Source: a virus
Length of the DNA stretch: 46,678 nt
Direction: 5' to 3' (one strand)
IMG/VR virus record: IMGVR_UViG_3300036857_000169
Coordinates: 1 to 46,678 of that record
In this document: in pieces, positions 1 to 46,678 of the stretch
Numbering within the stretch: position 1 is the stretch's first letter
How the letters are laid out: every line of letters begins with the position of its first letter
Notes under the pieces: generated by a model
What the model saw: only the letters and a program-made list of their open reading frames with translations
Told to the model about the DNA's origin: nothing
The model's database searches: none
Position numbers and translations under genes: made by a program

Positions 1-105
1 TGCGGCGAGGTCGTCTGCGACGACTGCGACGAACTCGCTCCCTGGGGCGCGCACGATCCCTTCGAGCACACTGCCGCCGGTTCGGATCGCGACGCCGATG
101 CGTGA
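1..105 (+). CDS. C-terminal part of zinc-finger protein (wraps from window end)
   Basis: This partial frame is the last 34 codons plus stop of the protein that is complete at 46396-46656. It is a repeat of that gene caused by linearising the circle and not a second gene. It begins inside the cysteine cluster (C-G-E-V-V-C-D-D-C) and ends at TGA 103-105. Confidence 0.85.
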   Translation, partial: CGEVVCDDCDELAPWGAHDPFEHTAAGSDRDADA

Positions 106-127
106 GCGCAGTGATATCAAGCGAGCC
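1..127. repeat. terminal direct repeat (left copy)
   Basis: These 127 bases are identical to the last 127 bases of the window (46552-46678). The frame of a zinc-finger ORF continues unchanged through both copies. 127 is a common assembler k-mer size, so this is best read as the overlap of a circular contig and not as a packaged terminal repeat. The genome is then circular or circularly permuted. Confidence 0.9.
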
Positions 128-159
128 TCCCCTGGCGTCCAGGAGCAGCAGGGGGAGGC

Positions 160-363
160 GTGGATGCAGCAGGGGGAGGGGCACTGATATCATGCTGTGT
201 GTGCGATGTGACTGCGGGCTGGTTGACGGAGCACCGGCTGGTGGACGGACGGGTGATGCGCTCGGTGGTGATGCCCTGGCGCGTCCGCATCCAGCGGGAG
301 CTGTGGCTGGCGTCCGAGGTGGAGATGCCGCTGCGCATCACGCGGTGGATCGCGATTGGCTGA
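160..363 (+). CDS. hypothetical protein, 67 aa
   Basis: No family recognised. A GGGAGG ribosome-binding sequence lies about 6 nt upstream of the ATG, and the frame has the G/C-ending codons typical of this genome. The protein has an early CCVCD motif and a Trp/Arg-rich body. After its TGA at 361-363 another frame stays open to TGA 417-419, which overlaps the next start. The real gene may therefore be longer and frameshifted, or two overlapping frames may exist. Confidence 0.4.
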   Translation: MDAAGGGALISCCVCDVTAGWLTEHRLVDGRVMRSVVMPWRVRIQRELWLASEVEMPLRITRWIAIG

Positions 364-418
364 CCCCCAGCCACGCTGGTCCTCAGCCGGTGCGCGTGCG
401 CAAGCGGCTGGAGGAATG

Positions 419-742
419 ATGGCCGACATCTCCCTCGATCACGCGCTCGTCGTGATCGGCATCCTCGTGCGCCGGCTCGGGGGCAGCGTCACCCTCACCG
501 CTGACGAGTCCGACACGATGGACGGGCTCCTCCTGCGGCGCATCCACAACCAGGACGACACCGTCACCTTCTCCCTCGTCCAGCCCCTCGCGCCCGCTCC
601 CGACACCTGCTTCACGCTCCCAGATGGCGACTGCATCGGCGGTCCCTGCGTCCACTGGCCGGACTCCGCACCCGTCCTCCCACTCGCCTACGCCGCGCTC
701 ACCCGCTCCACGATCGAGGCGGCGCCCGATGCCTCCGCCTAG
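419..742 (+). CDS. hypothetical protein, 107 aa
   Basis: Function unknown. The start MADISLDHALVV is chosen at the second of two adjacent in-frame ATGs (416 and 419); a GGAGGA sequence is just upstream. Codon use is strongly G/C-ending. The N-terminal third is a mixed alpha/beta sequence rich in Leu, Ile and Val, followed by a stretch with three cysteines. The end overlaps the next start, as in the rest of this gene run leading to the terminase. Confidence 0.65.
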   Translation: MADISLDHALVVIGILVRRLGGSVTLTADESDTMDGLLLRRIHNQDDTVTFSLVQPLAPAPDTCFTLPDGDCIGGPCVHWPDSAPVLPLAYAALTRSTIEAAPDASA

Positions 743-923
743 CGCACTCAACGGCGCGATCCGGGCCGCCGTCCTCGCCATTCGAGCGAGTGGTGCCCCC
801 GCCTTCACCAGCGATCGCTCCACGGCCGAGATTCACCCACGCTGGCTCGCGACGCCCCGACGACGCTACCAGTTGTGGGCCATGCTGGAGCGCCTGGAGG
901 AGTTGGAGCGCGATGCCCGCTGA
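729..923 (+). CDS. hypothetical protein, 64 aa
   Basis: No family recognised. The ATG at 729 overlaps the stop of the preceding gene (TAG 740-742), and its own TGA lies inside the next gene, so the three are translationally linked. The C-terminus (WAMLERLEELERDAR) is a short amphipathic, charged helix. Confidence 0.6.
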   Translation: MPPPSALNGAIRAAVLAIRASGAPAFTSDRSTAEIHPRWLATPRRRYQLWAMLERLEELERDAR

Positions 924-1155
924 TCCCACGCTGCGCCCCCGGCTGCCCGAACGCGCGCTGATCGTCGGCGCGATTCTCTATCGTAAACGCATGGACGTCG
1001 GCTGGACCCGACGCTACGCCGCCCCGCGCCTCGGCCTCTCCGAATCCGAACTCCTCGCGTTCGAGAAAGGGCACCCCATTCTGGAGGGGCAGTTTCGCCG
1101 CATCATGCGAATCTACAATCGGACACTCTATAAAGTTACTCGGTGGCTCCGCTGA
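913..1155 (+). CDS. small helix-turn-helix DNA-binding protein, 80 aa
   Basis: Residues about 32-70 resemble a Cro/C1-type helix-turn-helix: an Arg-rich helix, then APRLGLSESELLAFEKG, then a further helix (RRIMRIYNR). The position two genes before the terminase small subunit would fit a regulator of late genes or a DNA-packaging accessory. It overlaps its neighbours by 11 bp upstream and one base (TGATG) downstream. The function is inferred only from the HTH-like pattern. Confidence 0.6.
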   Translation: MPADPTLRPRLPERALIVGAILYRKRMDVGWTRRYAAPRLGLSESELLAFEKGHPILEGQFRRIMRIYNRTLYKVTRWLR

Positions 1156-1301
1156 TGCGCCCGATCTTCGTCAGAGCCTCCTCCCCCTCCCTGGCCGCTC
1201 TCGGCGAGTCCCGCTGCCTGCGCTGCGAGGGCGACGGGTGCGACCACGTCCTCGCACGCGCCGCGCGCTCCCTCCTCGAAACCTGCTCGAATCAGCCATG
1301 A
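1155..1301 (+). CDS. small cysteine-pair protein, 48 aa
   Basis: A short protein with CLRCEGDGC in the middle, a possible half zinc-binding site. Both ends overlap neighbours (TGATG at 1153-1157 and ATGA at 1298-1301), which supports it as a translated gene in the operon leading into the terminase. Function unknown. Confidence 0.5.
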   Translation: MRPIFVRASSPSLAALGESRCLRCEGDGCDHVLARAARSLLETCSNQP

Positions 1302-1999
1302 GAGCGCCCATCTTCTCGGGCCAGCCCGCGACCTGGGACCTGGCGCTCGGTCCCCCGCCTGACGCCCCCTATCGCATCACCGAAGCGCTCGAACCGGTCG
1401 ACTACCGCATCCTCCACCTCCGCTTCGCCGGCCACGCCGACACGGCCATCGCCGACGACATCGGGCGCTCCCTCGATGAAGTCCGCGATCGCATCGCCCG
1501 CCCCGCCTTCCTCGCCACCCAGGCCGAGGTCGAGAAGGGCGTCCTCGCGACCATCATCAAGCAGGGCGAGTACGAGCCGACGACGATCGCGAAGGCCGCC
1601 GCCCCGGCCGCCATGCGCCGCATCATCGCCCAGTCCGAACGCGAGCGCGACCCCAGGACGCGACTCGCAGCGAACAAGACAGTTCTCCAATATGCAGGTA
1701 CAGAACCACCTAAACGGCTAGAAATAACTACACCTGATAGGGTGATCGAGCAGATGACGCCGGCCGAGTTGGAGGACCTGGCCGAACGCCGCGTCTGGCC
1801 CGCGCGCTTCCGCGAAGTCCTGCGCGCCTTCCTCCCCGCCCCCGTCCCGCGCCTGCCCGCCGCGCAGACGACGGTCGACGTCACCCCCCGCGACGACGCC
1901 GGCCCGCCCCCCGCCTCGGTCGACCTTTCCGCCTTCGCCCGCGAACTCGGCCTTGACGCCTCGCCTGCGCGTAGCTCGGCTCGGGATGGCGGTAAGTAG
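1298..1999 (+). CDS. terS: terminase small subunit (TerS-like), 233 aa
   Basis: Probably the DNA-recognition subunit of the packaging enzyme. After a disordered start, residues about 30-75 read as an HTH (DYRILHLRFAGHADTAIADD followed by a second helix). A central helical region contains RLAANKTVLQYAG, the pattern that often precedes the oligomerisation and C-terminal region in phage small terminases. It lies just before the terminase ATPase gene. The ATG at 1298 overlaps the previous stop as ATGA. The C-terminal 60 residues are Pro/Ala-rich and probably flexible. Assignment rests on motif and position. Confidence 0.7.
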   Translation: MRAPIFSGQPATWDLALGPPPDAPYRITEALEPVDYRILHLRFAGHADTAIADDIGRSLDEVRDRIARPAFLATQAEVEKGVLATIIKQGEYEPTTIAKAAAPAAMRRIIAQSERERDPRTRLAANKTVLQYAGTEPPKRLEITTPDRVIEQMTPAELEDLAERRVWPARFREVLRAFLPAPVPRLPAAQTTVDVTPRDDAGPPPASVDLSAFARELGLDASPARSSARDGGK

Positions 2000-2003
2000 C
2001 GAG

Positions 2004-2032
2004 TTGACAAGTCTGCTACGCGCCACTACAAC
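2004..2032 (+). promoter_or_regulatory. candidate promoter upstream of terminase ATPase gene
   Basis: TTGACA (2004-2009), a 17-bp spacer and TACAAC (2027-2032) match a sigma70-type layout. The spacer contains GCTAC five bases after the -35, the same arrangement as the leftward early promoters near 40.0, 40.9, 42.6 and 43.4 kb. It lies immediately after the terS stop. Confidence 0.5.
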
Positions 2033-2120
2033 CCGTGCTGCCATCACCGGCCCCACCGCTCGGCGCCGGGGCGTCACTCGGGCAATCAGTCGGAGCTAGT
2101 CCCTTCATTGGTTCGCTCTC

Positions 2121-2184
2121 GGGTGGCGTCCCGGCACCCACCCTGCCGAGGCACGCCGCGCCACCTTCGGTGCCGCGCCTCGGC
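2121..2184 (+). promoter_or_regulatory. two adjacent hairpins in the leader of the terminase ATPase gene
   Basis: GGGTGG (2121-2126) pairs with CCACCC (2138-2143), and GCCGAGGC (2145-2152) pairs with GCCTCGGC (2177-2184). The second hairpin also has extra pairings inside its arms. This 290-bp gap (2000-2289) between terS and the ATPase gene has no convincing ORF. It holds the promoter above, these hairpins and two copies of the 11-mer GCGTGYAAACG. Confidence 0.45.
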
Positions 2185-2188
2185 GACC

Positions 2189-2256
2189 GCGTGTAAACGC
2201 GAAACCCCCGTTGACCTGGCACCCGCTGACGCGCTAGGCCATCGAGCGTGCAAACG
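2189..2256. repeat. over-represented 11-mer GCGTGYAAACG (closest pair)
   Basis: Two copies (2189-2199 and 2246-2256) lie in the gap before the terminase ATPase gene. Other exact copies on either strand are at 5048-5058, 32304-32314, 36458-36468, 37642-37652, 39232-39242, 40505-40515, 42016-42026 and 42655-42665, with a one-mismatch copy at 36124-36134. Flanking bases are not conserved. Role unknown. Confidence 0.7.
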
Positions 2257-2289
2257 CGGTGCTCCCCTGCGCGAGGCTCGGGTCGCTGA

Positions 2290-3048
2290 ATGACGTCTCG
2301 CGTGCAGCCGGCGATCGCTACCCCCGACGACGGCGAGCCCTTCCACTTGGACTTGCCCGGCACCGAGGAGATGGCGCTCCGCGCACGCGCTCGGCTCCGC
2401 GCCGTCCAGAAGTCCTCCAGCGACCGCTACCGCACCGATCCCTACGCCTTCCTCGTCGAGTGCGTCTGGACGCTCGACCAGGCATCCCAGCAAGTGCGCC
2501 GCTTCCCCGACTTCGACGACGGCGCCTGCGCCTGCGGGCACGGCTGCCGCAACTTCATCCAGCACCTCTGCGTCACCTGGCTCCGCGAGAAGCGGCTCCT
2601 CGTTCCCAAGTCACGTAGAGTGTTAGTAAGCTGGACAATGGTCGGCCTCCACTGCTGGCTCGCGCGCTTCTTCCCCGGCTCCACGATCGCCTTCGTCTCC
2701 CGCAAGCAGGGACTCAACGACAGCGAGGGCGCCGCCGAGTTAGTCAGACGAATTAAATTCATAGAAGAACACCTCCCCGTCGAGATAGAGCCACTCCCCT
2801 TCCAGTACAACTTCGCGCGCCTCAAGTACCCGACGATCGGCAGCGAGATTATCGGCGTCGCGCAGGGCGCCGATCAGTTGCGTCAATACACCCTCACAGC
2901 GATCTTCGCCGACGAGATGGCTTACTGGGAGTTGGCGCATGACACCTATTCAGCGAGCATTCCAACGCTCGAAGGTGGTGGCCGCTTCACGGGCGTCTCG
3001 TCGGCCAACCCTGGCTTCTTCAAGCAAGCGGTCTTCGACTGCCTGTAA
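2290..3048 (+). CDS. terL: terminase large subunit, ATPase half (split gene), 252 aa
   Basis: The motor ATPase domain that drives DNA into the prohead. Visible motifs are a Walker A-like VPKSRRVLVSW (residues 105-115), Walker B TAIFADE (203-209, hydrophobic run plus Asp-Glu) and the coupling motif SSANPG (237-242). A Cys/His cluster (CACGHGC, 80-86, and Cys94) could bind metal. The protein stops ten residues after the coupling motif, where an ordinary TerL continues into the nuclease domain. That domain is encoded separately at 8680-9552. Together the parts total 542 residues, a normal TerL length. The start has only a weak ribosome-binding site. Confidence 0.85.
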   Translation: MTSRVQPAIATPDDGEPFHLDLPGTEEMALRARARLRAVQKSSSDRYRTDPYAFLVECVWTLDQASQQVRRFPDFDDGACACGHGCRNFIQHLCVTWLREKRLLVPKSRRVLVSWTMVGLHCWLARFFPGSTIAFVSRKQGLNDSEGAAELVRRIKFIEEHLPVEIEPLPFQYNFARLKYPTIGSEIIGVAQGADQLRQYTLTAIFADEMAYWELAHDTYSASIPTLEGGGRFTGVSSANPGFFKQAVFDCL

Positions 3049-3081
3049 GTTAGCTAACAATGCTAACTCACAATGACCGTT

Positions 3082-3113
3082 CTCATGCAGGACCTCCCGT
3101 CACGCTGCATGAG
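3082..3113 (+). promoter_or_regulatory. 9-bp perfect stem-loop after the terminase ATPase stop
   Basis: CTCATGCAG (3082-3090) and CTGCATGAG (3105-3113) form a perfect 9-bp stem with a 14-nt loop. A smaller hairpin (GTTAGC with GCTAAC) lies directly behind the ATPase stop codon. Both sit upstream of the larger branched structure at 3117-3225. Confidence 0.5.
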
Positions 3114-3116
3114 CGC

Positions 3117-3225
3117 GAGGAGGGGGGCTCCGTCGCACATGCCGGGGATGGTCCCCGGCCAGCCTGTCCCACCGATCGTCCGTGTCGCCAGCCAGGCTGC
3201 GGGGGTGCGAGGAGCCCCTCTTTTC
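3117..3225 (+). ncRNA. predicted three-way-junction RNA between split terminase and cargo
   Basis: A long closing helix joins 3117-3138 to 3205-3225. Its core pairs are GGGGCTCC with GGAGCCCC and TCGCAC with GTGCGA, separated by one bulged G (3132) and extended outward by mixed Watson-Crick and G-U pairs. It encloses a perfect 8-bp hairpin with a 3-nt loop (GCCGGGGA 3141-3148 with TCCCCGGC 3152-3159) and a second stem (CAGCCTG 3160-3166 with CAGGCTG 3193-3199). No credible ORF occupies the gap. It could be a processed or regulatory RNA, an attenuator (TCTTTTC follows the last arm) or a motor RNA. Function is unknown; the pairing itself is visible. Confidence 0.5.
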
Positions 3226-3239
3226 AATGAGGTAACCAA

Positions 3240-3875
3240 ATGGACTACTTAAACTACTTACTCTCTATGCTCCCTGGGGGCTCGGCGCTCGGCGGCGGCG
3301 GCCTCGGCCTCGGCGGCGGGCTCTCGGGCGCCATGCTCCCCGGCCTCGCCCGCTTCGGCGCCGGCCTCGGCACGGGCGTCCTCTCGGGGCTCTCCGGGCT
3401 CTCCGGCGGCGCTCCCGTGATGGGCGGTGGCGGTCTCTACGGCGGTGGAGGCGCTCCCGCCCCGTCGGGCGGCATGGGTATGGGCATGGGCGCCGCACCC
3501 TCTGCCTACCCGGGTGGCTCGACGCTGCTGATGCCCGGCGGCACGCCCGAGACGGCGCAACCTGCCACACCCGGCACCTACCCCGGCGGCAGCCAGATGC
3601 TCTACCCTGGCGGCACCCCCGCGACCTCGGTCCCGGTCGGTGGCCAGCCCGCCGCGCCCTCCCTCGGCCAAGCCGGCGCGACGACGTTCCCGACCGCCTC
3701 CGGGGGTGACAGTGGCACTGCCCGGCGCGGCGCCTCCCAGATGGACGCGATGCGGAGCGCCATGATGCAGTGGCTCGCGGCGCACGCGGGCATCGGCGAA
3801 GACGCCGTCCAGGCGACCGTCCGCGCCCTCCAGCAAGCCGCTGCCCAGCGCGCCGCCCTCTTCGCCGGCCAGTGA
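3240..3875 (+). CDS. glycine-rich protein, 211 aa
   Basis: No family recognised. Residues 1-85 are almost entirely Gly, Leu, Ala and Met (runs such as GGGGLGLGGGLSG), followed by repeated YPGGS/MPGGTP blocks (about 88-130). A short amphipathic helical end, about 165-211, is rich in Ala and Gln. The ATG follows GAGGT at good spacing. The first ten codons use rare A/T-ending codons, unlike the rest. The low-complexity make-up suggests a structural or membrane-interacting protein. It is the first gene of the cargo between the terminase halves. Confidence 0.65.
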   Translation: MDYLNYLLSMLPGGSALGGGGLGLGGGLSGAMLPGLARFGAGLGTGVLSGLSGLSGGAPVMGGGGLYGGGGAPAPSGGMGMGMGAAPSAYPGGSTLLMPGGTPETAQPATPGTYPGGSQMLYPGGTPATSVPVGGQPAAPSLGQAGATTFPTASGGDSGTARRGASQMDAMRSAMMQWLAAHAGIGEDAVQATVRALQQAAAQRAALFAGQ

Positions 3876-4151
3876 CACGACACATGGGGAGCCGGTCGAC
3901 TGGCGTCGCGGTGAGGTGATGTCGTGCCGGCATGCCACGCGGAGGTGGGGGCGCGTCGGCCAGTGACCGCGCACGTCATCCTCTCGGCCCTCTGGCAGCG
4001 CGCCGTCATCCTGACGCTCGCGCTCGCCCGCTTGGACGCCATCCACGCGCGCGGCGTGGCCCCCCTCGACCATCACGATAAAGCATGCTACCCTTCCGGC
4101 GCAAGAACGCTACCATCGCCATTTATTAGCAACCACGAAAGGAGCACACGT
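3876..4151 (+). other. gap with open but unassigned frame
   Basis: No convincing independent gene. One frame is open from GTG 3924 into the next gene with G/C-ending codons as far as about 4075, so it may be a remnant or an upstream-extended form of the next protein. The last 70 bases are AT-richer and carry the ribosome-binding site of the gene at 4152. Confidence 0.35.
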
Positions 4152-4424
4152 ATGGCGGCCACGATCACGGCAACCGGCACCTGGACGCCGCTCAACTTGG
4201 ACTTCACGCGCATGAGCAAAACTTCGGCGAACGTCCCGCACGCCGACAAGATGCAGCTCGACGCGCTCAAGTCTGCCGACCTGGCCGAACTCGTCCAGTT
4301 CGTCCAGGCGATGGCCGACGGCTACGGCATCGGCTTCAACCCGGCCAAAGCCCTCTTCTTCGCCTGCGTCCAAGCCTTCATGAATCGCGAGACGCCCGCC
4401 GTCTCCCGCTCGTTCGCAGCCTAG
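4152..4424 (+). CDS. hypothetical protein, paralogue A (MAATITATG start), 90 aa
   Basis: AAAGGAG lies at ideal distance before the ATG. The first nine residues, MAATITATG, are nearly identical to the start of the protein at 5155-5439. Both continue with TWT, a variable middle and a helical end of similar spacing (LVQFVQAMADGYG here, VQQFVALVAAAQGYS there). They look like diverged duplicates. Function unknown; small virion decoration or lysis accessory roles are possible but not shown. Confidence 0.65.
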   Translation: MAATITATGTWTPLNLDFTRMSKTSANVPHADKMQLDALKSADLAELVQFVQAMADGYGIGFNPAKALFFACVQAFMNRETPAVSRSFAA

Positions 4425-4460
4425 CCTTCCCCACGGCTAGCTCTCTAGGGAGGTAGTGTC

Positions 4461-4709
4461 ATGGAGAGGAACATCGACCAACTCCCTCTCGCCCAGCGCA
4501 TCCCGGCCCTCGTCGAGGCCGTCACCGCCGCCCGCCAGCGCAAGGAAGCCGGCGCGTCGGAGGAGGCCGACTGGATGGATCAGCTCGCGAAGGCCGAAGC
4601 CGAGGTGACCGGCAAGGCGGCCGGCTCCGAAGGCGTCGAACTCTCTGGCTTGATCCCCGACAACCCCTACGCGCCGAAGCCGTCCGACGACCAGGACGCG
4701 GCGACATGA
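4461..4709 (+). CDS. hypothetical charged helical protein, 82 aa
   Basis: AGGGAGG precedes the ATG. Residues 1-60 are predicted helix with alternating charged and Ala residues (coiled-coil-like), followed by a Pro/Asp-rich tail. The TGA at 4707-4709 overlaps an ATG (ATGATG), linking it to a downstream frame. No family recognised. Confidence 0.6.
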   Translation: MERNIDQLPLAQRIPALVEAVTAARQRKEAGASEEADWMDQLAKAEAEVTGKAAGSEGVELSGLIPDNPYAPKPSDDQDAAT

Positions 4710-4817
4710 TGGACGACGATGGCCGCCAACTGTCCCTCCGACTTCCAGACCGTTTCCTTCCCCCCACGCATCAGGGTCCTGGTCATCAGGGTCCTCTGCT
4801 AGCGCTGGAGCATCCCG

Positions 4818-5048
4818 ATGGCAGTCTCGAACGCGCCAGCCAACTTCCAGGGCGACCTGATCGACCCACTGACGGGGAACCAGGTCTACCGGGTGCCGGC
4901 GTGGTGGGAGTCTCGCGTCTCCCCGTCCCCGGCGACGCCACGCCCCTCGACCGCTCCCGCGCCAGCCTCGCCCTCGGACCCGACGCCGCCGTCGATGATC
5001 GGTGGCTGGGACCCGGTCTATGGATTCCTCATGCGCCCGGTGACCTAG
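4818..5048 (+). CDS. hypothetical protein, 76 aa, with possible displaced acidic tail
   Basis: The frame starts 8 nt after GGAG and is strongly G/C-ending. It encodes an aromatic N-terminal part (NFQGDLIDPLTGNQVYRV), a Pro/Ser/Thr linker and an aromatic end (GGWDPVYGFLM). Just behind its TAG lies one copy of the 11-mer GCGTGTAAACG (5048-5058). Directly after that, a very acidic stretch with the same codon bias runs to TAA 5149 in another frame, which is also open from 4706. The acidic stretch may be the former C-terminus, displaced by a small insertion, or a separate overlapping product. Confidence 0.5.
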   Translation: MAVSNAPANFQGDLIDPLTGNQVYRVPAWWESRVSPSPATPRPSTAPAPASPSDPTPPSMIGGWDPVYGFLMRPVT

Positions 5049-5154
5049 CGTGTAAACGACCCGAGCCCGAGGACGACGATCCGCTCGCCGATCCCGAGCC
5101 CGACCCGCCCGAGGACGACATCGACGACGACTACGAAAAGAAGGAGTAACGACG

Positions 5155-5439
5155 ATGGCCGCAGTCATCACCGCGACAGGCACCTGGACGACCCCCGACG
5201 TGAAAGCGCAGGACGTCGGCGGCTCTGGCGTCACCTTCCGCAACGCGGGGGGCGACGACTTCGACAGCCGCGCCTCGATCCAGCGCGGCAAGAACCTCTT
5301 CGACGAAGTCCAGCAGTTCGTTGCCCTGGTCGCCGCCGCGCAGGGCTACTCTGGCACCGCCGCGATCGATCAAATCCTCGCCTGCCTGCACGACATGCGC
5401 CGCCAGCCGAACATGGGCGAGCGCGTCTTCTCTCAGTAA
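5155..5439 (+). CDS. hypothetical protein, paralogue B (MAAVITATG start), 94 aa
   Basis: Paralogue of the product of 4152-4424, sharing MAA-x-ITATGTWT at the start and a helical C-terminal half of matching length. AAGGAG precedes the ATG. The middle (DVGGSGVTFRNAGGDDF) has no counterpart in paralogue A. Unknown role. Confidence 0.65.
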   Translation: MAAVITATGTWTTPDVKAQDVGGSGVTFRNAGGDDFDSRASIQRGKNLFDEVQQFVALVAAAQGYSGTAAIDQILACLHDMRRQPNMGERVFSQ

Positions 5440-5479
5440 ACCTGCTAGCTAGTTAATTATCACTCAGAAGGAGGGTCCC

Positions 5480-5635
5480 ATGGCGATCGTCTCGGTCATC
5501 CTCCTGCTCCTCGCCTTCCTCTGCTTCGTCCTCGCCGCCGCGCAGGCGCCGATCCCGCGCCTGAATCTCGTCGCGGCCGGGCTCGCACTCTGGGTCCTGA
5601 CCGCTCTCCTGCCGCACCTCCACGCCGCGCCCTGA
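5480..5635 (+). CDS. small two-helix membrane protein, holin candidate, 51 aa
   Basis: GAAGGAGGG lies 5-8 nt before the ATG. Two hydrophobic segments (about residues 2-21 and 29-45) are joined by a short Pro/Arg loop (APIPRLN), a hairpin topology seen in small holins and other phage inner-membrane proteins. It is followed at once by the beta-barrel gene, with the endolysin 2 kb downstream. A holin role is inference from size, topology and neighbourhood only. Confidence 0.6.
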   Translation: MAIVSVILLLLAFLCFVLAAAQAPIPRLNLVAAGLALWVLTALLPHLHAAP

Positions 5636-5636
5636 C

Positions 5637-6875
5637 GTGCGCGCCCTATGCCTATTCATCTGCATATCAATAGGTATAGTTGGTAGCGCTGCGATGGTCT
5701 CCGCCCGCACGATCGTCGGCACGCTGGGCGACGCGCAGGAGCGCGTTGGGCTCCGCCCCGCGCGCGCCTTCACCACCTTCGCTGGTCACGTCGCCACCCT
5801 GCTGACCGCGCCGTCGCTCCGCTCGACGACCAGCGCCGCCCTCGCTGGCACCGCTGCCATCGACTCCAGCGAGTCGACCCTCGGCCCGATCTTCTTGGAC
5901 CACGCCGAGACCCTCGGCCGGGGCGTCACCAACCTGAACGTCATCTCGCAACGGAGCTTCGCCCAAGGCTCGCTCCTGGGTGCCCCGTTCAGCGGCCTCG
6001 GCCTCACCGCGCCCCCCGTCGTCACCCGGCGCACCCCGACGGCCCATCCCGCCAGTCCCGCCCTGCTGGGTGTCCGCCTGCATTACACCCTCGACCTCCA
6101 CGTCTGGGCAGTCGCCCTCGCCGTCAGCTACGGCATCACGGACGCCCTGGACGTCTCGCTCGTCCTGCCCGTCGTCGCCGACCGCCTCGATCTCGCGACG
6201 ACCGCGCGCGTCGTCGCCGCCACCGGCCCGACCGGCGGTGCGTTTACCCGCGTTGCCGATGCGCCCACCCTCGGCGGCACCCTTGAGCCCGTCCAGTCGA
6301 CCGGCATCGGCGATCTCGTCCTGCGCGGCAAGGTGCGCCTCTCCGTCCCCGCGCCCTGGCACGCCGCCGCCACGCTCGAACTCCAGTTTCCGACTGGCGA
6401 TCTGATGCAGCTTCATGGCACGGGCGACACCTGGATCACCCCTGGCCTCGACGTCGCCTATCCCTTCGCCGTCGGGAGCCGCCGCGCCGAACTCGACGCC
6501 AGCGCCGGGCTCAACTTCGACATCCCGCACTCCCTTCGTAGCCAAGCCCTCTACGGCCTCTCCGCGTCGATGGTGCTCTGGCCGAAGCGGCTCGGCGCGA
6601 TCGTCGAATTTCTCGGCCAGTCCCAGTTCGACTCGGCCTTCCGTCCGAACTCGACCGACGTCCTCGTCCTCACCCCAGGCGGCATCCAGCCCGATCCGCT
6701 CCTCGGCGTCGGCTGGACCGCGCGCCTCGATCAGTGGGATTTTTCCTTTGGGCTCCGCGCCGTCCTTCTCCCCGGCATCCTGGTGTTCGCCAACGGCGCC
6801 GTCGCGCTCAACCCCGCTGCCGGTGTCCGCCCCGCTGGCGTCGTCCCGACGATCGGGATCGGGGCGTCCTTCTGA
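5637..6875 (+). CDS. exported outer-membrane beta-barrel protein, 412 aa
   Basis: A GTG start gives a classical signal peptide: Arg, a hydrophobic core (LCLFICISIGIVG) and a cleavage site near AAMVSA. The mature part has alternating hydrophobic strands and short turns, including VALAVSYGITDALDVSLVLP, RGKVRLSV, AATLELQFPTGD and LGVGWTARLDQWDFSFGLRA. It ends in Phe (GIGASF), the usual outer-membrane-barrel end signal. The pattern resembles bacterial transporters of the phenol MetA-pathway type. In a phage it could change the infected cell's surface, for example by blocking superinfection. The signal-peptide codons are A/T-rich, unlike the rest. The GTG has no clear ribosome-binding site, so the exact start is less certain. 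Confidence 0.75.
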   Translation: MRALCLFICISIGIVGSAAMVSARTIVGTLGDAQERVGLRPARAFTTFAGHVATLLTAPSLRSTTSAALAGTAAIDSSESTLGPIFLDHAETLGRGVTNLNVISQRSFAQGSLLGAPFSGLGLTAPPVVTRRTPTAHPASPALLGVRLHYTLDLHVWAVALAVSYGITDALDVSLVLPVVADRLDLATTARVVAATGPTGGAFTRVADAPTLGGTLEPVQSTGIGDLVLRGKVRLSVPAPWHAAATLELQFPTGDLMQLHGTGDTWITPGLDVAYPFAVGSRRAELDASAGLNFDIPHSLRSQALYGLSASMVLWPKRLGAIVEFLGQSQFDSAFRPNSTDVLVLTPGGIQPDPLLGVGWTARLDQWDFSFGLRAVLLPGILVFANGAVALNPAAGVRPAGVVPTIGIGASF

Positions 6876-6937
6876 TGACGCTGCTCGCGCTGGCACTCGC
6901 GAACCCCCCTGCGAGCGCTGCCACTTCGGCAGAGTGA
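6875..6937 (+). CDS. 20-aa peptide with duplicated signal-like sequence
   Basis: The ATG overlaps the stop of the barrel gene (TGATG). The peptide MTLLALALANPPASAATSAE looks like an isolated signal sequence. Nineteen bases of it (6884-6902) recur exactly at 6956-6974 in the signal peptide of the next gene, so it is probably a duplication remnant, or a leader peptide coupling the two genes. Confidence 0.35.
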   Translation: MTLLALALANPPASAATSAE

Positions 6938-6943
6938 GCGGTG

Positions 6944-7720
6944 ATGATGCTCGTCCTCGCGCTGGCACTCGCGAGCCCGACCGCGCCGCACACGATCGTC
7001 GCGACCAAAGCGGCGCTCTGCCGCGAACGCTGCGGCCCCATCACCGTGAGCCTCTGCAACAACCTTCCCAGCAAGCAAGCAAAGCAGTGCGCCCAGGGCA
7101 TCCGCTCCGCCTGCCGGCGCTCGACTCCCGAGGCGGTCTGTCCCGATGTCCTGCCGTCGCTCGTTGGTCCGACTGGTCCGACGGGTCCGCCGGGCGCCGT
7201 GGGTCCAGTGGGTCCGTCGGGAGTGCCGGGCGCTCCGGGCGGCCCTGGCCCCGCAGGCGCCGCTGGACCTGCTGGCGCTCCTGGCGATCGTGGCGCTCCT
7301 GGTCCTCCTGGCGACGCTGGTGCTCCTGGCTCCCTCGGTCCCGCTGGACCCACCGGCCCCACCGGCCTCGCTGGAGCGACCGGCCTCGCTGGACCGACTG
7401 GAGTGACGGGCGCGACCGGACCTACAGGACCGCCAGGCGCCACCGTCCAGATCGTCTCGGTCACGCAGGACTTCGGCCGTGTCCAAAATGGCGCCCTGAT
7501 CCAGGTCGTCGTCACCTGCCCGCCCGGCATGGCGGTCGTCGGCGGCGGTGCCGTCACCGACATCACGCCCCCCAACGACACCGACACGAAGCGCCTCCAC
7601 CAACTCTTCTCTGGCCCGGTCGGCACGACCGAGTGGGTGACGGCGTCGACCGCCGTCGCCACGCTCTCCAATGGCTCGAACCTGCGCTACGTCGCGAGCG
7701 CCACCTGCGTCGGGGAATAG
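6944..7720 (+). CDS. secreted collagen-like protein, 258 aa
   Basis: Domains in order: a short signal peptide ([15 protein letters not shown]), a Cys-rich N-terminal region (five Cys, about residues 25-65), roughly 30 Gly-X-Y triplets (about 75-167, with many GPTGPTG and GAPG units) and a beta-rich C-terminal domain containing [11 protein letters not shown]. Collagen repeats are common in phage fibres, but the signal peptide argues that this protein is exported by the infected cell. The C-terminal domain resembles heads that follow bacterial collagen-like stalks. The ATG at 6944 is preferred; GTG 6941 and ATG 6947 are alternatives. It stops 1 nt before the endolysin start. Confidence 0.75.
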
Positions 7721-7721
7721 C

Positions 7722-8282
7722 ATGATTATCCGAAAATACTTCTTCGACAATATCAAGTATTACCTGTTCAAGTCCTTCACCCAGCAGCAGGTCGACGGCC
7801 TGAACCGCTACTTGGACTACTTCGACGACGACAACCCGCCGATCCCCGACAAGTGGCACCTGGACGACCGTATGTTCTCGTATATCTTGGCAACTGTCTA
7901 CCACGAGACGGCCGCCACGATGACCCCGGTCACGGAGTACGGGTCAGCGAGCTACTTGAAGGGCAAACCCTACTACCCCTACTACGGCCGGGGCGACGTC
8001 CAACTCACCTGGAAGGACAACTACGCCACCCAGGACGTGAAGCTGGGTCTCTCCGGGAAACTCGTATCGGACCCCGACCTGGCGCTCGATCCCACGATCA
8101 GCCTCCAGGTCTGCGTCTTCGGCATGCTCGATGGCGACTTTACAGGTAAGAAGCTAGCTGACTTCTTCACCGACACCCTGACCGACTGGTACAACGCCCG
8201 CACGATCGTCAACGGCCACGACCGGGCTGCCGACGTCGCCACCTACGCCGAACTGTTCTCGAACGCCATCACCCGAGACTAG
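7722..8282 (+). CDS. GH19-family endolysin (chitinase-type glycosidase), 186 aa
   Basis: Likely cleaves the peptidoglycan glycan chain at lysis. The GH19 signature is clear: YHET (Glu62, probable general acid), a second Glu in TEYG (Glu72), then YYGRGDVQLTWKDNY (87-101) and a helical C-terminal part. The length of 186 residues fits the catalytic domain alone. No signal peptide or transmembrane segment is seen, so release should need a holin; candidates are at 5480 and 8576. The first dozen codons are A/T-rich. Confidence 0.85.
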   Translation: MIIRKYFFDNIKYYLFKSFTQQQVDGLNRYLDYFDDDNPPIPDKWHLDDRMFSYILATVYHETAATMTPVTEYGSASYLKGKPYYPYYGRGDVQLTWKDNYATQDVKLGLSGKLVSDPDLALDPTISLQVCVFGMLDGDFTGKKLADFFTDTLTDWYNARTIVNGHDRAADVATYAELFSNAITRD

Positions 8283-8290
8283 GGCATGGC

Positions 8291-8575
8291 ATGATTGGTA
8301 CTCCCGCCGTCGCCCTGGCCGACTGGGTCCGCGCCCGCTTCTGGGAACTCCAAATCCCGCTGACGATCGTGATGGCGCCGGGCGACGTCGGCGTCACTGC
8401 GCTCTCCGACTTCGGCGAGCGCATCCACTTCCCCGACCAGGGCGCGGTCCAGTTCTTCCTGATGGGCTATCGCCTCGGCGAAGCGCACGCGCTCGATCCG
8501 CTCCTCGCCTCCCCCTATACGAGCCCCACGGTCGAGCCCGCCGACCAAGAGGCCGAGACACCCGAAGGCAGCTAG
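8291..8575 (+). CDS. hypothetical protein in lysis group, 94 aa
   Basis: Not recognised. It has a Trp-containing amphipathic start (LADWVRARFWELQ), a beta-like centre and an acidic C-terminus. The TAG abuts the next ATG (8573-8578). It lies between the endolysin and a single-span membrane peptide, so a lysis accessory is possible, but no spanin lipobox or signal sequence is seen. Confidence 0.55.
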   Translation: MIGTPAVALADWVRARFWELQIPLTIVMAPGDVGVTALSDFGERIHFPDQGAVQFFLMGYRLGEAHALDPLLASPYTSPTVEPADQEAETPEGS

Positions 8576-8680
8576 ATGGCTACTGAAACTCAACTCCTCC
8601 ACGCCTACGGACTGGGCGCACTCGCTGGAGCGATCGTCATCGTCATGGCGTGGATCGCCTGGACGACCTGGCCACGCTGA
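8576..8680 (+). CDS. single-span membrane peptide, 34 aa
   Basis: Contains one transmembrane helix (GALAGAIVIVMAWIAWTTW) with a short N-terminal tail and a terminal Arg, as in pinholin-like or other small phage membrane peptides. Its first six residues, MATETQ, are the same as those of the downstream terminase nuclease protein, and the nucleotides share GAAACTCA. Its TGA overlaps the ATG of that gene (TGATG), so the two are translationally coupled. Confidence 0.6.
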   Translation: MATETQLLHAYGLGALAGAIVIVMAWIAWTTWPR

Positions 8681-9552
8681 TGGCCACCGAAACTCAGCAA
8701 ACCGAGCGTGTCCTCGATCGCCCGCCCGACTTCGCCGCCTCGCCGCGCCCGGGCATCACGGAGTGGAAGAACGCTCGCAACGCCTTCTTCGTCTGCCGCC
8801 TCCACTACACCGCCGATCCGCAGAAGCGCTCGGGCGAGTGGAAGCAGAAGACCAGCGAGGGACTCTCGCTGCGCGCCTGGCAGCGCGAGTACGAAATCAG
8901 TTGGACGTCCCCCGAGGGCGAGCCGGTCGTCCCCGAGTTCGACGCCAATCGCCACGTCCGCGAGACCATCATCACCCGCGACGCGAAGCTGCTGCGCTTC
9001 TGGGACTTCGGCGCCGTCAGCCCCGTCGTCCTCTTCTGTCAGCTCTCCCAATATGGACAACTCTTGGTACATAGAGAGTTGTGCCCGTTTAACACCCCGC
9101 TCGATCAATTGCTACCTGTTGTCAATGCGATCGCTCTCGACCTGGTCACGCGCACCGACTACTTCGACGCGGGCGACCCCGAGGTGGACAGTGTCGGGTC
9201 TCTCGGGAGCATCGCCGAACTGCTGCAACGTGCGAACATCCACATGCACACCAACCGCCCCGGGAAGGAAGTCAGCTATGCGACGCTGCGTGAGCGCTTT
9301 CTTAAATCTGTGTATATCCCTCGTCTCGGTCATGATCCTGCTGTCCTCGTCTCGCCGCGCTGTCCGAACCTGATCGAGGCGCTCTCGGGCGGCTTCCATC
9401 TCTCCGCCCTCCCGCCCTATCGCCCGGTGAAGGCGCATCCGATGAAGGACCTGGTCGACGCGCTCCGCTACGGCTTCGACAATCTCGATGCGGCCGGCGC
9501 CGACCGCGACATCCTGCTGAAGAAACTCGCGTCGGGCGACCGGGCCTGGTGA
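8680..9552 (+). CDS. terL: terminase large subunit, nuclease half (split gene), 290 aa
   Basis: RNase H-like headful or cos nuclease domain. Residues 36-75 (FFVCRLHYTADP, then WQREYEISW) are the part of TerL that normally follows the ATPase coupling motif. Acidic catalytic residues are visible in RFWDFG (Asp109), YFDAGD (Asp163, Asp166) and HPMKDLVDALRY (Asp257, Asp260). No ATPase motifs are present; those are encoded at 2290-3048. The first 30 residues are not TerL-like and may be a new N-terminus acquired at the split. The gene overlaps the upstream membrane peptide by one base. Confidence 0.85.
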   Translation: MATETQQTERVLDRPPDFAASPRPGITEWKNARNAFFVCRLHYTADPQKRSGEWKQKTSEGLSLRAWQREYEISWTSPEGEPVVPEFDANRHVRETIITRDAKLLRFWDFGAVSPVVLFCQLSQYGQLLVHRELCPFNTPLDQLLPVVNAIALDLVTRTDYFDAGDPEVDSVGSLGSIAELLQRANIHMHTNRPGKEVSYATLRERFLKSVYIPRLGHDPAVLVSPRCPNLIEALSGGFHLSALPPYRPVKAHPMKDLVDALRYGFDNLDAAGADRDILLKKLASGDRAW

Positions 9553-9617
9553 CGCGAGCGGGTGGGCTGGAAGTCACCGACAGACCATGGTACGAGACGA
9601 CGCACCAAGCAAGCTGG

Positions 9618-9633
9618 ACCTAGAGAGCTAGGT
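9618..9633 (+). promoter_or_regulatory. CTAG hairpin before a ribosome-binding site
   Basis: ACCTAG and CTAGGT flank AGAG and form a 6-bp hairpin just before GAGAGGAGG of the next gene. Similar CTAG-containing inverted repeats occur near starts at about 4436-4449 and 33806-33828. They may influence mRNA stability or access to the start. Confidence 0.35.
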
Positions 9634-9647
9634 GAGAGGAGGCGAGG

Positions 9648-9815
9648 ATGGCGACGCGCTGGCTCCCCCCCGATGGATCGGGTGATCCCGCGATGCGTCT
9701 CGACGCCTGTCCGCGCTGCGGCACGCCGTACGAGGACGTCCCTGGCGCGCACTTCCTCTGCGAGGTCTGCGAGGCGCACGTGACCGTGCCCGACGATCCG
9801 CCACCCCCGACGTGA
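9648..9815 (+). CDS. zinc-ribbon protein, 55 aa
   Basis: GAGGAGGCGAGG precedes the ATG. CPRCG and CEVCE pairs separated by about 18 residues form a compact zinc ribbon, followed by a Pro-rich tail. Between the terminase nuclease and the fibre genes; function unknown. Confidence 0.65.
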   Translation: MATRWLPPDGSGDPAMRLDACPRCGTPYEDVPGAHFLCEVCEAHVTVPDDPPPPT

Positions 9816-9828
9816 AGGAGCCGTGAAG

Positions 9829-10032
9829 ATGCCAACCGATCGCACCGCGAACCTCGGACTCACCTACACGGGTGATGCCGCCGCCAACGCGAACCTCGAC
9901 AAGCTGGACGCCGCCATCGGCGCGGTCTCGGCGCCGCCTGCCGACAGCGGCCCGTCGCAAGCCGACTTCGACGCGCTGGTCGCCCGCGTGGACGCGCTCG
10001 ACGCCCGCGTCACCGCGCTCGAAGGCGCCTAG
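9829..10032 (+). CDS. short fibre-anchor-like protein with coiled coil, 67 aa
   Basis: Residues 8-30 (LGLTYTGDAAANANLDKLD) carry the motif shared by the next fibre proteins: a beta strand, then Asp, Asn and a Leu-Asp-x-Ala helix. The C-terminal 25 residues form a heptad-like coiled coil (LVARVDALDARVTALEG). ATG 9829 is preferred over GTG 9823 because AAGGAG is 8 nt upstream. It may be a minimal fibre base or trimeriser. Confidence 0.6.
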   Translation: MPTDRTANLGLTYTGDAAANANLDKLDAAIGAVSAPPADSGPSQADFDALVARVDALDARVTALEGA

Positions 10033-10035
10033 GCG

Positions 10036-10611
10036 ATGGCCGACCCGACGATCGACCAGCGCACCCCGAACGTCCGCTTGCGCTTCGAGAGCGATAGCAC
10101 ACGCAACTACAACTGGTCGAAGCTGGACGACGCGATCGGCAAACTCGGCGGCGGCTCCGTCGCACCCCCCGCGATCACCGCCGCCGTCGTCGCCGAAGGC
10201 CACACGATCATCCAGACGCTCTCCCTCCCGCTCAACACTCCCGTCACGCTCGCCCAGATCACTGCCCTCGCCGGCACGCCGAAGAAAGGTCCCTCCTTCA
10301 TCACCGGCTACATCCCGATCACCTGCAAGAACCTGACTGCCACGATCCAGCCGATCGTCTTCAACATGGAAATCGACGTCTACGGGCCGTCCGAGTCGAC
10401 CGCCATCGTCACCGACTACGGCTTCGACATCCCACCATCCGTCGAGAGCCCCTTCTTGGTCCCGGTCTCGACCATCATCATGACCCCCGACGACGAGGGA
10501 GGCGCCCCGTGCACCCTCATCGTCACCAAGGGACTCGCCACCGACGCCACCGTCACCGCGCGCGTCACGTCCCTCGGCTACCTCCAGATGATCGAGTTCG
10601 CCGCGCCCTGA
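10036..10611 (+). CDS. tail/fibre protein with shared N-terminal anchor motif, 191 aa
   Basis: The N-terminus (LRFESDSTRNYNWSKLDDAI) is the shared anchor motif. The rest (about 45-191) is beta-rich without low complexity and could be a receptor-binding or collar domain. It follows the 67-aa anchor-like gene by 3 nt. The family is not otherwise recognised. Confidence 0.65.
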   Translation: MADPTIDQRTPNVRLRFESDSTRNYNWSKLDDAIGKLGGGSVAPPAITAAVVAEGHTIIQTLSLPLNTPVTLAQITALAGTPKKGPSFITGYIPITCKNLTATIQPIVFNMEIDVYGPSESTAIVTDYGFDIPPSVESPFLVPVSTIIMTPDDEGGAPCTLIVTKGLATDATVTARVTSLGYLQMIEFAAP

Positions 10612-10612
10612 C

Positions 10613-10661
10613 CTTATAAACAATGCTTATACTTATAAACATAGGTAATAGGTAATAGGTG
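10613..10661 (+). promoter_or_regulatory. AT-rich promoter-like island before the long fibre gene
   Basis: CTTATAAACA occurs twice exactly (10613-10622 and 10632-10641, 19 bp apart), followed by three tandem AATAGGT-like units (about 10642-10661) that run into the start codon. TATACT and TATAAA are -10-like. The island stands out in a GC-rich genome and resembles those at 14263 and 24755. Confidence 0.45.
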
Positions 10662-13232
10662 ATGGCTGGCGGCGAGACGAACGGCCAGACGCCCTATCTC
10701 CATCTCGGCCTCGGCACCGACGCGGTCGAGAACCGAAACCTCGCCATTCTGGATGGACGCTTCTACGACCTCGCGCGTGGTCTGATCGCGAACATCCCGG
10801 CCGGGGGCGACCTGACGGGCTTCTACCCCGACCCATCGATCCGTGACGGCGCGGTCACCGATGCGAAGATCGCGTCCGTCTCCTGGTCGAAGATCACGGG
10901 CGCCCCATCGACCGCTGACTCCTGGGCGGACAGCGGCACGGTCCTCTCGCCGACGAAGGGGCTCACCTATCCGGTCTCGCATGGCACGGTCACGCTGAAC
11001 GATCCCTCCCCGGGCGTCATCTTCGCGCGCTCCGCCGGCCTGCCGATCGTCGGCACGCAGCTCGGCTCGCAGGTCTACCGGGGCCAGCCGGCGCAGAACG
11101 GCGCCACGGTCTCGGTCACCGCCGCCGAAGCCTGGGTCGCGAACGGCGCGTCGGGGACCACCTATCGCCTCGCCACCGTTCCGCTCGGCTCCGACACGAC
11201 CGTAGACCGCCTGATCGTCGCCGCCTCGGGGACGACCTCCTTCCCGAACTCCAGCGTCCGCATCGGAGCCAGCGCAGACGCGCGCGAGCGCCTCGATGTC
11301 GCGGGCGCCGTCATCATCGCCGCGTCGGTCTCGGGCGCCCCGGTCGATGGCACGCTCCAGTGGAACGGCACACACGTGCTCGCTCGGGTCGCGGGCGCCT
11401 GGACGCAGCTCGACAACCAGGCGGCGGCGGGCGGTGGCCTCTGGGTTGCCGATCCGACCACGTCACCGACCGCGCTCACGCTCGGGGGCGCCTACGACAC
11501 GATCCGCCTCCAGACGCCCACCTCGCAAATCCTCTTCGGCAGCGCGGGCGCGACGGCGGTCCCCTCGGTCAGCGCCGACGTAACACGCCTCTTTCTTGCT
11601 GGCACGCAAGTCGTCTTCACCGACACGGCGAGCGCGACGATGCTGACCCTGATGAACAACCGCCTCGTCACGACTGGCGCCGTCGTGCTGGCCGACGACA
11701 CGAAGGCGACCCCGCCCGATGGCAGTCTGCGTTTCAACGCGGGTCACGTCCAGGCGCGGGTGGCGGGCGCGTGGGTCCAGTTGGACAGCCCGGCGGGCAA
11801 CTGGGCCGTCGCGGGTGGGACGATCACCCCCAGTGACCCGACGAAGGTGGTCGCGCTCGCCCCCCTCAGCAGCCCGCTCCAGTGGTCGAACGGGCGCACG
11901 GTCCTGCACCGCCTCCTCTCGCACGGGACGGTCGACACGGCATTCTGGACAGCGAACTTTGCCCTCAACCCGACCTCGACGGGCTTCACGAAGGACGTCA
12001 ACGCGCAAGCCTCGTGGATCGCGCTCCTCGATGCGAGTGGTGACAGCTTCGGCGTCCAGCGCGCTGCGCCGGGGAGCGTGAATCCGACGACGCTCCTCGC
12101 GATCGACAGCGTGGGCCACCTCCGCGTGACCGTCGACCCGGCGAACGCGCTCGATCTCGCGACGAAGCAGTACGTTGATGGGAAGGTGCCGACGTCGCTG
12201 CCGCCGTCGGGCGCGGCGTCAGGTGACTTGCAAGGTAGCTATCCTGGGCCGACCATCAAGCCCTCGGCGCTGCCGTGGACACCGTCGGGCGCGACGCTCA
12301 CGCCGACCGACGCGACGAAGACCGTCACCGTCCCCGGCAGTCCGACGGATGGCAACGCGCTGCTGTGGGGCACGCGCACGGTGAAGGGCCGACTCTCGCA
12401 ATCCACCACGGCCGACATGGCGGTCGTCTCGGTGAACCGCACGCAACAGGATACACACGACGACACGTCGAAACCCGGCTGGTGGCTGCGGCTCGGCGCG
12501 GACATCGACGCCGCGCAGATCATTCGCTCGCCTGCGGGCACGGGAACGGTCACTGGGACCGCGCAGGTCCAGGTGGACGGCACCGGCCTCGTCACCGTGC
12601 CCGGCTCCATCGTCGCCCCCGACCTCTCGGCACTGCTCCTCGGCACCTTCACCTCGAAGGCGCGGCTGATGGCGCCGAACTTCGACGGCTTTTACTTGAC
12701 CTACAACTCGCGCAACAACATCTCGGGCTGGCTCCGCGACGACGCGACGAAGCCCGGCTGGCGCCTCGTGCTCCGCTCCGGGGCCGACAACTTCGCGATC
12801 GAGCGTGCCGATACATCCGACGTGCAGGCGACGCTCTGCACCATTGGCGGCGCCGGCAACCTGACGATCAGCGGGGCGACGGCAACGAAAGCATCTGGCA
12901 CGACCTGGGCCAACCCCTCCGACCCGCGCCTGAAACGCGACGTGACCCCCTACTCGACCGGCCTCGCCGCGATCCTCGCCCTCGATCCGATCGCGTTCTT
13001 CTACAACGGCAAGGGCGGCACGACCGACGACGGGCGACAGTGCTACGGCTACGACGCGAGCGCGGTCGAGACCGTGTTCCCCGAGTGTGTCGGCACCCGG
13101 CGCGGCACACTCGACGAGCGCGACCCTGACGAGACGGACATCCTGACGCTCGACACCTCCAACTTCACCCTCGCCCTCATCAACGCAGTCAAGGAACTCT
13201 CGACCAGAGTCGCTGCCCTGGAGGCACGATGA
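10662..13232 (+). CDS. long tail fibre with C-terminal S74 chaperone, 856 aa
   Basis: Receptor-binding fibre. The start carries the shared anchor motif (LGLGTDAVENRNLAILD). The middle holds repeated beta units (recurring VQARVAGAWVQLD / VLARVAGAWTQLD and DATKPGW patterns) typical of trimeric fibres. The C-terminus (about 751-856) is a peptidase S74 intramolecular chaperone: SDPRLKRD with the Ser cleavage site and Lys, then LAAILALDPIAFFYNG and a final coiled coil (LINAVKELSTRVAALEAR). By analogy the chaperone cuts itself off after trimer folding. It overlaps the next gene as ATGA. Confidence 0.85.
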   Translation: MAGGETNGQTPYLHLGLGTDAVENRNLAILDGRFYDLARGLIANIPAGGDLTGFYPDPSIRDGAVTDAKIASVSWSKITGAPSTADSWADSGTVLSPTKGLTYPVSHGTVTLNDPSPGVIFARSAGLPIVGTQLGSQVYRGQPAQNGATVSVTAAEAWVANGASGTTYRLATVPLGSDTTVDRLIVAASGTTSFPNSSVRIGASADARERLDVAGAVIIAASVSGAPVDGTLQWNGTHVLARVAGAWTQLDNQAAAGGGLWVADPTTSPTALTLGGAYDTIRLQTPTSQILFGSAGATAVPSVSADVTRLFLAGTQVVFTDTASATMLTLMNNRLVTTGAVVLADDTKATPPDGSLRFNAGHVQARVAGAWVQLDSPAGNWAVAGGTITPSDPTKVVALAPLSSPLQWSNGRTVLHRLLSHGTVDTAFWTANFALNPTSTGFTKDVNAQASWIALLDASGDSFGVQRAAPGSVNPTTLLAIDSVGHLRVTVDPANALDLATKQYVDGKVPTSLPPSGAASGDLQGSYPGPTIKPSALPWTPSGATLTPTDATKTVTVPGSPTDGNALLWGTRTVKGRLSQSTTADMAVVSVNRTQQDTHDDTSKPGWWLRLGADIDAAQIIRSPAGTGTVTGTAQVQVDGTGLVTVPGSIVAPDLSALLLGTFTSKARLMAPNFDGFYLTYNSRNNISGWLRDDATKPGWRLVLRSGADNFAIERADTSDVQATLCTIGGAGNLTISGATATKASGTTWANPSDPRLKRDVTPYSTGLAAILALDPIAFFYNGKGGTTDDGRQCYGYDASAVETVFPECVGTRRGTLDERDPDETDILTLDTSNFTLALINAVKELSTRVAALEAR

Positions 13233-13516
13233 CCCTCGCCGACCGTCTCACCAACCTCGAATCTCAACTCGCCGACCACACCCGCCGCCGCGACCAGGCG
13301 CACGCGATCCTGCAAGAGAGCCAGACCGCGATTCTCCAGCTCCAGGGCGCCATCGCGCTCTGCCGGGACCTGCTCTCGACGAACGGTGCCCCCCCCGAAC
13401 ACGGCTCATCGGCGGTCGCGGAAGCGGGCGCGGTGCGCGGCGACGGCGCGGGCGCGATCGGCGCGCGAGCCGGGTGCGGAGACGAGACCGACGTCCTCCC
13501 GCAGGCGGTCGGATGA
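13229..13516 (+). CDS. coiled-coil protein following the fibre, 95 aa
   Basis: Residues 1-50 are a strong coiled coil (LTNLESQLADHTRRRDQAHA onward); the rest is Ala/Gly-rich and flexible. ATGA overlaps at both ends (13229-13232 and 13513-13516) tie it to the two fibre genes. Small coiled-coil proteins are common beside S74 fibres and may act in assembly, which is inference. Confidence 0.65.
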   Translation: MTLADRLTNLESQLADHTRRRDQAHAILQESQTAILQLQGAIALCRDLLSTNGAPPEHGSSAVAEAGAVRGDGAGAIGARAGCGDETDVLPQAVG

Positions 13517-14262
13517 GCGACGCGACCGAAACGCCCGCGCTGCACCTCGCGCACACCGACGACCAGCGCCAGAATCGCAACTGGGACATCTTGGACAGCG
13601 CCGTCTTCCGCATCGCGCAGCTCCAGAGCCAGACGATCCCCGGCGACCTCTTCGTCCAGGGCATCTTGGACGTCACCCGCGACGCGACGATCCATGGCAT
13701 GCTGACGGCGGGCTCGCTCAACCTGGGGGACATCCTGGCGCAGCGGATCGAGGCGCAGGGACTCCTGGTCGCCGACGCGGGCGTGACGGTCGCCGGCACG
13801 GTCACGCTGCCGCCCGAGTCGGTCCCGGGCGCCGCGCTCGCTCCCGGGGCCGCCGTCCCGGGTGTCTGGGTGGGCGTCGCCGATGCGACGCAGCAGACGC
13901 TCGTCCAGGGCACCCCGCTCCAGTTCGCGGTCTGCCCCACCGACGCCAGCGAGACGACGCCGCACTGGTCGCTCGTCATCGCGCAGGCGACCGTCCGCGT
14001 CCAGTACGGCAGCCTCGGCCCGACGGTGCAGCTCCGCATGGACCTCCGCCGGGGTGCCACCGTCGCGCAGTCACGCACCTTCCAGTGGGACTCCTCGGCG
14101 GCGCTCGACGGCCTCGATCTCGACATCCCGCTCACGCTGGTCCGCGTCGCGCAGCCCGACGCCTCGGCGCAGTGGTCGCTCTGGGGCACCGTGACGCTCT
14201 ACCACAACGGCGGCCTGGCGCTCAAAACCTTCGGCCAGATACACGTTATTCAGTTCAGATAA
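13513..14262 (+). CDS. second fibre/tail protein with shared anchor motif, 249 aa
   Basis: The N-terminus (LAHTDDQRQNRNWDILDSA) repeats the anchor motif. Residues about 45-115 are short repeating beta turns of fibre-shaft type, and about 125-249 form a compact beta-rich domain (VRVQYGSLGPTVQLRMDLRR onward) that could bind carbohydrate. There is no S74 domain. Coupled to the upstream coiled-coil gene by ATGA. Confidence 0.7.
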   Translation: MSDATETPALHLAHTDDQRQNRNWDILDSAVFRIAQLQSQTIPGDLFVQGILDVTRDATIHGMLTAGSLNLGDILAQRIEAQGLLVADAGVTVAGTVTLPPESVPGAALAPGAAVPGVWVGVADATQQTLVQGTPLQFAVCPTDASETTPHWSLVIAQATVRVQYGSLGPTVQLRMDLRRGATVAQSRTFQWDSSAALDGLDLDIPLTLVRVAQPDASAQWSLWGTVTLYHNGGLALKTFGQIHVIQFR

Positions 14263-14293
14263 TCGGATAAGTATATAACTATCGTGCATATAA
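14263..14293 (+). promoter_or_regulatory. AT-rich promoter-like island before the portal gene
   Basis: The stretch contains TATAAC and ATATAA and directly abuts the portal ATG. No Shine-Dalgarno sequence is visible, so the portal message may have a very short leader. Similar TATAACTAT words occur in the island at 24755. Confidence 0.45.
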
Positions 14294-16597
14294 ATGTCTG
14301 ACCAGATCATCCTCGCCGCGAACCTCGCCAAGAAGGCCAGCGTCCGGAACTGGTTCAAGAAGGAACTCGCCCCCCTGGTGACGCAGGTCCGCAGCGAGAA
14401 GAACCAGGTGATCCGCCCGCAGTGGCTCCGCTACTACAACCAGTGGGCGCTGCGGGGCACCGAGCAAGCCTACCACGGCCGTCAACGTATGTACCTCCCT
14501 ATCTCCCACCGTATAGTGGAGAACTGGGTACAGAAATTGCGCGCCGATATCTTCCCCGACTCGGGCAAGTGGTTCAAGAACACCCCCGACGCGACCGCGA
14601 ATCAGGAGCGTGGCGTCGTCGTGCACGAACTCCTGATGAAACTCCTCCGCACCCAGATCAAGGCGACCGCCATCTTCCCCGGCTTCCTCCGCAACCTCTG
14701 CATCTTCGGCACCTCGCCGGTCGAGATGGGCTGGAAGCTGGACGAGCGCCAGGTCCCGACGCTCCAGGCGAAGGCGGGTCCCGACGGCTCCTCGACCGTC
14801 GTCGAGGAGGCCGTCCGCAAGGTCGTCCGCTACATCGGCCCGACCATGCGCGTGATCGATCCCTTCCTCTTCTACGTCTACCCCTACACTGCCCAGTTCA
14901 CCTACGACTGTGAACTGCTCTTTGAAGATATGTTGATAAACTGGGACACGCTCGAACGGATGGCCGACACGCCGATCGACCCCGACCGGCCCGACCTCGG
15001 CAACCAGATCGAGAACTGGCAGGGCGTGAAGGACCTCCGCAAGGGGGGCGGCGGCAGTGCGGCGACCGGCGACAAGTTCCAGGCGGAGCAGCTCCGCCTG
15101 CAGGCGCGCGGCCTCCAGTCGCGCTCGGAGAAGCTGCGCGAGGACCCGAAGCGTCCGCTGGACTTCACGAAGATCGCCTGGTACGGCGCGGTCGACGCCA
15201 GTGGCGCGTCGTCCGACGACAACGACGCCCTCCCCCCGCCCGACGTCCCGCAGTGGTGGCAACTCTGGGTGTGCGGCGACGACACGCTCGTCCAGTGCCG
15301 GCAAAACCCCTGGTGGAAGCAGCAACCGCCCTATCTCGCCGCCAAGTTCTGCGAGATGCAGTCCGAGTTCTGGGGCTACGGCGTCATGTTCCTCCTCGAC
15401 CATTTCCAATATTTCATGAATGATACCATGAATCAGACTGGCGATGGTCTCGTCTTCTCCCTCAACCCCATCGTCGCCATGGACGCCAACGCCGTCCAGT
15501 TCCCCGACTCGATCCGCATGGCCCCGGCCGCGCGCTGGCTGGTGCGCGACCCGCGCAACACCGTCAACTTCATCGAACCGCCGAAGGAGTCCGCGCAGGC
15601 TGGCATCATGGTCATCAACTTTCTCGTCGCCATGATGAACGACGTGTCGAACGTCGCGCCCTACGGCGCCGCCGGGCTCCAGGCGGGTGGCCGCGCTCGG
15701 GGTCGCGCGGTGCAGACGGCGACCGGGATGTCGATCCTGTCAGGAGAAGCACTCTTACAAGTAAGAGATGTAGTTGAGAATGTGGAGCAGGGCGTCCTGA
15801 ACGAGATGCTCGACTGGATGTTCACGCTGCTCCAGCAGTGCCTCGACCGCGACCTGGCGCTGCGCGTGGACGGCGCCGAGGGCGCGACCGTGCTGGAGAC
15901 GCAGGTCACCCGTGACACGCTGGTCGGCGGCTACACCTTCGACTGGCTCGGCTCGACCTTCTCATTCAATCAGAATGTTCGCACCCAGCAAATGTTAAAT
16001 TTTATCCAGATTCTAGCCAGAATCCCGCCCGAGTTCCTCGCCCAGGACAACGCGCGCGTCGACTGGAAGTACCTGCTCCGGGAAATCTGGTCGACCGGCT
16101 TCGGCGACCGCGAGGCCGAACTCATCATCAAGGACATCACTCCGACCCGCGCCGTCGACCCGATGATCGAGAACCAACTCTTCGAGGTCGGCCGAGGCGA
16201 CGAGGTGACCGTCTCGCCGATCGACGACGACATGCAGCACGCCCAGGTGCACAACGCCTGGCTCCAGTCCGCCGAGGGGCAGCAACTCCCCGACCAGGTG
16301 AAGCAGCAATTGATCCAGCACATCCAACGCCACGCCGCCTCCTACGTGATGAAGCAGCAAGCCGCCCAGCAGCAAGCTGCCCAGGCCGCCATGGCGCAGC
16401 TGCAAGGCGGCGGCGGACAGGCTCCTGGTCCTGGTGGCCCTCAAAGTGCCGCCCCCGGTGCTCCCCCGGGACCGCCAGGACCAGGGGGTCCACTCACGCC
16501 GTCGCGGAACGTGATGCCAGAGCCCCCGGGCCGTCCACCGCAGACCGCCAACGCGGGCGACATCGAGCGTCGCCTCCCACGCACCAACATGCAGTGA
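14294..16597 (+). CDS. portal protein, 767 aa
   Basis: The dodecameric channel at the head-tail vertex. Long podovirus-type portal: an N-terminal helical region with YYNQWALRG and YLPISHRIVENWVQKLRADIFP (about 70-95), a central alpha/beta body (FGTSPVEMGW, VIDPFLFYVYP), a long helical stem region, and a Gln-rich helix (about 685-715) followed by a Pro/Gly tail. Size and order (portal, two small genes, scaffold, coat) support the call. Several short patches of rare A/T-ending codons lie inside it, at about 14490, 14920, 15750 and 15965. Confidence 0.85.
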   Translation: MSDQIILAANLAKKASVRNWFKKELAPLVTQVRSEKNQVIRPQWLRYYNQWALRGTEQAYHGRQRMYLPISHRIVENWVQKLRADIFPDSGKWFKNTPDATANQERGVVVHELLMKLLRTQIKATAIFPGFLRNLCIFGTSPVEMGWKLDERQVPTLQAKAGPDGSSTVVEEAVRKVVRYIGPTMRVIDPFLFYVYPYTAQFTYDCELLFEDMLINWDTLERMADTPIDPDRPDLGNQIENWQGVKDLRKGGGGSAATGDKFQAEQLRLQARGLQSRSEKLREDPKRPLDFTKIAWYGAVDASGASSDDNDALPPPDVPQWWQLWVCGDDTLVQCRQNPWWKQQPPYLAAKFCEMQSEFWGYGVMFLLDHFQYFMNDTMNQTGDGLVFSLNPIVAMDANAVQFPDSIRMAPAARWLVRDPRNTVNFIEPPKESAQAGIMVINFLVAMMNDVSNVAPYGAAGLQAGGRARGRAVQTATGMSILSGEALLQVRDVVENVEQGVLNEMLDWMFTLLQQCLDRDLALRVDGAEGATVLETQVTRDTLVGGYTFDWLGSTFSFNQNVRTQQMLNFIQILARIPPEFLAQDNARVDWKYLLREIWSTGFGDREAELIIKDITPTRAVDPMIENQLFEVGRGDEVTVSPIDDDMQHAQVHNAWLQSAEGQQLPDQVKQQLIQHIQRHAASYVMKQQAAQQQAAQAAMAQLQGGGGQAPGPGGPQSAAPGAPPGPPGPGGPLTPSRNVMPEPPGRPPQTANAGDIERRLPRTNMQ

Positions 16598-16604
16598 GGC
16601 AGTC

Positions 16605-16880
16605 ATGGCCAAGACAATGCCGTCCAAGAAAGCAAACGTGTCAGCGAGCAAAGCGAAGACAATTCTCAGTGACGGGACCGTGCGCGGCAATCCGCTGACG
16701 ACGAAACAAAAGGGTCTGTTCGGCGCGATCGCCGGGGGCGCCCCGACAGCGGCGCCGACGGGACCGACGTCCCCGATGCCACCCACGCCCGCGCCGAAGG
16801 GCCGCCCGAAGCAACTCGCGATCGGCCAGCGTCCGATGCTCGGTGCGCGGACGAAAGCCGCGATGCGTGGGCGACGCTGA
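16605..16880 (+). CDS. small basic structural protein, 91 aa
   Basis: Lys/Arg-rich at both ends with a central LTTKQKGLFGAIAGGAP, a short motif of the type LTxKQxxxFGAxAGG that I associate with small head-region proteins of many phages. The middle is Pro/Thr-rich. It sits between portal and scaffold; precise role unknown. Confidence 0.6.
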   Translation: MAKTMPSKKANVSASKAKTILSDGTVRGNPLTTKQKGLFGAIAGGAPTAAPTGPTSPMPPTPAPKGRPKQLAIGQRPMLGARTKAAMRGRR

Positions 16881-17221
16881 TGCTGCGCGCGAGCGTCCGA
16901 CCCGCGCCTCCCGAGGCGGAGCGCGAGCATCCCGTCTTCGGCCCCGGCGGCCAGGCGAAGCTGCGCGCGATCGAAATCTCCGACGTCTGGCTGGCGCTGC
17001 GCGCGGGCATTCACGCGCAACGAGAAGCGTTGCTCTCGACCCCGCTCACGCCGGGGCGCGGCGAAACCCTGCAATCCCGGTGGGGTGCTATCCAGCAACT
17101 CTCAATTCTGCTACACGGCGGACCACAGATGATCCTCCAATACTCGCAACTGGCCGAGAAAGCGGGTGATGACGAGCAAGAAAGAGAGTACATCGCTCGC
17201 GCCCACACCTTCGAGGGATGA
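16880..17221 (+). CDS. hypothetical head-region protein, 113 aa
   Basis: Mostly helical (residues 30-110), with no family recognised. It overlaps the previous gene by 1 base (TGATG) and the scaffold gene by ATGA, so it belongs to the head operon. Confidence 0.6.
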   Translation: MLRASVRPAPPEAEREHPVFGPGGQAKLRAIEISDVWLALRAGIHAQREALLSTPLTPGRGETLQSRWGAIQQLSILLHGGPQMILQYSQLAEKAGDDEQEREYIARAHTFEG

Positions 17222-17973
17222 CCATGGCTGACGACGTCGCCAACCCGAACCAGGAATTGCTCGACGCGATCGCGCAGCGCGACTCCGCGCTCGCCGCCGC
17301 GAACGATCGCATGGCCCGGATGGAAGAGACGCTGAACGCGCTGCGTCCACCGCCGCCGAATCCGAACCAGCCGCCGCCCGGGAAGAAGTACGTCATCCCG
17401 CCGCACATTCGCCAGCAGATCGCCGGCCTCGGGCTCTCGGATCAAGAAATCGACCGCAACGGCGACCTGATCGTCCCCTTCATCCACGCCTACCTCGGCC
17501 AGGCGGCGCAGGAGATGCTCACCTTGGTCCGCCACCAGGCTGACGACCTGGAGCAGTTCCGCATGCTGCGCGACGCGGACAAGTTCCCGCACGCCGAGAC
17601 CCTCTTCGACGAGGTGACCCGCGTGCGCCAGGAGGAAGCGAAGGCCGGGCGCTACATGCCAGTCGACGTCGCCTACCGCGTTGCGCTCGCGAACAACTAC
17701 GACAAGATCGCGGGCGCGGGGACAGAGACGGCGGGCGGCGCTCCCGGCGGCCAATTCGGGACGAGCGCCCCGCGCGCGGCCTCGTCAACGCCGCCGCCGT
17801 CGCCCGTCGCCACCCGGTCCCGCGATGCCAGCGCCGGCTCGATGCTGCGCTCCGTCCGCGCGCCCGCGCTCGAACCGCAGCGCGAGCCGCGCACCGGGTC
17901 CGATTTGATGAGCATGTCCCGCGAGGAGCGCAAGCAGTTCTTCGAGGCCAACAAGGAGACGCCGATCCGCTAG
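17218..17973 (+). CDS. capsid scaffold protein, 251 aa
   Basis: Likely internal scaffold for prohead assembly. An N-terminal coiled coil (LLDAIAQRDSALAAANDRMA, about 13-40) is followed by a Pro linker, a helical core (about 60-165) and a flexible Ala/Pro/Arg-rich tail ending in a charged helix. The position directly before the coat gene and the low-complexity charged layout are typical. No protease motif is seen, so the scaffold may exit intact. Confidence 0.7.
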   Translation: MTMADDVANPNQELLDAIAQRDSALAAANDRMARMEETLNALRPPPPNPNQPPPGKKYVIPPHIRQQIAGLGLSDQEIDRNGDLIVPFIHAYLGQAAQEMLTLVRHQADDLEQFRMLRDADKFPHAETLFDEVTRVRQEEAKAGRYMPVDVAYRVALANNYDKIAGAGTETAGGAPGGQFGTSAPRAASSTPPPSPVATRSRDASAGSMLRSVRAPALEPQREPRTGSDLMSMSREERKQFFEANKETPIR

Positions 17974-18014
17974 GGTGCGGACTAACAGGTCAGTAGAAAG
18001 AAAGGAGAGCAGGA

Positions 18015-19334
18015 ATGGCAACCGAAACAAACCTGTCGACGTCCGCGAGCCTGAGCCCGGACGTCCTCGCCGTCTACATGATGGACGAGCTACTCGATCG
18101 CGCGGAGAAGGACACCGTCTTCTGGGCCATCTGCGAGAAGTCCGACATCCCGAAGGGCAGCGGGAAGACGGCGCAGTTCACGCGCTACGAGCGCCTCCCG
18201 CTCCCCGAAGCGCCGCTGGAAGAGTCGGTGACGCCGATCGCGACGCCGATCACGCTTTCCACCGTCGATGCCGTGCTCGACCAGTGGGGCGCGGTCGTCT
18301 CGATGTCCGACATCGTCGTGCTGGTCATCAAGCATCCCCTCGTCCAGCAAGCCCGCGAGCTACTCACCCTACAACATAACGAGCTAGTTGATAGAGAAGT
18401 GCAGGTCGTCGCGATGGGCTCGTCAAACGTCTACTTCGGCGGCAACAAGGCATCCCGCGCGTCGCTGACGGCTGGCGACGTGCTCGCGACCGACGACATC
18501 CGACGCATGGTCGCCCGGCTTCGCCAGAACGGCGCCCCGACCTTCACCGCTGGCATGTATAAGGGCATCGTCGACCCGTTCGTCGAGATGGACATCTCGA
18601 AGGACCCGACCTTCCAGACCGCTGGCACCTACAACAACTTGCAGACCATGAAGGACGCCGACATCGGGCGCTGGATGGGCGTCGAGTGGTCCCGTTCCAA
18701 CGGCATCCCCATCCTGACGCTGATGCCCGCCGGCTCGATCAGCGTCCCCGCCGCCGGCACGACGACGATCCCGCCCGGCGCCACGGGCTTCGACGCCAGC
18801 TCGACCGTCCGCGTGACGGTCACCCGGCTCGACCCCCAAACCGGCTTCGAGACGCAGGTCTCGACCGAAGCCTCGGTCACCAATGCCGCCGCCTTCGCGC
18901 CGACGGTGACGATCCAGGCCGCCGCGCCGACTGGCACCTACAAGGTCTACGCCTCGATGCAGGGAGGCGCCGCCGGCACCGCGACGCTCCAGGTCCGCAT
19001 CAAGCACACGACCGGCGCCTCCGGGGACACGGTCACGCTCGTCAAGGGGGGCGCCCCGACCGGCGCAGGGGTCTACGTCGTCACCGCCTCGGGTCCGGTC
19101 GCGCCGCCGATCCCGCCCGCCACGATCAACGTGCACATCTCCTACGTCCTCGGTCGTGGGTACTTGGGTGCCACGACTCTCGACGCCTTGAAGACCTACA
19201 TCGTGAACGCGACGGCCTCGGAGAGCGATCCGCTCGCGCAGCGCACCAAGGCGGGCTGGAAGCAACTCTTCAAAGCCCTCGTCCTGAATCCCGACTTCGG
19301 CACCCGCGTCGAGTCGGCCTCGCTCTTCGGCTGA
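18015..19334 (+). CDS. major capsid protein, N4-gp56 type, with inserted Ig-like domain, 439 aa
   Basis: The HK97-fold coat protein. Features of the N4-gp56 family: KTAQFTRYERLPLPEAPLEE near residue 50, a strand and helix around WGAVVSMSDIVVLV, and a C-terminal core resuming at ATINVHISYVLGRGYLG. Between about 236 and 375 lies a Thr/Val/Ala-rich all-beta segment (VRVTVTRLDPQTGFETQVS and following) that looks like one or two immunoglobulin-like domains, presumably displayed on the capsid. AAAGGAGAG precedes the ATG. The N-terminus also reads MATET, as in the two proteins at 8576 and 8680. Confidence 0.8.
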   Translation: MATETNLSTSASLSPDVLAVYMMDELLDRAEKDTVFWAICEKSDIPKGSGKTAQFTRYERLPLPEAPLEESVTPIATPITLSTVDAVLDQWGAVVSMSDIVVLVIKHPLVQQARELLTLQHNELVDREVQVVAMGSSNVYFGGNKASRASLTAGDVLATDDIRRMVARLRQNGAPTFTAGMYKGIVDPFVEMDISKDPTFQTAGTYNNLQTMKDADIGRWMGVEWSRSNGIPILTLMPAGSISVPAAGTTTIPPGATGFDASSTVRVTVTRLDPQTGFETQVSTEASVTNAAAFAPTVTIQAAAPTGTYKVYASMQGGAAGTATLQVRIKHTTGASGDTVTLVKGGAPTGAGVYVVTASGPVAPPIPPATINVHISYVLGRGYLGATTLDALKTYIVNATASESDPLAQRTKAGWKQLFKALVLNPDFGTRVESASLFG

Positions 19335-19338
19335 CACC

Positions 19339-19863
19339 ATGGCAGCGAAAGAGCGTCCTGAGTCCGCCCGTCCGCAGCGGGCTCAGGCGGAGGAGCGCGC
19401 CGAGCCGAAGTCCGGCGGGCAGGACGACGGCCCGGCCCTCTCCGACCTCTCCGACAAGAAACTCAAGTCCAAGTTAGTAAGATATACAGAAGACTTCCAG
19501 ATGCTCGCGGGCGACCCGACGCAAGCCGCGATGACCCGCCGGCTCGAACTGACGCGCCTGATGCGCGGCGTGCAGGACGTGCTCGACGCGCGCGAGGCGA
19601 TCGTCGAGGTGACCGTGCCCGCGTCGGTGACCGGCGAGCCCTACGTCGTCGGTCCCGCCGTCTTCCCGCCCGGCGTCTACTACGTCCGCGAGTCCGTCGC
19701 GCGCTACCTCCTCTGGCTGATCGACCAGAACCAGCGCGTGGAACTAAACCGGCTCAAATCGAACGGTCGCACGATCGATCTCGGCCACATCGGCCAGCGC
19801 GCCCGCATGGCCGCCATCAGCCGCGACACGGGCGACGACGACTACCAGGGCAGGGGACGGTGA
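19339..19863 (+). CDS. head-completion-region protein, 174 aa
   Basis: Disordered charged N-terminus (1-40), a helical middle (AAMTRRLELTRLMRGVQDVL) and a short beta segment rich in Pro, Val and Tyr (EPYVVGPAVFPPGVYYVRES). It follows the coat gene by 4 nt and overlaps the next start (TGATG). Family unknown; a virion protein is likely from position. Confidence 0.6.
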   Translation: MAAKERPESARPQRAQAEERAEPKSGGQDDGPALSDLSDKKLKSKLVRYTEDFQMLAGDPTQAAMTRRLELTRLMRGVQDVLDAREAIVEVTVPASVTGEPYVVGPAVFPPGVYYVRESVARYLLWLIDQNQRVELNRLKSNGRTIDLGHIGQRARMAAISRDTGDDDYQGRGR

Positions 19864-20069
19864 TGGCTAAGAAAGGTACCTTATTTGGGAAGCCGAAGTC
19901 GCAGGTCGTGAAGCACCCGGGCGCCTTCAAGGCGAAGGCGAAAGCCGCCGGGATGTCAACGTCGGCCTTCGCCTCCAAGGTGACGAAGAAGGGCAGTGGC
20001 GCCTCGACGCAGACGAAGCGCCAGGCGAATCTCGCCAAGACGTTCGCCAAGATGCGAGGTGGGAAATGA
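19863..20069 (+). CDS. small very basic protein with HPGAF motif, 68 aa
   Basis: Lys-rich (about one quarter Lys). It contains VVKHPGAFKAKAKAAGMS and a TKRQANLAKTFAKMR helix, a pattern I recognise from short conserved proteins in many phage head operons. It may bind DNA inside the head. Coupled upstream by TGATG and downstream by ATGA. Confidence 0.65.
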   Translation: MAKKGTLFGKPKSQVVKHPGAFKAKAKAAGMSTSAFASKVTKKGSGASTQTKRQANLAKTFAKMRGGK

Positions 20070-20458
20070 GCGAGCCTGCTCCCGTCGAGCCCTGGAGCTA
20101 CGGGCGCTACCGCGTCGTCATCCAGCGCCGGGTGACCGAGGAGGAGCAAATCTCGGTCGAGTGCTACGAGCCCTCGCTCGACCTGGCCACCGCCACCTTC
20201 GACGTGCTGATGGACCGGATGAACGCGCACCGCGTGCACTACAACGAGCAGGTCGTCATGGTCTCGCGGGGCAAACTCGCGCAACTCGACCGCCTGATCG
20301 AGGCGCGCGCCGAGGAAGTCCGTGACCTGGACGACGCCTGCGCCGAGCGTCGCGCCTGGCTCCTCTCGGCGGGCATCGACCCGGCCGACATGCCCGCCCC
20401 GCGCGAGCCGCGTCTGCACGCAGACGTGAACGACAACCCGAACGGAGACGATCGGTGA
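20066..20458 (+). CDS. hypothetical structural-region protein, 130 aa
   Basis: Beta-rich first half (YRVVIQRRVTEEEQISVECY) and helical second half (LAQLDRLIEARAEEVRDLDD), with a flexible end. ATGA and GTGA overlaps on each side place it firmly in the head-tail operon. No family recognised. Confidence 0.6.
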   Translation: MSEPAPVEPWSYGRYRVVIQRRVTEEEQISVECYEPSLDLATATFDVLMDRMNAHRVHYNEQVVMVSRGKLAQLDRLIEARAEEVRDLDDACAERRAWLLSAGIDPADMPAPREPRLHADVNDNPNGDDR

Positions 20459-21183
20459 GGTCGACACGCGGGCAGATGATCGATGCCGCGCTCCAGCGCG
20501 TTGGCAACACGACGCAATCGCTGATCGCCGCCGCCCGCGTGCGTTTGAACAAGATTCTCTTCGAGCTGCGCTACTCCTGGGACTGGCCCTTTCTCTTCAC
20601 GACGGCGCCGCTGGTGATCCCGACCAGCGGCTCCTTCGCGCTCCCCGAGAACTTCGCCAAGATGGAGGACGACCAGTCACTTCTCATCACGGCGACGGGC
20701 GGCGTCCCGATGCGCCGCGTCGTCACCGAGGTCGACCACCGCACCTTCTACACTACCGTCACCGATCTCTCGGTCGACGCGACGGTGCCGGTCATCTGGA
20801 CGATCGACTACTCGCAGCGCGCCCTCCCGACGCCGATCAACATCAACACGGTCGGCATCGGTGGCGTCGGCCTCGTCTACCCGCGCCCGCGCGACGCCTG
20901 CCAGGCGCTCATCCGGTACAAGCTGATCCCGCCCGACATGCCGCTCGACGACCCGGCTGCCTACGACAACGACATTCCTGGCTTCCCCTTTGATAACTTA
21001 ATAGTAGACTTGTTATTTGAGTGGGCGATGTCCTACGAAGTCGATCCGCGCCGGGGCGAGCAGTACACGGTGAACGCCGACGCGGTGAATCGCGCGCGGG
21101 GCTCCAGCTTCCCCGAGCGCTCCTACCCCTCGACCGTGCAGTTGGACCCGCTCGTCTTCTCCAAACCGTGGCAGGGGAACTGA
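20455..21183 (+). CDS. head-tail adaptor, P22 gp4-like, 242 aa
   Basis: Probably binds beneath the portal and closes the filled head. The helical N-terminus (MIDAALQRVGNTTQSLIAAARVRLNKILFEL), then WDWPFLF, a beta-rich centre and a C-terminal VDLLFEWAMSYE are the layout of gp4/T7 gp11-type adaptors. A GTG start at 20455 overlaps the previous stop (GTGA) with GGAG upstream; ATG at residue 8 is the alternative. It precedes a gp10-like protein, as in P22-type phages. An A/T-rich codon patch spans 20988-21025. Confidence 0.7.
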   Translation: MRSTRGQMIDAALQRVGNTTQSLIAAARVRLNKILFELRYSWDWPFLFTTAPLVIPTSGSFALPENFAKMEDDQSLLITATGGVPMRRVVTEVDHRTFYTTVTDLSVDATVPVIWTIDYSQRALPTPININTVGIGGVGLVYPRPRDACQALIRYKLIPPDMPLDDPAAYDNDIPGFPFDNLIVDLLFEWAMSYEVDPRRGEQYTVNADAVNRARGSSFPERSYPSTVQLDPLVFSKPWQGN

Positions 21184-21296
21184 TGCGCACCGGGTGGCTC
21201 TCGCGGGCACTCTGCTGGATGGGCGCGCACGACTGGCGTGACGGTCCCGGCTCCGCGTGCACACGCTGTGGACGCCTGGACGACCGCTGGGACTGA
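21183..21296 (+). CDS. small cysteine-pair protein, 37 aa
   Basis: Trp-rich peptide with CTRC near its end. It is coupled by TGATG to the adaptor gene and stops 3 nt before the next ATG. It belongs to the same set of very small Cys-pair proteins seen throughout this genome. Function unknown. Confidence 0.5.
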   Translation: MRTGWLSRALCWMGAHDWRDGPGSACTRCGRLDDRWD

Positions 21297-21299
21297 GCG

Positions 21300-23423
21300 A
21301 TGGCGGCGCCGAAAGACGCCCCCGAGCAAGCGTTCCGCTTGCGGAAATTCCAGGGCACGGCGACCGAGCCCGACTCGACCTTCCTCGGCGCCTCCTTCCT
21401 CTCGCGCTCGCAGAACTGGATACCGACGCAATCCTACCGTCTCGGCAAGCGCCCCGGCTCGCGGCTCCTCGCCGACGTCGGCCTCGGCACCGTCCGCATC
21501 ACCGATCTCCTCCCCGCCTACTCGATCGGCGAAAATTTCTATCTCTACGCCTACTGTCAGACGGCGAGTGGCGCGCAGGTGAACCAGTCCGCCGCCGAGG
21601 GTGCCTTCGCGGCCACCCCGGGCGTCACCTTCGCGTCCGCGACCGCCTTCGGCCGGCTCATCACCTTCCGCGACCGCGTCTACGCCGGCAACGGCGTCGA
21701 TCCGCTCAAGTCCTGGGTGATCGGTGACACCGATCCGTCGCACGTCCAGACCTACGCCGCGATGGCGCTCGACGCTCCCGCGACCGCGCCCGACACTGCC
21801 ATCGCCGCTGCCGCCGCCGGCTCCGACGAGGTGCCAACCGGCACCTACTCCTACGCCTGGGGACGCTTCGACAAGAACTCGGGGCTCTACGTCGGACGCA
21901 CCGCCGCCGAGCAAGTCATCATCCCGGTGCAGTCGACGATCACCTTCACAGCCCCGCCGGGCGCCCTCGGCCCGAATCAGGTCTATCGCCTCTTCGTCAG
22001 TCCCCGGAACTACCCGATCGAGTACGCGACGATGCAAGCCGACTCGGTCACGACCGGGGCGACGACGGCGAAGTTCTCCTCGTTCGACGTGTCCGACACG
22101 CGCTGCCCGGTCTCGGCTGGCGTCGCGCGCACTGGCAACATGTTCGTCATCTGGCGGAACCGCGTCGTCTTCGCCGGCAGTGCCACCGACCCCTACTCGG
22201 TCTACGCGACCGACGTCATCCTCCCCGGGCTGGAGCAAGCGACCTTCAACCAGGGCACCTTCTTCCCGGTCAACGCCAAGGTCCCACTCCCACGCAAGGT
22301 GACCGGCGTCGGCATCGCCGGGGTGACGTCCGACCAGGAGGCGCAGTCGCCGCTCCTCTTCTTCACCGCGTCCCAGACCTTCCTCTGCACGGGCGACCCG
22401 TTCGACCCGCTCGACACCACAGCTACCTTAGTAGAACTATCATCTAGAGTGGGCTGCATCGGACACGATAGCATAGTAAATACCCCCTATGGTACACTGT
22501 TTTGTGGTATCGACTCGGTCTACATGATCCCGCCCGGTGGCGGCTACCCGCAAGACCTGGGCTGGCCGATCGCCGACCAGATTCGCCAAATCCCGCCCGG
22601 GGTGCGGGCGACGATCAGCGCCGTCTTCCACAAGCAATTCTACAAACTCGCGATCCCGGGCGCGTCGGGGACGACGAACACGCAGCAGTGGTGGCTCGAT
22701 CTGCGCCAGGGTGTCCAGGCGTCGCCGTCGTGGTGGGGACCGCACTCGATCGGCATCACCTCGCTGGGCGACGCCCCGCTCGCGCTCTCGACGCTCGCCG
22801 CCGACCCGTCCTCGCTCGCCGAGGTCGACCGGGGCTACGCCGCCATCGCCGAGTCGGACCACGTCGTCCTCCACCACCAACTCGACCGCTTCACCGACTA
22901 CTACCCCGGGAAGACGAACGGCGCCGGGGTCGCATCCATCCTCCAGAGTGGCCGCTTCGACGGCGACATGCCCTTTACCGCGAAGGTCATCACGCGGCTC
23001 CGCGTGATCGCGCAGACCGCCGCCAAGTCGCCGCTTGGCTGCACGCTCATGCTCGACAACGGGCAGGCGACCAAGATCGACGACATCATGCTGGGCGAGG
23101 ACATGGACCCCGCCGGCCAGTTCGTGCACTTGACCCCGTTCGGCGACCCACCCTTCCCGCCCGCGAACCAGTGCTGGAACACTGCCAAGTTCGGCTCCAT
23201 CTCGCCCGCCGAGGCGCAGACGATCACGCCCTACGCCCGCCCGCGCTGCCTCTCGGTCAGCGTCGTCCTGACGCACGCGCCGCGCCCCGAGGACGACCCG
23301 ACCACCAACACCGTCCCGGCCGTCGAACTGCGCGACTTTGAACTCCTCTACATCCCGAGCGAGCGCAAGGTGCGCTACACGGGTGTCGCCGGCCGCTTCC
23401 GCCAGGAGCGCGTCTCCGTCTAG
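21300..23423 (+). CDS. tail hub / DNA-stabilisation protein, gp10-like, 707 aa
   Basis: Beta-rich throughout, with the N-terminal hallmark RSQNWIPTQSYRLGKRPGSR (a packaged-DNA stabilisation or tail-nozzle type start) and repeated propeller-like strands (FRDRVYAGNGVDPLKSWV, IWRNRVVFAGSATDPYSVY, FFTASQTFLCTGDPFDPL). It sits directly after the adaptor, matching the order gp4-gp10 of P22-like short tails. The C-terminal domain (about 600-707) may contact fibres. An A/T-rich codon patch lies at 22418-22505. Confidence 0.7.
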   Translation: MAAPKDAPEQAFRLRKFQGTATEPDSTFLGASFLSRSQNWIPTQSYRLGKRPGSRLLADVGLGTVRITDLLPAYSIGENFYLYAYCQTASGAQVNQSAAEGAFAATPGVTFASATAFGRLITFRDRVYAGNGVDPLKSWVIGDTDPSHVQTYAAMALDAPATAPDTAIAAAAAGSDEVPTGTYSYAWGRFDKNSGLYVGRTAAEQVIIPVQSTITFTAPPGALGPNQVYRLFVSPRNYPIEYATMQADSVTTGATTAKFSSFDVSDTRCPVSAGVARTGNMFVIWRNRVVFAGSATDPYSVYATDVILPGLEQATFNQGTFFPVNAKVPLPRKVTGVGIAGVTSDQEAQSPLLFFTASQTFLCTGDPFDPLDTTATLVELSSRVGCIGHDSIVNTPYGTLFCGIDSVYMIPPGGGYPQDLGWPIADQIRQIPPGVRATISAVFHKQFYKLAIPGASGTTNTQQWWLDLRQGVQASPSWWGPHSIGITSLGDAPLALSTLAADPSSLAEVDRGYAAIAESDHVVLHHQLDRFTDYYPGKTNGAGVASILQSGRFDGDMPFTAKVITRLRVIAQTAAKSPLGCTLMLDNGQATKIDDIMLGEDMDPAGQFVHLTPFGDPPFPPANQCWNTAKFGSISPAEAQTITPYARPRCLSVSVVLTHAPRPEDDPTTNTVPAVELRDFELLYIPSERKVRYTGVAGRFRQERVSV

Positions 23424-23435
23424 GAGGCTCCCCCG

Positions 23436-24164
23436 ATGGGCACCGTCCCCCGTCCAATCAAGGCACGCGGCAACGCCAACTTCGCCGACGAGGTCGCCGC
23501 CGGCAAGCCCGACATTCTCGACGTCGAGGTGGACCGAGACTTCAACGCGCTCTACACCTTAGTAAACGGTAATCTAGACACTGCCAACATCAAGGCGTCG
23601 GGCGCCAACATCCAGTACGGCCAGTTGAACCTGACCGGGAAGATTCAGCCGGGTGACCTGGCGCCGGGCTTCGTCCTGCCGGCAAACGCGGTGATTGGCA
23701 CCTCGATTCAGGATCACACGATTGCCGGCGTGAAGCTGGTCCCCGGCGCGGCGACCGGCGCCCAGGTCTTGCGCGGCGACGACTCGGCCTCCGTCCTCGC
23801 CGCCGGGGAGACGCTCCTCGTCGAACTCACCTGGAACACGGTCGGCGGCTACTGGGTGGCGACCGCCTCGGTGGTCGGCTTCATCACTGCCGTCCCGCCG
23901 ACGACGACCACGCTGACGCTGCGGCTCGGCGGCACGGCTGGCCTGACGGACGGCACCCCCGTCCACACGGCGCAGCTCCAGTCTGCCGGTGCCCCAGGCA
24001 GCGGCTCGCTGCCCTTCGGCGTTGCCCTCCTCACCCAGGGCAACTTCCTCTTGGGCGACATGACCAATCCGAAGCGGCTCTCGGTGACCGCGACCACGAC
24101 CGCGAGCCCGGCGGGGGCGATCGGCATCACCTCGCGCCGGCTCCTCCTCCATGAGGCGACCTGA
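23436..24164 (+). CDS. tail-associated protein, 242 aa
   Basis: An N-terminal helical segment with DFNALYTLVNGNLDTANI is followed by beta-helix-like turns and a C-terminal beta-rich domain (about 120-242). The N-terminal pattern is common at the bases of phage fibre or knob proteins. GGAGG lies 8 nt upstream. It follows the hub gene, so a tail needle, knob or fibre adaptor is plausible. Confidence 0.6.
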   Translation: MGTVPRPIKARGNANFADEVAAGKPDILDVEVDRDFNALYTLVNGNLDTANIKASGANIQYGQLNLTGKIQPGDLAPGFVLPANAVIGTSIQDHTIAGVKLVPGAATGAQVLRGDDSASVLAAGETLLVELTWNTVGGYWVATASVVGFITAVPPTTTTLTLRLGGTAGLTDGTPVHTAQLQSAGAPGSGSLPFGVALLTQGNFLLGDMTNPKRLSVTATTTASPAGAIGITSRRLLLHEAT

Positions 24165-24754
24165 TGACCTTTGCGATCCGGCTCGCTGATCTCTCCGACC
24201 TCCCGACGCTGCGCGCACTCTGGCGGGACCACGTCACCACGATGAAGCCCGTCTACCCCCGCAATGTCCTCGGCTCGATCGACGACTTCACGCGCGCCAT
24301 CGCCGCCGAGTTCGCCCGCGTGCCGCAGCAGGGCTTCGTGCTGCTCGCCCACCACGGCGACCAGGTCCTCGGCTTCCTCCTCTACGAAATCCAAGAGCGG
24401 CTCCTGGGCGAGCCGAAGCGCTTCGCCTTCGTCCACCACCTCTACGTCGTCCCCGAGGCACGCGGCCAGGGCATCGGCGTGGCACTCTCCGAACTCTACC
24501 TCGAACACGCGCTCGCGCAGGGCATCGACACGGTCGAGGCCGGCTACGCCCCCGGGACGACCTGGGTCGCCGCGCAGCCCTACGAGCCGTTCTTCACGCG
24601 CGGCTACGCCCCGATCGGGAAGGTCCTCGCGCACTTCGCCCGGCTGCGCGCCCGCCGCACCCCCAGCCCGCAGGCGAACGGCCACGACGTGCCACCCCCG
24701 GTCGACGGCCTCGACGACGACACCCGCGCGGAGATAGTGAAACTCCCTAATTAG
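24164..24754 (+). CDS. GNAT-family N-acetyltransferase, 196 aa
   Basis: Transfers acetyl from acetyl-CoA to an unknown amine. The fold is visible: N-terminal strand and helices, HHLYVVPEARGQGIGVALSE (92-110) with the acetyl-CoA-binding RGQGIG (100-105), then YEPFFTRGYAPIG near 145-158. It is coupled by TGATG to the preceding tail gene, so it is made late with virion proteins. It could modify a virion or host protein; the substrate cannot be read from sequence. The last codons are A/T-rich. Confidence 0.8.
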   Translation: MTFAIRLADLSDLPTLRALWRDHVTTMKPVYPRNVLGSIDDFTRAIAAEFARVPQQGFVLLAHHGDQVLGFLLYEIQERLLGEPKRFAFVHHLYVVPEARGQGIGVALSELYLEHALAQGIDTVEAGYAPGTTWVAAQPYEPFFTRGYAPIGKVLAHFARLRARRTPSPQANGHDVPPPVDGLDDDTRAEIVKLPN

Positions 24755-24782
24755 GCTTATACACTTATAACTATACTATCCT
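24755..24782 (+). promoter_or_regulatory. AT-rich promoter-like island before ejection-protein genes
   Basis: Contains CTTATACACTTATAACTATA, close in wording to the islands at 10613 (CTTATAAACA repeats) and 14263 (TATAACTAT). It probably gives a late promoter for the last rightward block. Confidence 0.45.
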
Positions 24783-24797
24783 ATGGTGAGGGACGCC

Positions 24798-25742
24798 ATG
24801 CACGCCCACGATAGCCAGCGCTACCATCGCGCACCCCGGCCCCCTCGCCCGCGCGCCTACTTCAACGAGTCGGGCAGCTACGCCTCCTCACAGTCCCGCC
24901 CCGCGATGTTTGACCCGTTCGGGTCGATGCCGTTCAACCTGGCCGGCTCGCTCCGCAATCAGTTCGCGCACCCGCTCGCGATGGGCTTCGGCTACGGCGG
25001 CGGCCAGAACTCGCCCTACGCACGTGGCCAGGGTCCGCTCGGCACCTTCATCGGCCAGGCAACCCCGCTCCTCGCGTCCTACCTCCCGCAGCAGATGCAG
25101 GTCGCCAATCAGATCACCCAGGGCGCCAACTCGGCCTACGGCGGCTATCAGTCCGCCGTCGACCAGTTCATGGCGCAACTCCCGGGCTTCCAGTCGACCG
25201 CCGCCGCCGGGACCCAGGGCGCGCAGGAGGGACTCGGCTACGCGCGCACTGCCGCCGCCGACGCCTTCTCGCCGCTCCAGTCCCGCGCCCTCTACCAGGA
25301 AGCCGCCAAGCGCGCGCTCGCCCCGACCCGGGAAGCCGCCGCCGCACGCGGCATGCTGGAGGGTGGGCAGGCGCAAGCGGGCGAGCAATCGCTCCTCTCG
25401 GACCTCGCGTTTAACGCCCTCCAGGGCGACCGCGCGGCGCAGCAGCAGGCGATCAGCGGACTCACGGGCGCAGCGGGCGCGGTCAGCCAGGGCGCCGGCA
25501 CGGAGGCCGGGCTCGCGAGTCTCGGCCCGCAGATGCAGCAAGCCCTCTTCCAAGCCTACCCACAACTCGCGCAGCTCTTGACCGGCGCCAGCCAGCTCCC
25601 GATGCAAGGCGCGAACGACCTCCTCCAATTCCTTCAGGGTACACAGAATCCTGTCTATGAACTCCTAAAGATGGTCCTCCCCCAGATGGGGCAGAAGTCG
25701 AAGTCGCTCTCGCTCTCCGAGTCCTTCGGCGCGGGCAAGTGA
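24798..25742 (+). CDS. candidate ejection/internal virion protein, 314 aa
   Basis: Ala/Gln/Gly-rich helical protein, with repeated Gln-rich helices between about 75 and 290, typical of proteins packed inside short-tailed heads and injected ahead of DNA. GTGAGGG precedes the ATG at 24798 at proper distance; ATG 24783 lacks a ribosome-binding site. It is followed by two similar-context genes. The assignment is by composition and position. Confidence 0.55.
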   Translation: MHAHDSQRYHRAPRPPRPRAYFNESGSYASSQSRPAMFDPFGSMPFNLAGSLRNQFAHPLAMGFGYGGGQNSPYARGQGPLGTFIGQATPLLASYLPQQMQVANQITQGANSAYGGYQSAVDQFMAQLPGFQSTAAAGTQGAQEGLGYARTAAADAFSPLQSRALYQEAAKRALAPTREAAAARGMLEGGQAQAGEQSLLSDLAFNALQGDRAAQQQAISGLTGAAGAVSQGAGTEAGLASLGPQMQQALFQAYPQLAQLLTGASQLPMQGANDLLQFLQGTQNPVYELLKMVLPQMGQKSKSLSLSESFGAGK

Positions 25743-25748
25743 GGCGCC

Positions 25749-28199
25749 ATGGCTGACTACACCGATCCGAACTCCCCGACCGCGCCGGGCTCCAGCTTCA
25801 ATCTCTGGTCCTCCCTCCTCGGCCCCGTCTTGCGTGCCGTCCTCCCCCCACAGATCGTCGGCGCGGGTGACACGATGCAAAACGTCTTCTCGGGCATCCA
25901 GGCGGCGACGCTGCGGAACTGGGCCAATCTCGAACAGGACCCGGCCTTCAACGCGATGGGCTACGGCGCGCGTCCCGCAGGCGCTCCCGCCTATCCCTTC
26001 CCGCAGGTCCCGGCGTCCTCCCTCACGCCCGACGACGTTCAGCGCCTCTCCAGCTTCGGGACGACCCCGCCCGGGTCGCTCGCCAACTACCAACCTGTCA
26101 ATCGTCCCGTCGGGCTGCCGCCGCGCATCCTGACGGCATACGACGCGCGAACGGGGCTCGAACAAGCCCAGGCCGACGCCTGGCGCCGCTTCAACACCGC
26201 GCCTGGTCCGTCCGACACGCCGCCCTACTTCCCCCCCGTGATCGGCGAGCCCGGCCACTACCGCTTCCTCCGCACCGTGCGGCGCGACGCCAAGGGCAAC
26301 TGGCTGCCCGACTACGGCGACCCGACGATCCGGCCCGCAACGGGTCCCGTTGCGCCGCCCCCGCGTGTCGCCGCGCCACCGATCCCGGGCCAGCGGACGC
26401 CACCCGCCTCGACGACGCCGCCGCCCGTCGCCGCGACACACGGCGACCTCTCGGTTGGCGGCAAGCTCTCCCCCGGCCAGACGATCCCCGCCTTCACCGA
26501 CTCCGAGACCGGCGAGCAGGTCCCGGGTGGCGTCGCGGGTGCCGACGGCGTCACCGTGCGCGGCTGGAATCAGCGCGACTACGTCCGCGACCCGACAACC
26601 GGCCAACTCTATCCCGCCCCGAATCAGGGCGTCGGCACCGGCCGCCAGGGCGCCGACACCCCGACGACGACCACCCCGACGACGACCGCGCCGCCCGCCA
26701 CCCGGGCACCGGCCGCGACGACGACCACGCCCCCCTCGACGACCCCGCCAACGACCCAGGCGCCCGCTGCGCCCCCTCCTGGCACCGTCGAAGCACAACC
26801 CCCCGCTGCCGGCGCTCCCGGGGCTCCAGCGGCTCCCCAGGCGCCCGCATCGCCCGATATGCAGCGCCTCGAACGGCTCCGCCCGCAGTTCGAGCAGCAG
26901 CAGGGCGGCACCCCGCCAGCAGCGGGTGGCATGCCAGTTGCACCTCCGCCCGGTGGCACGCCAGGCGCGGCCTACCCGTCGCCTGCGTTTACCCCCACGG
27001 GCGAGGCGGCTGGCGAGGCGGTCGGGCGCTTCCTCGGCCGTGGTCCCGCGACCCCGCCTCGCGCGCTCACACCCCCCGACACCGGCCCGGGGATCGCGCT
27101 CCCTGGCCCGATCGGCACGGCGCCCGGCGCCGAGACCCCTGTCATGCCCTCGGTCCTCTCGCGCGCCCTCAGCGTGATCGGCCCGCGCGCGGCCGAGGCG
27201 GGCGGTCCCCCGGGCGGGCTCCAGGGTGGGCAGCCGAGTGGCGGCCAGACGGCGCCGCCCGAGCCTGTCCCCGAGACGCCGCCACCCGTGCCGACCTCCG
27301 ACGTCCAGCCCTCGGTCCAACTCCGCGCCGACATCGCGCAAGCCATCGCGCAGAACACGAACGGCATCCAGAACTATCTTCGTAGCCGTCCCGAGTATCA
27401 GAGCTACACCAGCATGAACGACATCCCCGACTCGGTCCTGCTGAAAGACGGCGTCGCGGTCGCCGCCGGGCGCATGGTCGAGCGCACGCGGAACATCGAC
27501 ATCGCCCGCGCGAAGGCGCAGTCCTCGCCCGAGGAGCGCGCCAAGATGGATGCCGCCGACACGGCCTACAAGCGGCTCTACCAGCTCTACCTCGCGAACA
27601 TCCCGGGCACCAATCTGAAAGGGCTCGATGCGTCGATCCCGACGCCGACCGGCCCCGGCGCGAGCCGCACCTGGTCCGAGTTCGGCCCCTACTTCAAGGA
27701 ACTCCACGAAGGCGGCGGCCCGGTCGGCTGGATCGGCACGGTCGGCCATGCGTCGAGCCGCAGTGGCGCCGGGCTCCCCGGTGCGCCGCCCTCGATGGAA
27801 TCCGTGCAGCAGATGGCGGGACGTGGCGGTGCCCCCGGCCTCGCCGCGACGAACTTCCTCCAGGGGCACCTGGTCGCCATCCCGATCGCTCGCGCGCTGG
27901 GCGCCTCCGGGCGCGTCAACCAGCGCGAACTCGCGCTCATCCAGCAATACCTGATCCCGTCGACCGACTCCTTCTACGAGGGGAACTATCAAAAGCTGAC
28001 GAACACGCTGCAAGTGCTCGACGGCATCCGGCGCGGGCTGAACGTCGACCAGTCGAAGACCGGCATGACGCTGATGACCGGCCCCGACGGCCAGCCGCAT
28101 CTCGTCGAACTCGGCGGCGCCCCGACGCTGGCACCCGCCGAGCAACCCCCCCGGATCGCCGTCCCGGGACCGATCGGCGGTCGCATGATCGGGAGGTAG
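25749..28199 (+). CDS. large Pro/Thr-rich internal virion protein, 816 aa
   Basis: The N-terminal helical domain (1-120) is followed by a long Pro/Thr/Ala low-complexity linker (about 190-500, with runs of TTTPTTT and PAAP type) and a folded C-terminal half (about 525-800) with long helices (LRADIAQAIAQNTNGIQNYL). Size and place as the middle of three genes suggest the largest ejection protein. No transglycosylase or protease motif could be seen. The long minus-strand frame over it is only a shadow of its G/C-ending codons. Confidence 0.6.
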   Translation: MADYTDPNSPTAPGSSFNLWSSLLGPVLRAVLPPQIVGAGDTMQNVFSGIQAATLRNWANLEQDPAFNAMGYGARPAGAPAYPFPQVPASSLTPDDVQRLSSFGTTPPGSLANYQPVNRPVGLPPRILTAYDARTGLEQAQADAWRRFNTAPGPSDTPPYFPPVIGEPGHYRFLRTVRRDAKGNWLPDYGDPTIRPATGPVAPPPRVAAPPIPGQRTPPASTTPPPVAATHGDLSVGGKLSPGQTIPAFTDSETGEQVPGGVAGADGVTVRGWNQRDYVRDPTTGQLYPAPNQGVGTGRQGADTPTTTTPTTTAPPATRAPAATTTTPPSTTPPTTQAPAAPPPGTVEAQPPAAGAPGAPAAPQAPASPDMQRLERLRPQFEQQQGGTPPAAGGMPVAPPPGGTPGAAYPSPAFTPTGEAAGEAVGRFLGRGPATPPRALTPPDTGPGIALPGPIGTAPGAETPVMPSVLSRALSVIGPRAAEAGGPPGGLQGGQPSGGQTAPPEPVPETPPPVPTSDVQPSVQLRADIAQAIAQNTNGIQNYLRSRPEYQSYTSMNDIPDSVLLKDGVAVAAGRMVERTRNIDIARAKAQSSPEERAKMDAADTAYKRLYQLYLANIPGTNLKGLDASIPTPTGPGASRTWSEFGPYFKELHEGGGPVGWIGTVGHASSRSGAGLPGAPPSMESVQQMAGRGGAPGLAATNFLQGHLVAIPIARALGASGRVNQRELALIQQYLIPSTDSFYEGNYQKLTNTLQVLDGIRRGLNVDQSKTGMTLMTGPDGQPHLVELGGAPTLAPAEQPPRIAVPGPIGGRMIGR

Positions 28200-28201
28200 C
28201 C

Positions 28202-28753
28202 ATGGATCAACAGTTCTATAACTATCTCCGTGGTGAGCGCGACGCGGGTCGTCTCGGCTACGACGACGCGATGGCGTTCGACGCCGCGCAGTCGCGGGGC
28301 GAGTTCGCGCCCTACGGCGGCGAGCCCGCGTCCGCCGCGTCGCCTGGCGACACGCAACCACCACAGACACCCCCCGACGCCATGACCGGCACCGGCCTCC
28401 AGACCGGGTCGAATCCGGTGATCCCGACGCAGAAGAACGTCTACGAGCCCGCGCAGTTGCACTCCTTCGCGACCGACCTGGGTCTGCCTCCGCTGCCACC
28501 TGGCGAGCAGACTGAGCACCCGGACCTCCGTCGCATCCAGCGCTATCTGACGACCGAGCAACCGATCGGCCCGTTGCTGCGCTCGATGGCCGGCGTCGTC
28601 CGCCACACTCCGGGCGCCCTCGCCGCGCAACTCGGCTCGACACCCGAGGAACAGGACGTCTACCAGTACCTCGCCGACAACGGCATCCCGGCGCTGATCG
28701 GCGCGCGACTCCTCGGCCGCTCGTTCCGAGGCGTCCGCCTCCTCGGTCGCTGA
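28202..28753 (+). CDS. hypothetical protein, last gene of rightward late block, 183 aa
   Basis: Mixed helical protein with Pro-rich spacers and an Arg-rich C-terminus. It follows the 816-aa gene by 2 nt. Its stop is only five bases from the stop of the convergent helicase-like gene, so the two transcripts meet here. I see no strong terminator hairpin between them. Confidence 0.6.
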   Translation: MDQQFYNYLRGERDAGRLGYDDAMAFDAAQSRGEFAPYGGEPASAASPGDTQPPQTPPDAMTGTGLQTGSNPVIPTQKNVYEPAQLHSFATDLGLPPLPPGEQTEHPDLRRIQRYLTTEQPIGPLLRSMAGVVRHTPGALAAQLGSTPEEQDVYQYLADNGIPALIGARLLGRSFRGVRLLGR

Positions 28754-28758
28754 CTCGC

Positions 28759-30228
28759 CTAGTCCTCCTCGTCCCAACTCTGGTCCCGCCGCCGATTCTC
28801 CCGGTCGGCCTCGGCGAGCGCGTCCCGCGCGTCGGGCTCCTCGTAGTCCTCCGCCAACTGGCGCTTGACGCCATCGACGAAGGCGAGATCGACCGTCGCC
28901 GGCTGCCCCGACCAGGGTCCCGGCTTCGTCTCGCGCACGATCGCGATTTGCTTCCGCCCCGTCCCCTCCAGGCGAATCTTCCCGACGTCCTCTAGCTCCT
29001 TGAGCGCCTGGAACAACTCGGCGGTGAGCACGGTCTGCTTGCTCCAGCTATGCACGCGGCGTCGGAGGACCCAGACGCTCATGCCACGCTCGTCTGGCAT
29101 CCTACGCTTTCTATTTTTAAGATAGTACATGATATAATTCTGTAATCCCCCGTGATGCTTCCGCCCCATCGGCGCGTAGCAGTCGACCAGCTTCTCCTTG
29201 CAGCCCGCGATCAGCTTGAGCGCGTAGTCGTACTGCCGCTCGTCCGCCCAGATCATCTTCTGATGCCGGGTGCGACCCGCCTGGAGCGTCGCGTCGGCCG
29301 CGAGCACCATGGCGATCCGATGCGTGTGATCCTGCTCGCGCTCGATGAAGGCGTCGAGCATGGGATTCTCGTTCGACTGCCGCACCTTCCCCGCGCCCCA
29401 GACGGCGCCGAGCATGCGCTCCGCGCCCGGGGTGACCCGCACCTCGCCCGAGAGCAGCGCCATCTCGGCGAGGCAGAGGACCAGCCGCTCGCGCAGATCG
29501 TCGGTGCGCTCGCCCGGCCCAAGCAAGAGATTCATGCCCCGCCCCGAGTACATCTCCCAGACCGGCAGCACCCGGGCGAGGAAGCCGGTCGTCCGAATGT
29601 GCATCGGCATCTCGTCGGCCAGCCCGTCGGGCGTCGTCCCGGCCAGCATGCCGATACACGGATTCCAGAGTACCTTCCGGTCTGGCCCGTCTTTCTTGTA
29701 GCTCGCCTCCAGCACGCCGGGCTCGAAGCGCTTCTTGTCCCAGTTGAAGCCGCCGACCGGCGCATCGTTTAACCGCGTCACCGCCGCCGACATGCCCTCC
29801 ATGTAGTTCGCCGCGCCGAAGGTCGACGCCATCTCGGGGGCGTAGAGGAGCCCGACCGCGTCGGTGCGGTCGTCCGCCGCGCGGTAGCCCGCGCCGTCGA
29901 ACGGCACGACGTCGTCCCACAGCGCCTCGGTCGACAGCCGGCTCGCCATCACGTTGATGCGGACCTGCTCGTCCTTCGTGAGCCGCTGGCGGGCGGCGCG
30001 CAGGAGGTCGATCGCGAAGTCGGACGAGGTCGTCTTCTTCAACCCCGACGGCCCGATCAAGAGCGTCATCATCTGCGCCGGGAAGGTCGCCTTCTTCGCC
30101 TCCCGGTTTAACCACACGCGCCGGCCGAGCGCGTGGGCAGCCACGGTGAGGGCGTTAAAGAGGTGAAACCGGGGCGGCGCCATGTGCGTCCGCGTCCACT
30201 GCATATAGGTCTCGACGAAGCCTGCCAT
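28759..30228 (-). CDS. P-loop replicative helicase-like protein (DUF3987-like), 489 aa
   Basis: Likely the replication helicase or helicase-like ATPase. Residues 50-70 hold LLIGPSGLKKTTSSDF; the P-loop reads GPSGLKKT, with Lys in place of the usual Gly before the catalytic Lys. A Walker B-like GLLYAPE follows near 122. The rest matches the layout of DUF3987-type phage and plasmid proteins (FARVLPVWEMYSGR-like segment, C-terminal winged-helix region LTAELFQALKELEDVGKIRL). The start at ATG 30228 overlaps the previous stop (TGATG) with AAGGAG upstream. It ends the leftward early operon. Confidence 0.7.
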   Translation of the reverse strand: MAGFVETYMQWTRTHMAPPRFHLFNALTVAAHALGRRVWLNREAKKATFPAQMMTLLIGPSGLKKTTSSDFAIDLLRAARQRLTKDEQVRINVMASRLSTEALWDDVVPFDGAGYRAADDRTDAVGLLYAPEMASTFGAANYMEGMSAAVTRLNDAPVGGFNWDKKRFEPGVLEASYKKDGPDRKVLWNPCIGMLAGTTPDGLADEMPMHIRTTGFLARVLPVWEMYSGRGMNLLLGPGERTDDLRERLVLCLAEMALLSGEVRVTPGAERMLGAVWGAGKVRQSNENPMLDAFIEREQDHTHRIAMVLAADATLQAGRTRHQKMIWADERQYDYALKLIAGCKEKLVDCYAPMGRKHHGGLQNYIMYYLKNRKRRMPDERGMSVWVLRRRVHSWSKQTVLTAELFQALKELEDVGKIRLEGTGRKQIAIVRETKPGPWSGQPATVDLAFVDGVKRQLAEDYEEPDARDALAEADRENRRRDQSWDEED

Positions 30229-30407
30229 CACTCCAACTCCTTGTACCAGGCGACGGCGCACGCCCGCCCGTGCTCGTCGGCCTCGGTCGTCGTCACGTCG
30301 TACTCGAACACATGCTCCTCGCTACCCATTAATATAGCTACATATGAAACAGCGTGCGCGTGGGGATCATCCTGCTCCAGCAGATAGCCTTCGCGGGTGA
30401 CGAGCAC
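30228..30407 (-). CDS. hypothetical protein overlapping the polymerase 3' end, 59 aa
   Basis: A GTG at 30407 with GGGGAG upstream is the likeliest start. The frame also stays open to ATG 30488, but that part lies wholly inside the polymerase gene. The sequence (VLVTREGYLLEQDDPHAHAV onward) is compact and acidic. Its TGA overlaps the helicase start. Function unknown. Confidence 0.5.
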   Translation of the reverse strand: MLVTREGYLLEQDDPHAHAVSYVAILMGSEEHVFEYDVTTTEADEHGRACAVAWYKELE

Positions 30408-32997
30408 GCGCCGCCGTCTCCCCGAGCGCGGCCCGCCCGACGTCCCGAAACGCCTCCCAGGTGACCAACTGAGCCTCTTTCCACTCATGCATCGCCTCCC
30501 CCCAGTGCGTTCCCAGCTTCATCCCGACCGGCATGCGAAACGTCCACGCCCCGCGCACGCCGGGGTAGACACGCTCGACCATCATCGACTCGATCGCCAT
30601 CTCCGCCAGCGACCAGAGTTCCCGGAGCGGCCCCGCCATGATGAACGAGTCATGCCCCTGGTGGACGACGCGCGTCCGTAGCTCCTCGCGCAGAATCCGC
30701 CGCCACACCGGCAGCCAGCCCTCTTGATTGAGCATCTGCCCCACGTCGCTCTGGGGCATATATGCATACCCCTCTTTATAGTCCTCCTTGCTTAATAGCC
30801 TGCCATTAAACAATAAGTGCCTGCCGTATGAGTTGACCAACTTCCTGTGCTTGATGATCCGCTCGCGCACCCACGCCTGCCAGACCGCGATGTACGGACG
30901 CGACTCCATCACGCGCGCGATGATGTCCTCACACTCCTCGGGTGTCAGCACGACCTCGCCCTCGGTCTCCTTAATCAATACCTCTGAGAATCTAACCCCC
31001 TCCATGGCATAGTTACACGCATGGCGCCCGCGCTTCCCGACATTCTCCCGCTCCGCCTTGGTGACATCGGCCATCGCCTTCCCCAGCACCTCGGACGCCA
31101 TCAGGCGATGCTGGTCGAGTGCGGACGGCGGGGTGCGTGCCAGCGTGAGCGCGCGGGGATCACCCGATGCCCCGTCGACCAGCCGACTCTCCGCCTGGCT
31201 GTAGTCCAACTCGCACAGCAGCATCCCGTCCGGCGCGCGGAACATCGAGCGGATCGAGCGCAACTGATTCTGCAAGTTGGTGCCGACCCCGGTCGGTGGC
31301 GTCTGTGCGCGTAAACGCCCCGTGGTCGTCAGCGGGCGATACAGCGACCGCATGCGCCCGTCGCGGTCGAGTCGCGTCGGTGCCGTGAACTGCGCTTTCT
31401 TCTCCTGGTGGCGAAACTGGAGGATCAGCCCGGCGACCGGCTCGGCCTTCTTCGGGGAGCGCAACTGCATTCGCCTGAGCGCCACCTCGTCCGCCGTCCG
31501 CTTGCCGCCGCGCGTGTACGGCTTGATCCCCTGCTCGTCGTAGAAGTAGCGCAGGATGGCTGGATTCGAGAGCCCACCCTTCGGCTGCTGCTTCGCGGTC
31601 GACGTCCGCCCCGACTTCAAGATGCGCGGCCCCGTCGTCAGCGGGAAGCCGGCCGCCGCCGTCATCGCGTGGCGCAGGCGCTCCAACGCGCTCGTCGCCT
31701 CCGCGTGGAGCCGCGCGCGCTCCGCCTCGTCCACCGGAAACCCCTCCAGCGACAGATCGAGCGCTGCCCACATCACCTGGCGGTAGTGCGCGCGATAGAT
31801 CGCCCGCAGCCCGGCCTCCTCGATCCTCTTCAAGTAGATATTATGTAAGCCTACTGTGTGTCGCGCGTCCTTGCCGCAGTATTCGAGGAACTGCTGCCAG
31901 TGCGCCGTCTTGCGCTTGAGCCCCCCACGCGGCCCAATCTCCGTCTCCTTCGCCTCCTCCTTCCAGAACGTCGTCCGCAGGTCCCGGCTCGCGCAGTAGG
32001 CGAGCGTGTGGCGATCGCTCGGATCGAGGAGGTGATGCTCGGCGAGCGTGTCCCACCACCAGTTCGCCACTGTCAGCTTGTGCCAGCGCAGGAGATAGGT
32101 GTCGAAGAGGCCGTTGTGGAAAATCTTCGCGTGGTCGCTCGCACAGATGCGCGCCAACCAAAACCACCCCCACGTGATCGAGGTGCCCGCCGTGGGATCG
32201 ACGAGTGGCACGACGAGGCTGCGGCGCGACGACTGACTCACGGCGAAGCAGAGCAGTTGTGGTCCCGCCGTCTCCAGGTCGATCGCGATCGGCGCGTCCG
32301 AGTCGTTTGCACGCTTGACCCACGCGGCGACGTCGGCCGCCGAGGTGGCGATCCGATCGACGCCGGGATCGACTGGCGGACACCCGGCCGCCACCTCCGC
32401 CGCGATCCGTCGCCAGTCGCCCTGCCAGGCGTCAAACCCGGGGTTCCCCCAGAGGAACGCGGCCGGGTGCGTGGTCGGGATCATCCGAACCACCTTCCCG
32501 CCAGCAGTCTTATACTCTAGTAAACTACCTCTATACTGACTTATCTTATGTGGCCACGCGATGCCCGCTGGCTTCCGCAGCCGCCACTGGCCAGCCCGCT
32601 TGCCATGAGTGAGGAGTGGTAGAGGATCGCCAAGGCACGTCGCCAGAGCCAGATTCCCCACTGGCACCAGGCAGACCGTCTGCGTCGCCGCCTCGATGAA
32701 GCGATCCAGACGGAGACGACAGTGACGCTGCCACCAGGCGACCGCGTTCGGGGTGAGGGACTCGATCCGATTGCCGTCGGGTCGTTCCTCGACGACGTTC
32801 TCCAGTCGCACCTCACGTCGGCGAATGCCAACCGGCGACCAGCCCTCCGCCTGCTGCAACTCGCCGGCCTGGCCAACGAAGGGCTCTTTCCAGTAGCACT
32901 CATCGCGTCCCGGCGCCTCGCCCAGCAGCAGGATCGCCGCCGTCGCGGGGCCACACCCGCGAACGACCTTCCGCGTGCGTTTGAACGGCGTGCGCAT
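30367..32997 (-). CDS. polA: family A DNA polymerase fused to UDG-like and 3'-5' exonuclease domains, 876 aa
   Basis: Replicative polymerase. Domains: uracil-DNA-glycosylase-like (1-205) with GEAPGRDE (26-33), PFVGQAG (39-45) and TTHPAA (175-180), but without the usual set of Fe-S cysteines; proofreading exonuclease with DLE (Asp240, Glu242), HNGLFD (Asp299) and YCGKD (Tyr373, Asp377); polymerase with motif A LDYSQAE (Asp598), motif B KRGRHACNY (655-663) and motif C HQGHDS (Asp783). In motif B, His659 occupies the place of the usual catalytic Lys and Tyr663 that of residue 762 in E. coli Pol I. Motif C has Ser where Glu is usual. GGAGGGTGGG precedes ATG 32997. Confidence 0.85.
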   Translation of the reverse strand: MRTPFKRTRKVVRGCGPATAAILLLGEAPGRDECYWKEPFVGQAGELQQAEGWSPVGIRRREVRLENVVEERPDGNRIESLTPNAVAWWQRHCRLRLDRFIEAATQTVCLVPVGNLALATCLGDPLPLLTHGKRAGQWRLRKPAGIAWPHKISQYRGSLLEYKTAGGKVVRMIPTTHPAAFLWGNPGFDAWQGDWRRIAAEVAAGCPPVDPGVDRIATSAADVAAWVKRANDSDAPIAIDLETAGPQLLCFAVSQSSRRSLVVPLVDPTAGTSITWGWFWLARICASDHAKIFHNGLFDTYLLRWHKLTVANWWWDTLAEHHLLDPSDRHTLAYCASRDLRTTFWKEEAKETEIGPRGGLKRKTAHWQQFLEYCGKDARHTVGLHNIYLKRIEEAGLRAIYRAHYRQVMWAALDLSLEGFPVDEAERARLHAEATSALERLRHAMTAAAGFPLTTGPRILKSGRTSTAKQQPKGGLSNPAILRYFYDEQGIKPYTRGGKRTADEVALRRMQLRSPKKAEPVAGLILQFRHQEKKAQFTAPTRLDRDGRMRSLYRPLTTTGRLRAQTPPTGVGTNLQNQLRSIRSMFRAPDGMLLCELDYSQAESRLVDGASGDPRALTLARTPPSALDQHRLMASEVLGKAMADVTKAERENVGKRGRHACNYAMEGVRFSEVLIKETEGEVVLTPEECEDIIARVMESRPYIAVWQAWVRERIIKHRKLVNSYGRHLLFNGRLLSKEDYKEGYAYMPQSDVGQMLNQEGWLPVWRRILREELRTRVVHQGHDSFIMAGPLRELWSLAEMAIESMMVERVYPGVRGAWTFRMPVGMKLGTHWGEAMHEWKEAQLVTWEAFRDVGRAALGETAARARHPRRLSAGAG

Positions 32998-33087
32998 CCC
33001 ACCCTCCGCGAACAAGGAGTGGCGGCAGCCGGCCTACCGCCACCACTTGTCTATCCATTTATCAAGTAACTGATCGGAGGGATGCAG

Positions 33088-33792
33088 TCAGTCGTCGTCG
33101 TCCCGGCGTCCCTTGCGGGCGCTGCGTGCCGGGCGCTCGTCCTCCTCCTCCTCGTCGTCGTCGTCGTCCTTCGCCTTCCCCTTCCGCGCCTTCGGCTCGT
33201 CGTCGTCGTCGTCGCCGCGTTTGCGCGCAGAGCGCGCCGGCCGGTCGTCGTCCTCGTCGTCGGCCCGGGCGGAGCGCGCCGTCTTCGGCTTGCCACGCGC
33301 CCCCCGGCCGTTCGCGAGCGCCTCCAGCTCCTCGCCGACGCCGACGAACGCCGAGTCGCCCTCCTCGTAGTACATGCCGATGCGATTCTGCTTCGACCCG
33401 TTGCGCCGGTCGACCTCGACGGTGACGGTGGCGAGGAACGGCTGCCCGGCCGCCGCCTCCATCCACTCCTCGTCGTCGTCGGAGTTGGCCACGCCCGCCA
33501 CGCGCAGCAGCTTGAGCAAGCGCCCCGGCCCCTGCTCGGGCCGATTCCAGGTCTCGTCCTTCTTCGCCCGCTTGTCCTCCTTCGTCCCGATCGTGAACCA
33601 CTCGCTGATCGTCCGCCCCTTGTACTCGGGCGGCTCCAGCACCCGGAACCGGCCTTGGTACGCGAGGCACCCGGGCGTCTGCGAGTTCTCGCCGGTCTCG
33701 CGCCGCTCCAACTCGTCAATCTCCAGCCGCGCCCCCATCGCCGGCATGGCGCCCTTCGCTTCGCCACCTTTCCAGAGCCCCGGAGTCTTCAT
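33088..33792 (-). CDS. ssDNA-binding-like protein with mixed acidic/basic tail, 234 aa
   Basis: Probable single-strand DNA-binding protein. Residues about 45-150 are beta-rich with an OB-like order (YQGRFRVLEPPEYKGRTISE, then VTVEVDRRNGSKQNRIGMYY), similar to DUF669-type phage SSBs. The last 80 residues alternate Asp/Glu runs with RPARSARK repeats; an acidic end (RRDDDD) is typical of SSB tails, but the interspersed basic blocks are not. It lies between the polymerase and the recombination genes. AGGAGGT precedes the ATG. Confidence 0.65.
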   Translation of the reverse strand: MKTPGLWKGGEAKGAMPAMGARLEIDELERRETGENSQTPGCLAYQGRFRVLEPPEYKGRTISEWFTIGTKEDKRAKKDETWNRPEQGPGRLLKLLRVAGVANSDDDEEWMEAAAGQPFLATVTVEVDRRNGSKQNRIGMYYEEGDSAFVGVGEELEALANGRGARGKPKTARSARADDEDDDRPARSARKRGDDDDDEPKARKGKAKDDDDDEEEEDERPARSARKGRRDDDD

Positions 33793-33853
33793 AAACTGAT
33801 ACCTCCTGTCTCTCTAGTTACCTACTAGAGTCCCCGATTCACCCGGTTGATCG

Positions 33854-34063
33854 TTACGCGGCCTTCGCCTTCCGCTTGCCCGTGCCCGCCGCGTCGAGGG
33901 CGGCCTCGATCGCGCCCGCGACGAAGTCGCTGATGGACACGTTCGTCTCGACCGAGTGCAGCTTGAGCCGCTTCTGCAACTGCCTCGGGATGCGGGTCGC
34001 CAACTGGACGACCACCTCGCCGTCGTCGTTCTGAGTCGGACTGGCCTTGCGCTTCACTGCCAT
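33854..34063 (-). CDS. ribbon-helix-helix (CopG/Arc-like) protein, 69 aa
   Basis: Small DNA-binding regulator. The strand VVVQLATRIP and two helices (RQLQKRLKLHSVETNV, SISDFVAGAIEAALD) are the RHH fold, which dimerises to insert a beta ribbon into DNA. The Lys-rich tail ends KRKAKAA. A near-perfect AGGAGGTGA lies upstream of ATG 34063; the longer frame to 34237 overlaps the next gene and is rejected. Possibly a repressor of the early operon. Confidence 0.75.
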   Translation of the reverse strand: MAVKRKASPTQNDDGEVVVQLATRIPRQLQKRLKLHSVETNVSISDFVAGAIEAALDAAGTGKRKAKAA

Positions 34064-34115
34064 GATGTCACCTCCTCTCACCTGTTGATAGTAGAAACCC
34101 GCGTTGCTTGCAAGG

Positions 34116-34940
34116 CTATGTGTGCGCGTCATCGCGCCGCCGATTCGCCTTGTCCCAGTTCCGCCATACCGCCGCGTAGTCCTGCTCGCACGGATCGGGC
34201 GCCTCGATCTGCGACGTCGCACTCCAGCGCTCGTCACTCGACGTCTGGAGCCAGCCCGCCTTGTCGCCGGTCTTCCGGTCGCGGTCGATGTAGGAGCGCC
34301 AGATTTCCGGCCACTGACTGGCGAAACTTTCCATCAGCCGCCCGGGGAGAAAGGGCGCCCGCAGCACCGTCCCCTCGGCCTCAATCCGCTCCTTCGAGAC
34401 GTGCAGCCCGACGCACACGTTGCACTGCAAGCCCGGCAATTGGATCAAGAGGACTTCTTCTAACACGTCGACTGCTCCACCGTACCATTTGCGCGGGTCC
34501 TTCCGGTCGGGCTCCAGGTCGTACTGGTACATCTTCCGCGCTTTGAGCGCCGACGACGTCACGGTCTCGAAGCAGAAGGTCGCACACTCCTTCTTCTCTA
34601 TCTCTTTCGGTATCCTGTTTAGACGCTCCAGAAACATGCTGGCCGCCTGCGGTCGATCGACCAGCGGGTCGCTGTAGTATTCGATGCGCGCCGCCAGCCG
34701 GCCACCGGCGACGACCTCGCGAAACTCCAGCCCGCGCTTGTCGCGCTGCACATCACTCACCGTCCCCAGCTTCCAGTACGGGATGTCCTTCCCGATCGCG
34801 TCGAAGTGCGCGATCACGATCGGCTGCGGGAACGTCGCGAAGGTCGTCGACTTCCGCGACCCCGGCTCGCCGTAGATCGCGACGTGCAGGTCGGGTCGCT
34901 TCGGTTTGAGCCTGGTCAGCTTCTCCGCTGTCTCTGCCAT
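34116..34940 (-). CDS. Sak4-like RecA-type recombination ATPase, 274 aa
   Basis: AAA/RecA-core phage ATPase of the Sak4 (AAA_24) type, thought to promote single-strand annealing. The P-loop GEPGSRKST (24-32) has Arg instead of Gly before the Lys, followed by HFDAIGKDIPYW. Further conserved pieces are CFETVTSSALKARK and GLHVSKERI. It lies next to a RecB-like nuclease and an SSB-like gene, forming a compact phage recombination set. ATG 34940 overlaps the previous stop (TGATG); GTG 34943 is an alternative. Confidence 0.75.
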   Translation of the reverse strand: MAETAEKLTRLKPKRPDLHVAIYGEPGSRKSTTFATFPQPIVIAHFDAIGKDIPYWKLGTVSDVQRDKRGLEFREVVAGGRLAARIEYYSDPLVDRPQAASMFLERLNRIPKEIEKKECATFCFETVTSSALKARKMYQYDLEPDRKDPRKWYGGAVDVLEEVLLIQLPGLQCNVCVGLHVSKERIEAEGTVLRAPFLPGRLMESFASQWPEIWRSYIDRDRKTGDKAGWLQTSSDERWSATSQIEAPDPCEQDYAAVWRNWDKANRRRDDAHT

Positions 34941-35068
34941 CACTCGTCCTCCTCGTCGCCCTGCTGCTGCTCCACCACGTCGGCGATCCGTCTGAGCGCC
35001 TCGCCACTCTCCCAGAGCCGCTCATTCATCGCCTTCAACACGGCATAGTCGTCGTCGTCGAGTGCCAT
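34940..35068 (-). CDS. small acidic protein, 42 aa
   Basis: MALDDDDYAVLKAMNERLWE begins a short helical acidic peptide ending QQQGDEEDE. It is coupled at both ends by TGATG overlaps to the nuclease and Sak4-like genes and has GGAGG upstream. It may be a partner or modulator of one of them; unknown family. Confidence 0.6.
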   Translation of the reverse strand: MALDDDDYAVLKAMNERLWESGEALRRIADVVEQQQGDEEDE

Positions 35069-36036
35069 CACGCCTCCCGCAGCGGATTCCACGGCTCGTC
35101 GATGAACGTCGCGCGCAAGTTCGCCCGACTCACATTCCTCCCTAACTTACAAAAGTCCTTCATATCACAGAAGGTACACGAATCGTTGAACCTCCCTTCC
35201 ATCGGGATGTCGACGATCGCCGCCATGCCGTCCTCCTGCGCCCGCAGGACGAGGCGCTCGTACTTCCGAATGAGTTGCTTCGCCGTCCACTTCCACGCCG
35301 CGCGCTCGGGATCGCTGCGGGTGACGTAGACGAAATGGCTCCCCGCGTGGCGGATCGAGCACTCCTGATAACTGACCTTGTGCTCCTTGCACGTCTGCTC
35401 GGAGCGATGCGGCTCGGGTATCTCCAGCACGGCCAGGACGACGCCCTGAAAGTCGAAGTCCTCCTGCTGGCGCGCGATCCAGTCCTGGCCGGTGAACTGA
35501 CTCGACGTCTGCTGCTTGGCGATCCACCAGTCGCTCGCCTTGCGTGTCGTCTTCCAGTCGAGACTCCACTTCCCACCCGACTCCCAGCGCCGCACGATGC
35601 CGTCGAGCCGCGCGACGTAGAGCACCTCCCTCCCCGCCATCGGGAAGCGCGCCGAGATGGGCTTCTCGGTCGTCCGCTTCACCACCTTGAACGGCCACTT
35701 CCCGGCGTACCGCGTGAGGTACTGATGCAGGATCGCCTCGACCCACTCGGGCGCGAACCGGCGGTCGTCGGCCGGCAGGTCGCGTTGCTCGATGCGCTTC
35801 AGATACCGTGCAACGGCCGCCTCGTAGTCGTCGGCCATGATCCGAACCGACGCCTCAATGTCGTCCGTCTCCAGCCAGTGCGCGAGTCCGAGGTGGACGG
35901 CCGACCCAGCGGCTAACGCGAGCGACTCCCCCCGGGTCGCCAAGCCGCAGGCGTAGCGCGTAAACGCATACGTCGAGCACTTGGCGGTAGCAGATAGAAT
36001 ACTATTGTCGACGACCAGCACATCAGCATCACCCAC
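35068..36036 (-). CDS. Fe-S PD-(D/E)XK exonuclease (Cas4/RecB-like), 322 aa
   Basis: Likely the resection nuclease of the recombination set. Catalytic pattern: GSAVHLGLAHWLE (44-56), then LDG (Asp145) and DWK (Asp160, Lys162). The cluster cysteines Cys20, Cys287, Cys290 and Cys296 (one far upstream, then C-x2-C-x5-C) fit the 4Fe-4S arrangement of Cas4/AddB nucleases. There is no cas1/cas2 nearby. The GTG at 36036 has GAGGTG upstream. Confidence 0.8.
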   Translation of the reverse strand: MGDADVLVVDNSILSATAKCSTYAFTRYACGLATRGESLALAAGSAVHLGLAHWLETDDIEASVRIMADDYEAAVARYLKRIEQRDLPADDRRFAPEWVEAILHQYLTRYAGKWPFKVVKRTTEKPISARFPMAGREVLYVARLDGIVRRWESGGKWSLDWKTTRKASDWWIAKQQTSSQFTGQDWIARQQEDFDFQGVVLAVLEIPEPHRSEQTCKEHKVSYQECSIRHAGSHFVYVTRSDPERAAWKWTAKQLIRKYERLVLRAQEDGMAAIVDIPMEGRFNDSCTFCDMKDFCKLGRNVSRANLRATFIDEPWNPLREA

Positions 36037-36079
36037 CGTCGCACCTCGCCCGCCCCCGGGGAAATTGGTGAAGCGTGTG

Positions 36080-36268
36080 CTATAGACCTTCCCAGCGAGC
36101 GTGTCGAGACGCTAGCAGTTGTGCGTTTACACGTGGGCGACCACTATTAGTCGTCGTCTCGTTGAACGTCCAGAACTGGCGCAGGAACTTCGGCGGCGGA
36201 CGACCCTCGTCCTCGCACGCTTTTCGGATGATGCGATTGTTCTCGGCCCGACTCGGGTCGCGGTCCAT
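36080..36268 (-). CDS. hypothetical protein, 62 aa
   Basis: Basic, Arg/Pro-rich; RPPPKFLRQFWTF in the middle. The coding strand contains a one-mismatch copy of the 11-mer (36124-36134). The ribosome-binding site is weak. It is retained because it fills the space in the leftward operon with compatible codon use. Confidence 0.5.
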   Translation of the reverse strand: MDRDPSRAENNRIIRKACEDEGRPPPKFLRQFWTFNETTTNSGRPRVNAQLLASRHARWEGL

Positions 36269-36282
36269 CGCTGCGTACCCGG

Positions 36283-36516
36283 CTACTCGCTCACGTGCCG
36301 GAGAATGCGTGCCAGGTCCTTCGTGATGTCGCTCTCCTGCTCCTTCAAGATGGTGAGGAGGCGCGAGCGCTGGATCGATACGAGCGGTGCGCCAACCGCC
36401 TCGCTGAACCAGACATCGATCAGCGGCTCCGCTCTCGCTTCGAGCGCGACGATCGCCGCGTGCAAACGACAGAGCCGCTCACTCTTCTCGTAGACGATCC
36501 GCTGCCAGTCTCCCAT
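36283..36516 (-). CDS. hypothetical helical protein, 77 aa
   Basis: ATG 36516 follows GGAGGG; the upstream extension is rejected. Two amphipathic helices (EKSERLCRLHAAIVALEARA, LLTILKEQESDITKDLARIL) predict a coiled coil. An 11-mer copy (36458-36468) lies antisense within it. No family. Confidence 0.6.
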   Translation of the reverse strand: MGDWQRIVYEKSERLCRLHAAIVALEARAEPLIDVWFSEAVGAPLVSIQRSRLLTILKEQESDITKDLARILRHVSE

Positions 36517-36542
36517 CACACCCTCCCGCGCTTGCCAGGTCG

Positions 36543-36713
36543 TCACTCCAACTCGCCCTCTAGCCCGTGCTCCTTGATCCAGTCGCGCAGCACCGTCAGG
36601 ACGTCTGCCTCGGGGCACAGGTCGAGTGCTGTCTTCAAGAGCGCAATGCTCTGGGCGTCGGTCGCCTCGCCCAGGTCGATGCCCTCGCGATCCTGGTCCG
36701 GCCAGCTAATCAT
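36543..36713 (-). CDS. hypothetical protein, 56 aa
   Basis: The ATG at 36713 overlaps the upstream stop (ATGA), which decides the start. Acidic helical protein (AQSIALLKTALDLCPEADVL). Function unknown. Confidence 0.6.
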   Translation of the reverse strand: MISWPDQDREGIDLGEATDAQSIALLKTALDLCPEADVLTVLRDWIKEHGLEGELE

Positions 36714-36931
36714 GGCTTGTGCGGGTCGGACCAGCCCAAGAACTTGAAGCATCGCCGCCCAAATACGGTCGTTGGAGAATAACCCCGATCGTCGCGGTAA
36801 GCATCGCTGACTGTCGCATACTCGATAAGCTCTATCGCTTTAGCGAGTCGCGCCTCTGTTTCTTTGAGCTTGTCGCGGAGTTCATTTATCTCGGCCGCTA
36901 CTTGTGACTGTCGTATCCAACAATCGCTCAT
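36710..36931 (-). CDS. hypothetical protein with coiled coil, 73 aa
   Basis: GGGAG lies before ATG 36931. Residues 12-40 are a coiled coil (INELRDKLKETEARLAKAIE); the C-terminus is aromatic (FKFLGWSDPHKP). Codons are less GC-biased than average. Unknown family. Confidence 0.6.
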   Translation of the reverse strand: MSDCWIRQSQVAAEINELRDKLKETEARLAKAIELIEYATVSDAYRDDRGYSPTTVFGRRCFKFLGWSDPHKP

Positions 36932-36933
36932 TG

Positions 36934-37044
36934 CTACTCTCCCAAGATTGCGCCACTCGGCTCGCAGGACATCGGCTCGTTGCTGGCGTCAAAGCAGACA
37001 CCGTCTAAAAGTTTGGCGTGGCCCTTGAAGAAGAGGGCGCGCAA
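36934..37044 (-). CDS. short possible gene, start uncertain, 36 aa from TTG
   Basis: The frame ending at 36934 has coding-like codons (LLDGVCFDASNEPMSCEPSG) and is open upstream only to about 37080. A strong AAGGAG followed by ATG at 37073 is one frame out. Either translation starts at TTG 37044, or a single-base change has broken a slightly longer gene. Confidence 0.3.
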   Translation of the reverse strand: MRALFFKGHAKLLDGVCFDASNEPMSCEPSGAILGE

Positions 37045-37098
37045 CTGCGTCGCTGGCCAATCTGTACTATCATATCTATCTCCTTATATTGTTAGTGG

Positions 37099-37629
37099 TT
37101 AGTGTAGTGTCTCTTCATCCCGCTCGGGGACGTCCATGCCGAAGCGCCTCGCCATCGCCTGGTCGCCAACCAGGATAAAGAGGACGGGGATCAGCGTTCG
37201 CACCTCCTCCGACGCGAGCCTCCCCAGCGCCTCGATCCGGTCGTGCACCTCGCGCGCATGGCCGTCGCAGATGCTCGGCACCCCCTGCTTGGGGGCCGCC
37301 ATCAGCCCCGCGTCCTTGACGACGGCGAAGAAGCGGTCGAGCACGGCCTCCACCTCGCCGAGGAGACGCGCCGTCCGCCGCATGGTCCGATAGACGCCAT
37401 TCGACCGAACGACCCTCCCGGCATTCTGTGACGCCTGACAACTCTGGTTGGCAGCGCGCTGAGAGCCCTGGACAGCCCTCCGCCTGCGTACCCGAGTGCG
37501 TACCCTTGGCCGAGGCTCCCCGACGCGGCAGCCGGTCTCCTGGCGCCCACAGTGGCCCTTCCCGGTCACCTCGCCCTGGCACGGCTTGCACCGACACCCG
37601 CACCCGCCCGGTCCCACCTCGTCAGCCAT
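37099..37629 (-). CDS. zinc-binding N-terminus plus helical protein, 176 aa
   Basis: The N-terminus has a dense Cys cluster (CGCRCKPC, then CGRQETGC), probably zinc-binding. It is followed by a basic Arg-rich segment and a helical C-terminal half (LGEVEAVLDRFFAVVKDAGL). It overlaps the upstream gene by 8 bp. The AT-rich stretch behind it (37060-37100) separates it from the next small gene. No named family. Confidence 0.6.
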   Translation of the reverse strand: MADEVGPGGCGCRCKPCQGEVTGKGHCGRQETGCRVGEPRPRVRTRVRRRRAVQGSQRAANQSCQASQNAGRVVRSNGVYRTMRRTARLLGEVEAVLDRFFAVVKDAGLMAAPKQGVPSICDGHAREVHDRIEALGRLASEEVRTLIPVLFILVGDQAMARRFGMDVPERDEETLH

Positions 37630-37897
37630 CGGCCGCCTCCTCGTTTACACGCGGGAAGACCTCGCTCATGGGGACCGAGACCAGGCGCTCCTTCCGGCGT
37701 CGGCGGCGGTCCGAGGCGCGGAGATCGATCAGCCGGGGGACGACCCCGCGCCGGGCGATCAGCCGCAGCGCGAGCGTCCCCGTCCGGGTGCGAATCATCA
37801 GTTCGCTCTGCGTGCCGTCCCCGGTGACGTCCCGGAGCGTGACCGCCTCGACGTCGGTGACGAACATATCGGCGTGCGTGTGTCGTTGTCTCTTCAT
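37622..37897 (-). CDS. hypothetical beta-rich protein, 91 aa
   Basis: Beta strands (MFVTDVEAVTLRDVTGDG, SELMIRTRTGTLALRLI) followed by an Arg-rich patch (ASDRRRRRKERL). The 11-mer occurs near its 3' end (37642-37652). First gene after the intergenic motif at 37904-37937. Unknown function. Confidence 0.6.
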   Translation of the reverse strand: MKRQRHTHADMFVTDVEAVTLRDVTGDGTQSELMIRTRTGTLALRLIARRGVVPRLIDLRASDRRRRRKERLVSVPMSEVFPRVNEEAADG

Positions 37898-37903
37898 GCG
37901 GCC

Positions 37904-37937
37904 ATCGTAAGCACAGCCATGCCATCGTAGCAGTCAA
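37904..37937 (-). promoter_or_regulatory. weak promoter-like site, variant of the early motif
   Basis: TTGACT is followed directly by GCTACGATGG and later TACGAT. It resembles the early promoter family, but the spacing to a -10 is not standard. Confidence 0.3.
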
Positions 37938-37964
37938 GGGGTGCTGAAATGGTAGCAGTTCCGG

Positions 37965-38240
37965 CTAGTTACCAACTTCTGGCTTACCTTGCGACTTGAT
38001 TTGTTGCGCTATCCTGTTCAATGCTTCTGGAATAGCTTTCATCACTATGCGTAGCTCGTCTACTGTCAGCGCTGATAAGAACGATGCTGTGCCATCTTCT
38101 TTGATTATAAGTCCAAAGATGCCTACTACTCTATCAGTACCTACTTCTCGCTGGCTATCATGTAGTGCGCTCTTGAGGACCCGCACGACCGACCGGCGCT
38201 TCATGCCGGGCGTGTAGACGCGCTCGATGCTGTCGCCCAT
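37965..38240 (-). CDS. hypothetical protein with atypical composition, 91 aa
   Basis: ATG 38240 lies 2 nt after the upstream stop. The C-terminal two-thirds (VGIFGLIIKEDGTASFLSAL onward) is coded with many A/T-ending codons, unlike neighbouring genes, suggesting recent acquisition. The N-terminal 30 codons are GC-rich. A compact alpha/beta protein of unknown function. Confidence 0.6.
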   Translation of the reverse strand: MGDSIERVYTPGMKRRSVVRVLKSALHDSQREVGTDRVVGIFGLIIKEDGTASFLSALTVDELRIVMKAIPEALNRIAQQIKSQGKPEVGN

Positions 38241-38242
38241 GG

Positions 38243-38794
38243 CTATGCCGCCGTCTCCCGCTGCTGCGTCCCCGTCCCCATCCTGCCGTACTTGGCGTTG
38301 CGGCGCCCCGACTTCTGAAAGAGGAGCCCCTTCGCCTTCAACCTGGTGAGCGTCGCGCGGTAGACGCTCTCTGTCCACTGCGTCCCCCCCTGCGTCCCCC
38401 GGAGCCGTCCGAGGAGTTCCTTGGTGTCGATGGTGCCGACCGCCGGCATCAGCGCGAGGAGCGTCGTCATGCGTGCCTCCCATGGCCCCTTCGCCGTGCC
38501 CTTGTCGATGCGTACCTTGCGTCCCGTGCGCTTCGGTGCGTGACGCCGCCAGCGCTCCCGCGCCCCCGCCCTGTCCTGCTCGACGCGGCCCAGCGCCGCC
38601 AGCACGCCGCTCCGGGGGCGCCCCGTCATGCGGTGCTTTCTCGGCCGGAACGCGCGCAGCAACGCCTTCAAGTGCCGCCGGCACAGATCGAGCGAGGGAT
38701 CACGTGGTCGCGGCTTTCCGTTGACGAGGCTTCGACTGGTGACCGCCGGCACGACGGCCGTGCAGCAGTCGCAGGCGAGGGTGGTCACTTTCAT
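38243..38794 (-). CDS. Cys-rich N-terminus with C-terminal winged helix, 183 aa
   Basis: AAGGAG precedes the ATG. The N-terminus (CDCC, then DLCRRH) could bind zinc. Residues about 110-170 form helices compatible with a winged helix (TIDTKELLGRLRGTQ, SVYRATLTRLKAKGLLFQKS). Possibly a transcription factor. Its 5' end overlaps the previous gene by 95 bp. Confidence 0.55.
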   Translation of the reverse strand: MKVTTLACDCCTAVVPAVTSRSLVNGKPRPRDPSLDLCRRHLKALLRAFRPRKHRMTGRPRSGVLAALGRVEQDRAGARERWRRHAPKRTGRKVRIDKGTAKGPWEARMTTLLALMPAVGTIDTKELLGRLRGTQGGTQWTESVYRATLTRLKAKGLLFQKSGRRNAKYGRMGTGTQQRETAA

Positions 38795-39059
38795 GGCGTA
38801 TCTCCTTCATCGTCCCGAGAATATCGAGGCGTGCCCCGTCCCGGTCGTGCTCTTTCAGATACTCTCTATATATATCTGTACGTTGATATGACCTGGCCTC
38901 GATGCCGCCCGTGCGTTTACTCCAGGTGTCGTAGCGCCAGGTATCGCACCGGCTACACCGCAGGACGACACGCCGGGCGTCGCTGGGCAAGACGACGATC
39001 GGCCCCACGATCACCCAGGCGTGCGTCCCGGTGCCGCGACAGAGCGCGCCGCCGGTCAT
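38700..39059 (-). CDS. hypothetical Cys-pair protein, 119 aa
   Basis: ATG 39059 overlaps the upstream stop (ATGA). CSRC is followed by WRYDTWSKRTGG and a helical YREYLKEHDRDGARLDIL. The last 30 codons overlap the next gene in another frame, an unusually long overlap for this genome, so the true end may be earlier in an ancestral form. Confidence 0.5.
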   Translation of the reverse strand: MTGGALCRGTGTHAWVIVGPIVVLPSDARRVVLRCSRCDTWRYDTWSKRTGGIEARSYQRTDIYREYLKEHDRDGARLDILGTMKEIRHESDHPRLRLLHGRRAGGHQSKPRQRKAATT

Positions 39060-39484
39060 CGCTCGGGATCGTGATCGGGATGCTCGGGATGCTCCCGCCC
39101 GGCATGCTCGACGCCATCGAACGCCGCCCAGAAGAGTGCCGCCTGAATCGCCATCAGGTAGACGGCTCCCCCGCCCTGCTTGATGTCGGGTGGCGCCGCT
39201 GCATAGGACCGCTCGTAGAGCCCGCGTTGGTCGTTTGCACGCACCAGCGTCGCGCACGGATCGCACGCCGCCCAGTGCGCGTCGGAGTTCAACTTCACCT
39301 CTTTCAGGTTCAGCGGGTTGGCGTCGGTCGCCTCGGGCATGACCGTCATCGTCATGTCCTTCGCGACGAAACACGTCCCGCCGACGGGACGCGAGCAGAA
39401 GTCACACTTCGCCTGCGTCGACTCGACGGTCGACAACGCGATCACCTCGCCGCCCTGCGTGATGGCAAACTCAGTCCGTGGCAT
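39056..39484 (-). CDS. zinc-binding protein, 142 aa
   Basis: CDFCSRP and CDPC pairs about 45 residues apart suggest a zinc site; a helical C-terminal part ends His/Pro/Asp-rich (EHPEHPDHD). GGAGGG is upstream, and a 14-bp overlap ties it to the preceding gene. It contains an 11-mer copy (39232-39242). Unknown family. Confidence 0.6.
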   Translation of the reverse strand: MPRTEFAITQGGEVIALSTVESTQAKCDFCSRPVGGTCFVAKDMTMTVMPEATDANPLNLKEVKLNSDAHWAACDPCATLVRANDQRGLYERSYAAAPPDIKQGGGAVYLMAIQAALFWAAFDGVEHAGREHPEHPDHDPER

Positions 39485-39974
39485 CGTCGTCGCCCTCCAG
39501 GGTGAGCCGGTCGTCGGCCGGGATCGCCAGCAGCGCGGTCGCGAGGTGCGTCAGCGTCAGCGCCCCGGCGTTGTCGAGCAGTCCCACGGCCTCGATCAAC
39601 TCGTTCTCGCGCTCGGCTCGGTTGGTGATGCCCCGCGCATTGTGCAGCGCGACGGCGTTCACCAGCACGCGCGCGACATTCGTGATGCGCTGCGAGGTGT
39701 GCACGGCGGCAAGCGCCGCTGCGGCCTCGGGCTTGGTCAGGTGTACGGTCGTTGTGTGTCCCACGTGAGTCTCCTCTTTCTTGCTCCCTGTTATTGGTTT
39801 GTCCTCGTAGAGCCCGGTCGCCCCGCAGCGCGTGCACTGCCCCGGCGCGGGCTCGTTCTCCTCGTCCCACTGCGGGTCCTGATACATCGGCGGCGCCCCA
39901 CAGTACCCACACTCGTCCTCCTCGATCGGCCCCGCGTCGCCGTGCCCGTCCCGCCAGGGATACATGCTCGCCAT
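39471..39974 (-). CDS. zinc-ribbon protein with helical C-terminus, 167 aa
   Basis: CGYCG (near 22) and CTRCG (near 47) form a zinc ribbon. Residues 75-150 are helical (AAAALAAVHTSQRITNVARV onward), ending acidic. AAGGAGGGA lies before the ATG. It is the first gene behind the promoter-like site at 39995-40024. Confidence 0.6.
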   Translation of the reverse strand: MASMYPWRDGHGDAGPIEEDECGYCGAPPMYQDPQWDEENEPAPGQCTRCGATGLYEDKPITGSKKEETHVGHTTTVHLTKPEAAAALAAVHTSQRITNVARVLVNAVALHNARGITNRAERENELIEAVGLLDNAGALTLTHLATALLAIPADDRLTLEGDDDATD

Positions 39975-39994
39975 CCGTCAGTCCCTCCTTGGCT

Positions 39995-40024
39995 AGAATA
40001 TGGCCACGGTAGCACGTCTGTCAA
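39995..40024 (-). promoter_or_regulatory. early leftward promoter candidate
   Basis: TTGACA, five bases, GCTACC and a -10-like TATTCT (18-bp spacer) on the minus strand. It drives the gene ending at 39471 and those beyond, and overlaps the 3' end of the upstream gene. Confidence 0.5.
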
Positions 40025-40347
40025 GACGCGCGCCGGGGCGCCGGGTCGACCATGCGCGTGCCGGCGTGCCGCCGGACCCGCAGCTTCGCCTGCCACTCCT
40101 CGCGATGCTCGATCACCCAGGCGACCGTGCGTTTGAGCGAAAACGAGCGCGCGGTCCCCGTCACGTGATCGGGGGTAAAGCCCTGCCACTTCCGATCGCC
40201 CTGCTGCACGAAGCGCCACGTCTCCCCCTCGACGGTGCCGATCCAGCCGTCCTCGCCCTCGTCGCGCAGCTTGGTCAACCGCACGCCCTCGATGGTGCGT
40301 GTCCGCCAGCGCGGATCGGGTGCCTTCTCTGGTCCTTTATACGCCAT
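40021..40347 (-). CDS. hypothetical protein, 108 aa
   Basis: AAAGGA lies upstream of ATG 40347. A beta-rich core (GWIGTVEGETWRFVQQGDRK) and a basic C-terminal helix (VAWVIEHREEWQAKLRVRRH). Unrecognised family; encoded in the early leftward block. Confidence 0.6.
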   Translation of the reverse strand: MAYKGPEKAPDPRWRTRTIEGVRLTKLRDEGEDGWIGTVEGETWRFVQQGDRKWQGFTPDHVTGTARSFSLKRTVAWVIEHREEWQAKLRVRRHAGTRMVDPAPRRAS

Positions 40348-40370
40348 GCGATCAGTCCTTTCTCTCTAGC

Positions 40371-40868
40371 CTACCACCATGCTGAATAGTAGACCTTATA
40401 GCCCTCTTTGATATAACGCCTGGCCTCCGCGATGAACGCCAGGTCGTCGTCGCGATCCTCGGGTTGCGACTCGCCGAAGAAGAAGCCCGTGGTGTGCGGC
40501 AATGCGTTTGCACGCACGTCGAGTTCGAGCGAGTCCAGGTCGTCCTCGGTGAGCCGCACCGCGTTCGAGGCATTCAGGCTGCCCTCATCCATGCTCTCGT
40601 CCTGCGCGCTCCCCCCTTTGAGGCGCCAGAGCGTCGACATCCAGCCGTGCAGATCGGGATGCTTCCGCCACTGGAAGAAGCGAATCGCGTCCGCCTCGCC
40701 GGGTGGCGTGCGCTCGTCCCACGGCGTGCGGACGCACGGGGTCATGCCGGGGAGCAGCACGGGCGACAAGCCCGTGGCCTCCGTCGGCATCTCGAAGTCG
40801 ACGTCGCTCTCGACGCCGTCTTTCAGCAGCGGTGCCTTGGTTGCGTATGCGTACTGGTCGAGTCCCAT
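40371..40868 (-). CDS. conserved phage protein, MGLDxYA family, 165 aa
   Basis: Start MGLDQYAYATKA, internal WRKHPDLHGWMSTLWR, LPHTTGFFFG and C-terminal IKEGYKVYYSAWW match a protein family I recognise from many phages. It is often labelled phosphoglycerate kinase in databases without support. Biochemical role unknown. GAGGAGA precedes the ATG. An 11-mer copy lies at 40505-40515. Confidence 0.75.
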   Translation of the reverse strand: MGLDQYAYATKAPLLKDGVESDVDFEMPTEATGLSPVLLPGMTPCVRTPWDERTPPGEADAIRFFQWRKHPDLHGWMSTLWRLKGGSAQDESMDEGSLNASNAVRLTEDDLDSLELDVRANALPHTTGFFFGESQPEDRDDDLAFIAEARRYIKEGYKVYYSAWW

Positions 40869-40907
40869 CTTGTTCTCCTCTGTGTGCGTGTGTGCTTGAC
40901 TGGTGTC

Positions 40908-40935
40908 ATCCTAACCATGGTAGCATGCGTGTCAA
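40908..40935 (-). promoter_or_regulatory. early leftward promoter candidate
   Basis: TTGACA (40935-40930), a 16-bp spacer containing GCTACCATGG, and TAGGAT (40913-40908). The best sigma70-like member of the repeated early motif; it serves the MGLDxYA-family gene. Confidence 0.6.
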
Positions 40936-41417
40936 GCCGTGTGCAGCCTGCGTACCGCCGCGCCGACGAGCACCAGCAGCGCCGCGCCCCAGACGAGCAC
41001 GTCCGCCGGGCTCGCCTGCACGCCCGACGTCCCCGCGACGACGAGGAGGAGCGCCCCGACGCCGACGGTCGCCGCGATCGCCTGGCCAATCCACGGCCAG
41101 CGCTCCTTGGCCGCCGCGTACCCTCGGGACGTCCAGCGTACCCCGAAGCACACCGCGAGCAGGATCGCCCAGGCATACGGATTCGACGAGCCGACGGGGA
41201 ACGCGAAGCACGCGAACACGAACAGCACGGCCGCGAACGGCACGACGACGACACCGACCGCGATTCTGAGGATGCCCTCGACGAGCCCCTGCGCCACGGC
41301 TGCCTGAATGCGTGCCTCGTCGTCGCGTGACGCCCGCGCATCGGTCCCTGTCGTCGCTGCTGCCAGCGCCACGCTCGCCTTCGTCCCGTTTCCCGGCGGC
41401 TTGCCACTCGCGATCAT
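40932..41417 (-). CDS. polytopic membrane protein, 161 aa
   Basis: The start at ATG 41417 is fixed by ATGA overlap with the preceding gene. After a soluble N-terminus (1-45) there are about four transmembrane segments (IAVGVVVVPFAAVLFVFACF, AWAILLAVCFGV, AIAATVGVGALLLVVAG, VLVWGAALLVLVGAAV) and a basic end. An early membrane protein might act in superinfection exclusion or host takeover, but nothing specific is visible. Confidence 0.65.
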   Translation of the reverse strand: MIASGKPPGNGTKASVALAAATTGTDARASRDDEARIQAAVAQGLVEGILRIAVGVVVVPFAAVLFVFACFAFPVGSSNPYAWAILLAVCFGVRWTSRGYAAAKERWPWIGQAIAATVGVGALLLVVAGTSGVQASPADVLVWGAALLVLVGAAVRRLHTA

Positions 41418-41590
41418 ACCCGCACCCCGCTCTCCCGCGCCCACTGATAGAGGCTCTCGTCGTTCGCGATCCACTGCGCGCGCTCGCGATCGTTCAAACG
41501 CGGTCGGTGCGGTGCGAGCACGCGATAGATCGCGTTGTCCAACTCCTCTCTATTTGCCTGTATAAACTTCTTCATCGTCATGCGTGTCAT
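41414..41590 (-). CDS. small conserved-type early protein, 58 aa
   Basis: GGGAGGTGG lies before ATG 41590. The pattern FIQANREELDNAIYRVL, then NDRERAQWIANDESLYQWAR, looks like a short soluble phage protein seen repeatedly in early regions. Coupled by ATGA on both sides. Function unknown. Confidence 0.65.
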   Translation of the reverse strand: MTRMTMKKFIQANREELDNAIYRVLAPHRPRLNDRERAQWIANDESLYQWARESGVRV

Positions 41591-41790
41591 GCCTGCCACC
41601 TCCCGTCCTTCCAGGTGTAGCCCCACTCGGCCATCTCTGCGTTCTCTGGGTCGTCGCACCGGCATGTCCCATCCTCGCGATAGTGGTCCGCGACGAGGAT
41701 CGCGTGCGGGCACGCCAGCAGATCGCGCTGGTTGATGTCGCGCACGTTCGTTTCGGTGCCGTCTGGGTTGAGCGTCGAAAATCGTGTCAT
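41587..41790 (-). CDS. hypothetical protein, 67 aa
   Basis: ATG 41790 has GAGGAGG upstream and overlaps the upstream stop. It contains one CRC pair plus an earlier Cys, and an aromatic end (EWGYTWKDGRWQA). Role unknown. Confidence 0.6.
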   Translation of the reverse strand: MTRFSTLNPDGTETNVRDINQRDLLACPHAILVADHYREDGTCRCDDPENAEMAEWGYTWKDGRWQA

Positions 41791-41984
41791 CGGTCGTCCT
41801 CCTCGCGTGGCGCATCGCATGCCGCCAGGAATCGGCCCCCGTCGAAATTTGGGCCAAACTGGTTGAAGAGATAGTAGAAGCCGTCGCGTACTGCCTGCGC
41901 CTCGGTATACGACAGCGGCAACCCCGCTGGCGTCTTGCCCGCGCGCACGTAGGCCGCCGCCCACTCGAAGTGCTTCTTGCTCAC
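41787..41984 (-). CDS. hypothetical protein, 65 aa (GTG start)
   Basis: The GTG at 41984 overlaps the upstream stop (GTGA). Sequence KKHFEWAAAYVRAGKTPAGL followed by VRDGFYYLFNQFGPNFDGGR. Looks like a compact folded small protein; family unknown. Confidence 0.6.
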   Translation of the reverse strand: MSKKHFEWAAAYVRAGKTPAGLPLSYTEAQAVRDGFYYLFNQFGPNFDGGRFLAACDAPREEDDR

Positions 41985-42187
41985 GTTCGTCGTCCTCGTC
42001 GTTTGTTTCGGGCTGCGTTTGCACGCGCCTCTGCCTGCTGACACTCCGACCGCCCGCACGTCACCCACCCCGTGCGTCTGGGTCGATGACACTGCCGGCA
42101 CATCCCGCCTTGTGGTACCGGCACGGGACAGCACGCGGCGTGCCCCCAGGGGAGCGCGTGCGAGTAGCAGAGCGCCAGGTGATTCAT
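41981..42187 (-). CDS. zinc-finger protein, 68 aa
   Basis: Cysteines in CC, CRQCH and CGRSEC suggest a zinc finger; the C-terminus is Arg/Lys-rich (AARNKRRGRRT), suitable for nucleic-acid binding. GAGGAGG precedes ATG 42187. It carries an 11-mer copy (42016-42026). Confidence 0.6.
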   Translation of the reverse strand: MNHLALCYSHALPWGHAACCPVPVPQGGMCRQCHRPRRTGWVTCGRSECQQAEARANAARNKRRGRRT

Positions 42188-42188
42188 T

Positions 42189-42365
42189 CTAGTCGTCCTC
42201 CTCGATCGGCTCGTCATGCCAGTAATTCGGATCGCTCAAGACGTCGGGCCGGTAGCGGCTCAGCTTCTCGCGCTCGCAGCGTGAGCAAGTGAACGTCAGA
42301 AAGATGCCGCGCGCGTCGACTTGCTCCTCGCGTGGCAGTCCACTGCCGCATGGGCATGGTGTCAT
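42189..42365 (-). CDS. zinc-ribbon protein, 58 aa
   Basis: CPCGSG and CSRC about 24 residues apart form a ribbon; the tail is acidic (HDEPIEEDD). GAGGAGG lies upstream, ATGA coupling on the 5' side and one base to the next gene. Function unknown. Confidence 0.6.
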   Translation of the reverse strand: MTPCPCGSGLPREEQVDARGIFLTFTCSRCEREKLSRYRPDVLSDPNYWHDEPIEEDD

Positions 42366-42574
42366 CGGTCCTCCTCGGGCAGCAGGCGCAGCGTGACGAT
42401 GTCGCGCAGGAGCCACGTCGTGGCGTCCTCTGCCTGACGTAGGATCGAGTCCCGCGTCTTCGGGCCGTCGGTCCTCGCCGCCTCGTCGAGAGTGGCCTTG
42501 ATGCCATTGAGCCGTACGCGCGCCATCAGCTCGGCGTGCTCGCGCCTCGTCTTCGTTCGCTTCGTCGTTGTCAT
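42362..42574 (-). CDS. hypothetical helical protein, 70 aa
   Basis: Basic start (TTTKRTKTRREHAEL) and helical body. The ATG begins only 6 nt after the -10-like TAGGTT of the promoter at 42581-42608 and has no clear ribosome-binding site. Its message may be leaderless. Confidence 0.6.
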   Translation of the reverse strand: MTTTKRTKTRREHAELMARVRLNGIKATLDEAARTDGPKTRDSILRQAEDATTWLLRDIVTLRLLPEEDR

Positions 42575-42580
42575 GTCACC

Positions 42581-42608
42581 AACCTAACCATGGTAGCAGG
42601 GGAGTCAA
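42581..42608 (-). promoter_or_regulatory. early leftward promoter candidate, nearly leaderless
   Basis: TTGACT (42608-42603), a 16-bp spacer containing GCTACCATGG, and TAGGTT (42586-42581). The next gene's ATG follows within 6 nt. Confidence 0.6.
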
Positions 42609-42634
42609 GATCGACCCCCCTGCCGCGCCCTGGC

Positions 42635-43369
42635 CTAGGCCGCCCTCCTCTCCGCGTTTGCACGCTCGAACGCCTTCCCGCATCGCTCGCACGTCGCCCG
42701 GAAGTCGTCGCTGGCCACCCGCGCGATGACGCCGCACGGGCACTGCCACTTCCGCAGCCGCGACCCGCTGCCAACGCCACGCGAGCGTCCGCCGCGCGTC
42801 CCGTACCCCAGCGAGCACGGCCGAGGCTTCACCGCGACGAGCCCTCCCGGCCCGACGAGCCCGAACGCCGGCATGCCGTCTGCCACTGCGAGTTGGGCGA
42901 TACGCTCGCGGATCGCCGGGTCAAACCCGGCCATCAGGTAGCGGTGTCCCGCCGCCTTCGCCTTTCGGAGCCCCAGCCGCTCGCACGCCTGTTTCCACTC
43001 CTTGCCGTGTCCTGCCTTATGTCCTGCCAGGCAGTGCGCGAGTTCGTGAATCGTGGTCCCGGCCAACTGGGTCGGGCTCTCCTCGCCGGCCGCGCACACC
43101 TCGATGAAGTCGTCGGTGCCGCCGTTCTGCCAGGTGCCGAACACGGTCACCCCGCGCAGCCCCGGCATGCCCAGCCCGTACACCAGCTTCGCCTTCTCCA
43201 GCTTCCGCCGCTCGGGCGACCCGACCGGGAGCCGGCTGGTCGCGAGATCGCGCACGGCGTGCACGAAGCCCTCATGGCTGTGCCCGTCGTCGCTGTACCC
43301 TGCTGCCTGCTGCGCCTTCGCCAGCTTGGCGACCTGCGCGAACAGGTCCGTGAAACTCACTCGTTGCAT
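42635..43369 (-). CDS. SprT-like zinc metalloprotease with C-terminal zinc ribbon, 244 aa
   Basis: A SprT/Spartan-type protease. The active site is IHELAHCLAGHKAGHGKEW (about 107-125; HELAH at 108-112 with a downstream His). A C-terminal zinc ribbon (Cys210, 212, 227, 230) follows a basic linker. Family members cut proteins crosslinked to DNA; a phage version might clear replication blocks or process a host factor. ATG 43369 has GGAGGGA upstream; in-frame ATGs at 43384 and 43402 are alternatives. It is the first leftward gene next to the origin-like region and carries an 11-mer copy at its 3' end. Confidence 0.8.
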   Translation of the reverse strand: MQRVSFTDLFAQVAKLAKAQQAAGYSDDGHSHEGFVHAVRDLATSRLPVGSPERRKLEKAKLVYGLGMPGLRGVTVFGTWQNGGTDDFIEVCAAGEESPTQLAGTTIHELAHCLAGHKAGHGKEWKQACERLGLRKAKAAGHRYLMAGFDPAIRERIAQLAVADGMPAFGLVGPGGLVAVKPRPCSLGYGTRGGRSRGVGSGSRLRKWQCPCGVIARVASDDFRATCERCGKAFERANAERRAA

Positions 43370-43391
43370 CGCTAGTCCCTCCATGGCAGCG

Positions 43392-43419
43392 AGTTTAACC
43401 ATGGTAGCATCGAAGTCAA
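43392..43419 (-). promoter_or_regulatory. first early leftward promoter candidate
   Basis: TTGACT (43419-43414), a 16-bp spacer containing GCTACCATGG, and TAAACT (43397-43392). It drives the SprT-like gene and faces away from the origin-like region. Confidence 0.6.
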
Positions 43420-43652
43420 GCCCTGGGCAGCCTGGGAGCGCCCAGTGGAAAGCCTTGGCCATGTTCCAGGCCGATGCGCGCGCGCAAACCCTTGCGGCAC
43501 AAGCCTGAGCGCGTGCGTGGTCGCCTTTTTCCACTTTCCACCCCCTGTAAATGCGCGTGTGCCGCCGGTTTTCCGGCTTTTCCGGTGGAAACGGGGTGGA
43601 AAGGGGGAAAAGTCTGGGGAACTACTACAGGGCTCAACTGGCGCGTTCTCGA

Positions 43653-43712
43653 CTGTGTGTGAGTGTGTGTGAGTGTGTGTGTGAGTGTGTGTGTGTGTGA
43701 GTGTGTGTGTGT
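43653..43712. repeat. GT/GA microsatellite
   Basis: About 60 bases of (GT)n interrupted by GA (units such as GTGTGTGAGTGTGTGT). Simple repeats like this are unusual in phages. It could unwind easily or form Z-DNA inside the origin-like region, and is prone to length variation. Confidence 0.85.
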
Positions 43713-44092
43713 AGAAGAAAAGGCGAAGATTCGAGCATAGGGCATATTTCGCGAGTGAAGCCGCGTCCTTACGTTTTCCACCTCCAAGGTGGAAAAGGTG
43801 GAAAACGGCGGCCGGGTGCGGCCCCAAGTCTACGGATTCTAGCAATCTACCCATAGAAGCGCGCGCACACACGCATCTACGGGGGTGGAAAAGCGGAAAC
43901 GCGAGACAGGGTGGTCGCAAGCGCTTCTCGCGCAACGGTTTGCGCTTCGTGGGTGCCTTTGGATACCTGCGTACCTTTCCACGGGGCGCGTACCGGGGTG
44001 CGTACCGTTTGCGTACCCTCGGCGTCCCGGCTCCGCGAGGGCGCGGCCCGCGCCCCGCGAGCGCCGCGAAGCCAGCGAATCGGCTCGGATCG

Positions 44093-44187
44093 GCTAGAAA
44101 TGATAGCCAGTTGGTAGAAATGTTGCAATAATTGATAGCTAGCATGTAAAACTTGCTAGAAATGCTAGCCAACTAGCAGAAATGCTG
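44093..44187. repeat. AT-rich direct repeat pair with four TAGAAATG words
   Basis: Two 33-bp units (44093-44125 and 44155-44187) match at about 27 of 33 positions, 62 bp apart. Each contains two (T/C)AGAAATG words and a TAGCCA core. Low GC in a GC-rich genome suggests a DNA-unwinding or protein-binding element. Confidence 0.65.
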
Positions 44188-44278
44188 ATAATCCATGCCT
44201 GAGCAGAGCGCAAGTCGGCTGGCACGGCCCTTGCTGGCGCTGCTAGCAAAATATTTTTCGCCGCCTGGCAGAAAAGGG

Positions 44279-44307
44279 TTGACTCGCTACCATGGCCATG
44301 GTCTACT
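44279..44307 (+). promoter_or_regulatory. early rightward promoter candidate
   Basis: TTGACT at 44279-44284, then GCTACCATGGCCATGG, and TCTACT at 44302-44307 (17-bp spacer). It is the forward-facing relative of the leftward motif, though GCTACC here is 1 base and not 5 from the -35. It drives the genes from 44348. Confidence 0.45.
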
Positions 44308-44347
44308 GCTCTCACCGTCGGATGACGGTAGAAAGTAGGGACTAGCG

Positions 44348-44542
44348 ATGAGAAAAGCACTCCGACTCCTGATCGAAGCAAGCACGGAAGGACTAGTCTA
44401 CGATATCGTCTGCCACGCCTTCGCGGCGCTGGTCGCATGGCACGTGATTACCGGCGCTCCCGCGTCGGTCGTCGCCGCGCTCGGCACGCACCTCGATACC
44501 GCAGCAGCAGCGGTCAGCGCCAACGTCGACAAGGGGGAGTGA
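44348..44542 (+). CDS. hypothetical protein, 64 aa
   Basis: The first rightward early gene. Basic N-terminus, then a mostly hydrophobic central helix (HAFAALVAWHVITGAPASVV), possibly membrane-associated, and an Ala-rich end. AGGGA is upstream of the ATG. Function unknown. Confidence 0.6.
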   Translation: MRKALRLLIEASTEGLVYDIVCHAFAALVAWHVITGAPASVVAALGTHLDTAAAAVSANVDKGE

Positions 44543-44545
44543 GCG

Positions 44546-44680
44546 ATGTTTGTCGTGGTCTATCTCTGGCAGGGCGAGCGTCACACGCATTCGCGCACGT
44601 TCGACACGCATCGCGAGGCTCTCTGCCTCGCCCAGACCATGCAGGCCGAGGGCTGGCAAGCATGGGTAGAGCGCCGCTAA
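44546..44680 (+). CDS. hypothetical small protein, 44 aa
   Basis: MFVVVYLWQGERHTHSRTFD continues into a short helix and ends WQAWVERR, an alpha/beta hairpin of SPOR-like size. The TAA overlaps the next start (TAATG). Unknown role. Confidence 0.55.
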   Translation: MFVVVYLWQGERHTHSRTFDTHREALCLAQTMQAEGWQAWVERR

Positions 44681-44793
44681 TGGCACCGCGCGACCCCTGG
44701 AAAACCGTGGGCAACGTCTTGACGATTGTCTGGACGGTGCTTTGCATCTTCTCGTTCCTGGCCAGCGGCATCCTGACCAGCCTTCTTAGCTAG
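44680..44793 (+). CDS. single-span membrane peptide, 37 aa
   Basis: A Lys/Trp-containing N-terminus followed by one transmembrane helix (VLTIVWTVLCIFSFLASGIL). Coupled by TAATG to the previous gene. The first of three tiny membrane peptides in a row. Confidence 0.55.
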   Translation: MAPRDPWKTVGNVLTIVWTVLCIFSFLASGILTSLLS

Positions 44794-44802
44794 GAGTCTA
44801 TC

Positions 44803-44901
44803 ATGGTGAACGACGTCTCGAAAGCCATCATCGCAATCGGCATCGCCATCGGCGGGATCGTGCACGTGCTCTCCCCCGTGCTGCATGCCGTGTTGAGGTA
44901 G
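44803..44901 (+). CDS. single-span membrane peptide, 32 aa
   Basis: MVNDVSKAIIAIGIAIGGIV begins a short helix containing a GxxxG-like pattern (IAIGGIV), ending HAVLR. AGGAG is upstream. It may oligomerise in the membrane. Confidence 0.5.
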   Translation: MVNDVSKAIIAIGIAIGGIVHVLSPVLHAVLR

Positions 44902-44903
44902 CC

Positions 44904-44957
44904 ATGGGTCGCGCACTCGCACTCGCTACCGTCATCATGTGGCTACTACTCTGGTAG
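44904..44957 (+). CDS. very short hydrophobic peptide, 17 aa
   Basis: MGRALALATVIMWLLLW starts 2 nt after the preceding stop, with GAGGTAG upstream overlapping that gene's end. A bare hydrophobic helix; it may be translated as a micro-protein, but its tiny size keeps confidence low. Confidence 0.35.
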   Translation: MGRALALATVIMWLLLW

Positions 44958-44978
44958 CCAGCTAGCAGGTCTGGCGCT

Positions 44979-45000
44979 GGCGCACGGTCGATCGTGCGCC
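44979..45000 (+). terminator. stem-loop, possible terminator
   Basis: GGCGCACG and CGTGCGCC form a perfect 8-bp stem with a 6-nt loop behind the membrane-peptide genes. No T-run follows, so termination is uncertain. Confidence 0.4.
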
Positions 45001-45079
45001 GGTGCCCGGCCCTAGCAGGAATGCACGAACTATCAAGCTATCAGGCAGCGGTGCAAGGACTTAGATAGCTAGCATCCTA

Positions 45080-45127
45080 CCCCTATAGGGGGTGCTATAG
45101 CAGCAGACAGTGAAAATGCTATATAGC
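45080..45127. promoter_or_regulatory. tandem palindromes, operator-like
   Basis: Three perfect palindromes stand in a row: CCCCTATAGGGG (45080-45091), GCTATAGC (45094-45101) and GCTATATAGC (45118-45127). The gap 44958-45283 has no gene; it also holds the stem-loop above, a GCTACTATGG motif (45221) and a TTGACA (45249). It probably controls the downstream anti-CBASS operon. Confidence 0.45.
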
Positions 45128-45283
45128 CCCCTATGGCCCCCTGCACCCCGCCGCGTCCTCGCGGCGGATATCTTCTCTGCCGCGCGCGCACCTCTCGACA
45201 AACCAGGCAGACAGGAGCTTGCTACTATGGTTAGGTGGTAGAGCGCAGTTGACAAGTTACGCATCTTCGACTAGCCCCTCGCC

Positions 45284-45355
45284 ATGGCTACGACGGCAGG
45301 CATCGTCACCATCGACCCCGACGTCGTCCTCGTCCCCTGCGGCCCCGGGAGGTAG
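45284..45355 (+). CDS. 23-aa peptide upstream of the Acb2-like gene
   Basis: MATTAGIVTIDPDVVLVPCG leads to a stop 2 nt before the next ATG. Its last codons contain the GGGAGG ribosome-binding site of that gene. It could be a translated leader that opens the downstream site. Confidence 0.35.
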   Translation: MATTAGIVTIDPDVVLVPCGPGR

Positions 45356-45357
45356 CC

Positions 45358-45573
45358 ATGGCTGCCAAGGACGATCTCGACACGCGCTTCACCGCACACC
45401 TCCTCGATGGCGCGCAGCAGGAGCGCTGCCAGGAGATTCGAGCGCGCGCCGGGGACCTGGCGCATCTGATCGTGGACACCACGCCGGAGAGTCGTGAGCA
45501 GTCACGTGCGCTGACCAAGCTGGAGGAGGTGGTGTTCTGGGCGAGTGCCGCGATCGCCAGGCGGGAGCACTGA
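45358..45573 (+). CDS. acb2: Acb2-like anti-CBASS cyclic-nucleotide sponge, 71 aa
   Basis: Matches the small helical Acb2 pattern: an acidic start with DTRFTAH, a helix QERCQEIRARAGDLAHLI, then TTPESREQSRALTKLEEVVF (42-60) and WASAAIAR at the end. Acb2 proteins bind cyclic di- and trinucleotides made by CBASS sensors and so silence that antiphage defence. GGGAGG lies 5 nt before the ATG. The early rightward position fits a counter-defence gene. The call rests on remembered family consensus, not on a search. Confidence 0.75.
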   Translation: MAAKDDLDTRFTAHLLDGAQQERCQEIRARAGDLAHLIVDTTPESREQSRALTKLEEVVFWASAAIARREH

Positions 45574-45578
45574 GGCGC

Positions 45579-45881
45579 ATGCTGGTCGATGAACTCCGTC
45601 GCCGGCTCGGACGCGAGTCCACTGCCGCAGAGTATATCGAGGCGCAAGAGCGCGAGCGGTGGCAGCACGACCATCCCGACCCAGTCACGGCCACCCCAGC
45701 GACCTACCCCTCCCGCAGAGCCATCGACGCCGTCGCGGAGATGCTCGTCGCCCTCGCGCGCGCGCCAGAGTCGGAGCAACTCGACGTGCTCGCGGACGTC
45801 GTCAAGACATGGCTCGAACGTGACTCGCGCTGGGCAAGCGAAGGGCGGCGCAGACTGTGGGCAGCAGCGCGAGGAGGATGA
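45579..45881 (+). CDS. hypothetical protein, 100 aa
   Basis: Helical, charged, with LRRRLGRESTAAEYIEAQER at the start and a C-terminal AIDAVAEMLVALARAPESEQ. It follows the Acb2-like gene by 5 nt and overlaps the next start. It could be another host-interaction protein; no family seen. Confidence 0.6.
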   Translation: MLVDELRRRLGRESTAAEYIEAQERERWQHDHPDPVTATPATYPSRRAIDAVAEMLVALARAPESEQLDVLADVVKTWLERDSRWASEGRRRLWAAARGG

Positions 45882-45883
45882 CG

Positions 45884-46195
45884 ATGGCACACCCAGCGAC
45901 CATGCCCCAGCGCATCGACCAGGACGGGCTCGATCGGCGCTGGCTCGGCATCCCCCCACGCAGCGACGACAGCGTCGCCGTCCCGCACGTCAGGTCGCTC
46001 CTCGGCGCCATCGACCGGATGCACCTCGGCACACCCACGATCGCCGTCGAGCGCTGGTCCGCTGCCGTCAATCCCTGGTGGCTCGACACGCCCGGGCGGC
46101 GCTGGATGCTCTGGTCGATGCTGCACCTTGCTAACATTATAGCAACGCACGGCATCATCACCCCTGGCGCGCAGAAGGAGCAGGGGGTGGGCTGA
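45884..46195 (+). CDS. hypothetical protein, 103 aa
   Basis: GAGGAGG is at best distance from ATG 45884; ATG 45878, overlapping the previous TGA, is the alternative. Trp-rich middle (NPWWLDTPGRRWMLWSM). Unknown family. Confidence 0.6.
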   Translation: MAHPATMPQRIDQDGLDRRWLGIPPRSDDSVAVPHVRSLLGAIDRMHLGTPTIAVERWSAAVNPWWLDTPGRRWMLWSMLHLANIIATHGIITPGAQKEQGVG

Positions 46196-46281
46196 TGCCG
46201 CGCCCCGTCGCCGCGCAGTCAAGGGGACAGAAGTGTCCGTGTCAGGCGGGAGTTCTGGCCCCGCCGGGCGTGCAGGAGTAG
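46195..46281 (+). CDS. 28-aa peptide with CPC motif
   Basis: Starts by TGATG overlap and contains KCPCQAG. Its 3' end shares CCCCGCCGGGCG with a stretch near 46354. A possible remnant or micro-gene in the duplicated stretch before the zinc-finger gene. Confidence 0.3.
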   Translation: MPRPVAAQSRGQKCPCQAGVLAPPGVQE

Positions 46282-46316
46282 CAGGACGGGGAGGAGCAGG
46301 ACGGGGGAGCGGTCAC

Positions 46317-46379
46317 ATGGCTCGCACGACGACAGCAGCAGACGACGTCCTCACCCCGCCGGGCGCCGAGGAGGAGTGA
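46317..46379 (+). CDS. 20-aa peptide, duplicated start of downstream gene
   Basis: Starts with MARTT, as does the gene 79 bp further on; the first 16 bases of both ORFs are identical (ATGGCTCGCACGACGA). Likely a leftover of a small tandem duplication. Confidence 0.3.
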   Translation: MARTTTAADDVLTPPGAEEE

Positions 46380-46395
46380 GGGGGGGCATCGACGC

Positions 46396-46656
46396 ATGGC
46401 TCGCACGACGAAGAAGCGCACCATCCGACGCCCGTCTGGCACGATCCAGCGCAAACCGAGACGCCCACCCAAGCCCGCCACGCTCCCCGACCTGGCCCCC
46501 TGCTACTTCTGCAAGCGCGACGTCCTCCGCCCCGAGTTCGAGTGTGCCGGATGCGGCGAGGTCGTCTGCGACGACTGCGACGAACTCGCTCCCTGGGGCG
46601 CGCACGATCCCTTCGAGCACACTGCCGCCGGTTCGGATCGCGACGCCGATGCGTGA
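46396..46656 (+). CDS. zinc-finger protein, 86 aa
   Basis: A basic Arg/Lys/Pro N-terminus (1-27) is followed by CYFCKRD, CAGCGEVVCDDC and an acidic end, a B-box- or FYVE-like spacing of Cys pairs (six Cys). It runs into the terminal repeat and is therefore also seen as a partial copy at 1-105. Possible nucleic-acid- or protein-binding early protein. Confidence 0.65.
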   Translation: MARTTKKRTIRRPSGTIQRKPRRPPKPATLPDLAPCYFCKRDVLRPEFECAGCGEVVCDDCDELAPWGAHDPFEHTAAGSDRDADA

Positions 46657-46678
46657 GCGCAGTGATATCAAGCGAGCC
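46552..46678. repeat. terminal direct repeat (right copy)
   Basis: Exact copy of bases 1-127; see the left copy. One of the two should be removed when the genome is treated as a circle. Confidence 0.9.

Follow-up and report, generated by a model that had tools for sequence, protein, structure and literature searches.

A conserved structured RNA beside the ATPase half of a split terminase in related soil phages

We report that positions 3082-3225 of a 46,678-nt viral sequence (IMG/VR record IMGVR_UViG_3300036857_000169, analysed at its full length and hereafter called the window) specify a conserved structured RNA, RNA2, in which a hairpin (P0) is followed by a three-way junction and of which the shape is kept while the sequence is not. 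RNA2 is kept in seven related lineages of soil phages, where it adjoins the gene that encodes the terminase ATPase half or lies not far from it. It is a phage conserved structured RNA outside Rfam, and its setting is unusual in that two RNAs, RNA2 and a second one termed RNA1, flank one half of a split terminase. As to function, our reading is tentative, with a probability of about 0.45: RNA2 may be an element embedded in the mRNA that serves processing, or marks a boundary, at the ATPase cistron of the terminase.

The terminase is split in the window and in its relatives

The ATPase half of the large terminase subunit (252 aa) is encoded at 2290-3048 on the + strand, as judged from a PHROG terminase match (E 0.0026) and from tblastn to annotated phage terminases. 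The nuclease half lies about 5.6 kb downstream, at 8650-9552 on the same strand, and was located by tblastn with the C-terminal halves of unsplit relatives (E 1e-24); it also matches the annotated terminase in MW202637. In distant relatives (loci L073-L079 and L082) the terminase is one long ORF. Since the C-terminal halves of such unsplit proteins match both 8650-9552 of the window and separate genes in L002, L005, L008, L009, L013, L015, L016, L019 and L022, the terminase split that an earlier note had read from this DNA is confirmed as real and shared. The ATPase half is conserved in 15 first-round loci, that is, viral contigs matched by the 252-aa ORF, and an alignment-based search for it gave 80 loci; in close relatives with the 3' end present, the ORF ends at the same residue. 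Among annotated phages the closest are MW202637 and Paenibacillus phage API480, both with an unsplit large terminase, and no terminase relatives were found in 84,980 species genomes.

Upstream of the ATPase half, 1238-1999 (+ strand, start uncertain) holds a putative small terminase (TerS) gene, for which Pfam and PHROG searches gave no match; the name is suggested by its position and by homologues directly 5' of the ATPase gene in most relatives. Behind RNA2 lies a Gly-rich ORF (3240-3875, + strand), with its own Shine-Dalgarno-like GAGGT just past the closing helix P1, and a family search of this ORF returned no match. A similarly Gly/Ala-rich ORF is seen at 2334-3095 of L013, 5' of the ATPase gene and not 3' of it as in the window; this differing side suggests that the Gly-rich ORF may be mobile, the likeness being one of composition. 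In some distant relatives (L023, L036 and L044), a candidate HNH/AP2-type homing endonuclease gene was noticed by eye directly past the split point, and it is a possible agent of the terminase split. Further along the window, two small proteins (4151-4424 and 5155-5439) have similar N-termini (MAA-IT-TGTWT), keep their order in relatives and are perhaps paralogues. By eye, similar stretches (GCTACCCT...GCAAGAA...ACCATC) were noticed at 4081-4120 of the window and at about 2497-2540 of L007, 5' of the gene for the small MAATITATGTWTPL protein, and they may be a third conserved element.

Fold of RNA2

Folding of the + strand reproduced the architecture described in the earlier note, namely a 21-bp closing helix around an 8-bp hairpin and a 7-bp stem, with a 9-bp hairpin upstream. 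The closing helix P1 comprises 15 + 6 bp (3117-3131/3211-3225 and 3133-3138/3205-3210) with one bulged G at 3132; its 5' strand spans 3117-3138 and its 3' strand, which ends in a pyrimidine-rich run, spans 3205-3225. P2 (3141-3159) is the 8-bp hairpin, and its loop, AUGGU in the window, reads RNGGU in relatives, with GGU invariant in all seven lineages. P3 (3160-3199) is the 7-bp stem CAGCCUG/CAGGCUG (3160-3166/3193-3199), which carries a long loop of variable length, and the junction strand from P3 to P1, J31 (CGGGG, 3200-3204), is G-rich in every lineage aligned. P0 (3082-3113) is formed by pairing of 3082-3090 with 3105-3113. A hairpin in its place is predicted 5' of the junction in 7/7 lineages, with differing sequences and z values of -0.6 to -3.4, which makes it weaker evidence; in L005 and L014 the stop codon of the ATPase gene and the 5' arm of this hairpin overlap. 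A count of P0 pairs was set aside, the L004 row having been edited to skip a bulge. The gap is also without a conserved protein, as had been claimed: one + frame is open, this frame is not kept across relatives, and the third loop ranges from 6 to about 48 nt in length.

The strong pairing noted at the outset stands up against shuffled sequence. The minimum free energy of 3117-3225 is -66.3 kcal/mol, compared to -51.1 +/- 3.9 for dinucleotide shuffles (z -3.9), and none of 200 shuffles was as low. The sequence is GC-rich, and when segments along the entire window are scanned and ranked by z, the one of 110 nt at 3121 comes 14th of 1553. Folding energy by itself is not decisive for RNA2; the comparative test is. 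In the same scan, several segments with strong folding (z -3.2 to -4.4) were seen at 43440-45200.

Covariation in seven lineages

A similar structure 3' of the ATPase stop was seen by eye in five close relatives, each of which folds independently into the same three-way junction. A covariance model (R1) was built from L004 and L014 only, with the third loop of L004 trimmed and gap positions padded with N. Over 346 kb this model matched the window (E 6e-12), L002 (9e-11), L011/L012 (1e-6), L005 (2e-6) and L009 (1.4e-5). The window, L002, L005, L009 and L011 had played no part in building R1. The recovery of L002 was blind: its copy, with one extra gene between it and the ATPase stop, had previously gone unnoticed.

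In an alignment of the seven distinct RNA2 sequences, 98.0% of the pair cells form standard pairs. Compensatory changes on both sides, which the earlier note had expected of related phages, are indeed present in 23 of the 29 pairs. Covariation extends to all three helices, with compensatory changes in 13 of 16 modelled pairs of P1 and covariation in 6/6 modelled pairs of P3, and the covariation score is 0.844 against 0.257 +/- 0.039 when shuffled, a value reached by 0/500 shuffles. The distinct sequences behind these statistics number seven, and their alignment was fitted to the structure; with partners moved by 1-3 columns, pairing falls to 44-49%, and the size of this drop, together with the blind match in L002, argues that the fitted alignment does not explain the result. 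MAFFT alignments (A2-A6) were dropped because they did not respect the helices. The alignment holds 13 G-U/U-G cells versus 1 A-C/C-A, an asymmetry which indicates that RNA2 is read from the + strand. While helix sequences change, the GGU of the P2 loop and the G-rich junction strand between P3 and P1 stay invariant or nearly so.

Distribution of RNA2

RNA2 is co-directional with the terminase genes in 7/7 lineages. It had been placed exactly at the terminase split; this holds for six of the seven lineages, where RNA2 lies directly behind the ATPase cistron, but not for L002, where it lies behind one further gene, 634 bp past the ATPase stop. A second covariance model (R2), run over 79 sources, found matches in these seven lineages only. 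No convincing copy was found in L007, L010 and L013 (best E 0.03-0.07), whose records of 25-32 kb are likely incomplete; their ATPases are 74-89% identical to that of the window and their gene order is the same. In the ATPase tree, L007 falls inside the RNA2-bearing group and L010 is sister to the RNA2-bearing L012, so that RNA2 has likely been lost there or moved to parts that are not sequenced. Covariance-model searches of distant relatives, with terminases about 40-55% identical, gave no RNA2. A hairpin-pattern search of viral contigs with exact patterns brought up at least 205 matching stretches, of which 158 loci, scanned with R2, yielded no convincing new RNA2; L199 (E 4e-4) was rejected as a member, having been chosen by the very hairpin scored and adjoining unrelated genes.

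No family in Rfam 15 matches RNA2 in gathering or permissive scans, the best chance matches having E values of 0.096 and above, and the self-cleaving ribozymes and riboswitches of Rfam 15 gave no match at gathering score. A literature search, with incomplete journal coverage, turned up no earlier description of structured RNA next to a terminase gene.

A second RNA upstream of the ATPase half

RNA1 (2064-2136, + strand) is a covarying long hairpin with apical GAGCUAGUCCCUUC, situated between the putative TerS gene and the ATPase half. Its apical part reads GGGAG-CUWGUCC-CUCCU, in which the CUWGUCC loop is strongly conserved, and it folds in six lineages with z values of -3.2 to -6.1. A model built from L004 alone matches L009/L008, L010, L006/L005, L012/L011, L007, the window and L002 (E 1e-5 to 0.12, the weaker matches being backed by position), and compensatory changes occur in 20 of 27 pairs across nine distinct rows, one of which (L010 6763) is probably spurious. 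A pattern search (47 stretches) and a model search gave no member outside the clade. RNA1 is present in L007 and L010, where RNA2 was not found. Its orientation is reversed in L005/L006 (L006 4723-4789, -), and therefore it is not, in those phages, an ordinary cis element of the ATPase mRNA; RNA1 would be either an independent RNA gene or an element whose cis function has been lost in L005/L006.

In L011, the third loop of RNA2 carries GGACAAG, the exact complement over 7 nt of the RNA1 loop CUUGUCC of the same phage. Pairing between the RNA1 loop and RNA2 was rejected as a general contact, the 7-nt match being found in L011 only. As a separate observation, GTGTAAACG occurs four times in the window (at 2191 and 5050 on the + strand, and at 36124 and 37642 on the - strand; 0.09 expected) and recurs in L002, L004, L006, L007 and L009, sometimes inside a GCGTGTAAACGC hairpin; it is possibly a regulatory or binding site.

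What RNA2 may do

As a boundary element, RNA2 would be carried on the late polycistronic transcript rather than being a separately promoted gene, and would act after transcription behind the terminase ATPase cistron. Either a double-strand-specific RNase (RNase III type) would cut its long P1 stem, or a protein would bind at the conserved loop and junction; the cut or the binding would give the ATPase mRNA a 3' end and a stability separate from those of the downstream genes. RNA1 may do the same job at the 5' end of the cistron; structured RNA is present on both sides of it. A sigma-70-type promoter scan of 1-10000 found no promoter, non-sigma-70 promoters lying outside the scan, and with the P0 arm on the ATPase stop codon there is no room in L005 and L014 for a promoter of RNA2's own; together, these two observations point to an mRNA-embedded RNA. 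A nearly perfect stem of 16-21 bp is the kind of target that RNase III takes, and a long double-stranded intercistronic stem is indeed present, P1 having 21 bp in the window and 16 modelled pairs that covary across lineages. Against the boundary reading, the conserved loop and G-rich junction exceed what an RNase III site needs and suggest a specific partner; furthermore, as RNA2 was not found in L007, L010 and L013, a boundary function would have to be dispensable or replaced, and the reversed RNA1 of L005/L006 also speaks against a cis role at the 5' end of the cistron in those phages. The earlier note had offered three functions, among which a processed RNA or boundary is the best fit, an attenuator working as a plain terminator fares poorly, and an analogue of the phi29 packaging RNA is unsupported.

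Conservation of the loop and junction while the helices change would also suit a trans-acting small RNA, cut from the late transcript, whose RNGGU loop and G-rich junction would bind a protein, of the phage or of the host, or else a host RNA. RNA2 is a discrete module whose place relative to the neighbouring gene differs between L002 and the other lineages, and its similar neighbour RNA1 can be inverted. However, neither its own promoter (sigma-70-type scan) nor a consistent terminator was seen, and we regard a trans-acting RNA as possible, if on balance doubtful.

A cis antiterminator of the HK022 put type, which would bind the elongating RNA polymerase, is unlikely. Like put, RNA2 would be a nascent phage RNA without its own promoter, and it stands at the head of a long gene cluster; its position is nevertheless mid-operon, and it was not found in three close relatives sharing the gene order. 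The put RNAs are about 70 nt long, consist of two stem-loops and are effective over at least 10 kb, and the paper describing them mentions no three-way junction (PMC9378689).

Termination or attenuation that limits read-through into the cargo genes appears no more probable. In the window and L004, four to five T do follow the closing stem, at its end or no more than about 10 nt past it, and a terminator-like match overlaps 3201-3219. On the other hand, there is no T-run of four in L005, L009 and L011, the region has about as many terminator-like matches as chance would give (3 found versus 3.2 expected), and a multibranched hairpin of 80-115 nt with conserved loop and junction is unlike the usual short one. 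An intrinsic terminator would have a compact GC hairpin and a T-run kept in relatives, whereas here the T-run is found in some lineages only, and it is unlikely that RNA2 is a plain intrinsic terminator.

A packaging-motor RNA of the phi29 pRNA type would bind portal and terminase and help to drive DNA translocation. RNA2 is linked to the terminase in 7/7 lineages, its three-way junction is closed by a long, bulged stem, and its conservation is rich in structure and poor in sequence, as in pRNAs, which share only 12% sequence similarity (PMC5340915). The pRNA also has interlocking loops (PMC5340915), whereas complementarity of L2 with L3 in RNA2 reaches 4 Watson-Crick bp in L002 only and 2-3 in the other six lineages; L2 x L3 loop-loop and J31 x L3 junction-loop pseudoknots were rejected, each being seen in single lineages only. 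According to its description, pRNA occurs only in phi29 and its relatives among Bacillus phages, is encoded at the genome 5' end and acts with terminase p16, the C-terminal nuclease activity of which is unnecessary (PMC11476376). Packaging of the phi29 type deals with unit-length DNA with terminal protein and needs no working nuclease domain, whereas here, unlike in phi29 (PMC11476376), a separate nuclease half (8650-9552) and a putative small terminase (1238-1999) are present. RNA2 was also not found in L007, L010 and L013, close as their ATPases are to that of the window, and RF00044 gave no match at E <= 10 in 7 records, where positive controls gave no signal either. Taken together, the loops, the nuclease half, the close relatives without RNA2 and the missing RF00044 match (controls silent) place RNA2 outside the phi29 pRNA family on the features tested, and we think a pRNA-like role very unlikely. 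We give just as little credence to the view that RNA2 and RNA1 could be working parts of the split-terminase motor, as an independently arisen packaging-motor RNA and not a phi29 pRNA homologue.

Finally, packaging sites often lie in the terminase region, where RNA2 sits, but a DNA element (a packaging-start or replication site) with palindromes mimicking RNA is most improbable given the strand-asymmetric 13 G-U versus 1 A-C cells and the covariation of a branched fold on one strand.

Meaning and comparison with known systems

Should RNA2 only shape mRNA, it would be a clear example of how the dosage of terminase can be set apart from that of neighbour genes by RNA structure. A trans-acting RNA2 would be new among phage RNAs, and one that joins the motor would end the monopoly of the phi29 group on packaging RNA. 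The two covariance models make the question testable in other collections.

In phage T7, RNase III processing sites lie between cistrons of the polycistronic mRNA. RNA2 resembles such sites in having a long intercistronic stem, co-directional with the genes, on a polycistronic phage mRNA; it differs in being a three-way junction with conserved loop and junction sequence, and its cleavage is putative. With HK022 put it would share the nature of a structured nascent phage RNA that has no promoter of its own; put, however, belongs to early operons and consists of two stem-loops side by side, about 70 nt in all, whereas RNA2 is a hairpin plus three-way junction in a packaging operon. Like the phi29 pRNA, RNA2 is phage-encoded, measures about 110-120 nt, has a three-way junction and a long bulged closing helix, and keeps its structure with little sequence conservation; it is tied to a packaging ATPase. 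Unlike the pRNA, it is without conserved loop-loop partners, goes with a terminase that has its nuclease half as a separate protein and a putative small subunit, is encoded next to the ATPase gene rather than at the left end of the genome, and was not found in close relatives. Like other conserved phage RNA motifs from comparative genomics, RNA2 is defined by covariation in metagenomic phage contigs; it differs from them in matching no Rfam 15 family and in flanking, together with RNA1, one half of a split terminase.

Follow-up and report, generated by a model that had tools for sequence, protein, structure and literature searches.

A viral DNA of 46,678 nucleotides (IMG/VR record IMGVR_UViG_3300036857_000169; the whole stretch is referred to here as the window) contains an open reading frame for which a first-pass annotation had proposed an outer-membrane β-barrel lying inside the split terminase of an apparently lytic phage. 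The questions raised by this locus are whether the open reading frame is a gene, whether its product is an exported barrel, and what a phage would gain from it. The open reading frame was found where the annotation had placed it, on the plus strand and encoding 412 aa (Table 1).

A second metagenome contig (L002) was 99.98% identical to the window across positions 2354-6702. Nine further phage contigs carried full-length homologues with 62-68% amino acid identity to the window copy in the mature part, and L015 and L028 carried partial ones. Pairwise identities among the ten full-length phage copies ranged from 62 to 95% in the mature part, and dN was well below dS, with dN/dS mostly at 0.1-0.4. 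Because of the near-identical second contig and the phage homologues with dN well below dS, the open reading frame is, on this comparative evidence, a real gene, and purifying selection acting on it appears well supported. The phage relatives (L003; L007, L008; L012-L015; L028-L031) were retrieved from the viral collection only through peptide-motif searches. The first-pass statement that phage barrels are rare was too strong, since many phage proteins in BFVD are annotated as outer-membrane barrels of other kinds; yet for this particular family neither 50,697 phage records nor PHROGs yielded a match. A sequence search of plasmids and a viral scan with the bacterial-type motif also gave no match, and no close relatives were found among 84,980 genomes.

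Table 1. Features of the barrel locus in the window (strand and evidence for each)
Feature	Position	Strand	Basis or remarks
TerL ATPase half	2290..3048	+	PHROG 5989, E=0.0026; 45% identical to opposite-strand L014 gene
Small hydrophobic protein, 51 aa, two hydrophobic stretches, holin candidate	5480..5635	+	hydropathy
Outer-membrane β-barrel gene (predicted)	5637..6875	+	GTG start, 412 aa; PF13557, AF2 model, fold matches, homologues
Predicted signal peptide, cleavage after Ala23 (VSA/RTIVG)	5637..5705	+	ten-copy leader comparison
N-terminal mature segment, ~64 aa, candidate plug, low-confidence helices	5706..5897	+	AF2
Conserved core STGIGDxxxRxK ... FPTGD ... HGTG	6297..6431	+	within barrel gene
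20-codon ORF MTLLALALANPPASAATSAE	6874..6937	+	ATG overlaps barrel stop; repeat CTCGCGCTGGCACTCGCGA
Collagen-like protein, export-type leader, 93-residue Gly-X-Y run, C-terminal domain	6941..7720	+	PF01391; position
GH19-like endolysin	7722..8282	+	PF00182, E=2.3e-5; PHROG 181 endolysin, E=4.8e-23
TerL nuclease half	8650..9552	+	assigned by homology and position

The three features on which the first-pass annotation had based the barrel assignment, a signal peptide, alternating strands and a terminal Phe, were all borne out. In the ten phage copies the leaders diverged, the residue at position -1 was always A or G, and the mature start directly after it was invariant (R[TMS]x-x-G[VT][LV]GDAQE), which is thus the pattern of signal-peptidase cleavage. 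Hydrophobic alternation in the window barrel exceeded that of composition-preserving shuffles (z 3.4, with 1 of 300 as high), and values of z 3.4-4.5 were obtained for the phage copies. The terminal Phe was present in the window barrel, in 10 of the 11 phage copies (Leu in L007) and in most bacterial homologues. An AF2 model, suggested by the annotation as a check, was calculated from an alignment of 14 relatives (11 phage rows and three bacterial homologues) and gave about 12 long strands reaching the C-terminal Phe at a pLDDT of 61.1 and a pTM of 0.57. DSSP assigned 13 strands of 9 or more residues, one of them probably split at the GIGD kink. Mature residues 1-64 were modelled with pLDDT under 50 and helices at 8-14, 20-34, and 41-58. 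A model from two sequences alone (pLDDT 27.7) was set aside.

Foldseek ranked FapF first (E 1.2e-9). With VIA-align, FapF (Z 18.4, rmsd 5.6, 229 residues) was tied with the COG4313 channel 4rl8 (Z 18.1 across 233 residues), followed by KdgM (Z 17.1) and autotransporter barrels (Z about 15). At the sequence level, no solved structure in the PDB, FapF included, matched the barrel at E up to 10. At the moderate confidence of this model the predicted barrel fold class is safe and the finer ranking of the fold matches is not; together with the sequence features, it makes the assignment of the gene product as an exported outer-membrane β-barrel well supported. Since 4rl8 is a small-molecule channel, its tie with FapF means that the fold does not decide between export and uptake.

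The suggested kinship to phenol MetA-pathway-type channels held up, through the 4rl8 fold and through family profiles. The window barrel scored just under the PF13557 (Phenol_MetA_deg) cut-off of 22 (20.1 bits, E=7e-4), and the cut-off was passed by L003 (29.1 bits) and L007 (29.3 bits); the profile gave no match to L014, L016, and L018. The remote homology search that the annotation had recommended identified full-length chromosomal homologues in Acidobacteriota (L016, L017, L018; hhalign probability 98.9, E 1.1e-17, 322 columns), and further homologues occurred in 16 of 297 sampled genomes of this phylum, to which the host-side sampling was confined. They are about 20-26% identical to the phage barrel and have the motifs and the terminal Phe in common with it; GIGD, PTG, and GTG are conserved among the phage barrels and, nearly without exception, among the bacterial homologues. 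A tree placed the phage copies in one clade (100/100) on a long stem, so the sampled hosts are not a recent source of them. The record of L016 (CALQBJ020000287.1) is titled Bifidobacterium breve, a title that is probably wrong, as the record groups with the sampled Acidobacteriota and its phylum yields a genome draw identical to that of L018. Asp226 and Pro252-Thr253-Gly254 (spacing 26) are invariant in the phage copies and correspond to Asp92 and Pro119-Gly121 of Pput2725 (spacing 27, PMC4493636), the equivalence being one of pattern, not of superposition.

What the first-pass annotation missed is the coupled collagen-like partner at 6941-7720 and the presence of the pair in integrase-bearing phages. 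The partner matched PF01391 with E=2.1e-15 and 56.6 bits (cut-off 27.2), and the cut-off was also passed in L003, L008, L014, and L031. In all phage contigs with sufficient flank (10/10, the window plus nine), a collagen-like gene lay directly downstream of the barrel gene, and in nine of these ten stop and start overlapped or adjoined, typically as TGATG. The ten contigs are not independent: with the kin groups L012-L014, L030/L031, and L007/L008 they represent about five or six genome backgrounds. The pair is nevertheless common to otherwise unrelated phages, as L003, L007, L008, and L029 match few window genes besides the barrel. The window junction differs by a short duplicated leader between the two genes. 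CTCGCGCTGGCACTCGCGA occurs twice, in the 20-codon open reading frame and in the leader of the collagen-like gene, for which 6941, 6944, and 6947 are start candidates; the small open reading frame thus looks like a partial duplicate of the collagen-like leader, and by its sequence a small tandem duplication at 6874-6937 appears to have displaced the coupled start of the collagen gene.

Across the phages the Gly-X-Y run of the partner comprises 51-93 residues. Its leader has a conserved hydrophobic stretch ending in LAS[PA]xAP and lacks a positive N-terminus. The C-terminal domain resembles that of secreted bacterial collagen-like proteins (24.3 and 21.3 bits; the top score among 2000 shuffled decoys was 13.9 bits), and one of these proteins carries a clear signal sequence. 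A Cys-rich segment of the partner presumably resembles proteins of soil phyla other than Acidobacteriota. No collagen-like gene was present downstream of the bacterial barrel homologues in the three loci examined, and no collagen-like run near them in 18 loci, some of which have flanks of only ~200 nt and three of which repeat the same proteins. In the literature searched we found no published account of a barrel-collagen pair. Phage outer-membrane proteins as such are already known; the conserved partner adds to the interest of this one.

The barrel gene lies between the two TerL halves, as annotated. The product assigned as the nuclease half is 42-44% identical to gene products of L012-L014, L030, and L031. 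L003 has a complete TerL, whose C-terminal part is 28% identical to this product. In L014 the halves are encoded at 2297-3070 on the minus and at 9930-10796 on the plus strand and must therefore be two polypeptides. An intron as cause of the split was rejected on the same grounds, and an Rfam scan gave no match reaching the gathering score. Reports of TerL split into separate ATPase and nuclease genes were not found in the literature searched. The barrel gene is located inside a split terminase in the window and in L014, and elsewhere in L003, L007, L008, and L029; this setting is not needed for the barrel. Directly after the ATPase half of the window, a Gly/Pro-rich low-complexity protein is encoded (3240-3875), and directly upstream of the barrel a candidate holin (hydropathy 3.11 over 19 residues, no Pfam or PHROG family match).

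The characterization of the phage as apparently lytic fits the window, which encodes its own DNA polymerase and primase, an exonuclease and a major head protein and in which no integrase was found. L007, L008, and L014 do carry integrases; the pair thus occurs in phages with and without an integrase and is not special to a lytic phage. In L008 a tyrosine integrase (15174-16379) lies beside a tRNA-Lys (16482-16552), a likely attachment site from which the host might be identified. Among the structural genes of the window is an acetyltransferase-like gene (24164-24754; PHROG 1249, E 4.1e-13). The C-terminal part of the window tail fibre (10659-13232) is 61% identical to that of L007 (L056 1307-2425), and judged by this identity it appears to be a second exchanged module between the window phage and the otherwise unrelated L007.

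Of the genes compared between the window and L014, the barrel had the lowest dN (0.32); the capsid stood at 0.57, and the TerL nuclease, portal, and tail genes at 0.66-0.78. These sequences do not favor recent transfer alone as an explanation of why the barrels are so alike, since dS was similar across genes, though near 1 and thus close to saturation. A constraint above that on capsid and terminase implies that the barrel matters to these phages.

The reading that we prefer, tentatively and at a little below an even chance, is that the two coupled genes form a late-region module altering the outer surface of the host, in which a collagen-like fibre is exported or anchored by the barrel. After Sec export, the first product would fold in the outer membrane into a barrel of about 12 strands of the COG4313/PF13557 type, its fold closest to FapF. 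The collagen-like protein would first reach the periplasm by export and there be threaded through the barrel or retained by it, so that collagen-type trimers would be displayed on the surface of the infected cell. There, late in infection, the coating or fibre may mask receptors or keep cells together. Late expression is suggested by the position of the pair among structural and lysis genes. From the constant coupling of barrel and collagen-like genes we take the two to be a functional pair; a role of the collagen-like protein as cargo or ligand of the barrel, its display at the surface and the benefit to the phage are inferred.

An outer-membrane route or anchor is suggested because FapF exports a fibre and the PTG motif is common to FapF, COG4313 channels, and the phage barrels. 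FapF (5o65, 5o67, 5o68) exports the Pseudomonas amyloid FapC across the outer membrane, and a COG4313 channel has been named its closest PDB relative, with the first PTG motif in common (PMC5557850). Like FapF, the phage barrel has a neighbor gene for a fibre-forming protein (putatively secreted), in addition to the best, tied fold match and the PTG motif; it differs in that no sequence similarity is detectable and in that the partner is collagen-like, not amyloid. A FapF-type N-terminal trimeric coiled coil, a chaperone, and a C39 protease were not found for the phage module, whose N-terminal 64 barrel residues are of low confidence. With COG4313 channels (Pput2725, 4rl8) the phage barrel shares the 12-strand-type barrel, an N-terminal segment before the first strand and a PTG motif preceded at about 26 residues by a conserved Asp, whereas it has a longer N-terminal segment (~64 aa), a coupled collagen-like gene and no catabolic neighbors. 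The chromosomal proteins of Acidobacteriota differ from it in having no collagen-like gene downstream. In pelagimyophages and phage Melnitz the curli pore CsgGF occurs in the absence of recognized fibre subunits, and sibling capture, uptake, or lysis control have been proposed as its role (PMC7029224, PMC9004378). These, too, are lytic phages with an outer-membrane pore of fibre-export type (function putative), but fold and origin are different, and in the present locus a candidate fibre gene adjoins the pore. That the pair amounts to a complete fibre-display system of exporter and collagen cargo, coating or tethering infected cells late and common to otherwise unrelated soil phages, is possible but rather doubtful. 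Against the export reading, the two genes could adjoin only because their timing is shared, and the endolysin gene that is usually next to them would suit a role in lysis as well.

In such a lysis module, barrel and collagen rod would take the place of spanins, helping to rupture or open the outer membrane when infection ends. The pair is located just before the endolysin gene in the window and in L007, L008, L012-L014, L030, and L031, and a small single-span membrane peptide is often encoded nearby. No PF03245 spanin was detected in five phage records, the profile being narrow and spanins diverging fast, and the Gly-X-Y runs have a calculated length of about 15-27 nm, near the depth of the periplasm. 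L003 does not conform, its endolysin gene lying >20 kb away on the other strand, and the collagen-like protein has no visible inner-membrane anchor. We consider this role unlikely; if true, the pair would be a non-spanin factor of outer-membrane lysis, a comparably useful finding.

Also unlikely is the surface remodelling proposed in the first-pass annotation, with the barrel acting by itself to block adsorption or DNA entry of competitors or binding of progeny to debris, as thought for Lom-like and Llp-like proteins. Virus sequence sets contain many phage-encoded outer-membrane proteins, and expression from the late region would fit the protection of released progeny, but this leaves the constant collagen-like partner unexplained. 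Lom/Ail-type proteins resemble the present one as phage-encoded outer-membrane barrels acting on the host surface. Lom, however, is a small 8-strand barrel, and proteins of this type are much smaller and have no collagen-like partner; size and fold of the window barrel differ accordingly, and no Lom-type PHROG or Pfam match to it was found.

A COG4313-like auxiliary channel for uptake of hydrophobic small molecules is improbable. The PF13557 membership of L003 and L007 and the 4rl8 fold match speak for it, as does the lateral opening near the conserved D/T/PTG of COG4313 channels proposed for hydrophobic uptake (PMC4493636). Yet no metabolic gene lies beside the barrel, the constant partner is a fibre rather than an enzyme, and placement in the late region would be of little use for feeding the cell. 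A tail or baseplate part merely rich in β-strands is very improbable: the gene is surrounded by structural genes, and phage tails commonly contain collagen-like proteins, but a tail-fibre or virion role was rejected on the signal-peptide pattern and the full-length homology to bacterial outer-membrane proteins, barrel folds also being the best structural matches.

If export or anchoring of the collagen-like fibre by the barrel is true, these phages would bring along, in two small genes, a route of their own for exporting a surface fibre across the outer membrane. The module would be a simpler counterpart to the puzzle of the phage curli pore, a pore without a known fibre, and would offer a minimal system, of two genes, for presenting collagen-like proteins on Gram-negative cells.
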